From positions 310,001-374,000 of the forward strand of contig SCVN01000016.1 in NCBI GenBank assembly GCA_004296885.1: 64,000 bases of DNA, written 5' to 3'. A model generated the notes under the pieces. That model was given only the letters and a program-made list of their open reading frames with translations. It did not search any database and was not told the DNA's origin. Shown in pieces: positions 1 through 64,000 of the stretch. The position numbers were made by a program, and so were the translations under genes. Positions within the stretch are counted from its first letter, which is position 1, and every line of letters begins with the position of its first letter. This DNA is from Nitrospirota bacterium (GTDB lineage Bacteria; Nitrospirota; Nitrospiria; Nitrospirales; Nitrospiraceae).

Positions 1-363
1 GGGGTTCCCTGGGGAGAAATCGATGGCTTGTTCTCGCAAGCCAAGCTCTTCGTCAACACCTCCACCTACGAAGGGTTTCCCAATACCTTCGTCCAGGCGG
101 CGATGCATCGCGTCCCGATTCTCTCCTGGAGAGTCAATCCGGATTCCGTGTTGACGACCCACCGCATCGGCGCCTGCGCGGACAGTTCCTTCGAGCGGCT
201 GGTCGCGGAGACGGGACGTTTTGCCGGCGATGACGAGTTGCGCCGTGAGACCGGGACTCGCGCCCGCCGGTATGCTGAGGCGCATCATGACGTCGCGCGC
301 GCGGCCGAGGCCCTTGCCGAGCTCCTCCTGCAGGTGGTCGGGCGCCAGGAGGTGACATCATGA
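1..363 (+). CDS. Glycosyltransferase, C-terminal part (cut by window edge)
   Basis: The reading frame is open from the first base, so only the last 120 residues are visible. They contain a typical GT-B/GT4 donor-site stretch: TYEGFPNTFVQAA gives the spaced glutamate-type motif, followed by a proline-rich strand and a final helical tail. It probably transfers a sugar from a nucleotide donor during surface-polysaccharide assembly. The stop overlaps the next glycosyltransferase start by 4 bp (ATGA), so the two are translationally coupled. Seen: motif and overlap. Inferred: role in the polysaccharide locus. Donor and acceptor cannot be read from the sequence. Confidence 0.8.
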   Translation, partial: GVPWGEIDGLFSQAKLFVNTSTYEGFPNTFVQAAMHRVPILSWRVNPDSVLTTHRIGACADSSFERLVAETGRFAGDDELRRETGTRARRYAEAHHDVARAAEALAELLLQVVGRQEVTS

Positions 364-1559
364 GGCCGTTGCGCCTGGCCTATATCGGTCCCGCCCATTC
401 CGTGACCACCCGACGCTGGGCCGAGTGGTTCGTGCGGCGTGGCCACGAGGTCACGATCCTGACGGTCGAACCGACGGACGAAGCGCTGCCCGATGGGTTT
501 CGGCAGATCGATCTCAGCTCGGCTTGCGGCCCGCGTAAGCTGGGCCGGCTCCTCTCCGTCGCAAAGCTGGCCCTCCATCTGCGACGGCTGCGGCCGGATG
601 TGGTCCATATCCATTACGCCAGGGGGCTGGCTTGGGGGCGGCTGATCGCCGGGGGCGCTCCCTTCGTCGTGACGGTATGGGGCAGCGATGTGCTGGAAGA
701 GCAGGGGGCATTCAAGGAATGGTACGGCCGGTTCCTGACCGGCGCGCTGCTCAGGAAGGCCGATCTGGTGACCGTCCACTCGGCCTACATGGCCTCCCGC
801 GTCCAGCCTCTGCTGACGCAGGGCTCGGTGACGGCTCGAATCGGCTGGGGCGTGGACGTGACCCGGTTCAGACCAGGACTGGATACGAGCGCCATCCGGG
901 ATCGGTGGCAGATTCCGACGGACCGGCTGGTCATCTTCAGCCCGAGAATTGCGCAGCCCTTCTATAATCTGGACCGGATCATCCGGGCCTTTGCGCTGGT
1001 GCGTGAACGAGTGCCCCAAGCCTTGCTGGTCCTGGCCGAGTTGTTGCCGGACCGGGCCTATGTGGACCGGCTCCGCCGGCTTGCGGCCGACGTAGGGGGC
1101 GGCGAGCAGGTCCGCTTTGCGGGAGCCATCCCGTACCGGGACATGCCGCTCTGGCTGAATCTGGCCGAGGTGTCCGTCATGGTCCCTCGGTCGGACGGGA
1201 TGCCCAATTCCCTCTGGGAGGCGATGGCCTGCGGGACGATTCCGGTATTGAACCGCCTGCCTCAATATGCCGAGCTGATTCGAGACGGCGAGAACGGGTT
1301 TCTCACCAGTTCGGATCCGGAGCCGCTGGCCGATACGTTGGTGCGGGCTCTGGCCGATCCTGCGGAGCGGCAGCGGATCGCTCGGCACAACCGAGAGATC
1401 GTGCTGGAGTCGGGCAATCAGGATCGCGAGATGGAGAAGATGGAGCATTGGTACGCAACGCTGGCCGCGGGGCGGGTCGCAGGACCAGTGACGCCCACGA
1501 ACGGCAGGGAGAAGGACCCTCGAATACCATGTGCGGGATCGCCGGAATCGTCCAGCTAA
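360..1559 (+). CDS. Glycosyltransferase family 4 (GT-B fold)
   Basis: This 399-residue protein has the two-domain GT-B layout. The N-terminal half carries the acceptor-domain pattern (YIGPAHSVTTRRWAEWF, then DVVHIHYARG), and the C-terminal half has the retaining-enzyme motif around SDGMPNSLWEAMACGTIPV, with the two glutamate-type positions seen in GT4 enzymes. It should act at the cytoplasmic face of the membrane, adding a sugar to a lipid-linked or polysaccharide acceptor. Its start overlaps the previous gene by 4 bp, and its 3' end overlaps the asparagine synthetase start by 31 bp, a tight operon arrangement. The last 35 residues read as a low-complexity tail that runs into the next gene. 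Sugar specificity is unknown. Confidence 0.85.
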   Translation: MRPLRLAYIGPAHSVTTRRWAEWFVRRGHEVTILTVEPTDEALPDGFRQIDLSSACGPRKLGRLLSVAKLALHLRRLRPDVVHIHYARGLAWGRLIAGGAPFVVTVWGSDVLEEQGAFKEWYGRFLTGALLRKADLVTVHSAYMASRVQPLLTQGSVTARIGWGVDVTRFRPGLDTSAIRDRWQIPTDRLVIFSPRIAQPFYNLDRIIRAFALVRERVPQALLVLAELLPDRAYVDRLRRLAADVGGGEQVRFAGAIPYRDMPLWLNLAEVSVMVPRSDGMPNSLWEAMACGTIPVLNRLPQYAELIRDGENGFLTSSDPEPLADTLVRALADPAERQRIARHNREIVLESGNQDREMEKMEHWYATLAAGRVAGPVTPTNGREKDPRIPCAGSPESSS

Positions 1560-3454
1560 ACCGGCAGCCGCTGGACAGCGGCTTGCTGGAAAGCATGACC
1601 CGCTCGCTGGCCCACCGGGGGCCGGACGGTGAAGGCTATGTGCTCCTGGCCCAGGAGGGGCCAGGCAAGCCGATCGCGGTCACGGGCCGGCTCTCGGACT
1701 CCCTCCGGTCCGTCCCGCGCGAATATTCCGTCGGGTTCGGCCACCGGCGCCTGGCCATCCTGGATCGCTCGCCGCTCGGCCATCAGCCCATGTCCTGCGA
1801 GCGGGGAGACCTGTGGCTCACCTACAACGGAGAGATCTACAACTATCTGGAGATCAGGCAGACGTTGCAGCAACGGGGCTGGACCTTCCGGTCCATGAGC
1901 GACGCCGAGGTGCTTCTCTACGCCTATCGGGAATGGGGCGAGGATTGCCTGCACCGCTTCAACGGCATGTTCGCCTTCGCCCTGTGGGATGCGCGTGCAC
2001 AGAAGCTGTTCTGCGCGCGAGACCGATGGGGCATGAAGCCGTTCTATTATCGCGTCACGGCGGACCGGTTGACGTTCGGCTCCGAGATCAAGGCCTTGCT
2101 CCAGGAGTCGCAGGCGGCGCCGGCTGCGAACCAACGGCTGGTCCACGCCTATTTGCTGCTGGGGTTGCAAGACCATACGGACGGGACGATGTTCGAAGGC
2201 GTCCACCAACTCAGGCCCGGCCATGTCTTGACCGTGGAGCGGGGGCGGCTGCGAGTCCGGAAGTGGTGGACCCTGGATACTATGTCCGCCGCGGAGGCGG
2301 TTGACGATGCGGCCGCGGTCCGGACCTTCCAGGACCTGTTTGCCGATGCCGTCCGCCTCCATCTGCGGAGCGATGTGCCGGTGGGCAGCTGTCTGAGCGG
2401 CGGCCTCGATTCCTCGTCCATCGTCTGCACGATGCAGCGCCGGCTTGCCACGAAGCCGGCCAGAACTTTTTCCGCCTGCTTCGACGAGCCCGCTTGCGAC
2501 GAGCGGCCCTATCTGCACGCGGTGGTGGCGCAGACCGGAGTCGAGTCCCTGGAAGTCTTTCCCGACGGACGCCGTCTGTACCGGGACCTACCCCTGGTGC
2601 TCTGGCACCAGGAGGAACCGTTCGGGAGCACCAGCTTTCTGGCCCAGTGGGCGGTCATGCAAGCAGCGGGAGAACAGGGGATCAAGGTGTTGCTGGACGG
2701 GCAGGGCGGCGATGAACTGCTCTGCGGCTATCCGGGTTACTGGGGGTCGTACTTCGGAGATTTGGTGCGGCAAGGGGCGCTGGGCAAGGCCTGGCATGAG
2801 CTACGGGCTTATCGGGCTTCCCAGGGGGGGCCGGCTCCGACCGTGGCGGCCAACATCGCGCGGGCACTCCTTCCGTCCCGGTTGGTGGCCTCGGCCCGCT
2901 CCCGGATGAAAGGCCATGGGACATGGGTCAACCGGGAATTCGCCGCACGCTACAGTCTGGCGACCGACTACGAGGAGCGAGGCGGGACGGCACTGGCGAA
3001 CCACGTCGGCGCCTATCTCGAAACGTACAGCCTCCCGGCGTTGCTGCACCACGAAGACCGGAGTTCCATGGCTTTTTCAGTCGAGGCGCGCCTGCCGTTT
3101 CTTGACGTGCGTCTCGCGGACCAGCTCCTCCGGTGGCCGGCCAGGCTCAAATTGCGGGAGGGGATGAGCAAGGTCATTCTGCGGGCGGCGATGGAGGGGG
3201 TGCTGCCAGAATCCGTCCGGCTGCGGACGGACAAGATGGGTTTTGTGACCCCTCAAGACCGGTGGCTGCGGGAAACCTGGCGCCCGGATGTCGAGGCGCT
3301 GTTCCAGTCGCCGGCCTTTGCGCAGCGGGGTTACTGGGACCCGGTTCGGCTGCGGCAAGCCTATCGCGACTATTGTGCCGGGCGGACGGAATTGGGCAAC
3401 AGCATCTGGCGCTGCCTGTGTCTGGAACTATGGCATCAACGCTTTCTCTCATAA
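1529..3454 (+). CDS. asnB: Asparagine synthetase (glutamine-hydrolysing), polysaccharide-locus type
   Basis: The chosen ATG gives MCGIAG, which places the catalytic Cys at position 2 as the class II glutamine amidotransferase fold requires; a longer frame upstream would bury it. The product is 641 residues. The glutaminase half holds HRGPDGEG and the YNGEIYN signature. The synthetase half has the ATP-pyrophosphatase loop SGGLDSSS at about residue 290. The family makes asparagine from aspartate, ATP and glutamine. Copies inside glycan clusters often amidate a sugar acid or another substrate, so the true substrate is uncertain. It overlaps both neighbouring glycosyltransferases (31 bp upstream, 25 bp downstream), so it is made together with the polysaccharide enzymes. 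Confidence 0.88.
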   Translation: MCGIAGIVQLNRQPLDSGLLESMTRSLAHRGPDGEGYVLLAQEGPGKPIAVTGRLSDSLRSVPREYSVGFGHRRLAILDRSPLGHQPMSCERGDLWLTYNGEIYNYLEIRQTLQQRGWTFRSMSDAEVLLYAYREWGEDCLHRFNGMFAFALWDARAQKLFCARDRWGMKPFYYRVTADRLTFGSEIKALLQESQAAPAANQRLVHAYLLLGLQDHTDGTMFEGVHQLRPGHVLTVERGRLRVRKWWTLDTMSAAEAVDDAAAVRTFQDLFADAVRLHLRSDVPVGSCLSGGLDSSSIVCTMQRRLATKPARTFSACFDEPACDERPYLHAVVAQTGVESLEVFPDGRRLYRDLPLVLWHQEEPFGSTSFLAQWAVMQAAGEQGIKVLLDGQGGDELLCGYPGYWGSYFGDLVRQGALGKAWHELRAYRASQGGPAPTVAANIARALLPSRLVASARSRMKGHGTWVNREFAARYSLATDYEERGGTALANHVGAYLETYSLPALLHHEDRSSMAFSVEARLPFLDVRLADQLLRWPARLKLREGMSKVILRAAMEGVLPESVRLRTDKMGFVTPQDRWLRETWRPDVEALFQSPAFAQRGYWDPVRLRQAYRDYCAGRTELGNSIWRCLCLELWHQRFLS

Positions 3455-4671
3455 CCGCGAACGAGCCGCCTGCGGCCGGGGTCGGCGATCGACGCCGGTC
3501 ACCCGACGAGGCGCAGGGCCGAGCCCGTCTCCGGCTGCTGCTGCTGACCGTCGGCCTCGGCATCGGGGGGACGGAAGAGCAGATCAAGGAACTCGCCTTG
3601 CGGCTGGACCGGCGGCGGTACGACGTCACGGTCTGCGCGCTCAAAGGACGGGGGGTCATTGCAAACGAGTTGATCGCGCAGGGGGTCCCTGTGGTGCTCC
3701 TGGAGGGGAAGGCGAAGGGCGACGCGCGCGTGCTCTTCCGGTTGTATCGGCTCATCCAGACCCTGCGCCCGGACATCGTCCACGCCTTTCTCGGCCAGGC
3801 CAACCTCGGCGCGGCGCTGGTCGGCCGACTGCTCGCCGAGCCGATCGTCGTCTGGTCCTATCGGGACCTGGATGTCTGGAGAAAGGGCTTGCACTGGATG
3901 CTGGACCGCTGGGCCGTCCGTCGGGTCGCAGCCGTGACTTGTTGTTCGGATTCGGTCCGCCGCTATGTCTCGCAGCACATGCGACTGCCGCCGGAGCGCA
4001 TCACGACCATTCACAACGGGGTGGATCGGGCCCGGTTCAGGGCGCCATCGCCGATGGGGCGGGCGCAACTCGGCCTGCGGGATCATCTGCCGGTGGTCGG
4101 GACCGTCTGCCGCCTGGATGAACCGAAGAAGGGCCTGGCGGTTCTGCTGCGGGCCATGCGCCTCTCAGCCGACCGGGGGGATGCGCCGGCCTGGCAATTG
4201 CTGATCGTGGGAGAAGGGCCGGCCAGAGAGGGGCTCGAACGACTGAGCGCAAGCTTGGGCCTGGCCGAGCGTGTCGTCTTTGCCGGTCCGCGGCGTGACG
4301 TGGCGGCGGTCCTTCCGCTCATGGATTTGTTTGTCTGTCCTTCGCTCTATGAAGGATTTGGTATCGCGATTGTGGAAGCGATGATGGCCGGCTTGCCGGT
4401 CGTCGCCAGTTCGGTGGGGGGGATCATGGAAATTGTCCGGTCCGGCGACACGGGTCTTCTTGTCCCGCCCGGCGATCCGGCCGCTTTGGCGGAAGCCATT
4501 CAGGAGGTGCTCGGTCACCCTGACAAGGCTGCTTGGTTCGGACGACAGGGACGACAGTCGGCGGAAGCGGCTTTTTCCGTGGAGACCATGGTCGAGCGCC
4601 ACGGAGCCCTCTATGAATCCCTCGTAGAGGCGGCCGGACCGTGCAGGGTGATGCAACAGGAGAAACGCTGA
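3430..4671 (+). CDS. Glycosyltransferase family 4
   Basis: The 413-residue product starts at the ATG inside the end of asnB (MASTLS). A longer open frame exists upstream but only as the shifted reading of asnB. After about 35 variable residues the GT-B acceptor domain begins (LLLTVGLGIGGTEEQIKELA, a typical GT4 opening). The donor domain has HNGVDRARF, GEGPAREGLERL and YEGFGIAIVEAMMAGLPVV, the last being the E-x7-E catalytic and nucleotide-sugar motif. It probably adds one sugar of the repeat unit. It is followed after 4 bp by the lipid-carrier sugar-phosphate transferase. Substrate unknown. Confidence 0.87.
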   Translation: MASTLSLITANEPPAAGVGDRRRSPDEAQGRARLRLLLLTVGLGIGGTEEQIKELALRLDRRRYDVTVCALKGRGVIANELIAQGVPVVLLEGKAKGDARVLFRLYRLIQTLRPDIVHAFLGQANLGAALVGRLLAEPIVVWSYRDLDVWRKGLHWMLDRWAVRRVAAVTCCSDSVRRYVSQHMRLPPERITTIHNGVDRARFRAPSPMGRAQLGLRDHLPVVGTVCRLDEPKKGLAVLLRAMRLSADRGDAPAWQLLIVGEGPAREGLERLSASLGLAERVVFAGPRRDVAAVLPLMDLFVCPSLYEGFGIAIVEAMMAGLPVVASSVGGIMEIVRSGDTGLLVPPGDPAALAEAIQEVLGHPDKAAWFGRQGRQSAEAAFSVETMVERHGALYESLVEAAGPCRVMQQEKR

Positions 4672-4675
4672 AACC

Positions 4676-5746
4676 ATGCTGCTCCTAGTCCTGACTTTCG
4701 GGCTGGCTTTTTTACTGAGCCTCTACGGAGTGCCGGTGGCGCGTCAGGCGGCGCTCAAGTATGGCATCGTGGACAGTCCGGACGGGAGGCTCAAGCAGCA
4801 GCGCGAACCGGTGCCTTATTTGGGCGGGCTGGCGATCTACCTGGCCTTCCTGATCAGTCTGGCCTTCACGTTCGAATTCCGCCATGACGTGTTGGGGATC
4901 ATCCTGGCCGGGACGCTGATCCTGTTGCTGGGCTTGATCGACGATTTCGGCGTGCTCTCGCCGGGCGTCAAACTGATCGGGCAGTTCCTGGCCGTCTTCG
5001 TGCTGATCAAAAGCGGCATCCGGGTGGAGATCGCCGCATTGCCCGAATGGATGGACCTGGCCCTGACCGTGATCTGGATGCTGGGGGTCATCAATGCGTT
5101 CAATCTCCTGGACATCATGGACGGCCTGGCGGCGGGGGTCGGGTTCGTCTGTTCAGCCTGCCTGCTCACCGTGGCGTTGCTGAACGGAGACCAAACCCTG
5201 GCCTTCATGTTGACGGCGCTGGCCGGGAGCCTACTGGGCTTCCTGCGCTACAACTTCCGGCCCGCCATGATCTATATGGGCGACGCCGGCGCCATGTTCA
5301 TCGGCTTGATGTTGGGCGCGGTCTCGATGATCGGCCAGTACCGGGGGAGCCATCCCCTGGCCCTGTTGAGCCCGGCCTTTATCCTGGGCGTCCCGCTCCT
5401 CGACACGCTCTTCGTCGTGTACATGAGGCTCGCGCGCGGGGTGCCGGTCTTCGTGGGCAGTCCCGACCATTTGGCCCTGCGCCTGAGACGCCACGGGTTT
5501 CCGGTTCCGGTGGTGGTGAGCGTCCTGTACGCCGCCTCGGCCCTGCTGGGCGGCATCGGATTGGCGCTCCTGTTCGTCGAGGTCCAATTGGCGCTGGTAC
5601 TGGTCGGCCTGACGGGACTGGGGTTCATCGCCACGATCCTTGTGATGAAGCGCGTGGATGTGACCGTGCCGGGGCCGCCCGACGCCGCAGGGACGACGGC
5701 CGTCGCGGTGCCCGGGGACGTCCGGGAGGGGCGGGTGCCGTCATGA
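4676..5746 (+). CDS. Undecaprenyl-phosphate sugar-1-phosphate transferase (WecA/TagO/MraY superfamily)
   Basis: This 356-residue integral membrane protein has about ten hydrophobic segments. Family motifs are all visible: DSPDGRLKQQREPVPYLGG after the first helix, GLIDDFGVLSPGVKL with its acidic pair, NAFNLLDIMDGLAAG, and YMGDAGAMFIG near the middle. Enzymes of this family move HexNAc-1-phosphate from a UDP-sugar to undecaprenyl phosphate on the inner face of the cytoplasmic membrane. That is the committing step for O-antigen, teichoic acid or exopolysaccharide synthesis. The context of glycosyltransferases on both sides supports the role of locus initiator. The C-terminal 25 residues are hydrophilic and extra to the usual core. 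Its ATGA overlap with the next gene shows coupling. Confidence 0.9.
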   Translation: MLLLVLTFGLAFLLSLYGVPVARQAALKYGIVDSPDGRLKQQREPVPYLGGLAIYLAFLISLAFTFEFRHDVLGIILAGTLILLLGLIDDFGVLSPGVKLIGQFLAVFVLIKSGIRVEIAALPEWMDLALTVIWMLGVINAFNLLDIMDGLAAGVGFVCSACLLTVALLNGDQTLAFMLTALAGSLLGFLRYNFRPAMIYMGDAGAMFIGLMLGAVSMIGQYRGSHPLALLSPAFILGVPLLDTLFVVYMRLARGVPVFVGSPDHLALRLRRHGFPVPVVVSVLYAASALLGGIGLALLFVEVQLALVLVGLTGLGFIATILVMKRVDVTVPGPPDAAGTTAVAVPGDVREGRVPS

Positions 5747-7098
5747 TCGTGGTCGTCGGCGCCGGCCTGGCCGGCCTCAGCACGGCTTATCACCTGGACA
5801 GGCCCTACCGGCTCTGCGAGCGGGACCGCGAAGCCGGCGGGCTCTGCCGTTCCTACGAGGTGAAGGGGTTCACGTTCGACATGACCGGCCATCTGCTGCA
5901 TTTCCGCCAGGCGGAGATCAAGGCGTTGGTGGAAAGGCTGCTGGAGGGCCGGCTGGAGCGGCACGTCCGCCGGTCGTTCATCTATTCCCACCGGACCTAC
6001 ACGGAATATCCGTTCCAGGTGAATACCTACGGGCTGCCGCCCGAGGTCGTCCGGGACTGCCTGCTGGGGTTCATCGCCACGTTGGCCAAGCCTCCCGCCG
6101 GCCAGCCGCAGGAGCAGTCCTTCAAGGCCTGGATACTGGACAATCTCGGGGAGGGAATCGCCAGGCATTTCATGGTGCCGTTCAATGAAAAGCTCTGGCA
6201 GGTGCCGCTGGACGAGCTGACCTCCGACTGGGTCTCCTGGCTGATTCCCAAACCGGACGTCAAGGATGTGATCAACGGGGCGCTGGGCATCAAGGACAAG
6301 ACCTTCGGCTACAACCCCACGTTCCTCTACCCCAAGCGGGGCGGTATCGACGCCTTGCCGAAGGCGTTTCTGCCGCGCGTGCCGGACATTCAGTATGGAA
6401 GCGAGCTGGTGGAACTCGACACGCAGCGCCGTCGGGCGACCGTTCGGACGGGGCGGAACGGCTCGCAGGTGCTGGAGTATGAGCATCTGGTCTCCACGAT
6501 CCCGATCCCGGAGCTGGTGCGACGGTGCACGGATTTGCCGAGCGACATCCGGGAGGCGGCGGAGGGGTTGCGCTGCGTGTCGGTCTACAGCGTCAACCTC
6601 GGGGTGGCGCGCGAGCGGGTCACCGACATGCATTGGATTTACTTCCCGGAGCCCGAGTACCCCTTCTACCGGGCCGGTTTTCCGATGAACTTCTCGCCCG
6701 GCTTGGGCCCGTCCGGCTGCAGCTCGATCTACGTAGAGATCTCACATCAGCCGACGGACGCGATGGCGTCGGATGACGTGCTCAAGCTGGTCCGGGGCGG
6801 GCTGGAGCAGGCCGGCATCTTCACCGCGAAGGATGAAATCGTCGCGGCCGACGTGCGCGACATCCGGTATGCCTATGTGCTCTTCGACCGGCACAGGGCC
6901 AGGGTCCTGCCGGCGATTCTTCAGGAATTGGAACGCCGCGGCATCCACTCCATCGGCCGGTACGGCCGCTGGGAACACACGTCCATGGAGGATGCGATCG
7001 GACAGGGCAAGAAACTGGCGGAGCAGCTCAACGGGCACGCGCAGAACAAGCCTCGATCGGCGATTGCAGCCACCGGCCAAGCCGGAGCCAATCCATGA
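5743..7098 (+). CDS. FAD-dependent amine oxidase/UDP-galactopyranose mutase-like protein
   Basis: The ATG at the 4-bp overlap is chosen because it begins directly with the Rossmann FAD motif (VVVGAGLAGLSTAYHL); a longer frame upstream is only a shifted reading of the previous gene. The 451-residue protein continues with EAGGLCRSY and FDMTGHLLHF, typical of the protoporphyrinogen oxidase and UDP-galactopyranose mutase group of flavoproteins. The middle carries KLWQVPLDELTSDW and YPKRGGIDAL, which resemble mutase-type members in polysaccharide loci. It may isomerise or oxidise a nucleotide sugar, but the exact reaction is an inference from position. A following glycosyltransferase starts 4 bp before its stop. 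Confidence 0.8.
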   Translation: MIVVVGAGLAGLSTAYHLDRPYRLCERDREAGGLCRSYEVKGFTFDMTGHLLHFRQAEIKALVERLLEGRLERHVRRSFIYSHRTYTEYPFQVNTYGLPPEVVRDCLLGFIATLAKPPAGQPQEQSFKAWILDNLGEGIARHFMVPFNEKLWQVPLDELTSDWVSWLIPKPDVKDVINGALGIKDKTFGYNPTFLYPKRGGIDALPKAFLPRVPDIQYGSELVELDTQRRRATVRTGRNGSQVLEYEHLVSTIPIPELVRRCTDLPSDIREAAEGLRCVSVYSVNLGVARERVTDMHWIYFPEPEYPFYRAGFPMNFSPGLGPSGCSSIYVEISHQPTDAMASDDVLKLVRGGLEQAGIFTAKDEIVAADVRDIRYAYVLFDRHRARVLPAILQELERRGIHSIGRYGRWEHTSMEDAIGQGKKLAEQLNGHAQNKPRSAIAATGQAGANP

Positions 7099-8300
7099 AC
7101 GAGCCGGTCGCCGTCGCCCATCTCATCACCAAGCTGGAGTTGGGCGGGGCGCAGCAGAACACGCTCTTCACCGTCGCCCACCTCGACCGGTCGCGCTTCC
7201 GTCCGATTCTGATTGCCGGGGAGCCGGGGCTGCTGGACCGCGAGGCATCGTCGTTGCCCGGCGTCGCCTTCCATCGGGTGCCCTCGTTGGTCCGTCCCAT
7301 CAAGCCGCTCACGGACCTGCTGGCGCTGCTCAAGCTGACGTGGCTCCTGGCCAGACTCAAGCCCACGATCGTCCATACCCACAGCTCCAAGGCGGGGATT
7401 CTTGGCCGCCTGGCGGCCAAGCTGGCCGGGGTGCCGATCATCCTCCATTCTATCCACGGCTTCGGGTTCACGCCGGCCCACCGACCGGTTGCGCAGCGGT
7501 TCCTCGTGGCGCTGGAGCGTCTGGCGGCCAGGGTGACGACCGGGTTTATCGCCGTCTCGGAAGCCAACCGCCGGCAGGGCATGGCGCTCGGGATTTTTGC
7601 GGGGGATCGTTGCACCGTGATCCGGAGCGGAATCGACCGGGAGTTGTTTCAGCAGACGCACGTAGACCGACCGGCCAAGCGGCGCGAACTGGGCCTGGAC
7701 CCAGGGCGGCCGGTGATCGGCATGGTGGCTCCGTTCAAACCGCAAAAGGCGCCGCTGGATTTCGTGCGCATGGCGGCGCTGGTGCATGGGGCCAGGTCGG
7801 ACGCGCAGTTTCTGCTGATCGGGGATGGAGAACTGCGCAGCGCCATTGAAGCGGAAATCAAACAGCGCGGCCTGGCGGGGGTCGTCCATCTGGCCGGCTG
7901 GCGGCGGGACATTCCGGAAGTCATGCGCTGTCTGGATGTCTTGGCCCTGACCTCGCGCTGGGAGGGGTTGCCGCGAGTCTACCTGGAAGCCCTGGCTTGC
8001 GGCGTGCCGGTCGTCGGGACTCGGGTGGACGGGGCGACAGAGGCGATTCAGGAGGGTGTGAACGGGTATTTGGTGGAGCCCGGCGACGTGCGGAGCCTGG
8101 CCGAACGGGTCCTGGCGCTGCTGAACCATCCGGAGGAAGCGGCCCGCATGGGACAGGCGGGCCGGTCGCTGCCGGCCGAGTTCGATATCCATGAGATGGT
8201 CCGGCAGCAGGAGCGGGAGTATGATCGCTTCCTGGCCGCGATGAGAAACGGGAAGTCCTTGAGCCAGACGGCGGCCTATGGTACATCTGCCAAACATTGA
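7095..8300 (+). CDS. Glycosyltransferase family 4
   Basis: The 401-residue protein is coupled to the flavoprotein gene by an ATGA overlap. It opens with HLITKLELGGAQQNTLFT, a classic GT4 start, and the acceptor domain continues to the HTHSSKAGILGRLAAKLAG stretch. The donor domain includes GMVAPFKPQKAP, LIGDGELR and SRWEGLPRVYLEALACGVPVV, which holds the E-x7-E pair. It probably acts on the lipid-linked glycan at the cytoplasmic membrane. It is the last gene of the overlapping series: about 100 AT-richer bases follow before the aminotransferase gene, so a new transcript may begin there. Sugar specificity is not readable. Confidence 0.87.
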   Translation: MNEPVAVAHLITKLELGGAQQNTLFTVAHLDRSRFRPILIAGEPGLLDREASSLPGVAFHRVPSLVRPIKPLTDLLALLKLTWLLARLKPTIVHTHSSKAGILGRLAAKLAGVPIILHSIHGFGFTPAHRPVAQRFLVALERLAARVTTGFIAVSEANRRQGMALGIFAGDRCTVIRSGIDRELFQQTHVDRPAKRRELGLDPGRPVIGMVAPFKPQKAPLDFVRMAALVHGARSDAQFLLIGDGELRSAIEAEIKQRGLAGVVHLAGWRRDIPEVMRCLDVLALTSRWEGLPRVYLEALACGVPVVGTRVDGATEAIQEGVNGYLVEPGDVRSLAERVLALLNHPEEAARMGQAGRSLPAEFDIHEMVRQQEREYDRFLAAMRNGKSLSQTAAYGTSAKH

Positions 8301-8398
8301 GTAAACTATTGATCTGTTGATTTGCCGATCAAACGATCGAAGCATGTCAGGCTCCGTAATCAACACCTCATCATATCGGACAAGCATACAATGAATGA

Positions 8399-9529
8399 AT
8401 GGAGTCGTCGGTGAACGTTCCCCTGTTGGACCTAAAAGCGCAGTTTCGCGGGATCAAAAAAGAGGTCATGGACGTGGTCGAAACCACCTGCGAGGAGCAG
8501 GCGTTTGTCCTGGGCTCCCGCGTCGTGGAGTTGGAGCAGGCCCTGGCCTCGTATGTCGGCGTGTCCCATGCGGTGGGGGTCGCGTCCGGCAGCGATGCGC
8601 TTCTCTTGTCTTTGATGGCCCTGGGTGTCGGGCAGGGGGATGAAGTCATCACGGTGCCGTTCACCTTCTTTGCCACGGCCGGAGCCGTGTCCCGACTCGG
8701 CGCCACACCGGTCTTCGTGGACATCCGTCCGGACACCTTCAACATGGACCCGCAGCAGATCGAGCGGAAGATCACGGCCAAAACCAAGGCCATCATTCCG
8801 GTGCACCTGTTCGGACAATGTGCCGAGATGGGCGCGATCAACGAGATCGCCAAGCGCAAGAAGCTCGCCGTGATCGAAGACGCCTGTCAGGCCATCGGCG
8901 CCATGCAGAACGGCATCAAGGCCGGCGTGCTCGGAGACACGGGCTGCTTCAGCTTCTTCCCCTCCAAGAACCTGGGCGGGTTCGGAGACGGGGGCCTCAT
9001 CACCACGAACGACGCCAAGCTCCACGATGCCCTGGCCATGCTGCGGGTGCATGGGAGCCGGGTCCGCTACGTGCACGAGCAGATCGGGATCAACAGCCGG
9101 CTGGACGCCTTGCAGGCGGCCGTCCTGCGGGTGAAGCTGAATCACCTGGATCGGTGGACCGAAGGGCGCCGGCGCAATGCGACGCGCTATGAGCGGCTGT
9201 TCACCGAAGCCCGGTTGCTGGATCGCGTCACCCTGCCCGTGACCCAGCCGGGCAACTACCACGTCTTCAACCAGTACACGATCCGCGCGCAACGGCGGGA
9301 CGAGTTGAAGGATTTCCTCAAGGAGCAGGGCGTCGGGACGGAAATCTATTATCCCATCCCCATGCACGTGCAGGACTGCTACCGGTTCCTCGGCCACAAG
9401 AAAGGAGACTTCCCCGTCTCCGAGCAGGCTGCGGCGGACGTCCTGTCCCTGCCCATCTTCGCCGAGCTGAGCGACGAGCAATTGGCCTACGTCGTCGAGT
9501 CGGTCAAGGCGTTCTACGACCAGCGCTGA
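8399..9529 (+). CDS. DegT/DnrJ/EryC1/StrS-family PLP sugar aminotransferase
   Basis: The 376-residue product matches the family in length and motif order: LDLKAQFRGIKKEV at the start, ASGSDALLLSL for cofactor binding, FTFFATAGAVSRLGATPVFV, IEDACQAIGA with the Asp that contacts the pyridine nitrogen, and FFPSKNLGGFGDGG, whose Lys should bind PLP. Such enzymes put an amino group on a keto-sugar nucleotide (often UDP- or dTDP-linked) for surface glycans. Several in-frame start codons lie close together, including a GTG four codons downstream, so the start is uncertain by a few residues. It follows the glycosyltransferase block on the same strand after a 98-bp gap. Confidence 0.9.
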   Translation: MESSVNVPLLDLKAQFRGIKKEVMDVVETTCEEQAFVLGSRVVELEQALASYVGVSHAVGVASGSDALLLSLMALGVGQGDEVITVPFTFFATAGAVSRLGATPVFVDIRPDTFNMDPQQIERKITAKTKAIIPVHLFGQCAEMGAINEIAKRKKLAVIEDACQAIGAMQNGIKAGVLGDTGCFSFFPSKNLGGFGDGGLITTNDAKLHDALAMLRVHGSRVRYVHEQIGINSRLDALQAAVLRVKLNHLDRWTEGRRRNATRYERLFTEARLLDRVTLPVTQPGNYHVFNQYTIRAQRRDELKDFLKEQGVGTEIYYPIPMHVQDCYRFLGHKKGDFPVSEQAAADVLSLPIFAELSDEQLAYVVESVKAFYDQR

Positions 9530-9684
9530 CCGTCCAGCCGATTCCAGTTTCCCGCAAGAATTCAACCGGATAGAGGCGCCGATCGCCGGACGAATGATTG
9601 CGCCTTGATAAACTACTAGGTAGTATTAAACTAACAGAGACTTTAAGAGGGGACCGGGGTCGGGACAAACTGGGGAGGTGCGAG

Positions 9685-10140
9685 ATGAAGGCAATAGAGT
9701 GCCTGCTCAAGACGGATGAAGGTTGGGCGAGTCTGGTCTTGCGGGTCATGCTGGGGCTGGTCATATTTCCCCACGGGGCGCAGAAGCTGCTGGGTGTGTA
9801 TGGGGGATTCGGTTTTTCCGGCACGATGAGCTTTTTCACCGAGACCATGCACTTGCCCTGGATCGTTGCCTTTCTCGTGATCATCGGCGAATCCTTCGGG
9901 AGCCTGGCCTTGCTGGTCGGCTTGCTGACGCGCTTCACGGCGGCCAGTCTGACGGTCATCATGCTCGGGGCGATCGTCACGACCCACCTGCCGAACGGGT
10001 TCTTCATGAACTGGTTTGGAAAGCAAGCTGGCGAGGGTTATGAGTACCATCTGCTGGTGATCGCGATCTGCGCCGCGCTGATGATCACAGGTGCCGGCCG
10101 CTGGTCGGTGGACGGAGCGCTGGCCAAGAAGCTGGGCTAA
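9685..10140 (+). CDS. DoxX family membrane protein
   Basis: The start is set by a strong ribosome site (GGGGAGG) just upstream of the ATG. The 151-residue product has four hydrophobic segments with the DoxX signatures LRVMLGLVIFPHGAQKLLG and FLVIIGESFGSLALLVG. DoxX-like proteins sit in the cytoplasmic membrane, and some take part in quinone-linked redox or oxidative-stress responses; the function here is not established. It stands alone: a gap of about 155 bp separates it from the aminotransferase gene, and a good hairpin terminator follows it. Confidence 0.82.
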   Translation: MKAIECLLKTDEGWASLVLRVMLGLVIFPHGAQKLLGVYGGFGFSGTMSFFTETMHLPWIVAFLVIIGESFGSLALLVGLLTRFTAASLTVIMLGAIVTTHLPNGFFMNWFGKQAGEGYEYHLLVIAICAALMITGAGRWSVDGALAKKLG

Positions 10141-10189
10141 ACGGCAAGCGGAACGGTCAACGGCAAAGGATTTCAAGAAGGCGCAATGA

Positions 10190-10231
10190 AACGGGGCCAG
10201 GCGTGTGAAGGCCGGCCCCGTTCTGTTTTGT
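10190..10231 (+). terminator. Rho-independent terminator after the DoxX gene
   Basis: AACGGGGCC (10190-10198) pairs perfectly with GGCCCCGTT (10214-10222), and the inner GCC/GGC pairs extend the stem. CTGTTTTGTG follows. It lies 50 bp after the DoxX stop and is oriented to end that transcript. It may also limit read-through into the convergent lipoprotein gene. Confidence 0.7.
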
Positions 10232-10261
10232 GCTCTGCGGCTGGTTTGCAGAAGTGACTGT

Positions 10262-10558
10262 TTAGCGGCCGGGCACGGCTTGGATCAATTTGCGATCGCC
10301 CTGATCCCGTCCGCAGCTTTGTTCGGCGATCATGCGCTGTCCGGCGCTGGCATCCGATGGGATTCTTGCCTGACAGGCTTGCAGCGTGTCCCCGACGGCG
10401 CCGGCCGCCATAGCTCCGATCCCGGTTCGGGCGCTGGCCACGGAAGGCGTTGCCCCCCCAGAAGATTGTCCCACTTCCTCAGAAGACATTTCCGCACAGC
10501 CGACGCTCAGCGCCAGGCATGCGGCCATGACCATCGGTCCGATGAATTTGGTTGCCAT
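10262..10558 (-). CDS. Small putative lipoprotein, unknown function
   Basis: The start chosen (MATKFIGP) has a strong GGGAGGAA site just upstream and gives a 98-residue product with a hydrophobic N-terminus ending in LSVGC, a lipobox. Cleavage before that Cys would leave a Ser/Gly/Ala-rich mature part with two more Cys residues (LQACQARI and AEQSCGRD) that could form a disulfide. It is likely attached to a membrane facing the periplasm. No family was recognised, and it has no obvious operon partner. The gene is convergent with the DoxX gene. Confidence 0.6.
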   Translation of the reverse strand: MATKFIGPMVMAACLALSVGCAEMSSEEVGQSSGGATPSVASARTGIGAMAAGAVGDTLQACQARIPSDASAGQRMIAEQSCGRDQGDRKLIQAVPGR

Positions 10559-10829
10559 CACTCGTTCCTCCCTTGTCGTGCTCATGATTGGTTGTGATTC
10601 AGCAGGACTCGTCATATTTTGAACCATCCTGCGCCGAAAGCGGGACGCGGGTCAACCGAATAGTGGCGAGCGAGAATTGATAAGGCGGGATGGCATGCCC
10701 GTTCGCGCCACAACACATCCTTTTAGAAGCGAGGTCGAACGGGCTGCATATCCCGTCCGTCCAAGCCAAATGAAAGAGCGGGGCGGGCTAGACCGCTTGC
10801 GCGCTCGTTCTGGAGTCCAGCCGAGAGAG

Positions 10830-11255
10830 CTATCGCCTCGGGCGTGTAAGCATGAGCGCGACAAACCCTTCTTGCTCAAAGTGCCGGTCAGATGTCAGGA
10901 CGAGCGAAAGGCGGTGTTTGCGCATGACGGTCATGGAGAGACAGTCTGTCAGGCTGTAGCCTTTGTCGGGTCTGGCTTTGTATAAGGCAAAAGCGCTGTT
11001 GAAGGAGGCTCGGCTTTGCGGAAGAACTTTGACCATCGGATTGTTCAGGATGGTCTCGACTGTTCTGATGGCGAGGGCGCGGATGTTGACTCCACTGTCG
11101 GCCAAGGCATTCAAAAATTCCGTGAGAACGGCGTCGGTGGTAATCAGACGGACTTGGCCGAGCGACGATGAGGCTTCGACCGCGGCTGCGTGGTGTTGAT
11201 CGAAAGGGTTAGTGAGGGCGATCCAATATGCCGTGTCGGCAAAGACCTGCTTCAA
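10830..11255 (-). CDS. PIN-domain toxin (VapC-like)
   Basis: This 141-residue protein has the acidic residues of a PIN ribonuclease: VFADTAYW at the N-terminus, TEFLNAL with the second acid, YSLTDCLSMTVM for the third, and LTSDRHF near the end. PIN toxins cleave RNA, often tRNA or rRNA, and are held inactive by a cognate antitoxin. Its start overlaps the end of a small upstream gene by 4 bp, the usual antitoxin-first order. All four acidic positions appear intact, so it may be active. The target RNA cannot be inferred. Confidence 0.8.
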   Translation of the reverse strand: MKQVFADTAYWIALTNPFDQHHAAAVEASSSLGQVRLITTDAVLTEFLNALADSGVNIRALAIRTVETILNNPMVKVLPQSRASFNSAFALYKARPDKGYSLTDCLSMTVMRKHRLSLVLTSDRHFEQEGFVALMLTRPRR

Positions 11256-11458
11256 GGCCTATGGCTTCCGTAGAGGTAGTGATCGTGCTTGGCAGAGAGA
11301 TCGGTGGGAAGTTTTGCGAAATCCGGCGCTGGAATTTGGTGGGCGATAGCTAAAATCTCATCCCAGATCGGCTTCGGTGCGCGGGGCTTGGCCAGGCGCT
11401 TCCTTCCCCGTGACTGAGCGGCCGCGCCGTTTGGTTTGTGTACCCGTGTGCGTTTCAT
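11252..11458 (-). CDS. Putative antitoxin partner of the PIN toxin
   Basis: The 68-residue protein begins with a basic, disordered stretch (MKRTRVHKPNG) and continues with a helical segment WDEILAIAHQIP and a C-terminal part with LPTDLSAKHDHYLYG. That last part is the common end of small antitoxins coupled to PIN genes, where it docks on the toxin. The evidence for function is mainly position: it overlaps the PIN gene by 4 bp on the same strand. It lacks a clear AbrB or ribbon-helix-helix domain, so how it binds DNA, if at all, is unknown. Confidence 0.6.
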   Translation of the reverse strand: MKRTRVHKPNGAAAQSRGRKRLAKPRAPKPIWDEILAIAHQIPAPDFAKLPTDLSAKHDHYLYGSHRP

Positions 11459-12042
11459 CGTGGCTTCAGTGTAGTAGGCAGTTGAGAAGGAGTCAAGAAG
11501 CTTGCAGACAATGCCTCGCTGGAAAAGGGCGGGAGTAGACTGGCCCGTTGCGTCGCATTTCCGCCTGCCGAACAGTCCAATCCAGTCTTGGCTGGCGAAG
11601 GGAGAGGGCGGGTGTGCTGAGGCGTCTTGCCTCCGCACCTCCGGAGCAAAGATACCGCGGCTTGGGAAGGTCGGGCAGCGTCGGCTTCGCCACGATGCGA
11701 TGGTGCCATTGTGCCGCCGTCACCATGCTACTGGCTGCTCGCCTCATCGGAATAGAAGAACGGCGAGCGGCGTCCTCTCCGTCTTCCTGTGTCCCGATTC
11801 TCGCCGTGGCGAAAGCCTCCTGCCCATCTCTTCCATCCGCGTCCGAAGAGAGAGGGTGTCGGGGACAGGTCGCCAATGGACCTGTCCCCGATTTGCTGAA
11901 TTCTCAGCCCCGTGTATCGATAGCGTTGACAAGTCCATAGAACAAAATAAGAATGACTCGTCAATTGATGGTCGGCATCGACAAGGTATGTCGATCAGCA
12001 TACTCGTACGCTAGCGCCATCAGAACTCCATCGGTGGGCATA
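11459..12042. other. 584-bp stretch without a convincing gene
   Basis: Short open frames exist on both strands here, but none has a recognisable motif, a good ribosome site and an end-to-end plausible composition. The stretch holds one REP-like palindrome (separate entry) and then turns AT-rich as it enters the nuclease gene. It may be the scar of an insertion or the control region of the toxin-antitoxin pair and the nuclease. Confidence 0.5.
11860..11890. repeat. REP-like palindrome, copy 1
   Basis: CGGGGACAGGTC and GACCTGTCCCCG form a perfect 12-bp inverted repeat around a 7-base loop. The same core (CGGGGACAGG/CCTGTCCCCG) recurs on the other side of the AT-rich nuclease gene. This kind of short GC-rich palindrome is typical of REP sequences that are moved or bound by REP-associated transposases, but no such transposase is in the window. 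Confidence 0.65.
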
Positions 12043-12873
12043 ATGATATCCAAAGACGATTGCATCCAGAAGTATAACGAATACAAAAAACAGCACGAGG
12101 TAATTCCAAAAAAGAAAGACTTCTTCAAGTTTGCTGGAATTCATGAGAGGCAATTAGTTGGCCTGTATGGCAGAGATGCCTACACGAAATTACAAGAGGA
12201 ATGCGGCGACGAAGCCAATAAATTAAATCTTGAAAAAACACCGACCGAAAAAATAATGAGGCAGTATGGAGATTTGGCGCTCGAATTGGAAGAGCTGCCT
12301 AACTCTTCAGATTGGATTGAACGCCACTTTAAGCCTTCCATTTCTGGTTTAGAACGAAGGCCGCACTTTATAAAATGGTCTGAATTCCCCTCGAAATTCA
12401 CAGAATGGATTCAAAATAATCAAGTCAAAGGCTACGAGAAGGTATTAGGTTATATCAACGAATCATCTGCGAAATCGAAAGTTAAAGCCGAAAAGCGAGA
12501 CCGTGAGTTTGAGAAGCTCATTAGTAATATCAGATCGTGGTCGCCGGGTAGGCGAAGAAATAGTGAGGGCGAGTATAAAATCGAGCTAAGGAGACATTTG
12601 GAATCCCTTGGATACACGGTGAATGAAGAGTTTGGGGAAAGCAATTTTGATTTGCTGATCAACAAGAGGCATGCCGTTGAAATCAAAAAGGACCCGCAGT
12701 TAAGCGAGTACGATCGACTCTTCGGCCAATTAGCAAGGCATCTGCAACATCAATTGCGCGTCATCGCTTTGATACTCGACGCTCCGAGCGAGGATAAATT
12801 CAGCAATTTCACTTCGCTGGTGGATACATACTTATGTAAGGATGAAAAGATCGTTGAAGTTATTAAGAAGTAG
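12043..12873 (+). CDS. AT-rich PD-(D/E)xK nuclease-like protein with HEAR-type N-terminal repeats
   Basis: The base composition is clearly poorer in GC than all neighbours, a sign of transfer. The ATG giving MISKDD is chosen because a repeat unit starts there; the frame is open further upstream. Residues about 3-55 and 64-130 look like two copies of the helical repeat associated with homing endonucleases (IPKKKDFFKFAGI, then LPNSSDWIERHFKPSI). Residues about 185-250 fit a PD-(D/E)xK nuclease core: a Glu in GEYKIELRRH, Asp in NFDLLI, and the E-x-K in HAVEIKKD, followed by GQLARHL. It may be a homing or restriction endonuclease. It has no methylase partner nearby. Moderately sure of the fold, unsure of the role. 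Confidence 0.6.
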   Translation: MISKDDCIQKYNEYKKQHEVIPKKKDFFKFAGIHERQLVGLYGRDAYTKLQEECGDEANKLNLEKTPTEKIMRQYGDLALELEELPNSSDWIERHFKPSISGLERRPHFIKWSEFPSKFTEWIQNNQVKGYEKVLGYINESSAKSKVKAEKRDREFEKLISNIRSWSPGRRRNSEGEYKIELRRHLESLGYTVNEEFGESNFDLLINKRHAVEIKKDPQLSEYDRLFGQLARHLQHQLRVIALILDAPSEDKFSNFTSLVDTYLCKDEKIVEVIKK

Positions 12874-12914
12874 AGTCTGAGAGGTTGCAAGGAGCCGTTA
12901 TTTGCTTCCCAAAA

Positions 12915-12945
12915 CGGGGACAGGCCCATCGGCGGCCTGTCCCCG
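12915..12945. repeat. REP-like palindrome, copy 2 (possible terminator)
   Basis: CGGGGACAGG (12915-12924) pairs with CCTGTCCCCG (12936-12945), with the inner GCC/GGC pairs extending the stem. It begins 41 bp after the nuclease stop and is followed by TATACTCTCTTTTTATTTTT, so it could also end the nuclease transcript. The core matches the palindrome at 11860-11890, so the two bracket the foreign-looking gene. Confidence 0.6.
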
Positions 12946-12974
12946 TATACTCTCTTTTTATTTTTGGCTGCGCG

Positions 12975-13156
12975 TAGAGGGGCACGGTGGTTGTGAGCGA
13001 CTTCACTGAAGGAGCGGGGTACCCACCGAGACTTTGCCAGGAAGGAAAGCGGAAACTGACCGAGTCCGCGAGGGAATTTCCGAAGGCTTCCGCCTGGCAA
13101 AGGCCGGAAGGGTCGTTCCGAGAGGTGCGGAAGCGAACGGCCACCGTACCCCTCTA
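12975..13156 (+). ncRNA. Candidate structured RNA or short inverted-repeat element
   Basis: The ends pair: TAGAGGGGCACGGTGG (12975-12990) with CCACCGTACCCCTCTA (13141-13156), 15 of 16 positions. Inside, CTTTGCCAGG (13032-13041) pairs perfectly with CCTGGCAAAG (13093-13102), and GGAAA pairs with TTTCC within that. The 3' side between the two helices holds a small hairpin (TTCCG, 7-base loop, CGGAA). A long closing stem, an open central region with a hairpin on its 3' strand, and a terminal stem over about 180 nt is the layout of 6S RNA, but I cannot match 6S sequence signatures. A MITE with 16-bp terminal inverted repeats is the alternative. Strand is not certain. Confidence 0.4.
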
Positions 13157-13234
13157 AGACCTTTCCGAATCCGGCCGCCCTTCGTCACCCACTCCTAATT
13201 CCGAGTAGCCGTTCGTCAGCCGTGGTCTTGGCTT

Positions 13235-14905
13235 CTAGCTTGTGACCGCCCCTTCGGATGCCGACGAGACATGCCGGGCGTACTTGGCCATAACGCCCAT
13301 CGTGTAGCGCGGCGCTGGCGCCTTCCATTTTGAGAGGCGCGCCTTGATCTCCTTGGCCGTCAGCTCCACGTCCAGCCGGCGTTTGGCAATATCGAACACG
13401 ATCATGTCGCCGTTCTTGAGCGCGGCGATTGGCCCCTTCTTGGCTGCCTCTGGAGCCACATGCCCGGCCATCAAGCCATGTGTCGCTCCGGAGAACCGTC
13501 CGTCGGTCAGGAGCGTGACCGAATCCCCTAACCCTTCGCCCACGATCGCCGCGGTCACGCCCAGCATCTCGCGCATGCCCGGCCCGCCCGCCGGCCCTTC
13601 ATAGCGGATCACGACCACATCGCCGGCTTTGATGCGCCCGGCTTTGACGGCGGCGAAAGCGTCTTCTTCCCGGTCATAGACCTTGGCCGGACCCCGGAAC
13701 GTCATCATCGAGTGGCCGGCGACTTTCACTACGCAGCCTTCCGGCGCCAAGTTCCCTTTGAGAATGACCTGACCGCCGGTCGCCTTGAGCGGATTGGACA
13801 GGGGCCGAAGGACTTGCTGGCCTGGTGTTTCAACCGCGCTCTTGGCTTCTTCGCCGATGGTCCTGCCGGTCACGGTCGGCTGGTTGGGGTGTAGGATGCC
13901 CGCATCCAACAGCCGCTTGGCGACGAGCGTGGTGCCGCCGGCCGCATAGAGGTCCGAGGCCGTGAAGCGACCGCCCGGCTTCAGGTCCGCGAGCAGCGGC
14001 ACCTTCCGGTTGATCTTGTCGAAGTCGTCGATCGTGAGCTTCACGCCCGCTTCCCGCGCGACAGCCAACAAGTGCAGCACGGCGTTGGTCGAGCCGCCGG
14101 TCGTGGCGACCGATGCGATGGCGTTCTCGATGGACTTGCGCGTGATGATCTTGCGCGGGCGCAGGTCCTGTTTCAGCAAGTCCATGACCATCTGGCCGCA
14201 GCGGAAGGCGACGTCGTCTTTGTGGCTGTCCATGGCCGGGACCCCGTTCATGCCCATGGGGGAGATGCCCAGAAACTCGAAGGCGATGGCCATGGTGTTG
14301 GCGGTGAACTGGCCGCCGCAGGCGCCGGGGCCGGGACAGGCATGGTCTTCCAAGTCTTTCAATTCGGCATTGCTCATCTTGCCGGAGGCATGGCGCCCGA
14401 CCGCTTCGAACACGTCCTGGATCGTCACGTTGTGACCCTGAAACTGGCCGGGCATGATGGAGCCGCCGTAGAGCATGAGCGAGGGGACGTTCAAGCGGGC
14501 CAGGGCCATCACCGTGCCGGGAATCGTCTTGTCGCAGCCGGAGAGGGCCACGACCGCGTCGAACAAGTGGCCGCGCGCGACCAGCTCGATGGAATCGGCG
14601 ATGACCTCACGGCTGATCAGCGAGGCCTTCATCCCTTCCGTGCCCATGGAAATCCCGTCGGAGACGGCGATGGTGTTGTACTCGATCGGCGTGCCGCCCG
14701 CCTCGCGGATGCCGGCTTTCACCCGCTCCGACAGTCTGCGCAGGTGGTAGTTGCAAGGCATGACCTCGATCCAGGTGTTGGCGACGCCCACCAGCGGTTT
14801 CGTGAGGTCTTCGTCGGTGAAGCCGACGGCCTTGAGCATGGCGCGGGCGGGGGCCCGGCCGGGACCGTCCAAAAGGTCATGGCTCTTGTGTCTGATGTCC
14901 GTCAT
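13235..14905 (-). CDS. ilvD: Dihydroxy-acid dehydratase
   Basis: The 556-residue product is full length for the family. It carries the iron-sulfur ligand cysteines in VMPCNYHLRRL, LSGCDKTIPG and GPGACGGQFTANTM, plus NAIASVATTGGSTNAVLH and the C-terminal DGRFSGATHGLM. The enzyme dehydrates 2,3-dihydroxy-isovalerate and its methylvalerate homologue to the 2-keto acids in valine, leucine and isoleucine synthesis (and pantothenate) in the cytoplasm. No other branched-chain gene is adjacent, so it is a lone copy here. The start is a clear ATG preceded by GAGGAGCAAGA. Confidence 0.96.
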   Translation of the reverse strand: MTDIRHKSHDLLDGPGRAPARAMLKAVGFTDEDLTKPLVGVANTWIEVMPCNYHLRRLSERVKAGIREAGGTPIEYNTIAVSDGISMGTEGMKASLISREVIADSIELVARGHLFDAVVALSGCDKTIPGTVMALARLNVPSLMLYGGSIMPGQFQGHNVTIQDVFEAVGRHASGKMSNAELKDLEDHACPGPGACGGQFTANTMAIAFEFLGISPMGMNGVPAMDSHKDDVAFRCGQMVMDLLKQDLRPRKIITRKSIENAIASVATTGGSTNAVLHLLAVAREAGVKLTIDDFDKINRKVPLLADLKPGGRFTASDLYAAGGTTLVAKRLLDAGILHPNQPTVTGRTIGEEAKSAVETPGQQVLRPLSNPLKATGGQVILKGNLAPEGCVVKVAGHSMMTFRGPAKVYDREEDAFAAVKAGRIKAGDVVVIRYEGPAGGPGMREMLGVTAAIVGEGLGDSVTLLTDGRFSGATHGLMAGHVAPEAAKKGPIAALKNGDMIVFDIAKRRLDVELTAKEIKARLSKWKAPAPRYTMGVMAKYARHVSSASEGAVTS

Positions 14906-15012
14906 TCTTGCTCCTCTTGCCTATGGCGTATGAATGGCCCGCGGAAGAACTGTCGCACAGGAGAGGGGGAAGGGTCAATATCCGGATCGTGGCTCAGGGC
15001 AGAGGGTGGCGA

Positions 15013-15750
15013 TCAGTCAGGGTCCGCCTTGCCTGCGTCGTCGTACCACTTCTCTTTGCGGATCGGGCAGAGGCCCTTTTGGGTGACGAGCGAGGAGACC
15101 TCGCCGATCATCCCGCTGTTGCCGCAGAGGTAGACGGACAGGTTCGTGACCGACGAGACCCGTTCCGCGACCAGTTTGGTGACGCGACCGGTCGTCCCAA
15201 TCCAGCCTGGCTCCGGTCGGGAGAGGGTCGTGATGAAGTGGAAATTGGGCCGTTGTGTGGCCAGGGCCTCGAATTCTTTCTGGTGATAGAGGTCCTTCTG
15301 GCTGCGGAGTCCCCAGTAGAGGGTCGCCGAGCGCGAAAAGCCGCTTTCCAGCAGGTGGTCGAGCATGGAGCGGAAGGGGGCGATGCCGGTGCCGGTGGCG
15401 ACGAACAACAAGTCGCGCTGGCCGTCCTCTTTCAAGTAGAACGAGCCGGCCGGTCCCTTGAACTGCGTCTCGTCCCCTTCTTTCAGGCCGAACAGGTAGG
15501 TCGAACCGGGGCCGCCTGGAATCAGGTTGAGCAACAGGGTGATGCGGCCCTTCTGGCTGGGCGGGGAGGCGATGGAATAGGCGCGGGTGGCGGGGCGGGG
15601 AAACGTGGGGTGGGGCACGTCGAACGAGACGAATTGGCCCGCCTTGAAGTGGATCTCCGCCGGATCGGTCAGCCGGAGGCCGATCTCCCGTACGTCGTGC
15701 GTGAGGTTTCTGATCTGATCAACGCGAGCGTGGTAGAGCTGCAGAGACAT
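15013..15750 (-). CDS. Ferredoxin/flavodoxin-NADP+ reductase-like FAD oxidoreductase
   Basis: The 245-residue product begins at MSLQLYHARV. An 11-residue-longer start would lie within the loop of a perfect hairpin and is less likely. Family signs are RAYSIASPP (FAD binding, R-x-Y-S), LLNLIPGGPGSTYLF, the NAD(P)-binding GTGIAPFRSML and the C-terminal CGNSGMIGEV. Such enzymes pass electrons between NAD(P)H and a ferredoxin, flavodoxin or oxygenase. No ferredoxin domain is fused, so the partner is separate and unknown. It is read from the same strand as the PepSY gene upstream, with a hairpin between them. Confidence 0.85.
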   Translation of the reverse strand: MSLQLYHARVDQIRNLTHDVREIGLRLTDPAEIHFKAGQFVSFDVPHPTFPRPATRAYSIASPPSQKGRITLLLNLIPGGPGSTYLFGLKEGDETQFKGPAGSFYLKEDGQRDLLFVATGTGIAPFRSMLDHLLESGFSRSATLYWGLRSQKDLYHQKEFEALATQRPNFHFITTLSRPEPGWIGTTGRVTKLVAERVSSVTNLSVYLCGNSGMIGEVSSLVTQKGLCPIRKEKWYDDAGKADPD

Positions 15751-15764
15751 CGGTTTATGCGCAC

Positions 15765-15806
15765 GAGGCCGGCGCGGAGCCATGTCGATCGCTCCGCGCC
15801 GGCCTC
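15765..15806. terminator. Perfect 15-bp hairpin between two minus-strand genes
   Basis: GAGGCCGGCGCGGAG (15765-15779) pairs without mismatch with CTCCGCGCCGGCCTC (15792-15806) around a 12-base loop. It starts a few bases after the PepSY gene stop (minus strand). There is no clear T-run on either side, so it may slow or stabilise transcript ends rather than act as a strong terminator. Confidence 0.5.
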
Positions 15807-15811
15807 ACGGC

Positions 15812-16192
15812 CTAGTCCTTCTTGGCTTTGCCCTTGCCTTTGGATTCTTTCTTCTCCGCGCCCTTCATCTCCGTGTCGATCACCGCGCCGCTGTCCGCGT
15901 CGATGTGGACTTCCGTCACCGTGTCGTCGGCGCCGGCGATCTCCACTTCCCAGACGGTCTTGTCGTGCTTGCGCTCCAGCTCGGCTTCGATGACCTTGCC
16001 GGCCACTTTTTCCTGGGCCGTCTTGATCGCCTGCTCGACCGTGACCTTGGCGGTCTTGGACATCTCCACCGCTTCCTTGGTTTCGTCCTTTTCTTTCTTG
16101 TCCTTGCTGCCGCTCCAGGCCGGTCCGCCGAACACCAACAATGATCCGACCAACAGGGCCAAGCCGGTCGTCAATTTTCCCGTTGCTGTCAT
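15812..16192 (-). CDS. Secreted PepSY-domain protein
   Basis: A strong GGAGG site precedes the ATG giving MTATGKLTTG. The 126-residue product has a signal peptide (hydrophobic run TTGLALLVGSLLVFGG, cleavage near PAWSG), a charged spacer rich in Lys and Glu, and a PepSY-like core: VTVEQAIKTAQEKVAGKVIEA, then KTVWEVEIAG and EVHIDADSGAVIDTE. The tail is Lys-rich. PepSY proteins bind or inhibit peptidases or ligands outside the cytoplasmic membrane, and small single-domain ones may be metal-stress related. It sits next to a Spy-like gene on the same strand, which fits an envelope-stress set. Confidence 0.8.
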   Translation of the reverse strand: MTATGKLTTGLALLVGSLLVFGGPAWSGSKDKKEKDETKEAVEMSKTAKVTVEQAIKTAQEKVAGKVIEAELERKHDKTVWEVEIAGADDTVTEVHIDADSGAVIDTEMKGAEKKESKGKGKAKKD

Positions 16193-16247
16193 GATCCTGC
16201 CTCCTTCGTCATCGGGCGGGAGCAGGCTTCTGCTCCTCGTCCAGTGT

Positions 16248-16859
16248 TTAGTGTTTGGGCTCCGTTTTTTCCGCGTCCTTCTTCTCTCCCTGCGCGGCTC
16301 CATGCCCTTTCATCATGCCGCCGTCCTTGTGCCCTTCTTTGGGTCCGTCCTTGTATTTCTTCATCATCGCCTCATGGACCGCCTTGACCCGCTGGCTCTG
16401 TTCCGGTGTCAGCAGGGCCATCGCATCTCGCCGGGCTTTGATCGCCGCGATGCGGAGGGCCACTTCCTGCAACTCAGCCTGCTTCATCTTGTCCTCGATG
16501 ACGGACAGCTCCGTCTTGTCGTCTTCGGTCAAGGCTTGCAGTTCCCGTTCTGCGACCATGATGTCGGCTTCGGCCTTGATGCGGGTCTTATCCAAGTCGA
16601 GCTGAATGGCTTTCAGCTTGGCGACTTGCTCGTCCGTCAGCCCCATCTCTTTCTGGGACTGCAAGAGGCCACGGAGCAGGTGTCCCGTGCTGGCATGGTG
16701 TCCGCCCATACCGTAGCCGTGCCCGTGCTCTCCACAGCAGCCATGTTTTCCGCCGCTCTCCTTGCCGTGGCCGTAGCCGCCGTCCGCCCAGGCCGGCTGC
16801 AGGCCGAGCCCCAGCAGAGCTGCGATAAGCACCGTCTTGCCCAGTATTCTGATCAGCAT
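16248..16859 (-). CDS. Periplasmic Spy/CpxP-like LTxxQ protein
   Basis: The start (MLIRILG) follows GAAGGAGGAGACG, an excellent ribosome site. The 203-residue protein has a signal peptide ending near PAWADGG, then a His/Gly/Cys-rich patch (HGCCGEHGHGYGMGGHH) that looks able to bind metal. A long helical part carries the LTDEQ and LTPEQ repeats of the Spy/CpxP/CnrX group. The C-terminus is Lys-, Gly- and His-rich. Spy-type proteins act as ATP-independent chaperones or metal sensors in the periplasm. The metal-rich patch and the neighbouring PepSY and DUF2892 genes suggest metal or envelope stress, which is inference. Confidence 0.8.
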   Translation of the reverse strand: MLIRILGKTVLIAALLGLGLQPAWADGGYGHGKESGGKHGCCGEHGHGYGMGGHHASTGHLLRGLLQSQKEMGLTDEQVAKLKAIQLDLDKTRIKAEADIMVAERELQALTEDDKTELSVIEDKMKQAELQEVALRIAAIKARRDAMALLTPEQSQRVKAVHEAMMKKYKDGPKEGHKDGGMMKGHGAAQGEKKDAEKTEPKH

Positions 16860-16884
16860 CGTCTCCTCCTTCGGTTGCAATCGG

Positions 16885-17109
16885 TCATGGATTGTTCGCT
16901 GCTTCCTTGGTCGCGCAAGTGTTGATGCCCAGCAGTTTCCAAGCCGGACAGAATCCGGTGATCCCGCTTACCAGGGCGATGGCGCCCACCAGGTAGATGG
17001 CAATCACGGCGCCTGCGGAGATATCGGCCAGATAGCCGATGGTCACCAGGGTCCCCCCCACTATAACCCGGATTGTCCGCTCGGTGAGGCCCAGATTGCA
17101 TGTCATCAT
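16885..17109 (-). CDS. DUF2892 (YgaP-type) two-helix membrane protein
   Basis: The 74-residue protein starts after AGGAGGTGTC, a near-perfect ribosome site. NLGLTERTIRVIVGG is the family opening, followed by two hydrophobic segments (GGTLVTIGYLADI and AVIAIYLVGAIALVSGI) and the ending GFCPAWKLLGINTCAT with two Cys. Members are often fused to rhodanese domains and linked to sulfur or redox handling, but this copy is free-standing. It lies 25 bp upstream of the Spy-like gene on the same strand. Confidence 0.85.
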   Translation of the reverse strand: MMTCNLGLTERTIRVIVGGTLVTIGYLADISAGAVIAIYLVGAIALVSGITGFCPAWKLLGINTCATKEAANNP

Positions 17110-17139
17110 GACACCTCCTTGTGTTGGGTTCCAACGAGG

Positions 17140-17766
17140 TCAGCGGCCCAAGAGTCCGCCGTCCGCCTTGAGGGCGTTGATCATGAACTGCACGGCCAAG
17201 GCCGCCAGCAACAGGCCCATGAAGCGGGTGATGATCTTTTCCGCGATGGGGCTGAGCCATCTGGCCCCGTGGCTGGCCAGGGCGAAGGTGATATAGCTTG
17301 CCAGCCCGACGGCGACGAGGCAAGCCAACAACACCATCCGCTGGCCCAAGCCGTGGGTTTGGGCGTCCAACAGGATGATCGTCGAAATGGCCCCCGGGCC
17401 GGCCAGCATCGGCATGGCCAGCGGCGTGATGGCCACGTCGGCTTTGTCGGCGCCGGCGGCGGTCTCCTCGGCGGTTTCCTGCACGGCGGACCGCTGGGCG
17501 CGCAACATGTCTAGCGCGATCAGCAGCAGGATCAGAGCGCCGGCGATCTGCAAGGCCGGCAGGGTGATGCCCATGACTTTGAACAGGGTCTGCCCGATCA
17601 GCGCGAAGGTGCCCAGAAATCCCACCGCGGCCAGGCAGGCCACTTGCGCGATGTGCAGCCGCTGGGACACCGAATCCCGTGCGGTCATGGCCAGGAACGC
17701 CGGTACCGCGGCGATCGGGTCGACGATCACGAACAGCGACCCGAAGGCGAAGAGGGCATATTCCAT
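17140..17766 (-). CDS. MarC family integral membrane protein
   Basis: The 208-residue protein has six predicted membrane segments. It starts MEYALFAFGSLFVIVDPIAA, the typical MarC/NAAT opening with VDP, and continues with LPALQIAGALILLLIALDML and ITPLAMPMLAGPGAISTII, the second family signature. The loop between helices 3 and 4 is longer than usual and rich in Ala, Glu and Asp. The transport substrate of MarC proteins is not settled. A GTG four codons upstream is an alternative start. It is 44 bp downstream of the DnaJ-like gene, on the same strand. Confidence 0.85.
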   Translation of the reverse strand: MEYALFAFGSLFVIVDPIAAVPAFLAMTARDSVSQRLHIAQVACLAAVGFLGTFALIGQTLFKVMGITLPALQIAGALILLLIALDMLRAQRSAVQETAEETAAGADKADVAITPLAMPMLAGPGAISTIILLDAQTHGLGQRMVLLACLVAVGLASYITFALASHGARWLSPIAEKIITRFMGLLLAALAVQFMINALKADGGLLGR

Positions 17767-17809
17767 GAGCTTCAGCACGGCTTGAATTCCATCCTCTCGG
17801 CCTTCCGTC

Positions 17810-18847
17810 TCACCCCCGGTTTGTCTGACGCAGGAGATCGGCGCGCGGGTCCTGGTGGGGACTGCGTCCAAGTTGCTCGTAGAGTTTGAGGTCCTCCTCA
17901 GCAATCGAACCGGGCATCACGATCTGGAGCGTGAAAAACAAGTCTCCATGCCCTCCCGATGCGGCCGGAAGCCCCTTGCCCTTGAGGCGGAGCTTGCCCT
18001 CCGCCTTGCTGCCGGCCGGGACTTTGACGCGCACCGGGTCCGTGAGCGTCGGAGCCAGGACCTCAGCGCCCAGGGCCGCCTCCCAGGGCCAGACGGGAAG
18101 GATCACATGCACGTCGCTGCCCTGGCGGCGAAAGACCCGGTCCGACTCGACGATCACGCGCAGATAGAGGTCGCCGGGCTTGCCTCCGTTCATGCCCTGC
18201 TGTCCCTTGCCCGCGACCCGGACACGGGTGCCGTCCTGGACGCCGGCGGGGATGCGCACCTCGATGGTTTTGGTCTCGGTGCGGCTCCCGGTTCCTCCGC
18301 AGGTCTGGCAGGGGCGGCCTTTTTGCCGGCCCGTGCCGCTGCATGTGGCGCAGGGGATCGGCTCCGTGAGATTCAGGCGTCTGGTCATGCCCGTCAGCAC
18401 TTCGCGCAAGGTCAGGTGAACATCCGTTTCCAAGTCCTCGCCCTGGACCGCGAATCCGCGGAAACCCGACCCGCCGCGAGGCTGCGACCGGCGGCCGAAG
18501 AGGGACTCGAAAATGTCGCCGAAGTCCTGCCCGCCCTCCGTCGAGCCGGGCCGGCCGCCCATTCCTGCGCCGGCGCCGGCCTGTTGCCTGGCCTTCTCGT
18601 AGGCCTCCGCTTCCTGCCAGCGATGTCCGTACCGGTCGTATTTTTTTCTGGTCTCCGGGTCTCCCAGGACCTCGTGGGCCCCGTTCAGCTCCTTGAACTT
18701 TTTCTCCATCTCGGCCTTCCGCGCGCCCCCGTGCAGGTCCGGATGATACTGGCGGGCCAGCTTGCGGTAGGCTTTCTTGATGTCGTCCTGAGTCGCGGTT
18801 CGAGCGACGCCCAGGATCTCATAATAATCACGTTCAGTAGTCGCCAT
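17810..18847 (-). CDS. DnaJ-type co-chaperone with a shortened zinc finger
   Basis: The 345-residue protein has a J domain (residues about 7-75) with the HPD motif in QYHPDLHGG, a Gly-rich linker, and two substrate-binding beta domains. Between them only two CxxCxGxG elements are present (CATCSGTG and CQTCGGTG), where full DnaJ has four. A half zinc centre of this kind is unusual. J proteins deliver unfolded clients to DnaK and stimulate its ATPase. No dnaK or grpE is nearby, so it is probably an accessory CbpA/DnaJ2-like protein. It is followed on the same strand by marC. Confidence 0.88.
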   Translation of the reverse strand: MATTERDYYEILGVARTATQDDIKKAYRKLARQYHPDLHGGARKAEMEKKFKELNGAHEVLGDPETRKKYDRYGHRWQEAEAYEKARQQAGAGAGMGGRPGSTEGGQDFGDIFESLFGRRSQPRGGSGFRGFAVQGEDLETDVHLTLREVLTGMTRRLNLTEPIPCATCSGTGRQKGRPCQTCGGTGSRTETKTIEVRIPAGVQDGTRVRVAGKGQQGMNGGKPGDLYLRVIVESDRVFRRQGSDVHVILPVWPWEAALGAEVLAPTLTDPVRVKVPAGSKAEGKLRLKGKGLPAASGGHGDLFFTLQIVMPGSIAEEDLKLYEQLGRSPHQDPRADLLRQTNRG

Positions 18848-18956
18848 GAAGGACCTTTCTCATGCCGTCGCACCTGCCTTGCAGCTTAAGTCCTTGTGCG
18901 GGGCTTTTCAAGGGTGGGCGGCGAAATGCGCGCAGGGGGCCGGAGCGAACAGGATG

Positions 18957-19919
18957 CTACCGGGTCGAACCGGCCTTGGCCCGTGCCATCATCTTGCAAT
19001 AGGAGCAGATCTCGGCGGTGGTGGGCTGGCTGCAGGTCGCGCAGGGGTGGAGGGTCGCCCGATCTTTCTCGGCCATCGACGCGGGGGCCGGCTGGGCCTG
19101 TCCTGAGCCCTGTTGAAGGGCTCTGGCCTGTTTTTCGAGGAAACCGCAGTAGAAGGCCTGCTTGGTGCCCGGCGATTCCGTTTCCAGGCGATTCAGCACT
19201 TCCTTGTACAGGAGCATCTTGGAGCCCTTGGCCATGGGACATTCATCCACGATGTAGTCGATCCGGTTCAGGACCGAGTAAGCCGCGACCTCCCGTTCGG
19301 AGAGCCGGTACAGCGGCTTGACCTTTTTGGCGAACCCCTCGACCGAGGCGGGGAGGCTGGGCCCTTGCTTGTCCAGATATTCCTCCTGCCAGTGCAGGAC
19401 GTTGCCCAGCAGGCGGGAGGCCTCGTCGTCCAGGTTGTGGCCGGTCGCCATGACGTCATAGTCCTGCTCCACCGCGGCCCGATTGAACTGGTAGCGTTTG
19501 ATCGTGCCGCAGGTCGAGCAGGTGGGACGGTGGATCAGGTCGGCCAGTTCGCGGATGCCGGCCCCTTCCTCCTCCTCGACCTTGTGGATCAGCAGTTTCG
19601 CCTCGTGCGTGCGGGCGACGCCGTCGGCGAACTGTTGCACCTTCTCGCGCGACGTGGTCGAGTAGCCGGGAATGCCCAGGTCCACGTAGAGGGCATCGGC
19701 CTTGTAGCCCAGCTTGAGCAGGATGTCCCAGAGGGCGAGACTATCCTTGCCTCCGGACACGGCCACCAGGATGCGATCGTCGCGGCCGAACATCCGCTCC
19801 CCTTTGATCGCGCGGATGACTTGCTCCAGGACGAACTCGTTGAAGCAGGCTTTGCAGAAGGCGGCATTGTGGCGGGGCAGCCCGATCACCGCTTTGACTT
19901 TGCATTTTTTGCAGTTCAT
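18957..19919 (-). CDS. TtuA/NcsA-type tRNA 2-thiouridine synthetase
   Basis: The ATG giving MNCKKCK is chosen; a TTG 12 bp upstream lies in a repeat and is less likely. The 320-residue protein has an N-terminal zinc site (CKKC...FCKACF), the PP-loop SGGKDSLAL that binds ATP, the CSTCGTIKRY segment with the cluster or catalytic cysteines, GHNLDDEASRLL, and a C-terminal zinc site (CATCSQ...CSYCKM). This is the TtuA/Ncs6 subgroup, which adenylates a tRNA uridine and replaces its oxygen with sulfur. Sulfur is delivered as a thiocarboxylate on a ubiquitin-like protein, and just such a gene precedes it. Target nucleoside (position 54 or 34) is not known. Confidence 0.88.
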   Translation of the reverse strand: MNCKKCKVKAVIGLPRHNAAFCKACFNEFVLEQVIRAIKGERMFGRDDRILVAVSGGKDSLALWDILLKLGYKADALYVDLGIPGYSTTSREKVQQFADGVARTHEAKLLIHKVEEEEGAGIRELADLIHRPTCSTCGTIKRYQFNRAAVEQDYDVMATGHNLDDEASRLLGNVLHWQEEYLDKQGPSLPASVEGFAKKVKPLYRLSEREVAAYSVLNRIDYIVDECPMAKGSKMLLYKEVLNRLETESPGTKQAFYCGFLEKQARALQQGSGQAQPAPASMAEKDRATLHPCATCSQPTTAEICSYCKMMARAKAGSTR

Positions 19920-19929
19920 GATCTGTATC

Positions 19930-19999
19930 AAAGTCTGAAAGTCAGCAAGTCCGAAAGTCGGCTTGAGGAGAAGACTTTATGACTTTTCGACTTTCTAAC
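19930..19999. repeat. Degenerate heptamer repeat, locus A
   Basis: On the left arm AAGTCTG, AAAGTCA, GCAAGTC and CGAAAGT follow each other with a 7-base period, and the right arm (GACTTTTCGACTTTCTAAC) repeats the pattern in inverse orientation. It separates the TtuA-like and TtuB-like genes and reaches the stop codon of the latter. Confidence 0.6.
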
Positions 20000-20192
20000 T
20001 GCCTCCTGAAATCACCGGGCGAATCTCCACCTGATCCTCGTCTTTCAGTAATTCGTCTTCCGTGACCAGATCGTCCCCGCGGATCACCAGATGGGCTTCC
20101 ACGACCAGATTCAGGTCGCGCAGCAAGTCCTTGACGCGCTTGGGGCCTTTGATCTCCACCTGGCGCTCTGGATGGCTGAGTTTCACGATCAT
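19995..20192 (-). CDS. ThiS/MoaD/TtuB-like ubiquitin-fold sulfur carrier
   Basis: The 65-residue protein starts MIVKLSHPERQVEIKG and has the beta-grasp pattern of ThiS, MoaD and TtuB, with LLRDLNLVVEAHLVIRGDDL and TEDELLKDEDQVEI. It ends VISGGS. The Gly-Gly pair is where an adenylated and then thiocarboxylated C-terminus forms, but one extra Ser follows it, so a protease may have to trim it first. It lies directly upstream of the TtuA-like gene on the same strand, matching the sulfur-donor and thiouridylase pairing known in Thermus. No E1-like activating gene is nearby. The start is set by homology length; an upstream frame is open. Confidence 0.82.
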   Translation of the reverse strand: MIVKLSHPERQVEIKGPKRVKDLLRDLNLVVEAHLVIRGDDLVTEDELLKDEDQVEIRPVISGGS

Positions 20193-20289
20193 GGTGAATG
20201 GTAAATAGCGAATGGTGAATAGTGAAAGGCGCAATCCGGATCAATGGCCATTCTATACCATTCACGTATCACCTTTCACGGTTCACCAC
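20191..20289. repeat. Degenerate heptamer repeat, locus B (inverted arms)
   Basis: Left arm: ATGGTGA, ATGGTAA, ATAGCGA, ATGGTGA, ATAGTGA. Right arm: TCACGTA, TCACCTT, TCACGGT, TCACCAC. All units are 7 bases, and the arms are inverse complements in pattern. The locus lies between the sulfur-carrier start and the GalT stop. Confidence 0.7.
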
Positions 20290-20290
20290 C

Positions 20291-21295
20291 CTAGATCTCT
20301 GCCTCCCGCAGGAACTTGGCTGCTTCCTCCGGCGTGACCGGGTTGATGTAGAAGCCGGTGCCCCATTCGAAACCGGCCACCTGGGTCAGCTTGGGAATCA
20401 GCTCGATGTGCCAGTGATAGAACTCGCCGGTTTTCTCGTGCAGCGGAGAGGTGTGCAGCACGAAATTGTACGCCGGGTGCGAGAGGACCTTGTCCATGCG
20501 CCGCAAGGCTTCCGACAGGATGCGCGCGAGCAGCTCGAATTGGGTCTTCTGGCTTTCTTCGAAATAGGCGGCGTGCCGTTTGGGCAGGATCCACATTTCG
20601 AAGGGAAACCGGGGCGCGAAGGGCGTGATGCAGATGAATTCCTGGTTGTCCGCCACGATCCGCTCCGCGTCGGAGAGTTCCTGCCGGATGATGTCGCAGT
20701 AGATACACCGTTCTTTCTGCTGGTAGTGGGTGCGGCAGCCGTCGATCTCCGCCAACACGCTGGTGGGGGTGACCGGCAGCGCGATCAGTTGCGAATGGGT
20801 ATGTTCCAGCGTGGCCCCGGCCGCCGGTCCGTGGTTTTTGAACACCAGGATGTACCGGAACCGCTGATCCCGCTTGAGGTCCACGATCCGGTCGCGATAG
20901 GCCCAGAGCACGTCCTCGATCCGCTTGGGCGCCAAGTCCGCCAGCATGTCCTTGTGGTCCGGGGTCTCGATGATGACTTCGTGGGCGCCGATGCCGTTCA
21001 TGCGGTCGTACATGCCGACGCCTTCCCGGCCCATCTCGCCTTCCACCTGCAGGGCGGGAAATTTGTTCGGCACAACCCGCACGGTCCAGCCCGGCATGTT
21101 GGGCTCGCCGCCCTGGGGCCGGTAGGCGAGGATTTCCTTGGGCGTGAGTCGCTCCTGGCCTGGACAGAAGGGACAGAGGCCCGTCGAGACCGGCCGCACC
21201 GGCTCGTGGTGGACGAAGTCGCGGGGCCGCCCGGCCCGGTCGGTCGAGATGATTACCCAGCGCCCGACGATGGAATCACGGCGTAGGTCAGGCAT
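20291..21295 (-). CDS. galT: Galactose-1-phosphate uridylyltransferase
   Basis: The 334-residue product begins MPDLRRDSIVGRWVIISTDR, the family opening. It has zinc-type cysteine pairs in CPFCPGQE and CIYCDI, the first histidine cluster in ATLEHTHSQLIALP and the catalytic-region YHWHIELIPK. The enzyme swaps UMP between UDP-glucose and galactose-1-phosphate through a uridylylated His. The first histidine box reads EHTHSQ where the classical Leloir enzyme has HPHGQ, a variant common in bacterial relatives that may take other sugar phosphates. It lies just after a GH57 gene, so it may link polysaccharide breakdown to nucleotide sugars. Confidence 0.88.
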   Translation of the reverse strand: MPDLRRDSIVGRWVIISTDRAGRPRDFVHHEPVRPVSTGLCPFCPGQERLTPKEILAYRPQGGEPNMPGWTVRVVPNKFPALQVEGEMGREGVGMYDRMNGIGAHEVIIETPDHKDMLADLAPKRIEDVLWAYRDRIVDLKRDQRFRYILVFKNHGPAAGATLEHTHSQLIALPVTPTSVLAEIDGCRTHYQQKERCIYCDIIRQELSDAERIVADNQEFICITPFAPRFPFEMWILPKRHAAYFEESQKTQFELLARILSEALRRMDKVLSHPAYNFVLHTSPLHEKTGEFYHWHIELIPKLTQVAGFEWGTGFYINPVTPEEAAKFLREAEI

Positions 21296-21311
21296 GGTTC
21301 CTCACAAGAGT

Positions 21312-21345
21312 ATATGGCCGATAGCGGATGGCCGAAGCCGGACGC
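21312..21345. repeat. Degenerate heptamer repeat, locus H (single arm)
   Basis: ATGGCCG, ATAGCGG, ATGGCCG and AAGCCGG run head to tail with a 7-base period just upstream of galT. No inverted arm is visible. Confidence 0.5.
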
Positions 21346-21397
21346 TCATTGTACCTCTGTCTTTGGCGAAGCGCTAGAAGCGAATTGCCATGGCGGG

Positions 21398-23584
21398 TCA
21401 GACCTTCCACATGCGGGCCTCATAGTCCGCGTCCGGAACGGTCAGGGTCAGGGGGTGGTGCCGGGGATACCGGTCTATTTCGAGCCCTCCTTGCGTGACG
21501 ACCAGGCTCATTCGAAACTGGTCGCCTGCCTGGAGTTCCAGGGCTTTCAGCGGGACGGCCAACTCAATGATGGTGCGCCGGCAGGCCGTGCCGCAGGGGC
21601 CTTGATCCGAGAATCCCATCCCCGGTCCGCCGGACTGGCCTGACGACCAGAGCGTGCAGGCCGTGGCGGCAGGCAGGCCCAGGGGAAAGACCAGCTTGTA
21701 GGCGGTGAGTCTGGTCAGGACATGCGCCTCGATGGCCGCGTCGTGTAGCTTGTCCATGGCCTCGTCGTTCTGATCCAACCGGAGGAAGAGCCGGTCCAGG
21801 CTGAAGCCGAATCCAAGGTAGGCAAACAGCCGGCTGGACTTCCACATGGCGCCCAGCGGCGGCGCCGGGTCGATGGAGCCGGCCCCGCGCCATTCAAAAA
21901 AATTCGTGACCAGCCCGTCGATCGTCGGCTCCAGGAGGCACACCGGATCATGCGAGGGATGGGGTTCGGGCAGTCCGAAGAGGGGGTGGTTTAAATAGTC
22001 CGGCGCGGGGAGCCCGGCACGGAGAAACACGTTGCGCAGATGGGTCCGAAACAGCCGGTCGAACTCGGCCTTATAGTCGGTTTCGAAGTCGTCGCCGTAC
22101 CACCAGAACCAATCGCTGCCTTCCGCGGCATAGAGCTCACTCCAGGCGCCGCGCGCGGCGTCCGGCGCGAGGGAGTCGGCGACCTCAACCAGTCGCTGGC
22201 GGGTCTCCTTGATCAGGTCCCAGCCCCGGTTGTCCTCCTGGTGCCCCAGCCAGATGCCGAAGTCGGCGTTGATCCAGGAGCCGGAGTGCAGATGCTCGAG
22301 CCGCCTGGTCGGGCGCTGTCTGGCGAGGGCGTTGCTGATCGTGTCGGTCGTCACGAGTGCCTGGCCGATGGTCCCCTTGTCCAGCGCCCGGTAGAGACCG
22401 GACAGGAACTGTTCCCCGCCGTCGTAATAATGTTCCCAGGGATTTTCACCGTCCAGGATGATCGGCAGCAGCAGGTGATTGCCGGGAGCCTGTTCGGCGA
22501 TGCTGCTGATCCGGCGCACCACGTCTTCCACGGCTGCCTCCGGCGCGGCCTTGGAGTAGATGAAGCCGAAGGCATCCGAAATCTCCCGGTCCCGGAAGAC
22601 GAGCGCCAGTTCGTTTCCCGGCTCTCCCGCCAGGTAAGACTGGTACAAGTCCCGGCCCCGATCCCAGTCGCCCAGCGAGCGGGCCAGGATGCCTTCGTCC
22701 GTCGCGGTCCATTGCAAGCCGGCCCGTCGCAGGATCGGAATCAGTTCCGGGCAGACCGAACCTTCGGACGGCCAGAGGCCGGCCGGAGCCGATCCGAACA
22801 GGTCCCGATGCAGCGCCACGGCTTGCTGGACCTGGGCTTCGGCGTCGGCTGGGGCCTGGAGCCGCTGCGGCAGGGCCGTGTCGGGCCTCCCGCGCCTGGC
22901 CTGGTCCGTGTCGATCAGCAACGGTAGGATGGGATGGTAGAAGGGGCTCGTGGTGAGCTCGATCTGACCGGACAAGGCCAGCTTCCTATACAGAGGGATG
23001 ATCTCGGCGACGGTCTGCAACTGGAGGCCCAGCACCTCCTGCTTCTCCTCTTCGGTGAAGCCACGGTCCTTTTTGCGCAAGGCCGCCAGGCGTGGGTGGC
23101 GCCGCACCGTGCCGTATCCGAACCAGGCCAGATTGTGCCAGACTTGCAGGTCGCGCAGCTCTTGGATCGAGAACTGCCGGGCCAGGCCGGTGAGGTCCTG
23201 TCCCTGGATGTGGGTGCCGCGCTTGACCAGCAATTCGTGGTAGCGGGGAAAGGGCCGGACCATGGTGGCCCAGTTGGCGGCGAAGAAGTGGCGCACGAGA
23301 AAGGCCCGTTCCGCCGGGGTGAGGTCCGCCGCCGGCTTCTGAGCATAGTCCAGAAACAGGTCCCGGACGGTGCCCGACGTCAGCTCCTGCAATTGGGCCA
23401 GGAGCGAAGGGGTGAAGTTGAACGTGGCCCTGAGGTTCGGGAACTGCTCGATCAGGTAGGCCATGTCGAAATAGGCTTTGATCGCGTGGAGCCGGACCCA
23501 GGGCATGGAGGCGGAGCCCGCCACCGGGTCCGTGTAATACGGTTGGTGCATGTGCCAGAGAAAGCAGAGCTGGATGGTTTTCAT
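21398..23584 (-). CDS. Glycoside hydrolase family 57 (alpha-amylase-like)
   Basis: The start giving MKTIQLCFLWHMHQPYY is used; a slightly longer frame lacks support. The 728-residue enzyme shows the GH57 series: HMHQPYY at the N-terminus, the nucleophile segment GLWPSEGSVCPEL, the acid/base Asp in WTATDEGIL, and LDGENPWEHYYDGG. The C-terminal third is a beta-rich part of the kind that follows GH57 catalytic barrels. Known members cleave or rearrange alpha-glucans. No signal peptide is seen, so it should act in the cytoplasm, probably on glycogen or a maltodextrin. Exact specificity is not readable. Confidence 0.88.
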   Translation of the reverse strand: MKTIQLCFLWHMHQPYYTDPVAGSASMPWVRLHAIKAYFDMAYLIEQFPNLRATFNFTPSLLAQLQELTSGTVRDLFLDYAQKPAADLTPAERAFLVRHFFAANWATMVRPFPRYHELLVKRGTHIQGQDLTGLARQFSIQELRDLQVWHNLAWFGYGTVRRHPRLAALRKKDRGFTEEEKQEVLGLQLQTVAEIIPLYRKLALSGQIELTTSPFYHPILPLLIDTDQARRGRPDTALPQRLQAPADAEAQVQQAVALHRDLFGSAPAGLWPSEGSVCPELIPILRRAGLQWTATDEGILARSLGDWDRGRDLYQSYLAGEPGNELALVFRDREISDAFGFIYSKAAPEAAVEDVVRRISSIAEQAPGNHLLLPIILDGENPWEHYYDGGEQFLSGLYRALDKGTIGQALVTTDTISNALARQRPTRRLEHLHSGSWINADFGIWLGHQEDNRGWDLIKETRQRLVEVADSLAPDAARGAWSELYAAEGSDWFWWYGDDFETDYKAEFDRLFRTHLRNVFLRAGLPAPDYLNHPLFGLPEPHPSHDPVCLLEPTIDGLVTNFFEWRGAGSIDPAPPLGAMWKSSRLFAYLGFGFSLDRLFLRLDQNDEAMDKLHDAAIEAHVLTRLTAYKLVFPLGLPAATACTLWSSGQSGGPGMGFSDQGPCGTACRRTIIELAVPLKALELQAGDQFRMSLVVTQGGLEIDRYPRHHPLTLTVPDADYEARMWKV

Positions 23585-23698
23585 GGTGATGAGCCGCAAA
23601 GTATGTCACAGGGGGGAGGGGGTTGCAACTAAGGGACCATGATGACGGGATAGGCATGGATCGGCTATAAGAAGCGTGACCCGGCGCAAGGAGTGTGC

Positions 23699-24112
23699 AT
23701 GGCAGATCAGGAGGCTGTTTCCCCGGAAGCCGCGAACCACGCCGGTTGGATCTCCCGGTATTGGGTTCCTGTGGCGGCCTATGCGGGGCTCATTTTCTAT
23801 CTCTCCGCCCAGTCCAGCCCGCCCGGGCCGGCCATGTGGTGGCTGGAATTCTTGGGGGACAAGGCGGTCCATGCCGCCGAGTTCGGCCTCTTGGGTCTGT
23901 TCTGTTATCGCGCCTTCCGCTTCGGTTCAGGCCCGCGTGCGGCCCGGTTCGCGCTGTTCCTGGCGATCCTCGCCTCCACCGGTTATGGGATCACGGACGA
24001 AATCCACCAGGCCTTCGTGCCGCTCCGCGAGCCCAGCCCCTGGGACGTCCTGGCCGACGGGGCCGGCGCATCGGTCGTCTCGTCGCTGTGGCGCCGATTC
24101 GTCGAGCCGTAG
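23699..24112 (+). CDS. VanZ-like membrane protein
   Basis: The chosen ATG (MADQEAVSPE) follows GCAAGGAGTGTGC. The 137-residue product has four hydrophobic segments and the VanZ-family pattern: YAGLIFYLSAQSSPPG, DKAVHAAEFGLLGLFCYRAF, GYGITDEIHQAFVP and DVLADGAGA. In some bacteria VanZ proteins change teicoplanin resistance, but most members have no known role. It stands between the GH57 gene (divergent) and a kinase gene on the same strand. Confidence 0.85.
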   Translation: MADQEAVSPEAANHAGWISRYWVPVAAYAGLIFYLSAQSSPPGPAMWWLEFLGDKAVHAAEFGLLGLFCYRAFRFGSGPRAARFALFLAILASTGYGITDEIHQAFVPLREPSPWDVLADGAGASVVSSLWRRFVEP

Positions 24113-24176
24113 CCGCGTTGTTCCGCCCGACGGTCCTCCGTGACAAGCTTTCCCCGCCTCGGTATAATGCGCCGCC

Positions 24177-25277
24177 ATGACCGCCGCTGATCCTTCCGTA
24201 CCCAAGCCGCCGCAGGCTCCGCCGGACGAAGCCGTAGTTGCCGAAACCGTTCGCACCCGATTGCCCTTTCACGCCCAGTTCAAGGCGCTGGCACCGCTGG
24301 CCGGCGACGCCTCGAACCGGCGGTATTTCCGCATCCAGCTCGGCGCCGGGACCTTTCCCTCTCTGGTCCTGATGCAACTGGCCGAGCCGGAGGCGTTCAA
24401 GCAATCGGAGGAGGCCGTGAGCGGCGGCGCTGCGCCCCCGACCGAACTGCCGTTTGTGAACGTGCACCGGCATTTGATCCAGGCCCAGGTGCCTGTGCCC
24501 CAGCTCTACCATTACGATCAGGAAGCCGGGCTTCTGTACCTGGAGGACTTGGGCGATGTCACCCTGGCGCAGGCCTGCGAGAACGGAGCCGGCGACCAGA
24601 CGCCGGGGTTCTACCGTTATGCGGTGGACGTGCTGGTAAACCTGCATCTCAAGGCGACCTTTCCCCCGGAGCCTGCCTGTGTGGCGTTCGGGCGCGCCTT
24701 CGATGTGCCCTTGCTCATGTGGGAGTTCGACCATTTCATCGAATATGGGATTGAAAAACGGAACGGGCGGCTCATTCCCGAAGCCGATCGCCAGGCGATC
24801 CGCAACGACATGCAGAAGGTGGCCGGGCTATTGGCCGGCTTGCCGCAGGTCTTCACGCATCGGGATTACCACAGCCGGAACTTGATGGTGCGGGAGGGGC
24901 GTCTCCGGGTGATCGATTTCCAGGATGCGCTCATGGGGCCGGCCACCTACGACTTGGCGTCGCTGTTACGCGACTCCTACGTGGCTTTGGACGAGGAGCT
25001 GATCGCGGAACTGGTGATCCGGTATTTGGAAGGACGGGCCAAGGCCGGCGCCCCGCTGGACCGGCTGACGTTCATGCGCCTGTTCGACCTGACCAGCATC
25101 CAGCGTAACCTCAAAGCCGCCGGTCGTTTTGTCTACATCGATCAAGTGAAAGGCAATCCGAAATTCCTCGCCGACATTCCCCGCACGCTCGGCTACGTGC
25201 GCCGCAACTTGGCCAAGTATCCGGAAACGGCGTCGCTCCGCAAGAGACTAGCCGCCTATGTCCCCGAATTACAGTGA
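24177..25277 (+). CDS. Phosphotransferase, AmgK-like (sugar 1-kinase)
   Basis: The 366-residue protein has the aminoglycoside-phosphotransferase fold. The ATP region GDASNRRYFRI resembles the AmgK/MurNAc-kinase pattern, the catalytic loop is THRDYHSRNLMV with its Asp and Asn, and metal-binding Asp lies in VIDFQDALMGPATYDLASLL. AmgK phosphorylates MurNAc or GlcNAc at the anomeric carbon in cell-wall recycling, ahead of the nucleotidyltransferase MurU. The next gene encodes a MurU-like protein, which strongly suggests the same pairing. The N-terminal 25 residues are Pro-rich and extra to the core. Substrate is inferred from context only. Confidence 0.78.
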   Translation: MTAADPSVPKPPQAPPDEAVVAETVRTRLPFHAQFKALAPLAGDASNRRYFRIQLGAGTFPSLVLMQLAEPEAFKQSEEAVSGGAAPPTELPFVNVHRHLIQAQVPVPQLYHYDQEAGLLYLEDLGDVTLAQACENGAGDQTPGFYRYAVDVLVNLHLKATFPPEPACVAFGRAFDVPLLMWEFDHFIEYGIEKRNGRLIPEADRQAIRNDMQKVAGLLAGLPQVFTHRDYHSRNLMVREGRLRVIDFQDALMGPATYDLASLLRDSYVALDEELIAELVIRYLEGRAKAGAPLDRLTFMRLFDLTSIQRNLKAAGRFVYIDQVKGNPKFLADIPRTLGYVRRNLAKYPETASLRKRLAAYVPELQ

Positions 25278-25278
25278 C

Positions 25279-25372
25279 CTGTGAAATGTGAATCGCGAAC
25301 AGTGAAAGGTAGCGGCCACACAACCGACATCATGATCCGGGCTTCAAGCATTTACCATTCACGATTCACAAT
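25279..25372. repeat. Degenerate heptamer repeat, locus C (inverted arms)
   Basis: CTGTGAA, ATGTGAA, TCGCGAA and CAGTGAA form the left arm; ACCATTC, ACGATTC and ACAATGC form the right arm, ending at the next start codon. It lies between the kinase and nucleotidyltransferase genes, so it is inside their probable transcript. Confidence 0.65.
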
Positions 25373-26117
25373 GCGCGCGATGATCCTCGCGGCCGGGCTC
25401 GGGACGCGTCTGCGGCCGCTGACCGATACCCGGCCCAAGCCGCTCCTGCCGGTCGCCGGCACCCCTTTAATCGTTTGGAACTTGCTGCTGCTGCGCCGGT
25501 ACGGCGTGACCGAGGTGCTCATCAATCTGCACCATTTGGGGCATCTCATCGAGCAGGCGTTGGGAAGCGGGGCGGCATACGGGCTCAGCCTGACTTATTC
25601 GCGTGAGCCGGTCATCCTCGGCACCGGCGGCGGCATCAAGCAGGCGGAGCCCTTCTTCGAAGGCCAATCCTTCCTGGTGCTGAACGGGGATACGTTGTTG
25701 GAACTGGACCTGGGCGCGCTGATGGCGACACATCGCGAACGGGGCGCTCTGGCGACCATGGTGCTGCGCGAAGACCCGGAGGCGGAGCGGTGGGGGCCAG
25801 TGGAAGTGGATCAGGCCCAGCAGGTTCTGTCGATCAACGGGCGGGGCCGAAAGGGACATGGTCTGACACAGAGGCTGATGTTTGCGGGTGTGCATGTCAT
25901 GCATCCCCGCCTGTTGCGCGAGGTGCCGGTGGGCCGCGACTCATCCATCATCGAGGCCTATGTCCGGGCGATCGCTGGGGGCGAGCGCATCCTGGGCTAC
26001 CGCATGACCGGCTATTGGTCGGATGTCGGCACGCCGGAACGGTATGCGCAGGCCCAGCGGGACGTGGAAACAGGCGCCATCTCCTTGGCGGCTCGGTATG
26101 GACCTGGGGCCGGCTGA
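25371..26117 (+). CDS. Sugar-1-phosphate nucleotidyltransferase, MurU-like
   Basis: The ATG giving MRAMILAAGLGTRLRPLTD places the nucleotidyltransferase signature at the very N-terminus. The 248-residue protein continues with RPKPLLPVAGTPLI, GTGGGIKQAEPFF, VLNGDTLLELDLGAL (metal-binding Asp) and YWSDVGTPERYAQAQRDV. Members activate a sugar-1-phosphate with UTP or CTP to give the nucleotide sugar and pyrophosphate. With the AmgK-like kinase upstream, the likely product is UDP-MurNAc, which would let the cell recycle wall sugars without the MurA and MurB steps. Length suits MurU, which lacks a long C-terminal beta-helix. Confidence 0.82.
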   Translation: MRAMILAAGLGTRLRPLTDTRPKPLLPVAGTPLIVWNLLLLRRYGVTEVLINLHHLGHLIEQALGSGAAYGLSLTYSREPVILGTGGGIKQAEPFFEGQSFLVLNGDTLLELDLGALMATHRERGALATMVLREDPEAERWGPVEVDQAQQVLSINGRGRKGHGLTQRLMFAGVHVMHPRLLREVPVGRDSSIIEAYVRAIAGGERILGYRMTGYWSDVGTPERYAQAQRDVETGAISLAARYGPGAG

Positions 26118-26141
26118 GGGGGATGGGACGTGGCGCTCAGC

Positions 26142-26897
26142 CTAGCGCCTGGCGACGGCCATCAGGCGGGTCTTGCGGAGCGACATGAAGGTGCGCTGGT
26201 CTTCCGTCGGCGCGTGAGCCGGTTGGGGCACGCCCGGCTTGCCGCTGTAGGCGCTCAAAAAGCGGTCCGTGACCTCGAGGGCGTCGGCCTGTTGTCCCGT
26301 CCGCTCCAACAGATCCGCCAGGCGGAGGTAGGTGGGGACGAGTAGCGGTACGTCCCGTTCTTTTTTGGCCTGGTCCAGGACCTGGCGGTAGGCGTCGATC
26401 GCCGCTTGAGGTTGACGGCCTTCGGCCTGCAGCGCGAACAGCATGCCGACCGATACCTGATCGGCGGCGATGCCGGCGCCTTTGGCCTGGGCTTCCGCGA
26501 GGAGTTTCTGTATCTGCTCCGGTGAGAGCCGGACTCTGCCCCCGCCCGCTTTCAGTTGAGCCAGCACCCGTTCCGCCTCCGGCCAGCTTCCGGAGAGTCC
26601 CACCAACAAACATCGGCATCCGGCCGCGTTCGTGCACGTTTGAGCGGAGGGCCGAAATTTCTTCGTCGCGACGATGCTCGGGAGGAACGCCATGCCGTTG
26701 GCCGTCCGGCAGGCCACACAGGCGTGGGTGTCCATCGGGGTGACGTGTAAGAACCACCGGATGCCGGAGCGATCCATCGCGCTGGCGACTTTGATGCGAC
26801 CCGCGCGGACCTGGATATCGTGCAGTTGCCAGAGCAGCAGGAGCCCTAGGATGGCCAGCAGGTAAGGAAAGACATCCGGCAGCGTGACGTGCGGCAT
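26142..26897 (-). CDS. Membrane-anchored Cys-rich protein with a helical repeat tail (paralogue 1)
   Basis: No family was recognised. The 251-residue protein starts MPHVTLPDVFPYLLAILGLL, a single membrane anchor. It follows with a Cys-containing region: HVTPMDTHACVACR, then CTNAAGCRCLLVGLSGSW. Four or five of its cysteines line up with those of the next gene, which suggests a metal site or disulfides. Residues about 140-210 look like tetratricopeptide-type helices (AIDAYRQVLDQAKKERD, then YLRLADLLERTGQQADALEV). It may be a scaffold that senses or holds a metal or redox partner at the membrane face; that is inference. Tandem with a paralogue on the same strand. Confidence 0.65.
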   Translation of the reverse strand: MPHVTLPDVFPYLLAILGLLLLWQLHDIQVRAGRIKVASAMDRSGIRWFLHVTPMDTHACVACRTANGMAFLPSIVATKKFRPSAQTCTNAAGCRCLLVGLSGSWPEAERVLAQLKAGGGRVRLSPEQIQKLLAEAQAKGAGIAADQVSVGMLFALQAEGRQPQAAIDAYRQVLDQAKKERDVPLLVPTYLRLADLLERTGQQADALEVTDRFLSAYSGKPGVPQPAHAPTEDQRTFMSLRKTRLMAVARR

Positions 26898-26995
26898 GCG
26901 GAGCGCCCCTTGTACAGTGGTCCGAATCTGTTCCTTCCTGTACCACAGGGTCCGGCGCAAACAAAGCAAAACGCGGATTTTGGCGGCGCGCGGAG

Positions 26996-27763
26996 CTAGG
27001 CGCCGACGGTCCGTAGACGGGTTTTCCGGTCGGCGACGACGCCACGCTGGGCCGGTGTGGGGGAAAAGTGCCCCGCCAGTTTTCCTGGGGCATAGGCTTG
27101 CTCGAACCGGTCGATGCACTCCAATGCATCCTTGTAGCGGCCATGTTGCTCGAGCAGGTCCGTCAGGCGCAGGTACGCGGGGATCACGAAGGCGAGATCC
27201 CGGTCCGTCTTGGCGTTGGCGATCACATACTGATATTTGAAAATGGCCACGTCGGGGTGGGGCTTTTCTTCGTGTACGGCTTCCAGCATGTGGACCGACA
27301 CCCGGTCCATGGCCGCGCTGAGGCTCTGTTCCCAGGGGCCCTTGGCGATGGCGATCAACTGAGGCGTCGTGAGCAGGATGGGTTTGGGATTGGACTTGCC
27401 TTGGTCCTGGAGCCGCTTCAGCAACGCTCTCGCCTCCGGCCACGAACCGTAGAGTCCCACCAGCAGGCACCGGCAGCCCGACGGATTCGTGCAGCGGTCG
27501 CGCGGGGAGGTGAATTCCTTCTTCCTGGCTGCCGTGATCGGCAGGAAAGCCAAGCCGTAGGTGGCCAGGCAGGCGGGGCAAGTCCGGCCGTCGCAGGGGG
27601 TGATATGGATGAACAGACGGATTCCGGAACGGTCCCAGAGGTCCACGGCCAGGATGCGGCCGGCATTGACTTGGATTTCGTGAAACTCCCACAGAAGTAG
27701 GAGGGTCAGGACGGCGAAGAGGTAGGGCACAATATCGGGGACGATGATGTTGGGCGCATGCAT
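26996..27763 (-). CDS. Membrane-anchored Cys-rich protein with a helical repeat tail (paralogue 2)
   Basis: This 255-residue protein is a clear paralogue of the gene 98 bp downstream: membrane anchor (PYLFAVLTLLLLWEFHEIQV), HITPCDGRTCPACLATYG, then CTNPSGCRCLLVGLYGSW and PEARALLKRLQ. Here the first Cys pair reads CPAC, preceded by a further Cys (PCDG). The tail includes YLRLTDLLEQHGRYKDALEC, again TPR-like. The shared GCRCLLVGL and surrounding residues define an unnamed domain. The cyclase/HD-GYP gene lies upstream on the same strand after 44 bp, so the three may be co-transcribed. Confidence 0.65.
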   Translation of the reverse strand: MHAPNIIVPDIVPYLFAVLTLLLLWEFHEIQVNAGRILAVDLWDRSGIRLFIHITPCDGRTCPACLATYGLAFLPITAARKKEFTSPRDRCTNPSGCRCLLVGLYGSWPEARALLKRLQDQGKSNPKPILLTTPQLIAIAKGPWEQSLSAAMDRVSVHMLEAVHEEKPHPDVAIFKYQYVIANAKTDRDLAFVIPAYLRLTDLLEQHGRYKDALECIDRFEQAYAPGKLAGHFSPTPAQRGVVADRKTRLRTVGA

Positions 27764-27807
27764 AGTCGGTCCCCCGTGGTGGTTGGGCTCCGTCGATGAA
27801 CTGATGG

Positions 27808-29835
27808 TCAGCTCATGATTCGTTCCAAGGCTTTGACCATCTGTGGATCATAGAGGCCGGTCTCGACGCCCCGGCCGATTTCATCCAACGCGGCGTGGCG
27901 CTCCCAGGAGTCCCGATAGGGACGCTTGCTGGTGAGCGCGTCGTAGGCATCGGCGACGGCCACGATGCGGGACCCGATGGGGATATCCTCGCCCTTCAAG
28001 CCGTTGGGATAGCCCGAGCCGTTGAAGTTCTCGTGGCTGTGAAGGACGATCTGCAAGATGGCGTCGTTCTCATACCCCATCTTGCGCATGATGCGCACCC
28101 CTTCGGAGGTGTGCATCCGGACCATGTCGAACTCGCCTTTGCTGAGGCTGCCGCCGCGGTTCAGGATGTAGTGGGGAATGATCTCCTTGCCGATGTCGGC
28201 CATGAATCCGGCGTGCATGATGTCCAGCTTGTCCTTGTCGGGGAGGCCGAACGCGTTGGCGATGGCGTAGGCGATGAGGGCCACCACCTTGGAATGGCCG
28301 AGGCTCCCATCCAGCGCTTCCACAGGCAGGATGACGTCGGATGGAATCGTGATCAGGCTCGTCGCCTGCGCAAAGTCCTGGTAAAAACTCTGCGGAATCT
28401 TCTCGCGGTTGAGGAGGATGTCCTTGATGCCGACCACTTCGAAGGCTTCGACGCGTTGCCGTTTGCCCCGCACGCTGATCTTTTCCAACTCGCGCATTTT
28501 CATGCCGGCTTCGGCATAGGCGACCTTGAAATCTTTGTTGCCTTTGTCCAGGTCAAGCGCCCGCTCGAAGTAGAAAAGCGCTTCCGCCGGCTCGTTCAGC
28601 TCCAAGTGAATCTGGCCGATGCGGGAGTAGAGCATGGCGTCTTGGGGATTGCCGGCGGTCTGCTCGTGGAGGGCCTCCAACTCCTGTTCCCTCTCTGGGT
28701 TGATCCCGTCCTTGCTCGGCAGGTCCCGCTTTTTCCGCGCCTCAATGAGATGGCTGACCCCATTGTAGGTGTCGCGATCGATCAGGACATGCTCCGGTGC
28801 GCAGGCCTGTTCCAGCCGCGAAGCCACATTGACGACGTCGCCGATGGCGGTGAAGGTCTGCCGCTTGGAGCCGATCAACCCCGTGATCATGGGACCGGTC
28901 CCGATGCCGACGCGCATCTTCCACGGGTAGCTCAGCTTGGCCATCTTCTCCTGGGCCTTGACGGCGGCCAGCACGGCCAGCAGGCGATGGGTTTCGCATT
29001 CCAACGGGGCGCCGAACTCGCACATGATGCCGTCGCCCATGTACTTGTCGATGTGCCCGTGGTAGGCCATCAGGAGCGGCTCCATGTCCCCGATGAAACG
29101 GTTGAGCTCGCGGATGACGACTTCCGGCGGCTTCTCTTCCGAATAGGAGGAAAACCCGACGAGGTCGGTGAACATGATGCTGACCGTGCGTTTTTCGTTC
29201 CGCAGCCGGCCTTCGATGAGCAGGTTGACGACGGAGGAATCCATCGTCGCATAGAGGGTTTCTTCCACCTTCGCCTTCAGGGATTCGATAGAGCGTTTGG
29301 ATTGCTCCAATTCTTCGGTGCGCTCCGTCAAGGTGATATTGGTTCTGGAGAGTTCGTCCTGCTGCACCTGCAGGTTGCGGTTCAGCGTGGAGAGGCTTTC
29401 CGAGTATTCCTGCAGGGCGGTGTTGGCTTGGCGGAGTTCTTCCTGCTGGCGCTGCAGATTCACGTTCAATTCTTTGCCGGCGGCCACTTCAAGCGTGAGT
29501 TTCTCGTGCAGTTGGCCCACCACCGCGCCGGATAGGATGAGGAATCCCCCCCAGGTGGCGATGGTCAGGTAGAGGTCGAGGTCGCTCCGCTCCTGCTTGA
29601 ACGACTCCGGAGCCAGGACGACATAGACGCCGACGACCAGGATGCACAGAAACGCTCCCAGGACCGCCTGCCGTCGTCCCAGGTAGTACCCGGCCATGAT
29701 GATGGCCAGAAAGTAAAAGTTCAGAAAGGCTGTTTTGTAGGGGAGGAAGTAATTGATGGCGATCGTGATGGTGAGGGTCACCACTACGAACATGCGCTCG
29801 AAATTTTCAACGAGGAGAGTTTTGAATTTTTGCAT
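27808..29835 (-). CDS. Membrane class III adenylate cyclase fused to a HD-GYP domain
   Basis: The ATG giving MQKFKTLL is preferred to a TTG seven codons upstream. The 675-residue protein has about five membrane segments (residues about 15-125), a long coiled coil, a class III cyclase domain (SIMFTDLVGFSSYSE and YMGDGIMCEFGAP with two metal Asp; TAIGDVVNVASRLE), a TPR-like stretch, and a C-terminal HD-GYP domain. In the last, HENFNGSGYPNGLKGEDIP and AVADAYDAL are present, but the HD pair reads ADIGK: Ala546 replaces the metal-binding His. The cyclase looks active; the c-di-GMP phosphodiesterase is probably weak or regulatory only. It may join cAMP and c-di-GMP control. Confidence 0.85.
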   Translation of the reverse strand: MQKFKTLLVENFERMFVVVTLTITIAINYFLPYKTAFLNFYFLAIIMAGYYLGRRQAVLGAFLCILVVGVYVVLAPESFKQERSDLDLYLTIATWGGFLILSGAVVGQLHEKLTLEVAAGKELNVNLQRQQEELRQANTALQEYSESLSTLNRNLQVQQDELSRTNITLTERTEELEQSKRSIESLKAKVEETLYATMDSSVVNLLIEGRLRNEKRTVSIMFTDLVGFSSYSEEKPPEVVIRELNRFIGDMEPLLMAYHGHIDKYMGDGIMCEFGAPLECETHRLLAVLAAVKAQEKMAKLSYPWKMRVGIGTGPMITGLIGSKRQTFTAIGDVVNVASRLEQACAPEHVLIDRDTYNGVSHLIEARKKRDLPSKDGINPEREQELEALHEQTAGNPQDAMLYSRIGQIHLELNEPAEALFYFERALDLDKGNKDFKVAYAEAGMKMRELEKISVRGKRQRVEAFEVVGIKDILLNREKIPQSFYQDFAQATSLITIPSDVILPVEALDGSLGHSKVVALIAYAIANAFGLPDKDKLDIMHAGFMADIGKEIIPHYILNRGGSLSKGEFDMVRMHTSEGVRIMRKMGYENDAILQIVLHSHENFNGSGYPNGLKGEDIPIGSRIVAVADAYDALTSKRPYRDSWERHAALDEIGRGVETGLYDPQMVKALERIMS

Positions 29836-29880
29836 GTTCAATTTGCAATGGTGCAATTCCTATGCCGATGAAGCTGGGGG

Positions 29881-29910
29881 AGAATACTCATTGCAGTTTG
29901 CTGATGTCAA
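29881..29910 (-). promoter_or_regulatory. Sigma-70-type promoter for the cyclase/HD-GYP gene
   Basis: Read on the minus strand: TTGACA (29905-29910), 18 bases, then TATTCT (29881-29886). The -35 box is perfect and the -10 matches 4 of 6. It lies 46-75 bp ahead of the ATG at 29835. Confidence 0.55.
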
Positions 29911-29940
29911 TAGAATCCGGGGCTGAGAATCGGTGGTATG

Positions 29941-29997
29941 TGTCGCAAGAGACACTTTATAGTCTCATATAGTCTCATGCAGGTGTCGCGTGAGACA
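29941..29997. promoter_or_regulatory. Cluster of GAGAC-type operator half-sites
   Basis: TGTCGCAAGAGACA (29941-29954) and TGTCGCGTGAGACA (29984-29997) are near-palindromic 14-mers with the same outer bases, and TAGTCTCATA and TAGTCTCATG (29960-29979) form a 10-bp direct repeat between them. All four carry GAGAC or its complement. The cluster lies 30 to 90 bp upstream of the promoter of the cyclase gene, the usual place for enhancer-type sites. The bound protein is unknown; the NtrC-type regulator 3 kb away is one candidate. Confidence 0.5.
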
Positions 29998-30061
29998 GAG
30001 TGTACATCGTTTTCCCTTGGATCTGTTTACGTTGGGTGGACGCGATCCCGGGGCGGAGTTT

Positions 30062-32659
30062 TTAATGCCTCCCCTGAGTGGGGCTGAACTTGCGCAGCCG
30101 CAGGGCGTTGCTCACGACGCTGACGGAGGAGAGTCCCATGGCGGCGGCCGCCCAGATCGGACTCAGCAGGCCCAGGGCGGCGGCGGGAATCAGCAGGACA
30201 TTGTAGATGAACGCGGCAAACAGGTTCTGTTTGATGTTCCGGGTCGTGGCGCGGGACAGGGCAATGGCCGTGACGACGCCCCGCAGGTCTCCCCGCACGA
30301 GGGTAACGTCGGCCGCCGCCATGGCCACGTCCGTACCGGTTCCGAGCGCGATTCCCACGTCGGCTTGCGCCAGGGCCGGTGCGTCGTTGATTCCGTCTCC
30401 GACCATCGCAACCACCTTGCCGGCTGATTGAAGCCGCTGGATCTCGCGGGCCTTTTGATCGGGCAGGACCTCCGCCAGCACCTGGTCGATCTTGGCTTGA
30501 TAGGCAATGGATTTTGCGGTTCGTTGATTGTCCCCGGTCAGCATGATGACTTCCAGGCCCATCCGGCGCAAGGCCTCCACGGTCTCGGCGGCATGGTCTT
30601 TCAGCTGGTCGGCCACGGCGATGAGGCCGAGGACCTTGCCGGTCCCGTTCGTCTGCGCCGCGTCGGCCGAGCCGGATGGATGGCCCTGGCGGTGCGCGCC
30701 TCTGGCGGCCAGGTACATGGGGGTCAATCCGGCGGCGGCCAGCTGGTCGAAGGCTTTTTCCGCTTCCGCATCGACCGGAACCCCATCCGTTTCCATCAGA
30801 CGCAGGTTGCCGAGAGACAGGGCCTGATAATGGTCCGGCCCGCCCACGGTGACGCGAATCCCGTGTCCGGGGATGGCGGTGAAGTCACGGGCCTCTTCCA
30901 GGGGCAGTCCCTTGGCTTGTGCATGCCGCACGATGGCCTGTCCGACCGGATGCTCCGAGTCACGCTCCGCCGAGGCTGCCAGGCTGATGACCTGTTCGGC
31001 GGTCCAGCCCTCGTTCAAGGAGACCACGGCCGTGACGGACGGTTCTCCTCGCGTCAGCGTCCCGGTCTTGTCCAGCACCACCGTGGTGAGTTGGTGCGCC
31101 CGCTCCAAGGCTTCGCCGCCGCGCAGCAGGATGCCGAATTCGGCGCCTTTGCCCAGGCCCACCATGATGGATGTCGGCGTGGCAAGCCCCAACGCACAGG
31201 GACAGGCGACGATCAGGACGGCGACAAAATTGACGAGCGCATGGGTGAGGGCCGGCGGCGGTCCGAACAGGAGCCACAACGCGAAGGTGAGCGCCGCCAC
31301 GCCGATGACGGTCGGCACGAAGAAGGCGGCGATGCGGTCGGCCAGCTTGGCCAACGGAGGCTTGGCCGCCTGGGCCTCTTCCACGATCCTGATGATCTGG
31401 GCCAGCGCCGTGTCCCGGCCGACTTTGGTGGCTTCCACCCGCAGGCTGCCGCTCCGGTTGACCGTGGCGCCGACGACCGGATCGCCCGGCTGTTTGTCCA
31501 CCGGCAGGCTTTCCCCGGTGAGCATGGATTCGTCGACGGCCGAGGCCCCTTGGCGCACGATCCCGTCCACCGGAATCTTCTCGCCGGGGCGTATGATGAC
31601 CAGGTCGCCGACTTGCACGTCCTCGATCGCGATCTCCTCTTCGCGTCCATTCCGGATGATCCTGGCCCGCCTGGGCTGGAGGCCGGCGAGCTTGCGGATG
31701 GCTTCCGAAGCGCGGCCCTTGGCCCGCATTTCCAGCAGGCGTCCGAACAGGATCAGCACGATGATCGTGGCCGACGTATCGAAATAGACGGTGGGCGTAA
31801 GGCCGCCGGCTGTGAAGAATGCGGGGTTGAGAGTCGCGGCCAGGCTGTACAGGTATGCCGCCGAGGTTCCCACCGCGATCAAGGTATTCATATCGGTGGA
31901 CCCGTGCTGCGCCGCCGCAAAGGCCCCCCGGTAGAACTGCCATCCGGCCCAGAACTGTACCGGCGTGGCCAACAAAAGTTGGAGCCAAAAGGAGGTGGAG
32001 AGGGAAAGAGGCAGGCCGAGATGTTCCGACATGCCCAACAGCATGACCGGGACGGCCAATGAGGCGGCGATGAGGCTGCGTCGCTTGAGCGTCCGGTAGG
32101 CCGCCTGTTTACGCTGTTCCACCGGGTCGGTCCGCTCGGCCCGGTCGGTTCGCTCGAATGAGCCCGCCTGCTTCGATCCCTCCATCGCTGTCGGCGTGAC
32201 CGGCTTGTAGCCGAGGCTGCTGATGGTCTGGTGGATGTCGGCCGGGCTGACGACGGCCGGTAGGTAGTCCACCGTGGCCTGCTCCGTGGCCAGGTTGACC
32301 GAGGCTTTGGTGACGCCCCGCAGGGCGCCGAGCCCCTGCTCGATCTTGGCGACGCAGGAGGCGCAGGACATGCCCTCGATGGGAATCGTCAGGGTTTCGG
32401 CGGCCGACTTGGCGGCTGCTGGCTGCTGGCCGGAACCCGACTCCGGTTTGGGCCGTCGCGGCGTGAGTGTGACCAGCTGCACCGGCACCCCCGGGACCAT
32501 GGGCTGGTGGCCCCGCGCGAGCACCGCCTCCGGATCGGCTTCGAACGTCCGCTTGCAGCCAGGCGCGCAGAAATAATAGGTCGTGCCCTTGTGGACGGCC
32601 TTCGCCGGCGCTGTCTGTTCATCCACGGTCATGCCGCAGACGGGATCGATGGCCATCAT
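30062..32659 (-). CDS. copA: P1B-type copper-translocating ATPase with YHS and HMA domains
   Basis: The 865-residue pump has an N-terminal YHS-like metal site ([11 protein letters not shown]...[10 protein letters not shown]), an HMA domain with [13 protein letters not shown] (CxxC), eight membrane helices, the transport motif [10 protein letters not shown], the phosphorylation site [11 protein letters not shown], the SEHPVGQAI nucleotide motif, and [14 protein letters not shown]. The last helices hold YNVLL and the MGLSS element of the P1B-1 copper group. It should export Cu(I) from the cytoplasm using ATP. The YHS front end is seen in some pumps. A charged, low-complexity linker rich in Arg, Glu and Thr follows the HMA domain. 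GGAG sits just before the start. Confidence 0.93.
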
Positions 32660-32662
32660 GAA

Positions 32663-32731
32663 CTCCAGTAATCAGCTCTCAGCAATCAGCCATCGGCTCC
32701 GGATCTTCGCGCTGAAAGCTGACAGCTATCC
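32663..32731. repeat. Degenerate heptamer repeat, locus D
   Basis: AGTAATC, AGCTCTC, AGCAATC and AGCCATC form a 7-base series on the left; GCTGAAA, GCTGACA and GCTATCC the partner series on the right. It lies between the copA start and the regulator stop. Confidence 0.65.
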
Positions 32732-32758
32732 TAGCAGATAAGTCAAGAAGGGAGGTAA

Positions 32759-34162
32759 TCAACTCGAGGATGGCTTGGGTTCCGAGAGGCCCTTCTGTTT
32801 GATCAGGCGGGCCAGATAGGTGCGCTGCAGCTTCAACCGCTCCGCCGCCTTGGTTTGGCTGCCGTTGGTTTGCCGAAGGGCTCGGAGGATGATGAACCGG
32901 CTGTGCTGCTCCATGGATTCGTGGTAGGGGAGGCTGTCGTCGTCGTCCGTCCGGCCTTCTCCGTCCGATGCCGGCGGCCCGTCGGAAACGGAGAGGCCCA
33001 GGTATTGGGGCGGAATCACCTCCTGCGGGCTCAGCACCACGGCCCGCGCCACGGCATTCTCCAGTTCGCGGATGTTGCCCGGCCAGGCGTACTGCGTGAT
33101 GGCGTCCAGGGCTTCGACCGAAAGCCGCAGGTGCGGCCGCTTGGCTTCGCGCGCGTGCCGCGCGAGGAAGAAGTCGGCCAGCAGCGGAATGTCCTCGGGC
33201 CGGTTCCGCAGCGGGGGCAGGGTGAGCGTTACGACGTTGAGGCGGAAGTAGAGGTCCTCCCGGAACGTGCCGGCCCGGACGGCTTGCTTGAGATCCTTGT
33301 TGGTGGCGGCAATCACCCGGATGTTGACGCGGACGAGGCGGGTGCCCCCGACCCGGTGGAACTCGTGGTCTTGCAGAAAGCGCAACAGCTTGGCTTGGAG
33401 CGAGAGCGGCATGTCGCCGATCTCGTCCAGAAAGACCGTGCCCCCATCGGCCATCTCCATTTTGCCCTTCTGCTGGCGGTCGGCGCCGGTGAAGGCGCCC
33501 CGCTCATGGCCGAACAGTTCGTTTTCCAGCAGGGTCTCGGTCAGGGCCACGCAGTTGATGACGACGAACGGCATGGCGCGGCGCGGGCTCCACTGGTGGA
33601 TGGAGCGCGCGAAGAGTTCCTTGCCGGTGCCGCTCTCGCCGAGCAGCAGCACGCTGGCGTCCGAATTGGCGGCCCGCCGGGCCAGGTCCATGACCTCCGT
33701 GATCACCCGGCTGGTGCCGATGATGCCGGCATAGCGGCTGTCCACTTCGGTCCTGAGGCAGGCCACCTGCCGTTTGAGCGATTCCCGCTCCAGGACTTTC
33801 CGCAGCACAATGGACAAATGGTCCACTTCGATGGGCTTGGCGAGAAAGTCGTAGGCGCCTTCCTTCATGGCCTCGACGGCTTTCGTGATGGTGCCGTAGG
33901 CGGTCATGACGATGACCGGCACATCGGCGCCTTCGCGGACTTGCTGCCTGTTTTGGGACAGTCGCTTGAGCAGCTCGAGACCGGATAGCCGCGGCATTTC
34001 CAGATCCAGCAAGATCAGGTCCGGCTGCTCCCGCTCGATCCGTTCCAGCCCCTGCAACCCGTCCGACGCGGTGCAGGTCTCATAACCCAGCGAGTCCAGG
34101 CGATCGCGCAGAATCGTCACGATGTCCGGATCGTCGTCCACGATCAGGATCTTCGGTCTCAT
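32759..34162 (-). CDS. Sigma-54-dependent response regulator (NtrC/AtoC type), orphan
   Basis: This 467-residue protein has three domains. A receiver (about 1-120) holds DDDPDIV and the phospho-acceptor Asp in LLDLEMP. An AAA+ domain (about 140-375) has the Walker A loop GESGTGKE, the sigma-54 contact loop GAFTGA and the Walker B region GTVFLDEIGDMP. A C-terminal Fis-type helix-turn-helix spans QTKAAERLKLQRTYLARLI. It activates sigma-54 RNA polymerase when phosphorylated. No histidine kinase is next to it. It lies upstream of copA on the same strand; targets are not known. Confidence 0.93.
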   Translation of the reverse strand: MRPKILIVDDDPDIVTILRDRLDSLGYETCTASDGLQGLERIEREQPDLILLDLEMPRLSGLELLKRLSQNRQQVREGADVPVIVMTAYGTITKAVEAMKEGAYDFLAKPIEVDHLSIVLRKVLERESLKRQVACLRTEVDSRYAGIIGTSRVITEVMDLARRAANSDASVLLLGESGTGKELFARSIHQWSPRRAMPFVVINCVALTETLLENELFGHERGAFTGADRQQKGKMEMADGGTVFLDEIGDMPLSLQAKLLRFLQDHEFHRVGGTRLVRVNIRVIAATNKDLKQAVRAGTFREDLYFRLNVVTLTLPPLRNRPEDIPLLADFFLARHAREAKRPHLRLSVEALDAITQYAWPGNIRELENAVARAVVLSPQEVIPPQYLGLSVSDGPPASDGEGRTDDDDSLPYHESMEQHSRFIILRALRQTNGSQTKAAERLKLQRTYLARLIKQKGLSEPKPSSS

Positions 34163-34314
34163 GCGTCACCCTCCCTGCTTGGTGGGTTGTACCTATTTGT
34201 GCGGATATGCGATGGGAGCGGGAGAGAGGCGGAAACGACGGGATGGGCAGCGGACCAACAGAGGGCTACCATGAGCAGCCTGCTGGAGCCTCCTTACGGA
34301 CAGATGGTTGATGG

Positions 34315-35616
34315 CTACTCTTGCATCACGTTTATCACCAGCCCTGTCAAAGGTTTCGGGAAGAAATAGGTGGACTTGTGGGGCATCCGTTCGCCGGCTT
34401 GGGCGACCGCGCGCACTTCCGCGACCTTCGTCGGATTGAGCAGCAGCGAGGCGGTGGCCTTGTCCTGGGCGACAAGGTCGAGGGCTTCCTGATCGTCCTT
34501 GGTATAGATCAAGGCATGCTGATCGGCCTCGTTGGGGCAGAGCCGGTTTATGACCAGGGTTTGCAGGAGCGATACATCGAGCTTATCCCGTTCCGAGGCG
34601 CCGACTTTCGGCCGGTGGCTCGGCTTGACCGAGAGCAACAGGGGGGCCGCCTCGCCGCGGAGCGCCAGGCCGAAAACCGGTGCAGCCTGCCCGCGGCTTC
34701 GGAGCGTGCGCAGAAACTGTTGCCGGGGAACCTCCTCGATGTCGCAGGTCTCGCCAAGCAGTCGCTTGATGTCGGCAAGCGGCGGCACGGACGTGGTGAG
34801 CACCCGATGGGTCGGCAGCACGGTCAGCCCCGGATCTTCCAAACTGGAAAACAGCATGAGTACGCTGTCGAACGGATGCAGCCCGCCGGTGGCCGGTAGG
34901 CCCGCTTCTTGGCGCCGGCGCCGCCGGTAGGCCAGGGCGGTCTCATAACGATGGTGCCCGTCGGCGATGAAGAGCGGTTTGGGCTTGAGGGCGTCGGTCA
35001 GCGTCTTCAGAACCGACGGGTCGTTGATGGTCCAGAGCCGCTGCCGGCACCCGGTGTCGTCCTGAAAATCAAACCGCGGACGATGCACGTCGATGGACTT
35101 GTCGATCAAGGCCAGGACTCCGCCGTCCGGATCGGAAAACAGGGAGAAGATCGGGCTCACGTTGGCGCGGCAGGCCGAGAGCAGTTCCATCCGGTCGGCC
35201 TTGGCCGCGGAGCGCGTGTTCTCGTGCGGGTAGATGTGACCGGTGCCGAACTCCGCCAGTTCCACCGTGGACAGGAAACCCTTCAGCACCCGCCGCCCTT
35301 CCCCTGGGCTTGAGCCGGGCGCTTGGTAGTCGATCTGGTAAGGATAGATCGCCGGCGCCGCATCGCGCGTGAGCGCGCCCTTGGCCAGCCAGTCGCGCAA
35401 CAGGTCCGCCGCGCGGGTGTACCGGTTCCGTCCCGGGCCGTCGCCCGGCTCGTCCAGGCCCAGCTCGATGCGGATTACGTTGTTGGGGTGGCGCTCGTGC
35501 AGGGCGGCCTGGCCCGCCGCGTCGATGATGTCGTACGGAGGGGCCACCACCTTGGCGATATCGCCCACGGATGCCGGATTGTACAGGACGCCACGGAACG
35601 GAATCAGATTCGCCAC
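34315..35616 (-). CDS. DUF1015 family protein
   Basis: The 433-residue protein begins MANLIPFRGVLYNPASVGD, then VVAPPYDIIDAAGQAALHERHP, the N-terminal signature of DUF1015. It has the middle signature FIADGHHRYETALAYRRRRR and the strand KPKPLFIADGH. The family is widespread and soluble; its catalytic role is not established, though the conserved histidines suggest an enzyme. It lies just downstream of an AMMECR1 gene with an 18-bp gap on the same strand, so they may be co-transcribed. Confidence 0.85.
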   Translation of the reverse strand: MANLIPFRGVLYNPASVGDIAKVVAPPYDIIDAAGQAALHERHPNNVIRIELGLDEPGDGPGRNRYTRAADLLRDWLAKGALTRDAAPAIYPYQIDYQAPGSSPGEGRRVLKGFLSTVELAEFGTGHIYPHENTRSAAKADRMELLSACRANVSPIFSLFSDPDGGVLALIDKSIDVHRPRFDFQDDTGCRQRLWTINDPSVLKTLTDALKPKPLFIADGHHRYETALAYRRRRRQEAGLPATGGLHPFDSVLMLFSSLEDPGLTVLPTHRVLTTSVPPLADIKRLLGETCDIEEVPRQQFLRTLRSRGQAAPVFGLALRGEAAPLLLSVKPSHRPKVGASERDKLDVSLLQTLVINRLCPNEADQHALIYTKDDQEALDLVAQDKATASLLLNPTKVAEVRAVAQAGERMPHKSTYFFPKPLTGLVINVMQE

Positions 35617-35634
35617 GCGTGCCTCACTTTTCGT

Positions 35635-36165
35635 TCAATGAAAACGTTGGACTTCAAAGCGCAAGAGTTCGACCGGATCGTCGGCGCCCAGGCCGGCCTT
35701 GACCCGCGCCGCCGCCACTTGTTCCGAAACGGAACGGATGCCCTCGATGGCGGGCAGGAGCACGCTCCGTTTCTCGCCCGCCCGCACGACGATGCCATAC
35801 CGGGCTGGGTCCAACGCCTCGAGGCCGGACACCGGCTCGCAGGGGCCGAGGATATCGACGGCGATAGACAGGCTCGCCAGTTCGTACATCTGCACCGGCG
35901 GGAACCGGGGATCGCGCGTGGCGGCGCCGATGGCGTTCCGGACGACCTCGATCGCCAGGGTCTCGTGCAATGGTTCGGTCGTGCCGATGCAGCCGCGGAG
36001 ACGTCCTTCGTGCTTGAGGCAGACAAACGCTCCGGCGGGGCGGAGCGCCTCCGGCCAGGCCTCGTAGAGAGCGGCCGGGGGCTCCAGCACCTGTCGATCG
36101 GCGAGGAACGCCGCAATCGCCTGCGTGGCCAGCCCGACCAAGGGATGCGTCGCGTGACGAGTCAT
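35635..36165 (-). CDS. AMMECR1-domain protein
   Basis: The ATG giving MTRHATHPLVG is used; upstream in-frame starts exist without a better ribosome site. The 176-residue protein matches AMMECR1: PAGAFVCLKHEGRLRGCIGT is the nearly invariant core, then AAATRDPRFPPVQ and the C-terminal PVELLRFEVQRFH. The archaeal and bacterial AmmeMemoRadiSam gene sets pair this domain with a Memo protein and a radical SAM protein, neither of which is here. Its biochemical role is unknown; the invariant Cys suggests a reactive thiol. It lies between the polyprenyl synthase and DUF1015 genes on one strand. Confidence 0.85.
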   Translation of the reverse strand: MTRHATHPLVGLATQAIAAFLADRQVLEPPAALYEAWPEALRPAGAFVCLKHEGRLRGCIGTTEPLHETLAIEVVRNAIGAATRDPRFPPVQMYELASLSIAVDILGPCEPVSGLEALDPARYGIVVRAGEKRSVLLPAIEGIRSVSEQVAAARVKAGLGADDPVELLRFEVQRFH

Positions 36166-36239
36166 GGGTCCGGTGTGAGGAAGCGTCGTTAAGATAGCCA
36201 TACGAAGCGCGCCACAGTAGGGCAATGACGGATGACGGG

Positions 36240-37208
36240 TTATCGGTCGCGGTTGACCATGTAGTCGGCGACGATGACCAGCGCGCGCATGGCCGGCGAA
36301 TCGTTGAACAGGGCCAGGCTCCGGGTGGCTGCCGCGACGTAGACGCGCGCCCGCTCCATCGCGTAGGCGATGGAGCCATAGTCCTGCATCAGCGCGATGA
36401 TCCGTTGCAGGTCGGTGTCTGACAGAGTCCGGGTCTCCAGACGATCCTTGATCATCTGCCGGTCCGGCTCCGGGCAGTGTTGCAGCAAGTGGAGCAGCGG
36501 GAGCGTGATCTTGCCCTCCCGCAGATCCTGCCCCAGCGTTTTACCCAACCGCGCTCCGTTGGCCGTGTAGTCGAGCGTGTCGTCCGCCATTTGAAAGGCG
36601 ATGCCGATGTACTCGCCGAACCGGAACAGCGCCGTTTGCTGTTCTTCGGAGGCGAGGCCGATGATGGCGCCGATGCGGCAGGACGTGGCGATCAGGCTCG
36701 CCGTTTTATGCTCCACGATCCGGATATAGTCGTCTTCGGTCATGGCGATGCTGCCGTGATGGTAGAGTTGCAGCACTTCGCCTTCCGCCATCTTGCTGCA
36801 GGCTTCCGCCAGCGTTTCGTTGACGGCCTGGTTTTTGAAGGTCACGATTTGCCGCATGGCATGGGAATAGAGATAGTCGCCGACGAGGATGCTGATTTGA
36901 TTGCTCCAGACTTTGCGGGCGGTCTGCCGGCCGCGGCGCAGGTCGGCGTCGTCCACCACATCGTCGTGCAGGAGCGTGGCGGTATGAATGAATTCGACGA
37001 GACTGCCGAGACTCTGCGGATCGGAGGAGGTGTTCCCGCACAGCCGGGCGCAGAGCAGCAGCAGGAGGGGGCGGATGCGCTTGCCTCCGCTGCTGAGAAT
37101 GTGGGCCGAGACGGTGTTGACGAGGGTGACGGACGAATCGAGGTTCTTCCGGATATGATCCTCGACGCCGTCCAGTTCCTCGCCGTAGGCCTCCCACACA
37201 TCGGCCAT
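36240..37208 (-). CDS. Trans-polyprenyl diphosphate synthase (IspB-like)
   Basis: The start giving MADVWEAYGEELDGVEDHI fits the family's N-terminus; a 12-residue longer start is possible. The 322-residue enzyme carries the first aspartate-rich motif HDDVVDDADLRRG and the second, FQMADDTLDYTA, both binding Mg-diphosphate, and GKRIRPLLLLL for the substrate. It adds isopentenyl diphosphate units to an allylic starter to make the long side chain of quinones. The chain length cannot be read safely. It heads a short same-strand run with the AMMECR1 and DUF1015 genes. Confidence 0.9.
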   Translation of the reverse strand: MADVWEAYGEELDGVEDHIRKNLDSSVTLVNTVSAHILSSGGKRIRPLLLLLCARLCGNTSSDPQSLGSLVEFIHTATLLHDDVVDDADLRRGRQTARKVWSNQISILVGDYLYSHAMRQIVTFKNQAVNETLAEACSKMAEGEVLQLYHHGSIAMTEDDYIRIVEHKTASLIATSCRIGAIIGLASEEQQTALFRFGEYIGIAFQMADDTLDYTANGARLGKTLGQDLREGKITLPLLHLLQHCPEPDRQMIKDRLETRTLSDTDLQRIIALMQDYGSIAYAMERARVYVAAATRSLALFNDSPAMRALVIVADYMVNRDR

Positions 37209-37360
37209 GCTCTGGAATGTCGCAGTGGCGGGGCCCGGTCGCATGCGGCGAATAGTAGGGCAGGGGCAGGGCGTTAGTCAAGCCTCGGCGGGCGCGGCAA
37301 ATCCCTGTGCAGGCGATTCCCGTGACTGCTCAGCCCGAGCCACCATGGGCCGTGGATTGC

Positions 37361-37390
37361 TTGACAGAATCACGCTCTATCCAGTATGGT
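37361..37390 (+). promoter_or_regulatory. Sigma-70-type promoter ahead of gltB
   Basis: TTGACA (37361-37366), 18 bases, then TATGGT (37385-37390). The -35 box is perfect. It lies 137 bp upstream of the chosen gltB start, so a leader of about 130 nt is expected. Confidence 0.5.
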
Positions 37391-37526
37391 GACACTCCGA
37401 TTTTGCGCATGTTTTCCGTGCCCTGACCGAGGTCATTGCCACGGGTCGGTTCCCCCCTCCCGCAAGCGCCCGGCCCAGCGGTGACGCATCGTGCAACCCG
37501 ACAATCCAGCAGGAATTGAACGGCCC

Positions 37527-40500
37527 ATGAACATTCCAGGACTCCCCCCCAAGCAAGGCCTTTACGACCCCCGGAACGAGAAGGACGGCTGCGGCATCGG
37601 CTTCGTGGCCAGCATCAAAGGGCACAAGTCGCACGGCATCGTCCGACAGGGGCTGCAGGTCCTTGAGAACCTCTATCACCGCGGCGCCCAGGGGTGCGAT
37701 CCCTGCACCGGCGACGGGGCTGGCATTCTGCTGCAGATCCCGCACGAGTTTCTGCGGCGGGCGGCGGCGGATGCGCGGGTGAAACTGCCGGGCGCGGGCG
37801 AGTATGGCGTGGGGATGGTGTTTTTGCCGCCCGACGCGGCGTCCCGCAAGCAGTGCGAGGGGCTCGTCGAGAAGGTCGTGGCGGAGGAGAAAGCCCGGTT
37901 GTTGGGCTGGCGCGACGTGCCGGTCAAGAGCGACGCGATCGGCGTCCAGGCGCGCCGGACCGAGCCGGCGATCCGCCAGGTGTTCATCGCCCGCGACACC
38001 CTGAACGAAGCGCAATTCGAGCGCAAGCTCTACGTGATCCGGAAACGGATCGAGAACGCGATTCGCCAGTCCGCCATCGAAGGGCGGGAGTACTTCTACA
38101 TTCCCAGCCTGTCGGGCAATACGATCGTCTACAAGGGCTTGCTGCTCCCGCATCAGATGGCGGCCTATTACCAGGACCTGACGGATGCCAGCGTGATCAG
38201 CGCCCTGGCCCTGGTCCATTCCCGTTTCAGCACCAATACGTTCCCGACTTGGCCGCTGGCCCATCCCTACCGCTACATCTGCCACAACGGCGAAATCAAC
38301 ACGCTCAAGGGCAACGTGAACTGGATGCGGGCGCGCCAGGGCCGGCTCGGGTCGGACCTGTTCGGGACGGACATCCCCAAGCTGTTTCCGATCGTCCACG
38401 ATCAGCAGAGCGACTCGGCCTGTCTCGACAATGCGCTCGAGTTTCTGGTCTTGGGCGGGCGTTCCCTGCCGCACGCGATGATGATGCTGATCCCGGAGCC
38501 CTGGGTCGGCAACCCGCAGATGGACCTGGACCGGCGCGGATTTTACGAGTACCACGCGGCCATGATGGAGCCCTGGGACGGTCCGGCCGCCGTCTGCTTC
38601 ACCGACGGCAAGCTGATCGGCGCCACGCTGGACCGGAACGGCCTGCGGCCCTGCCGGTACCAAGTCACGACCGACGATCTGGTGGTGTTGGCGTCCGAGG
38701 CGGGGGTGCTGCCGGCCGAGGCGAAACAGATTCGCCAGAAGGGCCGCCTCCAGCCGGGGCGCATGTTCCTGGTGGACACGGCGCAGGGCCGCATCATCGA
38801 CGACGAAGAGATCAAGGCCGACATCGTGGGCCGGAAACCCTACCGGGCCTGGGTGACCCAATACCGCATCTCCCTGGATGAATTGCCGGAGCCGTTGAAC
38901 GTGCCGCAGCCGGACCATCCGACGATCCGGCAGCGCCAGCAGGCGTTCGGGTACACGGTGGAAGAGCTCAAGATGGTCATCACGCCGATGGTGGTGACCG
39001 GCGAGGAGACGATTTCGTCGATGGGGACCGACACGCCGCTGGCCGTCCTCTCCGAACGGCCGCAACTCCTGTTCAAGTACTTCAAGCAGCTGTTCGCCCA
39101 GGTGACCAACCCGCCGATCGACCCCATCCGCGAACAGCTCGTGATGTCGTTGGTGACGAACATCGGGCCCAAGCCCAACGTGATGCAGGAAACGCCGGAG
39201 GCCTGTCGCCGGATCAAGGTGCAGCAGCCGATCCTGACGAACTCGGACCTGGAGAAGATTCGCGAGATCGCCGACCCCCATTTCAAGAGCAAGACGTTGC
39301 GGATGCTGTTCCGCGTGGCGGAGGGGCCGGAAGGGCTGGGCGCGGCGGTGGACAATCTGTGCCGCGAGGCGTCCCAGGCGATCAAGGACGGGTACAAGTT
39401 CCTGATCCTGAGCGACCGCGGCGTGAACGAAGAATGGGCGCCGATCCCGAGCCTGCTGGGGATCTCGGCCGTGCACCATCATCTCGTGCGCGAATGCACG
39501 AGGACCGAGGTCGGGCTGATCCTGGAGACCGGCGAGCCGCGCGACGTGCACCACTTCGCCTGCCTCATCGGCTACGGGGCCGGGACGATCAATCCCTATC
39601 TCGTATTCGAGACGCTCGTGGACATGGAGCGGGACGGATACCTGCCGGAGGGGCTGGACGCGGTCACCGCCGAGGGCAAATTCATCAAGGCGATCAACAA
39701 GGGCCTGCTCAAGATCTTCTCCAAAATGGGGATCTCCACCGTCCAGTCCTACTGCGGCGCGCAGATCTTCGAGGCCATCGGGCTCAACCACGAAACCGTG
39801 GACCGCTACTTCACCGGGACGCCCTCGCGCGTCGAAGGCATGGGCATCCGGGAAATCGGTGAGGAGACGCTGCGCCGCCATCGTCTGGCCTACGAGCCGG
39901 CGCCGATCCGTCAACTGGACTTCGGCGGCGAAATCCATTACCGCGTCCAGGGCGAACACCACAACTGGAACCCGGAGACGATCTACAAGCTCCAGCACGC
40001 GACCAAGCACAATGATCCGAAGACCTTCAAGGAGTTCGCCGCGCTGGTCAACGACGAGAGCAAGCGGCGCTCGAATCTGCGCGGCCTGCTCGACTTCAAA
40101 TTCCTGCCCGAGCCGCTTCCTCTCGAGGAAGTCGAACCGGCCAAGGATATCGTCAAACGGTTCACGACCGGCGCCATGTCCTTCGGGGCGATCAGCAAAG
40201 AGGCGCATGAAACTCTGGCCATCGCGATGAACCGCATCGGGGCCAAAAGCAACACGGGCGAAGGCGGGGAAGACCCGGAGCGGTTTGCTCCGCTGCCGAA
40301 CGGAGACAGCAAGAACTCCTACATCAAGCAGGTCGCGTCGGCCCGGTTCGGGGTCACGTCCCATTACCTGGTCAACGCCCGCGAATTGCAGATCAAGATG
40401 GCGCAGGGAGCCAAGCCGGGCGAGGGCGGCCAGTTGCCGGGCCACAAGGTGGACGAGGTCATCGCGAAGCTGCGGTATTCCACGCCGGGCGTGCAGTTGA

Positions 40501-42074
40501 TTTCGCCGCCCCCGCATCATGACATCTATTCGATTGAGGATCTCGCCCAATTGATCTTCGACCTGAAGAATTCAAATCCGCAGGCGGCGATTTCGGTCAA
40601 ACTGGTCTCGGAAGTCGGGGTGGGCACGGTGGCCGCCGGCGTGGCGAAGGCGCATGCGGACAAGGTGTTGATCAGCGGCGATTCGGGCGGAACCGGAGCC
40701 TCTCCGCTGTCCTCCATCAAGTACGCCGGCATTCCCTGGGAACTGGGCCTGGCCGAAACCCACCAAACGCTCGTGCTCAACGATCTGCGCGGCCGCATCC
40801 GTGTGGAAACCGACGGGCAGTTGAAGACCGGCCGCGATGTGACCATTGCCGCGCTGCTGGGAGCCGAGGAATTCGGTTTTTCGACGGCGCCGCTGATTGT
40901 CGAAGGCTGCATCATGATGCGCAAGTGTCACCTGAACACCTGCCCGGTGGGGGTGGCGACCCAGGACCCGGTCCTGCGCAAGAAATTCGCGGGCCAGCCG
41001 GAGCATGTGGTCAACTATTTCTTCTTCGTGGCGGAGGAGATGCGCGAACTCATGGCCAAGCTGGGGTTCCGCACGGTGGCCGAGATGGTCGGCCGCGTGG
41101 ACAAGCTCAAGGCCCAGAAGGCGGTCGAGCATTGGAAAGCCAAAGGGCTCGACTTGACCGCGCTGCTCGCCAAGCCTCAGGTGGGGGCGGATGTCGCGAC
41201 GCATTGTGTCCAGGTGCAGGACCATGGTCTGGCCGGCATTCTGGACAACAAGTTGGTGGAACTGTGCAAGCCGGCCATCGAACGGGGCGAGAAGGTGACG
41301 CTGGACCTGCCGATCCGGAACGTGAACCGGACCGCGGGCACTATGCTGTCCAGCCACATCGCCCGCAAGTACGGGCTGGAAGGATTGCCGCCGGACACGA
41401 TCACGATTAAGTTCACCGGCTCAGCCGGACAGTCCTTCGGAGCGTTCCTGTCCAAGGGGATCACGCTGATGCTGGAGGGGGAGTCGAACGACTATCTGGG
41501 CAAAGGATTGTCCGGCGGCAAGATCATCGTGGTGCCGCCCAAGGGCGCCACGTTCGTGCCGGAAGAGACCATCCTGATCGGCAACACCTCGCTCTACGGA
41601 GCCACGCAGGGCGAAGCCTATTGCTATGGGATGGCGGGCGAACGGTTCGCCGTGCGCAACAGCGGGGTGAACGCGGTCATCGAAGGCACCGGCGACCATG
41701 GCTGTGAGTATATGACGGGCGGGGTCGTGGTGGTGCTTGGCAAGACCGGCCGGAATTTCGCCGCCGGCATGTCGGGCGGCGTCGCCTTCGTGTTGAACGA
41801 GGACGGGAAATTCGAACAGCGCTGTAACCTCGGCATGGTGGAATTGGAGAAAGTCGTCACGGCCGAGGACAAGCAGATTCTCAAGGCCATGCTGGAAGCG
41901 CATCTGAAGTACACGGGTAGCCGCAAGGCCAAGGCGGTGCTGGACGGCTGGCAAGCGATGCTGCCGAAGTTTGTGAAGATCATGCCGAGCGATTACAAGC
42001 GGGTGTTGGCGGAGCGCAAGGCGGTGGCGGCGAAGGACAAGGCGCACAAGGACAAGGAGCTGGCGGCCCATTAG
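37527..42074 (+). CDS. gltB: Glutamate synthase, large (alpha) subunit
   Basis: The ATG is used because it leaves a 21-residue pro-segment before the nucleophile Cys22 ([12 protein letters not shown]), as in known GltB, where the Cys becomes the new N-terminus. A GTG 12 codons upstream is an alternative. At 1515 residues it is full length: glutaminase domain, central domain, FMN-binding synthase domain ([13 protein letters not shown]) and the 3Fe-4S site [15 protein letters not shown], then the C-terminal beta-helix ([13 protein letters not shown]). It moves the amide of glutamine to 2-oxoglutarate. It needs GltD for electrons from NADPH; gltD follows 109 bp later. Confidence 0.96.
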
Positions 42075-42173
42075 AGCTGAGTGCTGAACGATGAGTGATG
42101 AACGCGGAATGGGAGCCTGTACGAAAGTTTTAGATTTCTGAAGTTCATCGCTTAGCATTCAGCGTTCATCGTT
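42074..42173. repeat. Degenerate heptamer repeat, locus E (inverted arms)
   Basis: GCTGAAC, GATGAGT, GATGAAC and GCGGAAT on the left are mirrored by GTTCATC, GCTTAGC, ATTCAGC and GTTCATC on the right. The clearest example in the window. It fills nearly all of the gltB-gltD gap, so it would be transcribed between two co-ordinated genes and could form a hairpin that adjusts their relative expression. Confidence 0.75.
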
Positions 42174-42183
42174 AGGGGAAAAG

Positions 42184-43620
42184 ATGGCTGATCCAAAAGG
42201 CTTCATGAAATATGCCCGGGAGGGCCCCCAGCGCCGGCCGGTCGAACTCCGCGTGCAGGACTGGAAAGAGCTGTATGAGCCGATGCCGGAGGACAAGCTC
42301 AAGGCGCAAGGCGCGCGCTGCATGGACTGCGGTGTCCCCTTCTGCCAGAGCACGAATGGCTGTCCCGTCGTCAACCTGATCCCCGAATGGAACGACCTGG
42401 TCCACCGGGGGCGGTGGAAGGACGCGCTCAAGGCGCTTCACACGACGAACAATTTTCCGGAGTTCACGGGGCGGCTCTGCCCGGCCCCCTGCGAGTCGGC
42501 CTGCGTGCTCGGCATCAACGAGGACCCGGTCTCGATCCGCGTCGTTGAGTGGAACATCATCGACAAGGGCTTCGACGAGGGCTGGGTCCAGCCCATCCTG
42601 CCGACCTCGTCCACGGGGAAAACGGTGGCCATCGTCGGCTCCGGCCCGGCCGGCCTCGCCGCTGCGCAACAGTTGGCCCGCGCCGGGCATAAAGTGACGG
42701 TATTCGAGAAAGCGGATCGCATCGGCGGGCTCCTGCGCTACGGCATTCCCGACTTCAAGATGGAAAAGTGGGTTCTGGACCGCCGTCTGGATCAGATGAA
42801 GGCCGAGGGGGTCGAGTTCAAACCCGGCGTCCATATCGGGGCGGACATCAGCGGCGAGGAGCTGCGTCGTCAGTTCGATGCCGTGGGTCTCGCGATGGGC
42901 GCCGAGCAGCCACGCGAGCTGCCGGTCCCCGGCCGTGAGCTGAAGGGCATCTACCTGGCTATGGATTACCTCACCCAGCAGAATAAGCGCAACGCGGGGG
43001 ATCGGACGACTGCCGAGCCGATCACGGCGAAAGGCAAGCGCGTGGTGATCATCGGCGGCGGCGACACGGGCTCGGACTGTTTGGGGACTGCGCACCGGCA
43101 GGGCTGTGCCGAGGTGCATCAGTTCGAGTTGCTGCCGGAGCCTCCGCCGAAACGGGCCTCTTCCACACCCTGGCCTTTGTGGCCGATGCAGCTTCGCACC
43201 TCCCATGCGCATGAGGAGGGCTGTGACCGCCAGTGGAGCGTCTCGACCACCAAGTTCACGGGCCACGGCGGCCAGGTCACGAAACTCCACGCGCAACGGG
43301 TTTCCTTCGAGAACGGGAAGTTCGTCCCGGTCCCCGACTCAGCGTTCGAACTCAACGCGGATTTGGTCCTGCTGGCCATGGGCTTCACGGGTCCGGTCAA
43401 GAACGGACTCCTCGACGGTCTGGGCGTCAAGTACGATGCGCGGGGCAATGCGGCGGCCGATCAAAACTACATGACGAATGTGGCGGGGGTCTTCGCGGGG
43501 GGGGATGTGCGGCGGGGCGCCTCGTTGATCGTCTGGGCCATCGCCGAGGGCCGCAAGATGGCCGCCGCCGTGGACCAGTACCTCCGGGCCGGCCAGTCCG
43601 CCAAATCGGCGGCTGCCTGA
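42184..43620 (+). CDS. gltD: Glutamate synthase, small (beta) subunit
   Basis: The 478-residue protein has the N-terminal iron-sulfur signature in two clusters (CMDCGVPFCQ and GCPVV, then CPAPCESACVLG), the FAD-binding Rossmann motif VAIVGSGPAGLAAAQQLARAG, and a second nucleotide site, RVVIIGGGDTGSDCLG, for NADPH. It passes electrons from NADPH to the large subunit. The end DVRRGASLIVWAIAEGRKMA is the usual family C-terminus. A ribosome-binding sequence (GTTAGGGGAAAAG) precedes the ATG. Confidence 0.95.
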   Translation: MADPKGFMKYAREGPQRRPVELRVQDWKELYEPMPEDKLKAQGARCMDCGVPFCQSTNGCPVVNLIPEWNDLVHRGRWKDALKALHTTNNFPEFTGRLCPAPCESACVLGINEDPVSIRVVEWNIIDKGFDEGWVQPILPTSSTGKTVAIVGSGPAGLAAAQQLARAGHKVTVFEKADRIGGLLRYGIPDFKMEKWVLDRRLDQMKAEGVEFKPGVHIGADISGEELRRQFDAVGLAMGAEQPRELPVPGRELKGIYLAMDYLTQQNKRNAGDRTTAEPITAKGKRVVIIGGGDTGSDCLGTAHRQGCAEVHQFELLPEPPPKRASSTPWPLWPMQLRTSHAHEEGCDRQWSVSTTKFTGHGGQVTKLHAQRVSFENGKFVPVPDSAFELNADLVLLAMGFTGPVKNGLLDGLGVKYDARGNAAADQNYMTNVAGVFAGGDVRRGASLIVWAIAEGRKMAAAVDQYLRAGQSAKSAAA

Positions 43621-43628
43621 GTCGTTCG

Positions 43629-43868
43629 CTACCTCGGTTCGATTTCACCTGCCTGCTTGTCCGGGGCGAAGGCCTCGGAGCACCGGCGAACCACCTTTGC
43701 AACCAGTTCGGGATACAGGCGGAGGGTGCAGTCCGGGCAGACCGTGTGGGTCATCAGGGCTTTCTCATGCTTGTCGAACGGCTGGGATCGTCCTTCCCAT
43801 CTCCCGTCTTCACTCCGCACCTTTTGACAGGCCGCGCAGACCGTGAGCCATGATTCGGCGGTCGCCAT
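43629..43868 (-). CDS. Stand-alone small CxxC...CPxC domain protein
   Basis: The 79-residue protein begins MATAESWLTVCAACQKVR and holds ten or so conserved residues of the module that also closes the next two genes: a CxxC pair (CAAC), a spacer with a Trp (EDGRWEGRS), then HTVCPDCTLRLYPELV. The four cysteines could bind one metal ion. The start has a GGAGACACGAC ribosome site. It is convergent with gltD, 8 bp away, and divergent from the larger relatives, so it is a free form of a domain that is otherwise membrane-tethered. Function unknown. Confidence 0.7.
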   Translation of the reverse strand: MATAESWLTVCAACQKVRSEDGRWEGRSQPFDKHEKALMTHTVCPDCTLRLYPELVAKVVRRCSEAFAPDKQAGEIEPR

Positions 43869-44434
43869 AGTCGTGTCTCCTTCCGTTGCCGTTGCGAGGT
43901 GGCGGGTTGCTGCGATTGCCCCGCCCGATACTAGCCACTCTGTTCCGCAAGAGCCGTGCCAGGGCCACCCATTTGATCGAAGCAAAGACGGAGAACTCAG
44001 GCTCGGAAAGCGGCTGAAAAACAAAGAGCTTTTTAACTGAGTTGAGTCTGTGCCAGGTCTGGATAGTCGGGCAGGCTTGCGGGGGCTAAGATAGAAAGAG
44101 GGGGAGTGACGTTATTTGGCTCCCCATGCAAAGTCTTGCGCCTTTTGGACGAGACGCAACATCATGTCAAAGCGGACGATACGTTGCTAGAAACCATGGA
44201 CGGGTCGAAGCAAGGCAGAGCGGGGATCGGATCGGTCGCCCCGCTCGGCTGGGGTTTGCCCTCGTGACCTGTCGCGCCGGCGGATCTTCAGCTGGATGGT
44301 GGAAAACCCTTTTCCTCCATCCAGTGAGAAGTTGTGGACGGCTTGACCTGGAATACGTGATCACCTAGGATGGGCCGGTCAGAGTCCGAGGCGCAACGAC
44401 TCGGTCGTTTTCCCTTCCCTTGCCGGAGCAAACG
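43869..44434. other. 566-bp intergenic region upstream of the CxxC paralogues
   Basis: No gene-like frame was found. The region has a long near-perfect palindrome (separate entry) about 110 bp ahead of the first membrane gene and a short AT-rich part at 44010-44045. A c-di-GMP riboswitch (GEMM) was considered, but its conserved bases are not there. Promoters for both flanking genes probably lie here. Confidence 0.5.
44292..44324. repeat. Long imperfect palindrome
   Basis: CTGGATGG-T-GGAAAA (44292-44306) mirrors TTTTCC-T-CCATCCAG (44310-44324) with one mismatch and a three-base loop. It lies about 110 bp ahead of the first membrane-bound CxxC gene. It could be an operator or a transcript hairpin. 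Confidence 0.55.
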
Positions 44435-45265
44435 ATGCCCGAATCTGCAGGCCTGGACTTGGCCGTCCACGATAACGTGATTCCCGAGCCCCGCCGTCGT
44501 GAGCCGCTTGATCTCGCCTCTCCCGGTTCCCAGCTCATTCTCTTGCAGATCCTCTTCACCATCGTCTGGTCGTACGAGCTGCTTTTCAGCCCGGATGCAA
44601 TGTTGTCCATTGAAGCCGAGGAATGGGTAATTCTGGGCCTTCTGGCGTTGGTCGCAGCCCTGCTGGTCTTGCCGAAGGAAATCCTGGAGACCGGCTGGTT
44701 GCCCGGCGTTCTGGTGGTGAGCGATACGGTGATTGCGAGCGCGCTGGTCTATTTGTCCGGGAACGGCGTGTCCGATCTCTACTTGACCTATTTCCTGATC
44801 GTCCTGCTCGCCGCGACCACCAGGTCGCTGAAGCAAATGATCTGGCTCTCCGTGCTCCTCTGTCTATCCTATGGGGTAGTCCTCTATCTGGAATCATTGA
44901 CCGATGGGACCCTACAGGAGGGGCAGCTCTTGCGGCTCCCGCTCCTGCTGATTATGGCGATCTTTTACGGAGTCACCACCGAACGGGTGCGCCGGATCAA
45001 CGATGAGAAATCGGGCCTGCTCGATTACATCGCCGATCGGAAGCAGGCGGAAGAGGAACGGGAGCGGTTGATCAAGGAACTGCAGGAGGCGATGGCGAAC
45101 ATCAAGACCCTGCGCGGATTCTTGCCCATCTGCGCCCACTGCAAGAACATCCGGGACGACAAGGGCTACTGGCGCAGCGTCGAAGAGTATGTCCGTGCCC
45201 ATGCGGACGTGGATTTCAGCCACGGGATTTGCCCGCGTTGCCTCGAGAAACATTTCCCCGCCTGA
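44435..45265 (+). CDS. Multi-spanning membrane protein with C-terminal CxxC...CPxC domain (paralogue 1)
   Basis: The start follows GGAG by 8 bases. The 276-residue protein has about six membrane helices (residues about 35-190), then a coiled coil (DRKQAEEERERLIKELQEAM), then the module FLPICAHCKNIRDDKGYW, with SHGICPRCLEKHFPA at the very end. This ending is often found at the C-terminus of sensor kinases and of response proteins; here it hangs on a membrane anchor with no kinase domain. The likely job is to sense a metal or redox change or to bind a partner at the membrane. A close relative follows 51 bp downstream. Confidence 0.7.
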   Translation: MPESAGLDLAVHDNVIPEPRRREPLDLASPGSQLILLQILFTIVWSYELLFSPDAMLSIEAEEWVILGLLALVAALLVLPKEILETGWLPGVLVVSDTVIASALVYLSGNGVSDLYLTYFLIVLLAATTRSLKQMIWLSVLLCLSYGVVLYLESLTDGTLQEGQLLRLPLLLIMAIFYGVTTERVRRINDEKSGLLDYIADRKQAEEERERLIKELQEAMANIKTLRGFLPICAHCKNIRDDKGYWRSVEEYVRAHADVDFSHGICPRCLEKHFPA

Positions 45266-45316
45266 CAGGAACGGATGTCTTTTCACCTATGAGGGGCGTC
45301 TTGGTGAGGTCGGCAC

Positions 45317-46174
45317 GTGGCCGATGGTTCGTCTCCCCTGGAGGTCGTGGTGTCTAAGGTCCTCGGCGAAGCGACGGTGGCGGCGACTCCGATCGAACCG
45401 GCGGCCACGGCCAGTTTCGAGACGTCTTCACCCCGTGGACAAACCATCCTCCTCCAGACCCTCTTCAGCATCGTCTGGTCCTATCAGCTTCTCTTCAGCG
45501 ACAAGCCGTATCTCAGCCAGGAACATCAGCATTGGGTCATTCTGGGGCTCTTGATCCTCGTCGCCGGCCTGATCGTGATGCCCCCGCGGCTGACCGAAGC
45601 CAATTGGATTCCCGGCGCACTTCTGGTGGGGAATACCGTGATCAGCGCCGGGCTTATCTTTTTGTCCGGCAACAGCGGGATGGACATCTACCTGACCTTC
45701 TTCCTGGTTATGCTCATCGCGGCCCTGGCCAAGTCCATCAAGGAAGTGATCGGGTTTTCCTCCGTGCTGGCGTCGGCTTACGGCGCCGTCCTGTACATGG
45801 ACTATCTGCACACCCATGTCATCTCCGAAGGCCTCATCCTGCGCCTGCCCATGCTGCTCATCATGGCGGTCTTCTACGGCGTCAACGTGGAGCGGGTCCG
45901 CACGATCAACCGGGAAAAAGCGGGCCTGATCGATTACATCGCAGAGCTCAAGCAGACGCATGCAGAAAAGGAACTCCTCATCCAGGAATTGCAGGCCGCG
46001 CTGGCGAACGTCAAGATGCTCAGCGGCTTGCTGCCGATCTGTTCGCACTGCAAGAGCGTGCGGGACGACAAGGGGTACTGGCAGACGGTCGAATCGTTTA
46101 TACGCACCCATGGCGACGTGGATTTCAGTCACAGCATTTGTCCACGGTGCCTCCAGAAGCACTTCCCCGCCTAG
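45317..46174 (+). CDS. Multi-spanning membrane protein with C-terminal CxxC...CPxC domain (paralogue 2)
   Basis: A GTG start is used: GAGGT stands eight bases ahead and no better ATG exists. The 285-residue protein repeats the plan of the previous gene: a hydrophilic N-terminus, six membrane helices (ILLQTLFSIVWSYQLLF to MLLIMAVFYGV), a coiled coil (LKQTHAEKELLIQELQAAL) and the end module LLPICSHCKSVRDDKGYW, then SHSICPRCLQKHFPA. Cysteine spacing is identical in both, which makes a shared ligand likely. Tandem duplication is the best explanation. It is convergent with the FGE-like gene. Confidence 0.7.
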   Translation: MADGSSPLEVVVSKVLGEATVAATPIEPAATASFETSSPRGQTILLQTLFSIVWSYQLLFSDKPYLSQEHQHWVILGLLILVAGLIVMPPRLTEANWIPGALLVGNTVISAGLIFLSGNSGMDIYLTFFLVMLIAALAKSIKEVIGFSSVLASAYGAVLYMDYLHTHVISEGLILRLPMLLIMAVFYGVNVERVRTINREKAGLIDYIAELKQTHAEKELLIQELQAALANVKMLSGLLPICSHCKSVRDDKGYWQTVESFIRTHGDVDFSHSICPRCLQKHFPA

Positions 46175-46221
46175 CTGCAATCGCGATGACCCTTTGAATA
46201 AGGCGGGCTGGCGATCCTAAT

Positions 46222-47139
46222 TTACAAAGGCGACTTGGCGCAGCGGAAGCCGATCGAGGGACTGCGCTGGTCCGGCGGGGCGCCGCTGCGCGTGGCGGCC
46301 CGCAACATGGTGGGTTTACTCTTCCACGACCCGCCTCTCACGCCCCGGTAGCGGCCGCTCGATGGGCCGGGCGGGTTGCGCTCGGGGATCACGGAATAGT
46401 AGTCGAACCCGAACCAGTCCTGCACCCACTCGGCCACGTTGCCGGCCATGTGATGCAAACCGTAGGGGCTGCGGCCTTCTTCTCCGCTGTCCACGGCCGC
46501 GACCAGCGGAATTTCGTGGGCATGGTATTTCCCGAAAATCGCCAGTTCGGGATCGGGTGTGGCATGGCCCCATGGAAAGAGCCCTCCGTCGTTGCCTCGT
46601 GCCGCTTTTTCCCACTCGGCTTCCGTCGGCAGGCGCTTGCCCTTGGCCCGGCAAAAGTCCGAGGCGTCGTTCCAGGTCAGGTAGAGCGCAGGCCAACGGG
46701 TCAGGACTTGGTCGGGCATGGCATGCACGGTGATGACGTGCCAGATGAGGCGTTTGAGTTCCTCCGGCGGTTCGCGCCGCTGCCGACGAAGGAAGGCCAG
46801 GTATTCCCCCAGGCTGACCTCGTCGCGGTCCATGTCGTAGGCATCCAGCCAGATGCGCCGCTGCGGCAGCTCGGTGTCGTCGAACTGGGTGTCCATGCCA
46901 TAGGGGTCGTCGTCCTTGCGGACGCTTCCCAGGAGAAACCAGCCGGCGGGAATAGGGACCATGGGGGAAGGGCTTGCCAGGGCGGCGATGGCCGCAAGAC
47001 GCGGTTCCAGTTGTCTTGGATTGACCGGCTGGGCGAGGGAGGTTTGCGGCAACCAGCAGGCCATGATCCAGACGACCGCGAACGCGAGGAAGCCGGCCGT
47101 CCTGAAATTTTTGTTAGAAAGAGGCGTCACGGTGACCAC
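46222..47139 (-). CDS. Formylglycine-generating-enzyme-like (FGE-sulfatase) domain protein
   Basis: The 305-residue protein begins at a GTG and has a membrane anchor or signal (FLAFAVVWIMACWLPQTSLA). Its body is the FGE fold: VPIPAGWFLLGS, EVSLGEYLAFL, RLPTEAEWEKAARG, GLHHMAGNVAEWVQDW, RGVRGGSWKSKPTM and SIGFRCAKS. True FGE oxidises a Cys in sulfatases with two active-site Cys; here that second Cys is not apparent, so it is more like the PvdO/NirV-type relatives whose chemistry differs. It should face the periplasm. No sulfatase or other substrate gene is nearby. Confidence 0.8.
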   Translation of the reverse strand: MVTVTPLSNKNFRTAGFLAFAVVWIMACWLPQTSLAQPVNPRQLEPRLAAIAALASPSPMVPIPAGWFLLGSVRKDDDPYGMDTQFDDTELPQRRIWLDAYDMDRDEVSLGEYLAFLRRQRREPPEELKRLIWHVITVHAMPDQVLTRWPALYLTWNDASDFCRAKGKRLPTEAEWEKAARGNDGGLFPWGHATPDPELAIFGKYHAHEIPLVAAVDSGEEGRSPYGLHHMAGNVAEWVQDWFGFDYYSVIPERNPPGPSSGRYRGVRGGSWKSKPTMLRAATRSGAPPDQRSPSIGFRCAKSPL

Positions 47140-47228
47140 GGGGGATTCTAGGGAGATTGGCCCGATAAGGCAAACGGGGTTGCGGGAAACGGTTTGACCC
47201 TGGTCCTCGCGCAGGCTATCTTGCCGGC

Positions 47229-47873
47229 ATGAGCAATAGGCGATCGTCTCAAGTCCTGGGTCTCCTGACGACGATGTGTCTGCTGGTTGCGTCCGGCGAG
47301 AGTCTGTCCGCCGACCGGCCGACCCTCAAGCCGGAGCCGGTCCCGGCGGAGGAATACCCCATCTATGATCGTGTGATCGGCACCAAGTTTCTCACGTCCC
47401 AGACCGAGCGGGTGCTCATCGGGCGGCTGACGGCGACCAGGCTGGGACCGGGTGAGCAAGATATTCCCAGCCAAGCCTACTTTCAGGAGCGGCCACCGTT
47501 CGAGGGGGGCCTGGAATCGGAGCTGGTCACGGACTTTATTCTGAAGAACAGCAGACCGGCCCGTCTGGAGGATAAGTTCAACATCGGCGTGCCGTATCGG
47601 TTCGTTTCGGAAGAAGGGGTGGAGGAGCCGGAGGTGTCGCTCGCGCCGATCCCCGCCTCCTTCCTTGAACGGACCCAGGAGGCTCCTCCCACCGTCGGCA
47701 TCCTCACATTCTCGCGCGTGGGATTTTCGCCGCGTCGGGATCGGGCGTTGGTGTATGTGGAGGACGATCGCCAGGACGGCAGCGGCAGCGGGTTGCTCAT
47801 GCTCCTGCGACGGAGCGAGCCAAACTGGGAATTCCTGGGCACCGAAGTGCTCTGGGTTGCGCGGACGGACTAG
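47229..47873 (+). CDS. Secreted protein of unknown function
   Basis: No family was recognised. The 214-residue protein starts MSNRRSSQVLGLLTTMCLLV, a signal peptide with probable cleavage near GESLSAD. The mature part holds KFLTSQTERVLIGRLTATRL and a C-terminal section with VGFSPRRDRALVYVEDDRQD and GSGLLMLLRRSEPNWEFLG, reminiscent of domains that report a repeat or fold completion, but too weak for a claim. It is divergent from the FGE-like gene, 90 bp away. Confidence 0.65.
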   Translation: MSNRRSSQVLGLLTTMCLLVASGESLSADRPTLKPEPVPAEEYPIYDRVIGTKFLTSQTERVLIGRLTATRLGPGEQDIPSQAYFQERPPFEGGLESELVTDFILKNSRPARLEDKFNIGVPYRFVSEEGVEEPEVSLAPIPASFLERTQEAPPTVGILTFSRVGFSPRRDRALVYVEDDRQDGSGSGLLMLLRRSEPNWEFLGTEVLWVARTD

Positions 47874-47919
47874 CCGTTCTTTAGGCGGTCGGGCAAGGCG
47901 ACGCGGCGTCGCAAGGGCG

Positions 47920-48606
47920 TTAGAGACCGATCAGATCCAGGAACAGCCGGCCCAGGAAGAGATAGCCTCTGCGATAGGTCGGCAGCTTGGAATGGCCCCA
48001 CTTGCGCAGGTATTCGTGGCTGGCCACCTCCGTGACGCGGAAGCCCTTCCTGAGACAGCGGGTCACCATCTGCTGCTCGATGTCGAAATCGTTGGCGGTC
48101 AGGTCCAGGGCCGAGGCCACCGGTTTCCGGATCGCCCGGAACCCGTTCAACGCGTCGGTGATCCGGACGTTCCAGCGATAGTTGATGGCAATCGTAATAA
48201 TCCCTCCGCCGACGCTCCGCAGGTAGTTATCCAGGTCGCCGTGCCATTCGTCGCTGCCGCCCCGGTGACGCGAGCCGATGACCAGGTCGGCCTGATCCTG
48301 CAGGATCGGCGCCAGCAGTGCGGGAATCGACGCTGGATCATGGGAGCCGTCGGCATCGATGCAGACCAGAATGTCGCCGCTCGCTTCCGCAATGCCCAAT
48401 CTGAGCCCCGCGCCCTTGCCACGGCCGTTGTCCAGGATCACGCGGGCTCCGGCCTGCCTGGCCAAATCGGCCGTGCCGTCGGTCGAATGGCCGTCGATGA
48501 CGAGGACTTCGTCCGCGTAGCGCTTGACCTCCTGTATCACGGTGGCGATGCCGCCGGCTTCGTTCTTGGTGGGAATCACGATGGTGACGGTGGGGGCGTT
48601 TTTCAT
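47920..48606 (-). CDS. Glycosyltransferase family 2 (dolichyl-phosphate mannosyltransferase-like)
   Basis: The 228-residue enzyme starts MKNAPTVTIVIPTKNEAGG, the GT-A nucleotide-sugar motif. The metal-binding DxD type site is in LVCIDADGSHDP, and the acceptor part has VIGSRHRGGSDEWHGD and DALNGFRAIRK, a pattern of DPM1-like enzymes. These move a sugar from a nucleotide onto a polyprenyl phosphate carrier. The ATGA overlap with the methyltransferase gene, and the glycosyltransferase gene just ahead, define a three-gene operon. Product likely a lipid-linked sugar for protein or glycan modification. Confidence 0.87.
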   Translation of the reverse strand: MKNAPTVTIVIPTKNEAGGIATVIQEVKRYADEVLVIDGHSTDGTADLARQAGARVILDNGRGKGAGLRLGIAEASGDILVCIDADGSHDPASIPALLAPILQDQADLVIGSRHRGGSDEWHGDLDNYLRSVGGGIITIAINYRWNVRITDALNGFRAIRKPVASALDLTANDFDIEQQMVTRCLRKGFRVTEVASHEYLRKWGHSKLPTYRRGYLFLGRLFLDLIGL

Positions 48607-49505
48607 GCCGACTTCTCCTGGGGGATGGGCCTGGCGATCGCGAGCATCGTAGCAAGGGGCACGGAGAACAGATAGGCGCCAAGCGTTTTCCAGCGCCCCA
48701 GCGTGCTTTTGAGCAGGGCCGTCGCGAACGGGTTGGTGCGGGCGGTCAGCGCCAGCACATAGTCCAGGGTCAAGACTTTCTTGGTGCTCCGGTGCAACTG
48801 CTCCACCCGAAATCCTCCCTGATCGAGGAGTCTGCGCAAGGTAAGCGGGGTGAAGTAGGTCAGGTGTTCGGGCGGACGCACCCATGGATGCCGTTTCCCC
48901 ATCAAGCGGGGCATCCAGCCGGCCATGTTCGGCGTCTCGATCACGAGCCGGCCTCCCGGAGCTAGCAGGCGGCGGGCCTCAGCCAGAACTGTCCGGGGAG
49001 TAGCGACATGTTCCAGCACGTCGAACATCGTGATCACGTCGAAACGTCCCGCGGCAAAGGGCGCTTCTTCCAGCCGTCCGGCGATGACCCTGATCCGTTG
49101 CGTCTGGGCTGCGCAGCGCGCCGCCTTGACGGACGGTTCGAGCCCCACGGCATCCCAGCCGCCGGCTGTCGCCGCGCGGACGAAAAATCCGCCTCCGCAC
49201 CCGATGTCCACGAGCCGGCCGTTGGAGAGCGGTGCGTCGAACAACTGAAGTCGCGAGCGAGCCGTGGCGGTCTTTATGGCTCCATGCTGCACGTGTTGCA
49301 TGCCGGCGGTATCCTCCTGCGAGAAGGAGAAATATTCATGCCGGTACCAGGCGTCGAGCCACGTTCTGGGCGGCCTCGGGTTGACGTACAGTAACCGACA
49401 GACCGGGCATTCGACGATCGAAAATCCATCCTTGGTAAACTTGGGGCGAGATCCGCCTTCGTCGCACAGAGGGCACCGGACTTGAATCAGCGATGGGTCA
49501 GCCAT
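48603..49505 (-). CDS. SAM-dependent methyltransferase with N-terminal zinc ribbon
   Basis: The 300-residue protein begins with a zinc-ribbon pair, CPLCDEGG and CPVCRLLYVNPRP, common in methyltransferases that act on sugars. The SAM site is VDIGCGGGFFVRAATAGG, followed by GLEPSVKAA and a MFDVLEHVATP post-motif. A hydrophobic tail (KTLGAYLFSVPLATMLAI) suggests a membrane contact. It methylates an unknown, likely sugar or lipid-linked, substrate. It overlaps the GT2 gene by 4 bp and follows the GT39-like gene by 10 bp. Confidence 0.83.
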   Translation of the reverse strand: MADPSLIQVRCPLCDEGGSRPKFTKDGFSIVECPVCRLLYVNPRPPRTWLDAWYRHEYFSFSQEDTAGMQHVQHGAIKTATARSRLQLFDAPLSNGRLVDIGCGGGFFVRAATAGGWDAVGLEPSVKAARCAAQTQRIRVIAGRLEEAPFAAGRFDVITMFDVLEHVATPRTVLAEARRLLAPGGRLVIETPNMAGWMPRLMGKRHPWVRPPEHLTYFTPLTLRRLLDQGGFRVEQLHRSTKKVLTLDYVLALTARTNPFATALLKSTLGRWKTLGAYLFSVPLATMLAIARPIPQEKSA

Positions 49506-49514
49506 GGGCCTCAG

Positions 49515-51371
49515 TCAGCGCCCTGTCGGCGCAGGCAGGGGTGGGGACGCGCCGATGCGCCGGCGGAGCAACTCCAGGTTTTGCCTGGCCACTCTGTCTT
49601 CCGGGGCCAGGGCGATGGATTGAAGCAGCGCCTGTTCTCCCTCGCCGAACTTCTGCTGGTTCGTCAGCGCGACCGCCAGATTGTTCCAGGCGCCATAATC
49701 AGTCGGGTCGAGCGACAGGGCCGCCCGATAGGCCTGCTCGGCCTCTGTCCATTGTCCGGCCAGTCTGGCCAGGTCGCCGCTGAAATTATAGGCCCGCCGG
49801 CGGACATCGGCCGGTTGCCCCGGCTCCGTCAGCTTGGCCAGCAATGCCGTGGCTTCATCCGCGCGGCCGGCCAACCCCAGCGCATTGGCCAGATATAATT
49901 CGTTGTCTGGATTCTGCTCCCTTGTGCGAAGCCGTTCGTAGATCGCGATGGCGTTCTCATATTGCTTATCTTGTTCGTAGGCGTAGGCGAGGTTCCGTTC
50001 CAGGCTTGGAACGTCCGGCTCAGCCATCGGCATCCAGCAGAACAGGCAGGCCCCTGCGAGCAGGACCGCCGAGAGCATCCAGGCTCGGCCCTGGTCCGAG
50101 AGGGCGCGGCGGCGACTTTCCGTCATGCCGGCCGCCGCGAACAGGATGAGTATCCCGACGATGGGCAGACGGTATCGGGAAGAGACCCAGAAGGGCAGCA
50201 GCGACAGGAGGTAGAAGGTCAGGACTAGATACAGCAAGCCGAGCTCGCGCCAGCATCGGCGCAACAGGATCAGCCCTACGAGGGCAAAGGGAGCCACCAG
50301 CCAGTACCCGGGGAGGGGCGCACGCAAGATCCAGGAGAACCGCTTGAAGGTCTCGATCCAGTGGTTGTCCGGCATCTCCGCCTCGTTCCAGAAGCGCAGG
50401 AACCGGTGGCCGACCATGCGGGCTTGCGTCAGCGGATGCTCCAAGGAGAAGGCGAGGCTCTTGTGCCGCCAATAGGCTCCGACTTCGGCCGGCGTCATGC
50501 GGTGGCCTGTTTCGGCCTCCGCACGGCGGTGAAAGTCCACTCGCTCGAACAACGAGGTGGGACGGACGAAGGGCACCGGCGCCAGGTCTCCCGTCTGATT
50601 GGCCGGATTGTTGGCTGTGTACAGCACCTGTCCGCCGGAGACGGTGATCAGAATCCAATCCCCCGAGGCCAGCTTGTTGCGGACCGTGACGGGGGCGATC
50701 ACCATGATGGCCCCCGCCAGCAAGGCAAGGACCGCGCGGCCGCCGGTCCGGCCCCGAAGCGAGATCGCAATGAGAATCAGGCAGGCGGCCACCAAGGCCA
50801 GGGCGTTGATCCGGCTGAGCGATAGGAGGCCGACCGTGGCCCCGACGGACCAGAAGGCCACCCACGTCGGCCTGGCCAGGGCGCCCAGGATGAGGAGGAC
50901 GGAACTGTCCAACAGAAATAGGGCGACCGATTCCTTGAGCAGCAGGCCTTCGTAGTAGAGAAAGGGCAGGTAGGCGGCGGCCAGGATGCCGGCGACTTTC
51001 GCAGTGGTTGGGTCAAACAGCCGCCCTGCGATTCGGTAGAGGATCAGCACGTTGAGCGTCCCGAGGAGGACTTGCACCACACGCACCATCAGGTAGCTAT
51101 GGCCGAACAGGCTGTAGACGATCGCCAGGAAATAGGCCGGTAACGGCGAGTCATAATAGGGATAGTGGTCGAGGAACGGGTCCCCGGCCACGAGCGCCTG
51201 CGCCCAGAGGTCGTACATCGCTTCGTCGGTGATGGGATGGAGGAAGTAGGGGTTGTCCAGGATCGTCGCGAGGTAGAGCAACCGGAGCATCAACGCTCCG
51301 AGGACGAGACGGGCTTCGAAACTGTGCCGCCAGGGTTGAGTCTGCAACGATGCTGGCGTCGGCGGCTCCAT
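49515..51371 (-). CDS. GT39/ArnT-type membrane glycosyltransferase with a C-terminal TPR tail
   Basis: The start giving MEPPTPAS is the reasonable one; the frame is open further. The 618-residue protein has many membrane helices with the acidic early loop seen in PMT/ArnT enzymes (HPITDEAMYDLWAQALVAGD, then YYDSPLPAYF). It finishes with TPR repeats: SLERNLAYAYEQDKQYENAI, YRAALSLDPTDYGAWNNLAV and so on. It likely takes a sugar from a polyprenyl phosphate and puts it on a protein or lipid at the periplasmic face; the TPR part may hold the acceptor. The GT2 gene in the same operon could supply the donor. Confidence 0.83.
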   Translation of the reverse strand: MEPPTPASLQTQPWRHSFEARLVLGALMLRLLYLATILDNPYFLHPITDEAMYDLWAQALVAGDPFLDHYPYYDSPLPAYFLAIVYSLFGHSYLMVRVVQVLLGTLNVLILYRIAGRLFDPTTAKVAGILAAAYLPFLYYEGLLLKESVALFLLDSSVLLILGALARPTWVAFWSVGATVGLLSLSRINALALVAACLILIAISLRGRTGGRAVLALLAGAIMVIAPVTVRNKLASGDWILITVSGGQVLYTANNPANQTGDLAPVPFVRPTSLFERVDFHRRAEAETGHRMTPAEVGAYWRHKSLAFSLEHPLTQARMVGHRFLRFWNEAEMPDNHWIETFKRFSWILRAPLPGYWLVAPFALVGLILLRRCWRELGLLYLVLTFYLLSLLPFWVSSRYRLPIVGILILFAAAGMTESRRRALSDQGRAWMLSAVLLAGACLFCWMPMAEPDVPSLERNLAYAYEQDKQYENAIAIYERLRTREQNPDNELYLANALGLAGRADEATALLAKLTEPGQPADVRRRAYNFSGDLARLAGQWTEAEQAYRAALSLDPTDYGAWNNLAVALTNQQKFGEGEQALLQSIALAPEDRVARQNLELLRRRIGASPPLPAPTGR

Positions 51372-51481
51372 TGCCGGGGAGTATACCGGCGTGAATGATT
51401 GGTGTACAGCGAAGCCGTTTTTCAGGATTCGGTGGGATGGAGCGGTCCGCTCACTCGCACGGGGTGAGCGGACCGTCGCGC

Positions 51482-52927
51482 TCAATAGGCGAAGTCGAAA
51501 CCGATAAGAATCGTCTGGCCGACCTGATCCCCGCCGTTTACACTCACTCCCTGCGATCGAAACTGGTTGTATTCCGCATGCCAGGCGATATCGGTGCGGG
51601 CCGATTGGTGGATGTAGTACCGCGCCATGGCGGTATGGGAATCCACGTCGTTGTAGCCTTTAGCGAAGGTGGGATCGCCTTGGCGGATATTCCTGATCAT
51701 GTCGTACCGGTAGGTCAGCAGCCAATTGGGCATGTCCAGAATCGACAAGATCGTGGGATACCAATCCAGTTGGACGAACGCGCCGTACCAGCTGGCGTTT
51801 TGCGGGTCGGCGATCCCCTGCGAGGCGAAGAGATATTTCGTGTCGCGTCCGTGCATGACAGCGCCGAAGAGATTCCACTGGTTGTCGAAGGTTGTGCTCA
51901 CATCGACGCCGAGGCGGCTGAAAGGCTGCCCTCCCGATGCAACCCCGCGGCAATCCGGGCAGAGGGGGTTCACCGTGGTGGGGGCGGTGCCGTAGGCCGC
52001 AAAGAGGCCGAGCCGATGCCCTGTCACAATCCCGTACCCGCCGAAGGATTGCGTGACATGTCCATAGAAGTTCGTGCCCCGCCCGCCGCCCACGTTGCCG
52101 ATATTGAGGTTGCTGTTGGAAATGGCGGCCAGTGAGTAACGGAAATAACCGCCGCCCGGCGTCGGAGAGATGCCGGCCAGTTCCAGCCCCGGCTGGTTGG
52201 CGCCGAGCTGAAAATCGTTCGGATTGCCGTACGTCGTGTAGCGGGAGGCCACCAGATTGCTCAAGACGGCCGAGTAGGGCGTGCCGGCTTGATAGTGGTA
52301 CATGACGAAGGGCGTATTGAGGGTCTGGCTCCGTTTTTCGCTGAACGGCACATCCAGTTCAAATTTCCCCACCTTGAGGTTCATGAAGTAGGAATCGCTG
52401 CTCCCTCCCAGGAACCGTTGGATGTTGTTCATGCGAATGAAACCGGATTCGAGATCGCTCTGGTTGTTGGCTCTGGTTCCGAATCCTGCGCTGGCCAGCC
52501 CCGGAGTAAACACGAGGCCGAAACTGATGTCTCGATGGAGAATCCCAAAGCTGAGAATGTCCAGGCCGGTGAAGCCGAAGCTGCCGGTTTCCACTCCGCC
52601 TCCGTCCACGCGGAGGCTGGCGCTCTGATAGCCGACCGTCGTTCTGAACGACACAGGCCAGTACCCCATCGAAATACCTTCGAAGGTCGGGAGGTCGTTA
52701 TCCGATCCAAGCTGATAGCCGTGATCGCGAAAGAGATTCCCGAAATCGTTCAATTTGGGAAAGCCGGGCACGTGGCAGGTGTTGCACGCGAAGTTGTACT
52801 TGCGCGCGAAGGCGGGGATGGCTCCGACCTCTCGTGCTTGCCAGGTCACTTCGTAACCCATCACGGCGAGCAGGCCGATAATCACGAGGAATGCGCCGCG
52901 CGGGACTTTGGGACGCTGTCCGGACAT
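51482..52927 (-). CDS. Outer-membrane beta-barrel protein with N-terminal CxxCH haem motif
   Basis: AAAGGAG precedes this start. The 481-residue product has an N-terminal hydrophobic segment (FLVIIGLLAVMGYEVTW), then FARKYNFACNTCHVPGFPK, with a c-type haem motif (Cys48, Cys51, His52). The rest alternates in a beta-barrel pattern rich in Gly, Ser, Asn and aromatic residues and ends in IGFDFAY, a terminal aromatic typical of outer-membrane proteins. Such porin-cytochrome-like proteins may move electrons through the outer membrane. Function here is not proven. The gene is read from a Fur-like promoter region with a leader terminator (separate entries). Confidence 0.78.
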   Translation of the reverse strand: MSGQRPKVPRGAFLVIIGLLAVMGYEVTWQAREVGAIPAFARKYNFACNTCHVPGFPKLNDFGNLFRDHGYQLGSDNDLPTFEGISMGYWPVSFRTTVGYQSASLRVDGGGVETGSFGFTGLDILSFGILHRDISFGLVFTPGLASAGFGTRANNQSDLESGFIRMNNIQRFLGGSSDSYFMNLKVGKFELDVPFSEKRSQTLNTPFVMYHYQAGTPYSAVLSNLVASRYTTYGNPNDFQLGANQPGLELAGISPTPGGGYFRYSLAAISNSNLNIGNVGGGRGTNFYGHVTQSFGGYGIVTGHRLGLFAAYGTAPTTVNPLCPDCRGVASGGQPFSRLGVDVSTTFDNQWNLFGAVMHGRDTKYLFASQGIADPQNASWYGAFVQLDWYPTILSILDMPNWLLTYRYDMIRNIRQGDPTFAKGYNDVDSHTAMARYYIHQSARTDIAWHAEYNQFRSQGVSVNGGDQVGQTILIGFDFAY

Positions 52928-52952
52928 GGGGGCTCCTTTCTGTTGGACGCAC

Positions 52953-52990
52953 AAAAAAAGCCCCAGGCGACGTGAAGGTCGCCTGGGGCT
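52953..52990 (-). terminator. Rho-independent terminator inside the leader of the haem-barrel gene
   Basis: A perfect 13-bp stem (AGCCCCAGGCGAC, 52959-52971, with its complement at 52978-52990) and a six-base loop are followed on the minus strand by seven T (A-run at 52953-52959). It is a strong minus-strand terminator, placed between the promoter at 53048-53074 and the ribosome site of the gene at 52927. It can end a short RNA or attenuate the gene. Confidence 0.8.
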
Positions 52991-53041
52991 CTGGGATCGA
53001 TCCGCTGGCCGATGGTTATTTAGTCGATGATATTGATTTCA
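52953..53041 (-). ncRNA. Candidate Fur-controlled small RNA or attenuated leader
   Basis: A transcript from the promoter below should start near 53041 and end in the terminator at about 52953, giving about 89 nt. That is close to RyhB-class sRNAs, which are repressed by Fur. The alternative is a leader whose terminator is bypassed under some condition to allow expression of the haem-barrel protein. No known riboswitch motif was found. Confidence 0.45.
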
Positions 53042-53074
53042 AGTATCATTATCATAATAGAAATTTCCAGTCAA
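53035..53074 (-). promoter_or_regulatory. Promoter overlapped by a Fur-box-like sequence
   Basis: On the minus strand: TTGACT (53069-53074), 15 bases, GATAAT (53048-53053). Overlapping it, GATTTCAAGTATCATTATC (53035-53053, plus strand) agrees with the 19-base Fur consensus at 13 positions, with a perfect ATCATTATC half. A bound Fur dimer would cover the -10 box and start site. The stretch is also the AT-richest in the neighbourhood. Confidence 0.6.
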
Positions 53075-53156
53075 GCCCCGGGCCTGCAGGCTGGATTGTG
53101 ATTGGTGCACCGCGTTGCGCGATCCGTGTACAATAAACCTCCACAGGAGGGCGATC

Positions 53157-53795
53157 GTGGGTGATTTGATCCGCAAAACTTTTCCCGTGCCCCCGCTGGG
53201 GTGCAACTGCTCGATCCTGGGCGATCCGGTCACCAAGCAGGCCATCGTGGTGGACCCGGGTGGCGCCCACGAGCAGATTCTCCAGATGGTCGAGGCCATG
53301 GGGTTGAGGGTGGTCAGCATCCTGCACACCCATGCCCATTTCGACCACTTTCTGGCCTCCGGCGAGATGAAGCGGGCGACGGGCGCAACCTTATGCCTGC
53401 ATCAGGACGACCTGCCCTTGTGGGAGCTCTTGGAGACGCAATGCCGCCTGTTCGGTGTGCCCTACCGGCCGGTGCCCTTGCCCGATTACTGGATCAAGGA
53501 CGAAGAAAAAATTCTCCTGGGCGGGATCGAAGGTTTGGCGCTCCATACGCCGGGGCACACGCCCGGCTCCATGTGTTTTCATTTCGAACAGGAGCAGTTG
53601 GTCCTGGCGGGTGACACGCTCTTTCGCGGCGGCATCGGACGGACCGATCTCTGGGGCGGCGATTACGACGCGATCGAACAGTCCATCCGGGAGCGGCTCT
53701 ATGCGCTGGAGGAAGAGACCCGCGTCATCACCGGCCACGGGCCGGAAACTCGGATCGGGATCGAGCGGGAGTCCAATCCCTTTGTGCGAGGATAG
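53157..53795 (+). CDS. Metallo-beta-lactamase-fold hydrolase (glyoxalase II-like)
   Basis: A GTG start is chosen because AGGAGG sits just ahead of it; the frame continues upstream without a better site. The 212-residue protein has the metal-binding HTHAHFDHF motif, then LALHTPGHTPGSMCF, LAGDTLFRGGIGRTD and the final His in VITGHGPETRIG. This is the compact glyoxalase II-like group, which hydrolyses thioesters or related bonds with two metal ions in the cytoplasm. It is divergent from the haem-barrel gene. Substrate not determinable. Confidence 0.9.
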   Translation: MGDLIRKTFPVPPLGCNCSILGDPVTKQAIVVDPGGAHEQILQMVEAMGLRVVSILHTHAHFDHFLASGEMKRATGATLCLHQDDLPLWELLETQCRLFGVPYRPVPLPDYWIKDEEKILLGGIEGLALHTPGHTPGSMCFHFEQEQLVLAGDTLFRGGIGRTDLWGGDYDAIEQSIRERLYALEEETRVITGHGPETRIGIERESNPFVRG

Positions 53796-53925
53796 CGCGT
53801 AGGCGCCGACGAGCAACATTCAATGGGCCGGAGGCAACGAGAATGCAACGGATCGTCGCTGGAGGCGAAAAACTTCTCCGTTCGCAGCCGATCGAAGCGA
53901 ACGGTGCAAACGAAGTTTGGTATGG

Positions 53926-53974
53926 AGGCAGAAAGCAGCGGCAGGCTGTCTTCTGCTTTCCGCCTTCTGTTCTC
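53926..53974. repeat. Degenerate heptamer repeat, locus F (inverted arms)
   Basis: AGGCAGA, AAGCAGC and GGCAGGC on the left and TCTTCTG, CTTTCCG and CCTTCTG on the right, all in 7-base steps. It precedes the bifunctional nuclease gene. Confidence 0.6.
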
Positions 53975-53988
53975 AAGGGGGAGCGGCC

Positions 53989-54498
53989 ATGAAACAACTC
54001 CGTTGGTGGGTCTGGTTCGGGATGGTCGTCGGATGTGGCTCGATGCTGAGCGGCTCATTGGCCGGCGCAGCGAGCGGGGCGAAGACGGAACTGGTTCAGA
54101 TCAAGGATGTGGAGGTGCGCCTGTCGGAGCGTGGGCCGGTGGTGTTGCTGAAGGCAGAGAGTCGGACCATTCCGATCTTCGTGGACCCGACGGTGGCCGG
54201 GTCCATCCATGGGGCGGTGACCGGCGAGAAGTTCCCCAGGCCCCTGTCGCACGACTTGATGCATGCGATTTTGACGTCTTTCGGGGGCCAGGTGAGCCGG
54301 GCGGTGATCACGCTCAAAGGCGGGACCTACTACGGCGCGTTGACGGTGACGATGCCGGGCAGTTCCAGAGTCTTCGACAGCCGCTCCTCGGACGCGATTG
54401 CGCTGGCCGTCCATTTCAAGGCGCCGATTCTGGTCGGGCGGGATTTGCTGGAGTCGGCCGGCCAGCCGGCGCCGGAATCGAAGGAGCTATCGCTGTAG
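53989..54498 (+). CDS. Secreted bifunctional-nuclease-domain (DUF151) protein
   Basis: AAGGGGGAG precedes the start. The 169-residue protein has a signal peptide (WVWFGMVVGCGSMLSGSLAG) and a BFN core: GPVVLLKAESRTIPIFVDP, RPLSHDLMHAILTSFGG, ISL-like strand VITLKGGTYYGALTV, and FDSRSSDAIALAVHFKAPI with the conserved Ser-Asp pair. Plant members have nuclease activity, but bacterial ones are mostly unknown. The signal peptide suggests an envelope location. Its 3' end overlaps a convergent small gene by 12 bp. Confidence 0.85.
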   Translation: MKQLRWWVWFGMVVGCGSMLSGSLAGAASGAKTELVQIKDVEVRLSERGPVVLLKAESRTIPIFVDPTVAGSIHGAVTGEKFPRPLSHDLMHAILTSFGGQVSRAVITLKGGTYYGALTVTMPGSSRVFDSRSSDAIALAVHFKAPILVGRDLLESAGQPAPESKELSL

Positions 54499-54834
54499 CG
54501 GCTTTTCCGCCGGATGCTGCCGGGGATCCTGGTCCTGCGCCATCCGCTCCGAGAGCAGCTTCAGCCGCTTGTCCGTGGACTGTTTGATGAACTCCATATT
54601 TTCTTTGAGGTGCTGCTCCTGGGAGATCTTGCCTTCCTGCCGGCGTTTGAGCTGATCCAACCCGAACCGGGAGATCTCCGCCACCGATTCCTGGTTCAGT
54701 TGTTTCCAGAGCTTCTCGCAGCGGGGCTGTTGGGGGTGCGGATACTGGTTGCAAGGCGGGTCCGCCGCGGCGGCCGGTGAGGACCGGAAGCAGCACAGCA
54801 GCAGGAGGGCGAGGAGCAGGTGCCGGTTCATCAT
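54487..54834 (-). CDS. Small secreted Cys-containing protein
   Basis: The 115-residue protein starts at one of two adjacent ATG codons and has a signal peptide (HLLLALLLLCCFRSSPAAAA). The mature part holds DPPCNQYPHPQQPRCEKLW, two Cys that could pair, then a long charged helix (LDQLKRRQEGKISQEQHLKE). No family was recognised. Convergent with the nuclease-like gene, with a 12-bp overlap, and divergent from the HExxH gene, 23 bp away. Confidence 0.6.
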   Translation of the reverse strand: MMNRHLLLALLLLCCFRSSPAAAADPPCNQYPHPQQPRCEKLWKQLNQESVAEISRFGLDQLKRRQEGKISQEQHLKENMEFIKQSTDKRLKLLSERMAQDQDPRQHPAEKPLQR

Positions 54835-54857
54835 TCTCTCATTCCAAGAAGGGTCGC

Positions 54858-56423
54858 ATGGTAGCACAGACGCAATGGTTTGACGCGGCCTATCTGGCCA
54901 CCCTGGTCGGCGAGCTGCAAACCAGCATGAGGCGGCTGCTGTTCGACCTCTGCGACGATCTGGAGCGGCACTATCGCCGCCGGGCCCAGGCGTTGCAGTT
55001 ACCGCTGGATTACTTCCGGTTCGTCGGGAGCCGGCTGAAACGAGAGGATTTTTCAACCGGGAAGGTCGTGGGGTGGATCGAAGAGCTCAACGATCTGCTC
55101 TACTTCATCGATCTGCAGCAGCAATTTAGGCAAGACCGGGATCGCCGGGCGTTCGTGGAGCAGTTCGCTCTTGAGTGCCAGGAGAAATTTTTCGAGCACA
55201 GCTATCGTGAGGAGCTGTTTCCCTCCGGTGCGCCGAACGCGGTCGGGTTGGACCGCCGGCTGGAGCGACTCTGTACGCGTCTGGCGAGGCAGGTTGTCCA
55301 GGAGTCCCTGTTCCTGGTGCCCGGACTGCCCTGTCTCTGGCTGGCTCGCAGCAGGGGCGCGGTGAAACGGTCGCGTGGGATGGTGCCGTGCGACTTGCAG
55401 GGCAGCTTCGAGCGGGCGGAATTGCCGGGGCGGGTCTATGTGGGCCTGGAGGGGGCCTATCTCGATCCTCCTGCATCCTTGCGGAGGAGGCTTGCCAGGA
55501 AGGGAGCCGGAACCAGCTTCCAGATCAAGCAACAAGGAATCTGGCTGAGCATCGGCAAGACCTCGGTGCCTCTGTGGGGCGAGGACCAGCAGCCGGCAGG
55601 CGGCTGGACGTTCGTGCCGCCTCACTTGCTGCGGCCTGGATTGACCCTGGGTCCAGTCCTGATCTACGGCAAGGACCTCACGCCGGCGCGCCTGGCGGTC
55701 CCTCCCGACGGGTTGGCCGATCGGATCAATCGCGCCTGGGATGCGATCGCATCGGCCTGGCCGGAGGGGGCCAAGCTGCTCACGCGGCTGACGACGCGTA
55801 TCGTCCCGCTGCAGGCGCGGGGCGTGGTGAGCTTCAGCTACCGCCACCGGCCCGGCCTGTCCTTCATCAATACCTTCGACCGGGATCGCCTGGATCTGAT
55901 CGACGACCTGATCCATGAGAACAGCCACCATCACCTGAATCTGTTGCTGCGCAAATTCGACATGCGCCGGGGCGATCACAACCAGGAAATCTTCTATTCA
56001 CCCTGGCGGCGCAGCCTGCGTCCCTTGCACGGCATCCTCCACGCGACCTTCACCTTCACCATGGGAGCCACGCTCTTCGAGCGGCTCTCGGCCTGGGCGG
56101 AGAAGGGCTTGTCCGCCGTGACCTTGCGAACCTTCGGGCTGGGCGAGCGGGACATCCGGCGCGCCCGTTTGCGTTGTTTGGAAGAGGTCGAGTCGGTCCG
56201 CTATTCCGTGCAGGATCTGGTCTGGGCGGCGGAGCGCAAGAAGTGGCTCAGTCCCTCCGGACGAGCCTTGGTGCGGGCGTTGGCCGAGCGGATCGCTCAG
56301 GTCGGACGCAGGAGCGGATCGTTCCGCGACGTTGTGAAGCGTTCGCGCCAAGGGGCCGCCTTGCGCCGCCATGGCCGGGAACTGGAGCTGGCGCGGATGA
56401 CCTATGAGCGGATTCGCGGGTAG
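54858..56423 (+). CDS. HExxH-motif protein (possible aKG-HExxH peptide hydroxylase-like)
   Basis: The start is the ATG giving MVAQTQWF. The 521-residue soluble protein has the metal-binding sequence HENSH at residues 353-357 in LIHENSHHHLNLLL, followed by FYSPWRRSLRPLHGILHATF. That combination (His-Glu-x-x-His, then SPWR...RPL.G..H) matches what I know of the HExxH family linked to peptide beta-hydroxylation and RiPP gene sets. The N-terminal half is novel to me, with helical segments (YLATLVGELQTSMRRLLFDL). No precursor peptide or other RiPP gene is near, so the substrate is unknown and the role may be different. Confidence 0.65.
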   Translation: MVAQTQWFDAAYLATLVGELQTSMRRLLFDLCDDLERHYRRRAQALQLPLDYFRFVGSRLKREDFSTGKVVGWIEELNDLLYFIDLQQQFRQDRDRRAFVEQFALECQEKFFEHSYREELFPSGAPNAVGLDRRLERLCTRLARQVVQESLFLVPGLPCLWLARSRGAVKRSRGMVPCDLQGSFERAELPGRVYVGLEGAYLDPPASLRRRLARKGAGTSFQIKQQGIWLSIGKTSVPLWGEDQQPAGGWTFVPPHLLRPGLTLGPVLIYGKDLTPARLAVPPDGLADRINRAWDAIASAWPEGAKLLTRLTTRIVPLQARGVVSFSYRHRPGLSFINTFDRDRLDLIDDLIHENSHHHLNLLLRKFDMRRGDHNQEIFYSPWRRSLRPLHGILHATFTFTMGATLFERLSAWAEKGLSAVTLRTFGLGERDIRRARLRCLEEVESVRYSVQDLVWAAERKKWLSPSGRALVRALAERIAQVGRRSGSFRDVVKRSRQGAALRRHGRELELARMTYERIRG

Positions 56424-56584
56424 GCGGACGCGGATCTGAACCGCCGGGCCCGGAAACGGTGCGCACAGGATTCACACCGGAAGGGATAGAGTCGGAAAAG
56501 ACTCCAGAGACGATCCCACAGCCGCCGACTCAGCCGGACCACTTTCGTACTGCCGCATGCCGGACATTGAGCTTGTTGCCGCAT
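56402..56584 (-). CDS. Small zinc-ribbon protein
   Basis: The 60-residue protein starts MRQQAQCPACGSTKVVRLSR and ends with FRCESCAHRFRARRF. The two CxxC pairs, 27 residues apart, should bind one zinc ion; the rest is strongly basic, so nucleic-acid binding is possible. It overlaps the 3' end of the HExxH gene by 22 bp on the opposite strand. A longer frame upstream lacks conserved character. Function unknown. Confidence 0.6.
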   Translation of the reverse strand: MRQQAQCPACGSTKVVRLSRRLWDRLWSLFRLYPFRCESCAHRFRARRFRSASAYPRIRS

Positions 56585-56706
56585 CGGGCTCCGCGCTGGT
56601 TGGGACGACCACGGTGCAGCATACTTGTTTCCGCCAAGAAAGAAAGACTTTTTGCGCGGGCCAGCGCATGCGTCCGACTTTACTTCATTCGACTGCGCTG
56701 GTATAA

Positions 56707-58599
56707 GTGGCTGCCGATCAGTCACAATCGCTTCTCCTGATGGGGGATGGCCTGCAGCCTCGCATCCCGTCCGATGAACAGGACTCCGACGAGCCGGAGG
56801 ACCACCCGATGGGCGCGGATCGGACTGACAGTCGGACGGACCGCCATCCCGTGCCCTCCCGCTCGAGTCCCTTCCTCGGTCGTATCTGGACCAAACTTGA
56901 CTGGACCGTCGGGACCAAGCTGATCGTCCTGACCGTCCCGCTGATCGCCCTCCTGTCCCTGGTGGCGGCCTACACGGAACATATGCGGAACGCGGCCCTG
57001 ATGCAGGAGCGGCTGGCGCATCGGGCCAAGAGTCTGGCGCATCAGATCATGGCCGACCGGCAATACTACGCCTCGGTTGTGGTGCCGCGCGTCAAAGACC
57101 TGGGCGGGACGCTCGGCCCGGACTACCGGGAGGTGCATGGGCGGTTTCCGCTCCCGGCCACGTTCGTACGGGAAGCGTCCGAGATCACGGCCTCGTTCCA
57201 CAACGGATTTACGGCCAATCTGATCAGCCCCTGGCCCATCAACAAGGACAAGGGGCTCAAGGACCGGTTTCAGCAGGATGCCTTTGCCTATCTGGCCCTG
57301 CACCAGACCGAACAATTCATCCGCACCGATACCCTCGAAGGCCGCACCGTCATGCGGGTGCTCACCGCCGATCTGGCTTCGGCGCAGTCCTGCGTGACCT
57401 GCCACAACGGCCATCCGCAGAGCCCCAGGCACGATTTCAAGCTGAACGACGTGATGGGCGGGCTGGAGATCGTCATGCCCATGGATCAGTACGTGAAGGA
57501 AGGCGAGCAGGATCTGGCCCTGACCCTCGCCGGCGGGGCGGGCATGTGCGTGCTGGTCTTGGCGATCGTGGCCTTCGGCAGCCGCAGGACCGTGACCCAG
57601 CCGTTGGCCCGTCTATCCGGGGCTATGGACGATTTTGTGGGGAGTACGCCGGCGCCCTCCACCCAGCCCGACGGGCAGGGGGGGGACGAGGTGGCGCACA
57701 TCACGGGCGCGTTCGAGCGGATGAAGTCGGTCATCGCGACGCAGCAAGCCGAGCTGCGGGATGCCAATCAATTTCTGGAGCAGCGGGTCGTCGAGCGGAC
57801 GGAAGAGCTGCGGCGGACGATGGAGGAGAAGGAACGGATCGGCAGCGAGCTGCGGATCGCCAGCGACATTCAGAAGTCCATCCTGCCCCGGACCTTTCCC
57901 GCCTTCCCGCATCGGGACGATTTCGACCTTTACGCCGAATCCATCCCCGCGCGCGAGATGGGCGGAGACTTCTACGACTTTTTCCTCCTGGACCAGGACC
58001 GAGTCGGCCTGGTCATCGCCGACGTCTCCGGCAAGGGCGTGCCGGCGGCCATCTTCATGGCCGTCAGCCGGACCATGCTCAAGGCCACCGCGATGCAGGG
58101 AGGCTCGCCAGGCGACTGTCTGCGGCAGGTCAATAATCTCCTCTGTCCCGACAACGAGGCGTCCATGTTCGTGACGGTCTTCTACGCCATCCTGGATACC
58201 AGGACCGGTGTCCTCGAATACGGCAACGCGGGCCACAACCTGCCGTACCTTTTGTCCGGCCGGGGCGGCATCGTGGTGCTGGAGAATCCTGGCGGCATGG
58301 CCTTGGGGGTGATGGAAGACAGCGCCTATCCGGTGAAGCGGGTGCAGTTGCGCGCCGGCGACGGCTTGCTGTTCTACACAGACGGGGTGACCGAAGCGAT
58401 GGACGCGGCCGGCAACCTGTTCTCAGTCGAGCGGCTGGAGCGGCTGTTGCGGCGCATCCAGAACGGGTCGCCTACGGAGCTCGTGCGCGACACCGTGGCG
58501 GAGGTGCGGAGCTACGCGGCCGGCGAGCCGCAGGCGGACGACATCACGATGCTGGCGTTGCGGTACCTGCAAGGACCAACGGAGTCGAACCGGGCATGA
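56707..58599 (+). CDS. Haem-sensing SpoIIE/PP2C serine phosphatase
   Basis: The 630-residue protein has a hydrophilic start (a GTG; other starts at 56740 and 56809 are possible), membrane helix one (LIVLTVPLIALLSLVAAY), a periplasmic DUF3365/Tll0287-like sensor with the c-type haem motif CVTCH (Cys229, Cys232, His233) followed by HPQSPRHDF, a second helix, a HAMP and coiled-coil linker, and a PP2C domain: MGGDFYDFF, VIADVSGKGVPAA, YTDGVTEAMDA and QADDITML. It should dephosphorylate an anti-sigma antagonist when its sensor is triggered, perhaps by redox state. RsbW and STAS genes follow in the same transcript. Confidence 0.9.
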   Translation: MAADQSQSLLLMGDGLQPRIPSDEQDSDEPEDHPMGADRTDSRTDRHPVPSRSSPFLGRIWTKLDWTVGTKLIVLTVPLIALLSLVAAYTEHMRNAALMQERLAHRAKSLAHQIMADRQYYASVVVPRVKDLGGTLGPDYREVHGRFPLPATFVREASEITASFHNGFTANLISPWPINKDKGLKDRFQQDAFAYLALHQTEQFIRTDTLEGRTVMRVLTADLASAQSCVTCHNGHPQSPRHDFKLNDVMGGLEIVMPMDQYVKEGEQDLALTLAGGAGMCVLVLAIVAFGSRRTVTQPLARLSGAMDDFVGSTPAPSTQPDGQGGDEVAHITGAFERMKSVIATQQAELRDANQFLEQRVVERTEELRRTMEEKERIGSELRIASDIQKSILPRTFPAFPHRDDFDLYAESIPAREMGGDFYDFFLLDQDRVGLVIADVSGKGVPAAIFMAVSRTMLKATAMQGGSPGDCLRQVNNLLCPDNEASMFVTVFYAILDTRTGVLEYGNAGHNLPYLLSGRGGIVVLENPGGMALGVMEDSAYPVKRVQLRAGDGLLFYTDGVTEAMDAAGNLFSVERLERLLRRIQNGSPTELVRDTVAEVRSYAAGEPQADDITMLALRYLQGPTESNRA

Positions 58600-59015
58600 G
58601 CCGGACACTCGAGGTCAGGCTGCAGAACCGTCTCTCCGAGCTGGAGCGGGTGGGGGAGGTGGTGGAGTCGTTCGGGGAAACCCACAACCTGCCGGGCAAA
58701 GTGGTGCAGGCGGTGGCCCTTTGCATAGACGAGGTCGTCACCAACGTGATCTCCTATGCCTACGACGACCAAGCCGACCACCAGATTACGCTGCGCCTCT
58801 CCCTGCAGGCGGGAGAGGTGGCGGCGGAAGTGGAGGACGACGGCAAGCCCTTCAATCCGCTGGACGCGCCGGAGCCGGACCTGACCCAGTCGCTGGAGGA
58901 CCGGCCGATCGGCGGGCTGGGCGTGCACTTCTTGCGGACGCTGATGGACGGGGTCGAGTATCGGCGCCATGCGGGGAAAAACCTGTTGGTGATGAAAAAG
59001 AAACTGCCGGTGTGA
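58596..59015 (+). CDS. Anti-sigma factor serine kinase (RsbW-like)
   Basis: The ATGA overlap with the phosphatase gene shows coupling. The 139-residue protein is a GHKL ATPase: CIDEVVTNVISYAYDD (N box), EVEDDGKPFNP (D box) and GGLGVHFLRTLMDG (G box). In RsbW-like systems this protein binds a sigma factor or another partner and phosphorylates the STAS antagonist. The end has YRRHAGKNLLVMKK. Its sigma partner is not in the window. Confidence 0.92.
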   Translation: MSRTLEVRLQNRLSELERVGEVVESFGETHNLPGKVVQAVALCIDEVVTNVISYAYDDQADHQITLRLSLQAGEVAAEVEDDGKPFNPLDAPEPDLTQSLEDRPIGGLGVHFLRTLMDGVEYRRHAGKNLLVMKKKLPV

Positions 59016-59053
59016 CCGGCTCAAGAATCACGTGAACGCGAGGGAGGCGGCTG

Positions 59054-59392
59054 ATGGAGATTACGGAGCAGAAAAAGGGATCGGTGGTGCTGCTGGTGCT
59101 GACAGGGCGGCTGGACGCGGGCACCGCCGGCAAGCTGGAAGAACGGCTGGTGGGCCTGATCGAGGCCGGCAACCGGAGCTTCGTCCTGGACTTCATGAAC
59201 CTGGACTACATCAGCAGCGCCGGCTTGCGGGTCCTCCTGATGGCGGCCAAAAAACTCAAGGGGCTGAACGGGCGCATCGTGCTCTCGTCATTGAAGGCCC
59301 ATATCCGGGAAGTATTCGATATCGCCGGCTTCTCGGCGATCTTTCCGACGTATGATCAGCAGGATGCGGCGGTTGGGAGCTTCCAGTCATAG
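59054..59392 (+). CDS. STAS-domain anti-sigma factor antagonist (RsbV-like)
   Basis: The 112-residue protein is a single STAS domain. VVLLVLTGRLDAGTAGKLE is the opening and LDFMNLDYISSAGLRVLLMA contains the serine that the kinase would phosphorylate, with the conserved Asp ahead of it. It should bind the RsbW-like kinase when the PP2C phosphatase has removed the phosphate. It is 38 bp after the kinase gene on the same strand, and a palindromic element follows its stop. Confidence 0.92.
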   Translation: MEITEQKKGSVVLLVLTGRLDAGTAGKLEERLVGLIEAGNRSFVLDFMNLDYISSAGLRVLLMAAKKLKGLNGRIVLSSLKAHIREVFDIAGFSAIFPTYDQQDAAVGSFQS

Positions 59393-59453
59393 GACGTTGA
59401 AAAAAGCCTCCAGCTTTGTTCTCGCATCGCTGGGCGGCCTTTTTGAACGTCCT
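59391..59453. repeat. Palindromic MITE-like element, copy 1
   Basis: AGGACGTTGAAAAAAGCC mirrors GGCCTTTTTGAACGTCCT with two mismatches around a 27-base centre holding TTTGTTCTCGC. The same internal sequence and layout recur at 61838-61959. It abuts the STAS stop codon and could also work as a terminator for the partner-switch operon. Confidence 0.65.
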
Positions 59454-59568
59454 GAACGGTGTGGATTGCAATATCTCAAACCTGCTTTCAAGCGGCTGGC
59501 AGAGTGGCGGTTGCAAATCTAGTAGGCCTGGCATGGAGTTATCGCACTGGTTGCGGGGAGGCATTTTT

Positions 59569-59721
59569 ATGGCAAAGGGCGTGGCCGAATGGCTGGAAGA
59601 AGCGGAGCGTCGGTATCAGGCCTATCGCCATGGGCTTCTCACGCCGAAACCAGCAGCCGAAGTCTTCCGCGCAAGCCGTGCCAAACTGAGACAATCATTG
59701 CCGCCAGGTATCGATGAATAA
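59569..59721 (+). CDS. Small helical protein, possible addiction-module component
   Basis: GGGGAGG precedes this 50-residue gene. The product begins MAKGVAEWLEEAERRYQAYR, a charged helix, and contains LTPKPAAEVFRASRAKLRQS. No family is sure; it resembles small addiction-module components by size and position. The next gene, an AbrB-like antitoxin, overlaps its end by 8 bp. Confidence 0.5.
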   Translation: MAKGVAEWLEEAERRYQAYRHGLLTPKPAAEVFRASRAKLRQSLPPGIDE

Positions 59722-59971
59722 ATTGCGACAGACCAAAGAGGGGTTATTAATTCCGTCCTCCCTGCTCAAGGGAATAGGCGGCCCAGTTTCCGTGCAACGG
59801 CAGGGGAATGTGCTGTTCATTGAATCGGAGGAGCGCCGAGCGGCCCGGAGGCGTGCAGCCCGCATGGTGCAGCGTCTGCGACGGGCTGCGGGATCATCCG
59901 GGGAACTGACGGCCGCAGCGATGGCACGTGAAGTAGCGGCGGTCCGGCGGAAGCGTGCGAGTCATCGTTGA
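59714..59971 (+). CDS. AbrB/VapB-like antitoxin
   Basis: The 85-residue protein begins MNKLRQTKEGLLIPSSLLKG and has the swapped-hairpin pattern (GPVSVQRQGNVLFIES) of AbrB-type DNA binders, then a basic tail (RRAARRRAARMVQRLRR). It should bind its own promoter and a PIN toxin. The PIN frame after it, overlapping by 17 bp, is truncated, so the antitoxin may have outlived its toxin. Confidence 0.7.
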   Translation: MNKLRQTKEGLLIPSSLLKGIGGPVSVQRQGNVLFIESEERRAARRRAARMVQRLRRAAGSSGELTAAAMAREVAAVRRKRASHR

Positions 59972-60173
59972 TACCAACATCATCGTCTCCGGTCTGATTT
60001 CCTCTTCTGGCCCACCCGCCAAAATCGTGAATGCCCTCTTGCAAGGGCTCCTGATCCCTGTCCTGAGTCCTGACACGTTGGCCGAGCTTGAAACGGTTCT
60101 GATTATGTTCCCTCTGAAAGTGCGACCTTTCGAGCGCCCTGCCAGATGTGTAACCGCAAAGCTTAGCCCTTGA
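59955..60173 (+). pseudogene. Truncated PIN (VapC) toxin remnant
   Basis: The first 49 residues are a normal PIN start (MRVIVDTNIIVSGLISSSGP, then SPDTLAELETVL with the first two acidic residues). At that point the sequence changes to an unrelated 23-residue tail and a stop; the last two acidic positions and the whole C-terminal half are missing. A deletion or insertion is more likely than a sequencing error, because the frame after the break shows no PIN remnant. It should be inactive. Confidence 0.7.
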
Positions 60174-60254
60174 TCCCTCTTCCCTCCAGTTTCCATCTTC
60201 CCACTAGACACCAGAATAGATATGTACTAACATTGTAAGGACTGGAGGTGGGGC

Positions 60255-60482
60255 ATGATTAAGAAGCTGCAAAAGCATGGGAACAGCGTGGCGCTCGTCA
60301 TTGAAAAGCCCGTCATGGAAGCGCTCGGCATCACGGAAGAGACTCCGCTGCAAGTGACTGTCAACGGGAACGCGCTGGTCGTAACTCCGGCCAACGTGGG
60401 TATCGGCCCGGAGCGGATGAAGGAGATCATCAAGGATATCCGCAAACGGTACGGGCCGATGCTGAAACGACTGGCAGACTGA
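60255..60482 (+). CDS. AbrB/MazE-like antitoxin of a Doc toxin
   Basis: TTGTAAGGACTGGAGGTGGGGC precedes the ATG. The 75-residue protein begins MIKKLQKHGNSVALVIEK, the SpoVT/AbrB hairpin pattern, and LQVTVNGNALVVTP is the second strand set. The C-terminal helix (RMKEIIKDIRKRYGPMLKRL) should wrap its toxin. The Doc gene starts 4 bp after its stop. Confidence 0.85.
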   Translation: MIKKLQKHGNSVALVIEKPVMEALGITEETPLQVTVNGNALVVTPANVGIGPERMKEIIKDIRKRYGPMLKRLAD

Positions 60483-60486
60483 AACC

Positions 60487-60882
60487 GTGAAGCCCGTTAT
60501 CTTCTTGAATGTGGAGGATGTTCTGATACTCCACGCCGATACCATCGACACCGACGGCGGTTCGCACGGGCTCAGAGATCACGGCCTATTGGACGCGGCG
60601 GTTGCCATGCCACGCCAGCAATTCGGCGGCCAATTTCTGCACGAGGACCTTGCGGCGATGGCGGCGGCCTATCTCTTTCACATCGCGCAAAATCATCCTT
60701 TTGTGGATGGAAATAAGCGTGCCGCGGTGATGTCCGCGCTCGTCTTTCTGAACCTCAATGGCGTTAAAAATCTGCCGGCACCGGACAAACTGGAAGCGAC
60801 GACCAGGCAGGTGGCAGCAGGAGAGATGAACAAGGATCAGTTAACGAAGTGGGTGCAGAGTCAGATCAAACCACGGCGGTAA
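60487..60882 (+). CDS. Doc-type Fic-domain toxin
   Basis: This 131-residue protein starts at GTG and carries the Doc form of the Fic motif: HPFVDGNKRAAV from residue 70. Doc proteins phosphorylate elongation factor Tu and stop translation; canonical Fic proteins transfer AMP instead. The short length and absent flap insertions fit Doc. Its partner is the AbrB-like gene just ahead. The end is basic (QSQIKPRR). Confidence 0.88.
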   Translation: MKPVIFLNVEDVLILHADTIDTDGGSHGLRDHGLLDAAVAMPRQQFGGQFLHEDLAAMAAAYLFHIAQNHPFVDGNKRAAVMSALVFLNLNGVKNLPAPDKLEATTRQVAAGEMNKDQLTKWVQSQIKPRR

Positions 60883-61055
60883 GAGAAGGCCGGTGGCCGA
60901 TCGCCTCATACCGCCGCCTGGCCAGATTCCTGGCAGTGCCGCGATCATCTATCATGTGCGATTTAGCTGAGGAAATGAGTCAGGCTTTACTGCCCGGACG
61001 CATATGTAGAATGGAGCGTAGGAGAGCCCACCTTTACGAATAAGCGAGAAGACAA

Positions 61056-61760
61056 ATGACATGCAATCGAATTGCTTGCGCTGGAATCCTTTTCGCTCTA
61101 TTGGTTGGCTGCACCACTAAAACCGCTGACAGCGATGGGATAACCGAGCACTTTCTATGGCCCTGGGAAAAGGTAACTCAGTTTTGTGATCGCAACGACA
61201 AGTATCAACAATGGATGGCAGAAGCTCTGGAGTCAGATCAGAAGCAGCAGATGGTCAAGTTAGTGCAGTGGACAAGGAAGAAGGTTGTATTGAAGCAGGG
61301 AGCTAAGGAAGAGCACATTGCTACGACAATAGAACGTGGCTACGGATCGTCTTACCAACAAGCTGAAGTCTTCTCATTGCTGGCAGCGTATATGGGCTAC
61401 GAGGTTCGTTGGGCAGGGGCTCAGCCACCAGTCGCAGCTAAAAATCATGCTCACCTGATTTTTATGAAAGCGCAGCGGGGCTGGATAGTCATTGATATCA
61501 CGAATGGAGGATGGTTTGAGACGAAGGAGGATCAGATTGCAACTATCAAGGAATTTGAGGATGGAACGCAACTGCACGTTGAGGGAGATATAAAAAAGGC
61601 CATTGCTGGAGACACCATCAAAGGAGACGAGGTGCCTTATCGAGCCTATTTCAGCAACCTTCCTGAAGTATTTAAGGCAGAGGGAAGCTCAATTAGGTCT
61701 CGCAAACAGATGCCGTGCCATCGAATCTATCAGATACTCGGTTTTGAGGAAGAAGGCTAA
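61056..61760 (+). CDS. Transglutaminase-like lipoprotein with Ser in the catalytic Cys position
   Basis: The 234-residue protein has a lipobox-type start (GILFALLVGCTT). The middle matches the transglutaminase core: IERGYGSSYQQAEVFSLLAA, then MGYEVRW, NHAHLIFMKAQRGW and VIDITNGGWF, which provide His and Asp of the triad. The place of the catalytic Cys is Ser99 (GSSYQQA), so ordinary thiol chemistry is not possible. It may be a binding protein or a serine variant. The gene's base composition is poorer in GC than its neighbours, which points to transfer. No neighbour explains it. Confidence 0.6.
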   Translation: MTCNRIACAGILFALLVGCTTKTADSDGITEHFLWPWEKVTQFCDRNDKYQQWMAEALESDQKQQMVKLVQWTRKKVVLKQGAKEEHIATTIERGYGSSYQQAEVFSLLAAYMGYEVRWAGAQPPVAAKNHAHLIFMKAQRGWIVIDITNGGWFETKEDQIATIKEFEDGTQLHVEGDIKKAIAGDTIKGDEVPYRAYFSNLPEVFKAEGSSIRSRKQMPCHRIYQILGFEEEG

Positions 61761-61837
61761 ATTCTAAGAGTGCGGCCGGGATTCGGTCAGTATTCTTAAT
61801 CAGCGGGCCAGGCGTAAGAGACTTTCCTTCAGACTTT

Positions 61838-61959
61838 CGGCTGCTCAAAACGGTCAACCAACAAGGCCGCAGGGAGTCCGGCGACTGAGGCGTATGATTT
61901 GATACGTTACAAGGAGACGGACGACTGAGAACGAAGTTGGGGGCCATTTTCAGCAGCCG
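61838..61959. repeat. Palindromic MITE-like element, copy 2
   Basis: CGGCTGCTCAAAACGG (61838-61853) mirrors CCATTTTCAGCAGCCG (61944-61959) with two mismatches. Read on the minus strand, the element opens GAAAATGGCCCCCAACTTCG followed by TTCTC, closely matching copy 1 (GAAAAAAGCCTCCAGCTTTG then TTCTC). It lies in the convergent gap before the Ig/PKD gene. Confidence 0.65.
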
Positions 61960-61961
61960 TG

Positions 61962-63068
61962 CTAGGGTTCGACGATCACATCGACAAACGCCGGCAGGCT
62001 ATCCGCCCCGCTCTTGTCTGTGACACGCAGCCTGAAGCGGTACAGTCGTTTCTCGGAGACTTGCGGAGCCAGGAAGCTGGCCCTGGGCATGTTGACGTCC
62101 AGCAGCGGCACCTTGCTCCCGCGCACCTGGCTCCAGGAATAAAACAGCGCTTCGCCTTCCGGATCGCGGCTGTTCAATCCGTTTAACTCAACTTTTGTCC
62201 CGGCCTTCACGCTCTTGTTCGGGCCTGCGTCCGCAATGGGCGGTTCGTTCGGCTCGTCGTTCACTTCCACCTTCACGTCCAGCGTCGCCTGCTTGCCGCG
62301 GTTGGTCACGGTGATGGCGGCCAGGCCCTTCCCGACGATTTGCAACATCCCGCCTGGCAGGACCTTGATTACTTTGCTGTTGGACGACTGATAGGCTGTG
62401 CCGGCCGAGGGATGGGCGATTGGTCTGGTGACTCCGTCGGCGAACAAGCCGACGACCGGCAGGTCGAAGATCTTGCCGAGCGAGTCGATCTGTCCGTAGC
62501 TGGCTGATTGTCCGGTCCGCCCGAGCTGGAGCGGCTTGTCCGTTTCGAAGTCGATGGAGACCAATTCGGCCTCGGGCTGGACTTGTACGAGGATTTCATC
62601 GAACAGGGTGCGGGTTCCCAGCCGACCGCGGGAGATTTCGCCCACGGCCAGCAAGCGCATGGTGCCGATGGCGTCCGATGGGATTCGGAGGGGGCCGCCG
62701 AAGGGGGGACTGTCCTGTGCCGTGGCGACGAGCGAGGCGAGGGCGATGATGGCGCCGCCGGTGCTGTCTTTTTGCCAATAGCGTTCATCGGCGATTTTGT
62801 TCTTGCCGGCCCCCGCTTCTCCCTTGACCTCCTCCTGCTCCACCAGGGTCTCGCTCTGTTCGGCGTACCAATAGTACCGGACCTTGACGACGCCGGTATC
62901 GTGGCCCAGGTCCACTTTCGCCGTGACGGTCTGGCCCGCCTTCAGGACCGCCTGCTCGGCCGGTGTCACGATCTTGAAGGCATATGCAGGCTGTGTCGCG
63001 AGCAAAAGGCAGAAGATGGAAGGCAGAAGGCAGAAGTACCCCGCCCACGTCTGACGCATCACGATCAT
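61962..63068 (-). CDS. Secreted protein with bacterial Ig-like and PKD-like domains
   Basis: The start overlaps the stop of the transporter gene by 4 bp. The 368-residue protein has a signal peptide (GYFCLLPSIFCLLLATQ, cleavage near AYAFK). The first 170 residues have Ig-like strands (FKIVTPAEQAVLKAGQTVTA). A BIG2-like part follows (SKVIKVLPGGMLQIVGKGLA), then a PKD-like domain (PIADAGPNKSVKAGTKVELN and SRDPEGEALFYSWSQVRG). It should sit outside the cytoplasmic membrane and bind a ligand or polymer. Part of its signal peptide is encoded by heptamer repeats. Confidence 0.75.
   Translation of the reverse strand: MIVMRQTWAGYFCLLPSIFCLLLATQPAYAFKIVTPAEQAVLKAGQTVTAKVDLGHDTGVVKVRYYWYAEQSETLVEQEEVKGEAGAGKNKIADERYWQKDSTGGAIIALASLVATAQDSPPFGGPLRIPSDAIGTMRLLAVGEISRGRLGTRTLFDEILVQVQPEAELVSIDFETDKPLQLGRTGQSASYGQIDSLGKIFDLPVVGLFADGVTRPIAHPSAGTAYQSSNSKVIKVLPGGMLQIVGKGLAAITVTNRGKQATLDVKVEVNDEPNEPPIADAGPNKSVKAGTKVELNGLNSRDPEGEALFYSWSQVRGSKVPLLDVNMPRASFLAPQVSEKRLYRFRLRVTDKSGADSLPAFVDVIVEP
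63002..63042. repeat. Degenerate heptamer repeat, locus G, inside a coding region
   Basis: AAGGCAG, AAGATGG, AAGGCAG and AAGGCAG run in 7-base steps within the signal-peptide codons of the Ig/PKD gene. Because 7 is not a multiple of 3, each unit is read in a different frame, and all frames encode hydrophobic residues (CLLPSIFCLLLA). Confidence 0.6.
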
Positions 63069-64000
63069 CGCTCCAAATGGAACGGGACGTCGGTGAGAAT
63101 GACCCGCTCTTTGAACAGCAGCGCCGCCTTCAGCATGAGCGCCCGCTGGTTGTGCAGGATGTTCTGCCACCATTTGGCCGGCAGGATTTCGGGAATGACC
63201 ACCGTCACCCAGCCGTCCGGGTCCTTGTCGAGCAAGTCCTCGATGTACTCCAGCAGCGATCGCATCACCGAGCGGTAGGGAGAATGCAGGAGGATCAGCG
63301 GGACCCCGCAGCCCCATTGGGCCCATTTGATCTGGGTCAGGGCGGTTTCTTCCTTGTCCACGTTGACCATCACGGCGCGGATGTCTCCGGACCGGCCGCG
63401 CGCATAGTCCACGGCCCGAACGACCGCGCGATTCACCCCGCTGATCGGGATGATCACGGTGTTGCGGCGGGGCGGCGGGGGCCGGTGGTCCCGCTCCAGC
63501 GCCACCTGTTCGTCCACCGCGATGTAGTGGGCGTGGATGGCCCGGAACCACATGATGATCAGCGGCAGCAGGGCGATGACGATCCAGGCCCCGTGCAGGA
63601 ACTTCGTGCTGGCGATGATCAGGGTGGCGATGCCGGTCGCGACGGCGCCGATCCCGTTCACGATCAGTTTCTGGCGCCAGCCCGGGCCTCCCTTCACCAG
63701 CCAGCGCTTGACCATGCCGGCCTGCGAGAAGGTAAAGGAGAGGAAGACGCCGACGGCGTAAAGAGGAATCAATGCGTGCGTGTCTCCGTTGAACAGGATG
63801 ATCAGGAGGCAGGAGAAGAGCCCCAGGATGACGATCCCGTTCGAGAAGACCAGCCGGTCGCCCATGATCTGCATCTGGTGCGGCATGTAACTGTCCTTGG
63901 CGAGCAGGGAGGCGAGGCGCGGGAAGCCCGCGAAGCTGCTGTTGGCCGCCAGGATGAGGATCATCATGGTCGAGGCCTGGACCAGGTAGTAGAGCGGGCC
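63065..64000 (-). CDS. APC-superfamily transporter, C-terminal part (cut by window edge)
   Basis: The visible 311 residues are open to the window edge, where GPLYYLVQASTMMILILAAN is still membrane helix. SSFAGFPRLASLLAKDSYMP is the typical inner loop of amino-acid or cation permeases of the APC group; several helices follow. The last third is soluble: NTVIIPISGVNRAVVRAVDY and GWVTVVIPEILPAKWWQNIL look like a universal-stress-protein-type domain. Fusion of a permease and such a domain is known in APC transporters. Substrate is not determinable. The Ig/PKD gene overlaps its stop. Confidence 0.75.
   Translation of the reverse strand, partial: GPLYYLVQASTMMILILAANSSFAGFPRLASLLAKDSYMPHQMQIMGDRLVFSNGIVILGLFSCLLIILFNGDTHALIPLYAVGVFLSFTFSQAGMVKRWLVKGGPGWRQKLIVNGIGAVATGIATLIIASTKFLHGAWIVIALLPLIIMWFRAIHAHYIAVDEQVALERDHRPPPPRRNTVIIPISGVNRAVVRAVDYARGRSGDIRAVMVNVDKEETALTQIKWAQWGCGVPLILLHSPYRSVMRSLLEYIEDLLDKDPDGWVTVVIPEILPAKWWQNILHNQRALMLKAALLFKERVILTDVPFHLER

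Follow-up and report, generated by a model that had tools for sequence, protein, structure and literature searches.

The window (the whole 64,000-nucleotide stretch of DNA that was analysed) lies on contig 16 of a 3.26-Mb genome (G000), and the locus under study is a minus-strand gene at 51482–52927 which encodes a protein of 481 amino acids. Its ATG at 52927 is preceded on the same strand by the ribosome-binding site AAAGGAG (52933–52939) and, further upstream, by an intrinsic terminator, a conserved leader and a putative Fur-controlled promoter. The next gene upstream, which encodes a metallo-beta-lactamase-fold hydrolase (53145–53795, plus strand, start approximate), is divergent, so that the hairpin in front of the minus-strand gene does not terminate the transcript of any neighbour. 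The initial annotation, made from the sequence alone, had described a good ribosome site followed by a beta-barrel gene with a CxxCH motif. Both are present, and the barrel gene can now be assigned to the Cyc2 family of fused cytochrome-porins.

Cyc2 proteins are recognised by a single CxxCH motif with AXPXFAR[Q/K][T/Y] before and PXL after it, and by a 16-strand porin resembling OprP and OprO (PMC8406198). The present protein reads AIPAFARKY-NFA-CNTCH-VPGF-PKL, with CNTCH at residues 48–52, and the motif residues are invariant or nearly so in 24 homologues. Its predicted model has 16 strands and finds its best PDB matches in OprP (2o4v) and OprO (4rjw), at a mean pLDDT of 71 and with a poorly modelled haem domain. 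By signature and predicted fold the product is a Cyc2-family cytochrome-porin, sharing with described Cyc2 the single CxxCH signature and the OprP/OprO-like 16-strand porin, but being a Nitrospirales homologue for which Fe(II) oxidation is putative. The named relatives of the gene are from Nitrospira species, including Ca. Nitrospira defluvii, and Cyc2 homologues in Nitrospirales were already known (PMC9040806). A second Cyc2-like paralogue with 54% identity is found in the same genome (G000:C2:52642-54060, L078), without the leader element described below.

In three genomes of the same genus the hydrolase gene directly adjoins the gene for a glycosyltransferase, which in the window comes after cyc2, and a segment of about 1.67 kb (51424–53097, approximate limits) is absent between them. 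Judged from these gene orders, the cyc2 cassette, which comprises operator, leader and gene, is an insertion running roughly from 53097 to 51424. The near-identical direct repeats GTGCACCAATCAC (53110–53098) and GTACACCAATCAT (51407–51395) flank the cassette and are possibly a footprint of insertion. Comparison of the cassette with plasmids gave no match. The nearest cyc2 orthologue (76%, G003) is located elsewhere, behind a cytochrome c gene, and lacks the element. A mobile or repeat origin was also considered for the hairpin in front of cyc2, and was rejected when its sole other match in the genome proved to be its own reverse complement.

The promoter of cyc2 is sigma-70-like (53048–53074, minus strand). 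The base-by-base check placed TTGACT at 53074–53069 and GATAAT at 53053–53048, separated by 15 nt, and it agreed with the initial annotation also in the overlapping 13/19 match to the E. coli Fur consensus, which becomes 14/19 with the other centre base. The -10 box lies within a candidate Fur-type operator (53028–53054, minus strand), the 27-bp imperfect palindrome TGATAATGAT-ACTTGAA-ATCAATATCA, which contains three overlapping 19-mers in a 6-bp register; most leaders of relatives that have a Fur site show the same overlap. A first-order Markov model predicts 0.27 matches of 14/19 by chance per 64 kb, and 21 of 5000 shuffles of this AT-rich stretch reach that level, for which reason resemblance to the E. 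coli consensus is by itself only modest evidence. With up to three mismatches this consensus has exactly one match in the genome, an uninformative one in a convergent intergenic region. Another 14/19 match in the window, at 63953 (GATGAGGATCATCATGGTC), receives no support from the Nitrospira matrix described next.

Since the E. coli consensus is nearly absent from the genome, we sought the group's own operator. The genome encodes three Fur-family proteins (PF01475), one of them directly upstream of an FbpA-like gene for iron ABC transport, and at this fur–fbpA junction the motif TTGAGA-N7-TCAATTTCA is conserved in 28 relatives, right behind a -35/-10 pair. In a position weight matrix (PWM) built from these 28 sites, with the present genome left out, the cyc2 site ranks first in the 64-kb window. 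Its score is reached by 4% of Markov windows and by 25 of 10,000 local shuffles (0.25%), and amounts to 16 bits, against up to 32 bits for the best operators of the relatives. The operator pattern derived from these comparisons has 21 matches in the whole genome, compared with 3 for the reversed pattern. The cyc2 site matches it exactly, which is partly circular, since the pattern covers the fbpA and cyc2 sites and was drawn up after both had been seen. With two mismatches the pattern also matches sites that had no part in its design: upstream of tonB, upstream of a pair of bacterioferritin genes, and at the start of the L123 locus, which carries genes for an AraC regulator, TonB and a TonB receptor. 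The comparative evidence therefore supports the iron-regulator reading of the promoter given in the initial annotation: the cyc2 site fits the operator family that relatives keep at the fur–fbpA junction, and putatively binds Fur.

Between promoter and gene lies an intrinsic terminator (52953–52990, minus strand), the only combination of a strong hairpin and a long T run that a strict scan found in the window. As the initial annotation had noted, its 13-bp stem is perfect (52990–52978 pairs with 52971–52959), and it encloses a 6-nt loop and ends in T7 at 52959–52953. From the T run to the start codon there are only 26 nt, too few to accommodate a second promoter. Elsewhere in the window, hairpin-forming sequence repeats centred on GGGGACAGGYC occur at 11859, 12915 and 12945, about 1 kb apart.

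The terminator hairpin forms the 3' half of a conserved leader element of about 67 nt (52948–53014, minus strand), in which GGCCAGAG, a small covarying hairpin and C[A/G]GAGCCC precede the terminator. The core was spotted at L123, where a Fur-type promoter is followed by a leader sharing it with the cyc2 leader and where a second copy of the element ends just before the AraC start codon. In other Nitrospira the same core stands at the start of the operon to which the cyc2 orthologue belongs, about 1 kb before that gene. Two covariance models were made, R1 from a 13-sequence alignment that included the present genome and R2 from 28 copies without any sequence of it. The cyc2 leader is found with E values of 5.5e-18 (R1) and 1.4e-10 (R2), and R2 also recovers both L123 copies.

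With R1 the element was detected in 139 of 198 related genomes (E <= 0.01). A sample of 396 genomes of the phylum, searched at E <= 1e-6, gave 98 with the element, 93 of them from the same order, 3 from other parts of the class and 2 from elsewhere, which suggests that, over the range searched, it hardly occurs outside Nitrospirales. No covariance model of Rfam 15 matched the leader above its gathering score, and the loose threshold returned one unrelated chance match. A plain DNA search with the leader in the 198 relatives gave nothing convincing, because conservation is limited to structure and short cores. Our literature search found no described RNA motif or iron leader of Nitrospira. Judged from the searches with both models, the site picked out in the initial annotation is one instance of a larger family. 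Relatives were not found to lack both the Fur-like site and the terminator, the outcome which the initial annotation had set against its own proposal; the element is kept before cyc2 operons, and site and element stand together before other iron genes.

In the copies inspected the order of parts is GGCC (CGCC in one), a 3-nt linker, the small hairpin P1, a linker of 1–2 nt, GAGCCC, the rest of the terminator stem, GGGCT and the T's. P1 (GGA-TCGA-TCC, 52994–53003, minus strand in the cyc2 leader) has at least three consecutive pairs in 42 of 46 distinct copies, whereas swapping of 3' halves among the copies gave a mean of 21 and a maximum of 30 (0/2000 in a separate run). In the terminator, pair counts over 52 copies reveal covariation in the upper stem and five invariant pairs at the bottom, the base AGCCC/GGGCT being present in all 52.

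When the first half of the element is folded in isolation, the minimum free energy structure is GGC/GCC around P1 in most of the examples shown. For the cyc2 leader this would pair GGC at 53008–53010 (minus strand) with GCC at 52989–52987, as an antiterminator stem P0. The same GCC belongs to the lowest part of the terminator stem, so that only one of the folds could form at a time. P0 is the step that we infer, from sequence and predicted folding; covariation is silent on it, because P0 never varies. RNAalifold, run on a plain alignment, drew only the terminator, since P1 occurs in two registers. By eye, the cyc2 leader contains no start codon with a ribosome site that would suggest a leader peptide.

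Downstream of the inspected copies are genes for TonB, ExbB, TonB receptors, AraC regulators, a multicopper oxidase and MauG-like peroxidases as well as the head of the cyc2 operon, and the element is often 20–60 nt from the start codon. FecI-like ECF sigma factors also follow some copies, one of them succeeded, by eye, by a FecR-like gene, and small BFD-like ferredoxins follow others (weak match only). HD-domain proteins and, by eye, porin-like proteins, which are not tied to iron, are likewise found behind some copies. The 52 copies, namely those with enough upstream sequence, are top matches together with hand-chosen clusters, so the shares are not unbiased and that of iron genes may be inflated. 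A Fur PWM score of at least 12 is found within 130 nt upstream in 18 of the 52, where shuffles predict 0.2, and most of these Fur-positive copies have TTGACA 15–17 nt before a -10 box which overlaps the operator. The cyc2-operon leaders of other genera have no detectable Fur site, and Fur control of cyc2 is for that reason indicated in the present genome only. Conversely, fbpA, tonB and bacterioferritin in this genome are good Fur targets without the element. At some loci (L003) the hairpin could also end an upstream gene.

Further copies were seen in other settings. At L166 (G000:C8:130000-146000) one copy (3266–3336) stands behind a Fur-type promoter and before a 57-aa zinc-finger-like ORF, and another (3708–3780) directly before an AraC gene, where it heads a locus with ABC, TonB and TonB-receptor genes. 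At L214 and L215 a copy that precedes an HD-domain gene is some 10 kb distant from fur-fbpA, and many relatives have matches at a similar distance from fbpA. The promoter of another Nitrospira cyc2 homologue (L007, upstream of 1964) carries repeated GGGAATnnATTCCC-like palindromes, a different regulator site.

Taken together, these data are probably best accounted for by two layers of control, in which a Fur-controlled promoter feeds a conserved cis-acting transcription attenuator before cyc2. Fur would bind the palindrome over the -10 box and control initiation, presumably repressing when iron is plentiful. The transcript, from its likely start, would begin with the conserved leader of about 90–100 nt, the first half of which (GGC, P1, GCC) may fold into the short antiterminator that shares GCC with the terminator. 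Polymerase would then either stop at the T run, releasing an RNA of about 90 nt, or read on into the gene 26 nt later, and this read-through is proposed to be regulated. Comparison of sequences establishes the family of operators, the conservation of the leader, the covariation of P1 and the link to iron genes.

A sub-version of the cis-attenuator reading, which we regard as possible though rather doubtful, is that read-through depends on a protein, with an RNA-binding or NusG-like factor recognising GGCCAGAG-P1-CAGAG. Conserved flanks around a variable hairpin resemble a protein site, and both the use at multiple operons and the tight restriction to one order would suit such a factor. In LoaP antitermination a factor lets polymerase bypass terminators (PMC12691694); the likeness lies in terminators that can be bypassed via a factor, which in the Nitrospirales case is hypothetical.

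Less probable is that the hairpin acts as a constitutive partial terminator, which lowers the expression of Fur-controlled genes by a fixed factor without any regulation of read-through. The terminator, averaging about -24 kcal/mol, greatly exceeds the proposed antiterminator (about -8) in stability, and P0 is without covariation support, both of which agree with this explanation. Against it, the conserved GGCCAGAG, the covarying P1 and the AGCCC/GGGCT base retained in every copy exceed what a plain terminator needs.

The initial annotation had left two readings of the leader side by side, an attenuator of the gene and an iron-controlled small RNA acting in trans. RyhB and other Fur-repressed small RNAs have a Fur-type promoter and a product of about 90 nt ending in a strong terminator. 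The cyc2 leader agrees with them in promoter, length and terminator, and its terminated form could by analogy be the functional product, pairing with mRNAs of iron proteins. We consider this improbable, because the element, terminator included, occurs in cis ahead of a wide range of genes in many genomes, often close to the start codon, and because Hfq (PF17209) was not found in the genome while the E. coli and B. subtilis controls were positive. Moreover, cyc2 lacks another promoter and therefore needs read-through in any case, the gene following only 26 nt on. The attenuating leader is thus favoured. On the side of the small-RNA reading, such transcripts can derive from leaders, as for UpsM of Rhodobacter sphaeroides, a short RNA from within a long 5' leader; UpsM comes from one locus only, ahead of the dcw cluster (PMC5089854), whereas the Nitrospirales element recurs as a family in front of iron and TonB genes. 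A chance origin, in which a Fur-like site happened to arise in an AT-rich promoter and an insertion left a terminator behind, is very hard to maintain, for although the E. coli consensus match is modest and the cassette is an insertion, the independent R2 match and the order-wide recurrence before iron genes contradict it.

The cis attenuator resembles known attenuator leaders and orphan riboswitch candidates in being a short structured leader before the start codon, with a segment common to an alternative stem and an intrinsic terminator, and in recurring within one regulon. It differs from them in having no Rfam match, in being layered on Fur promoters and in its near confinement to Nitrospirales as searched. 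It is tempting to speculate, and we do so tentatively, that the leader belongs to a new class of RNA that senses metal status, either as a riboswitch for iron or another metal or as the target of an undescribed antiterminator protein. It would then add to Fur another iron switch, acting at the level of RNA, and tie Nitrospirales Cyc2 to iron supply.

Nitrospira are major nitrite oxidisers, and in our literature search neither an iron regulon nor a regulatory RNA turned up as described for them. From the present analysis come a candidate Fur operator of this group and an undescribed family of RNAs, which has a compact conserved core, together with the list of genes that follow it. If read-through answers to a metal, iron control would here include an RNA layer, which is rare. 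The Fur-type promoter of the cyc2 homologue also bears on the question whether Cyc2 serves to gain energy from iron oxidation or is concerned with iron supply; in this the Nitrospirales homologue differs from described Cyc2 (PMC8406198), as its control region suggests a tie to iron supply.
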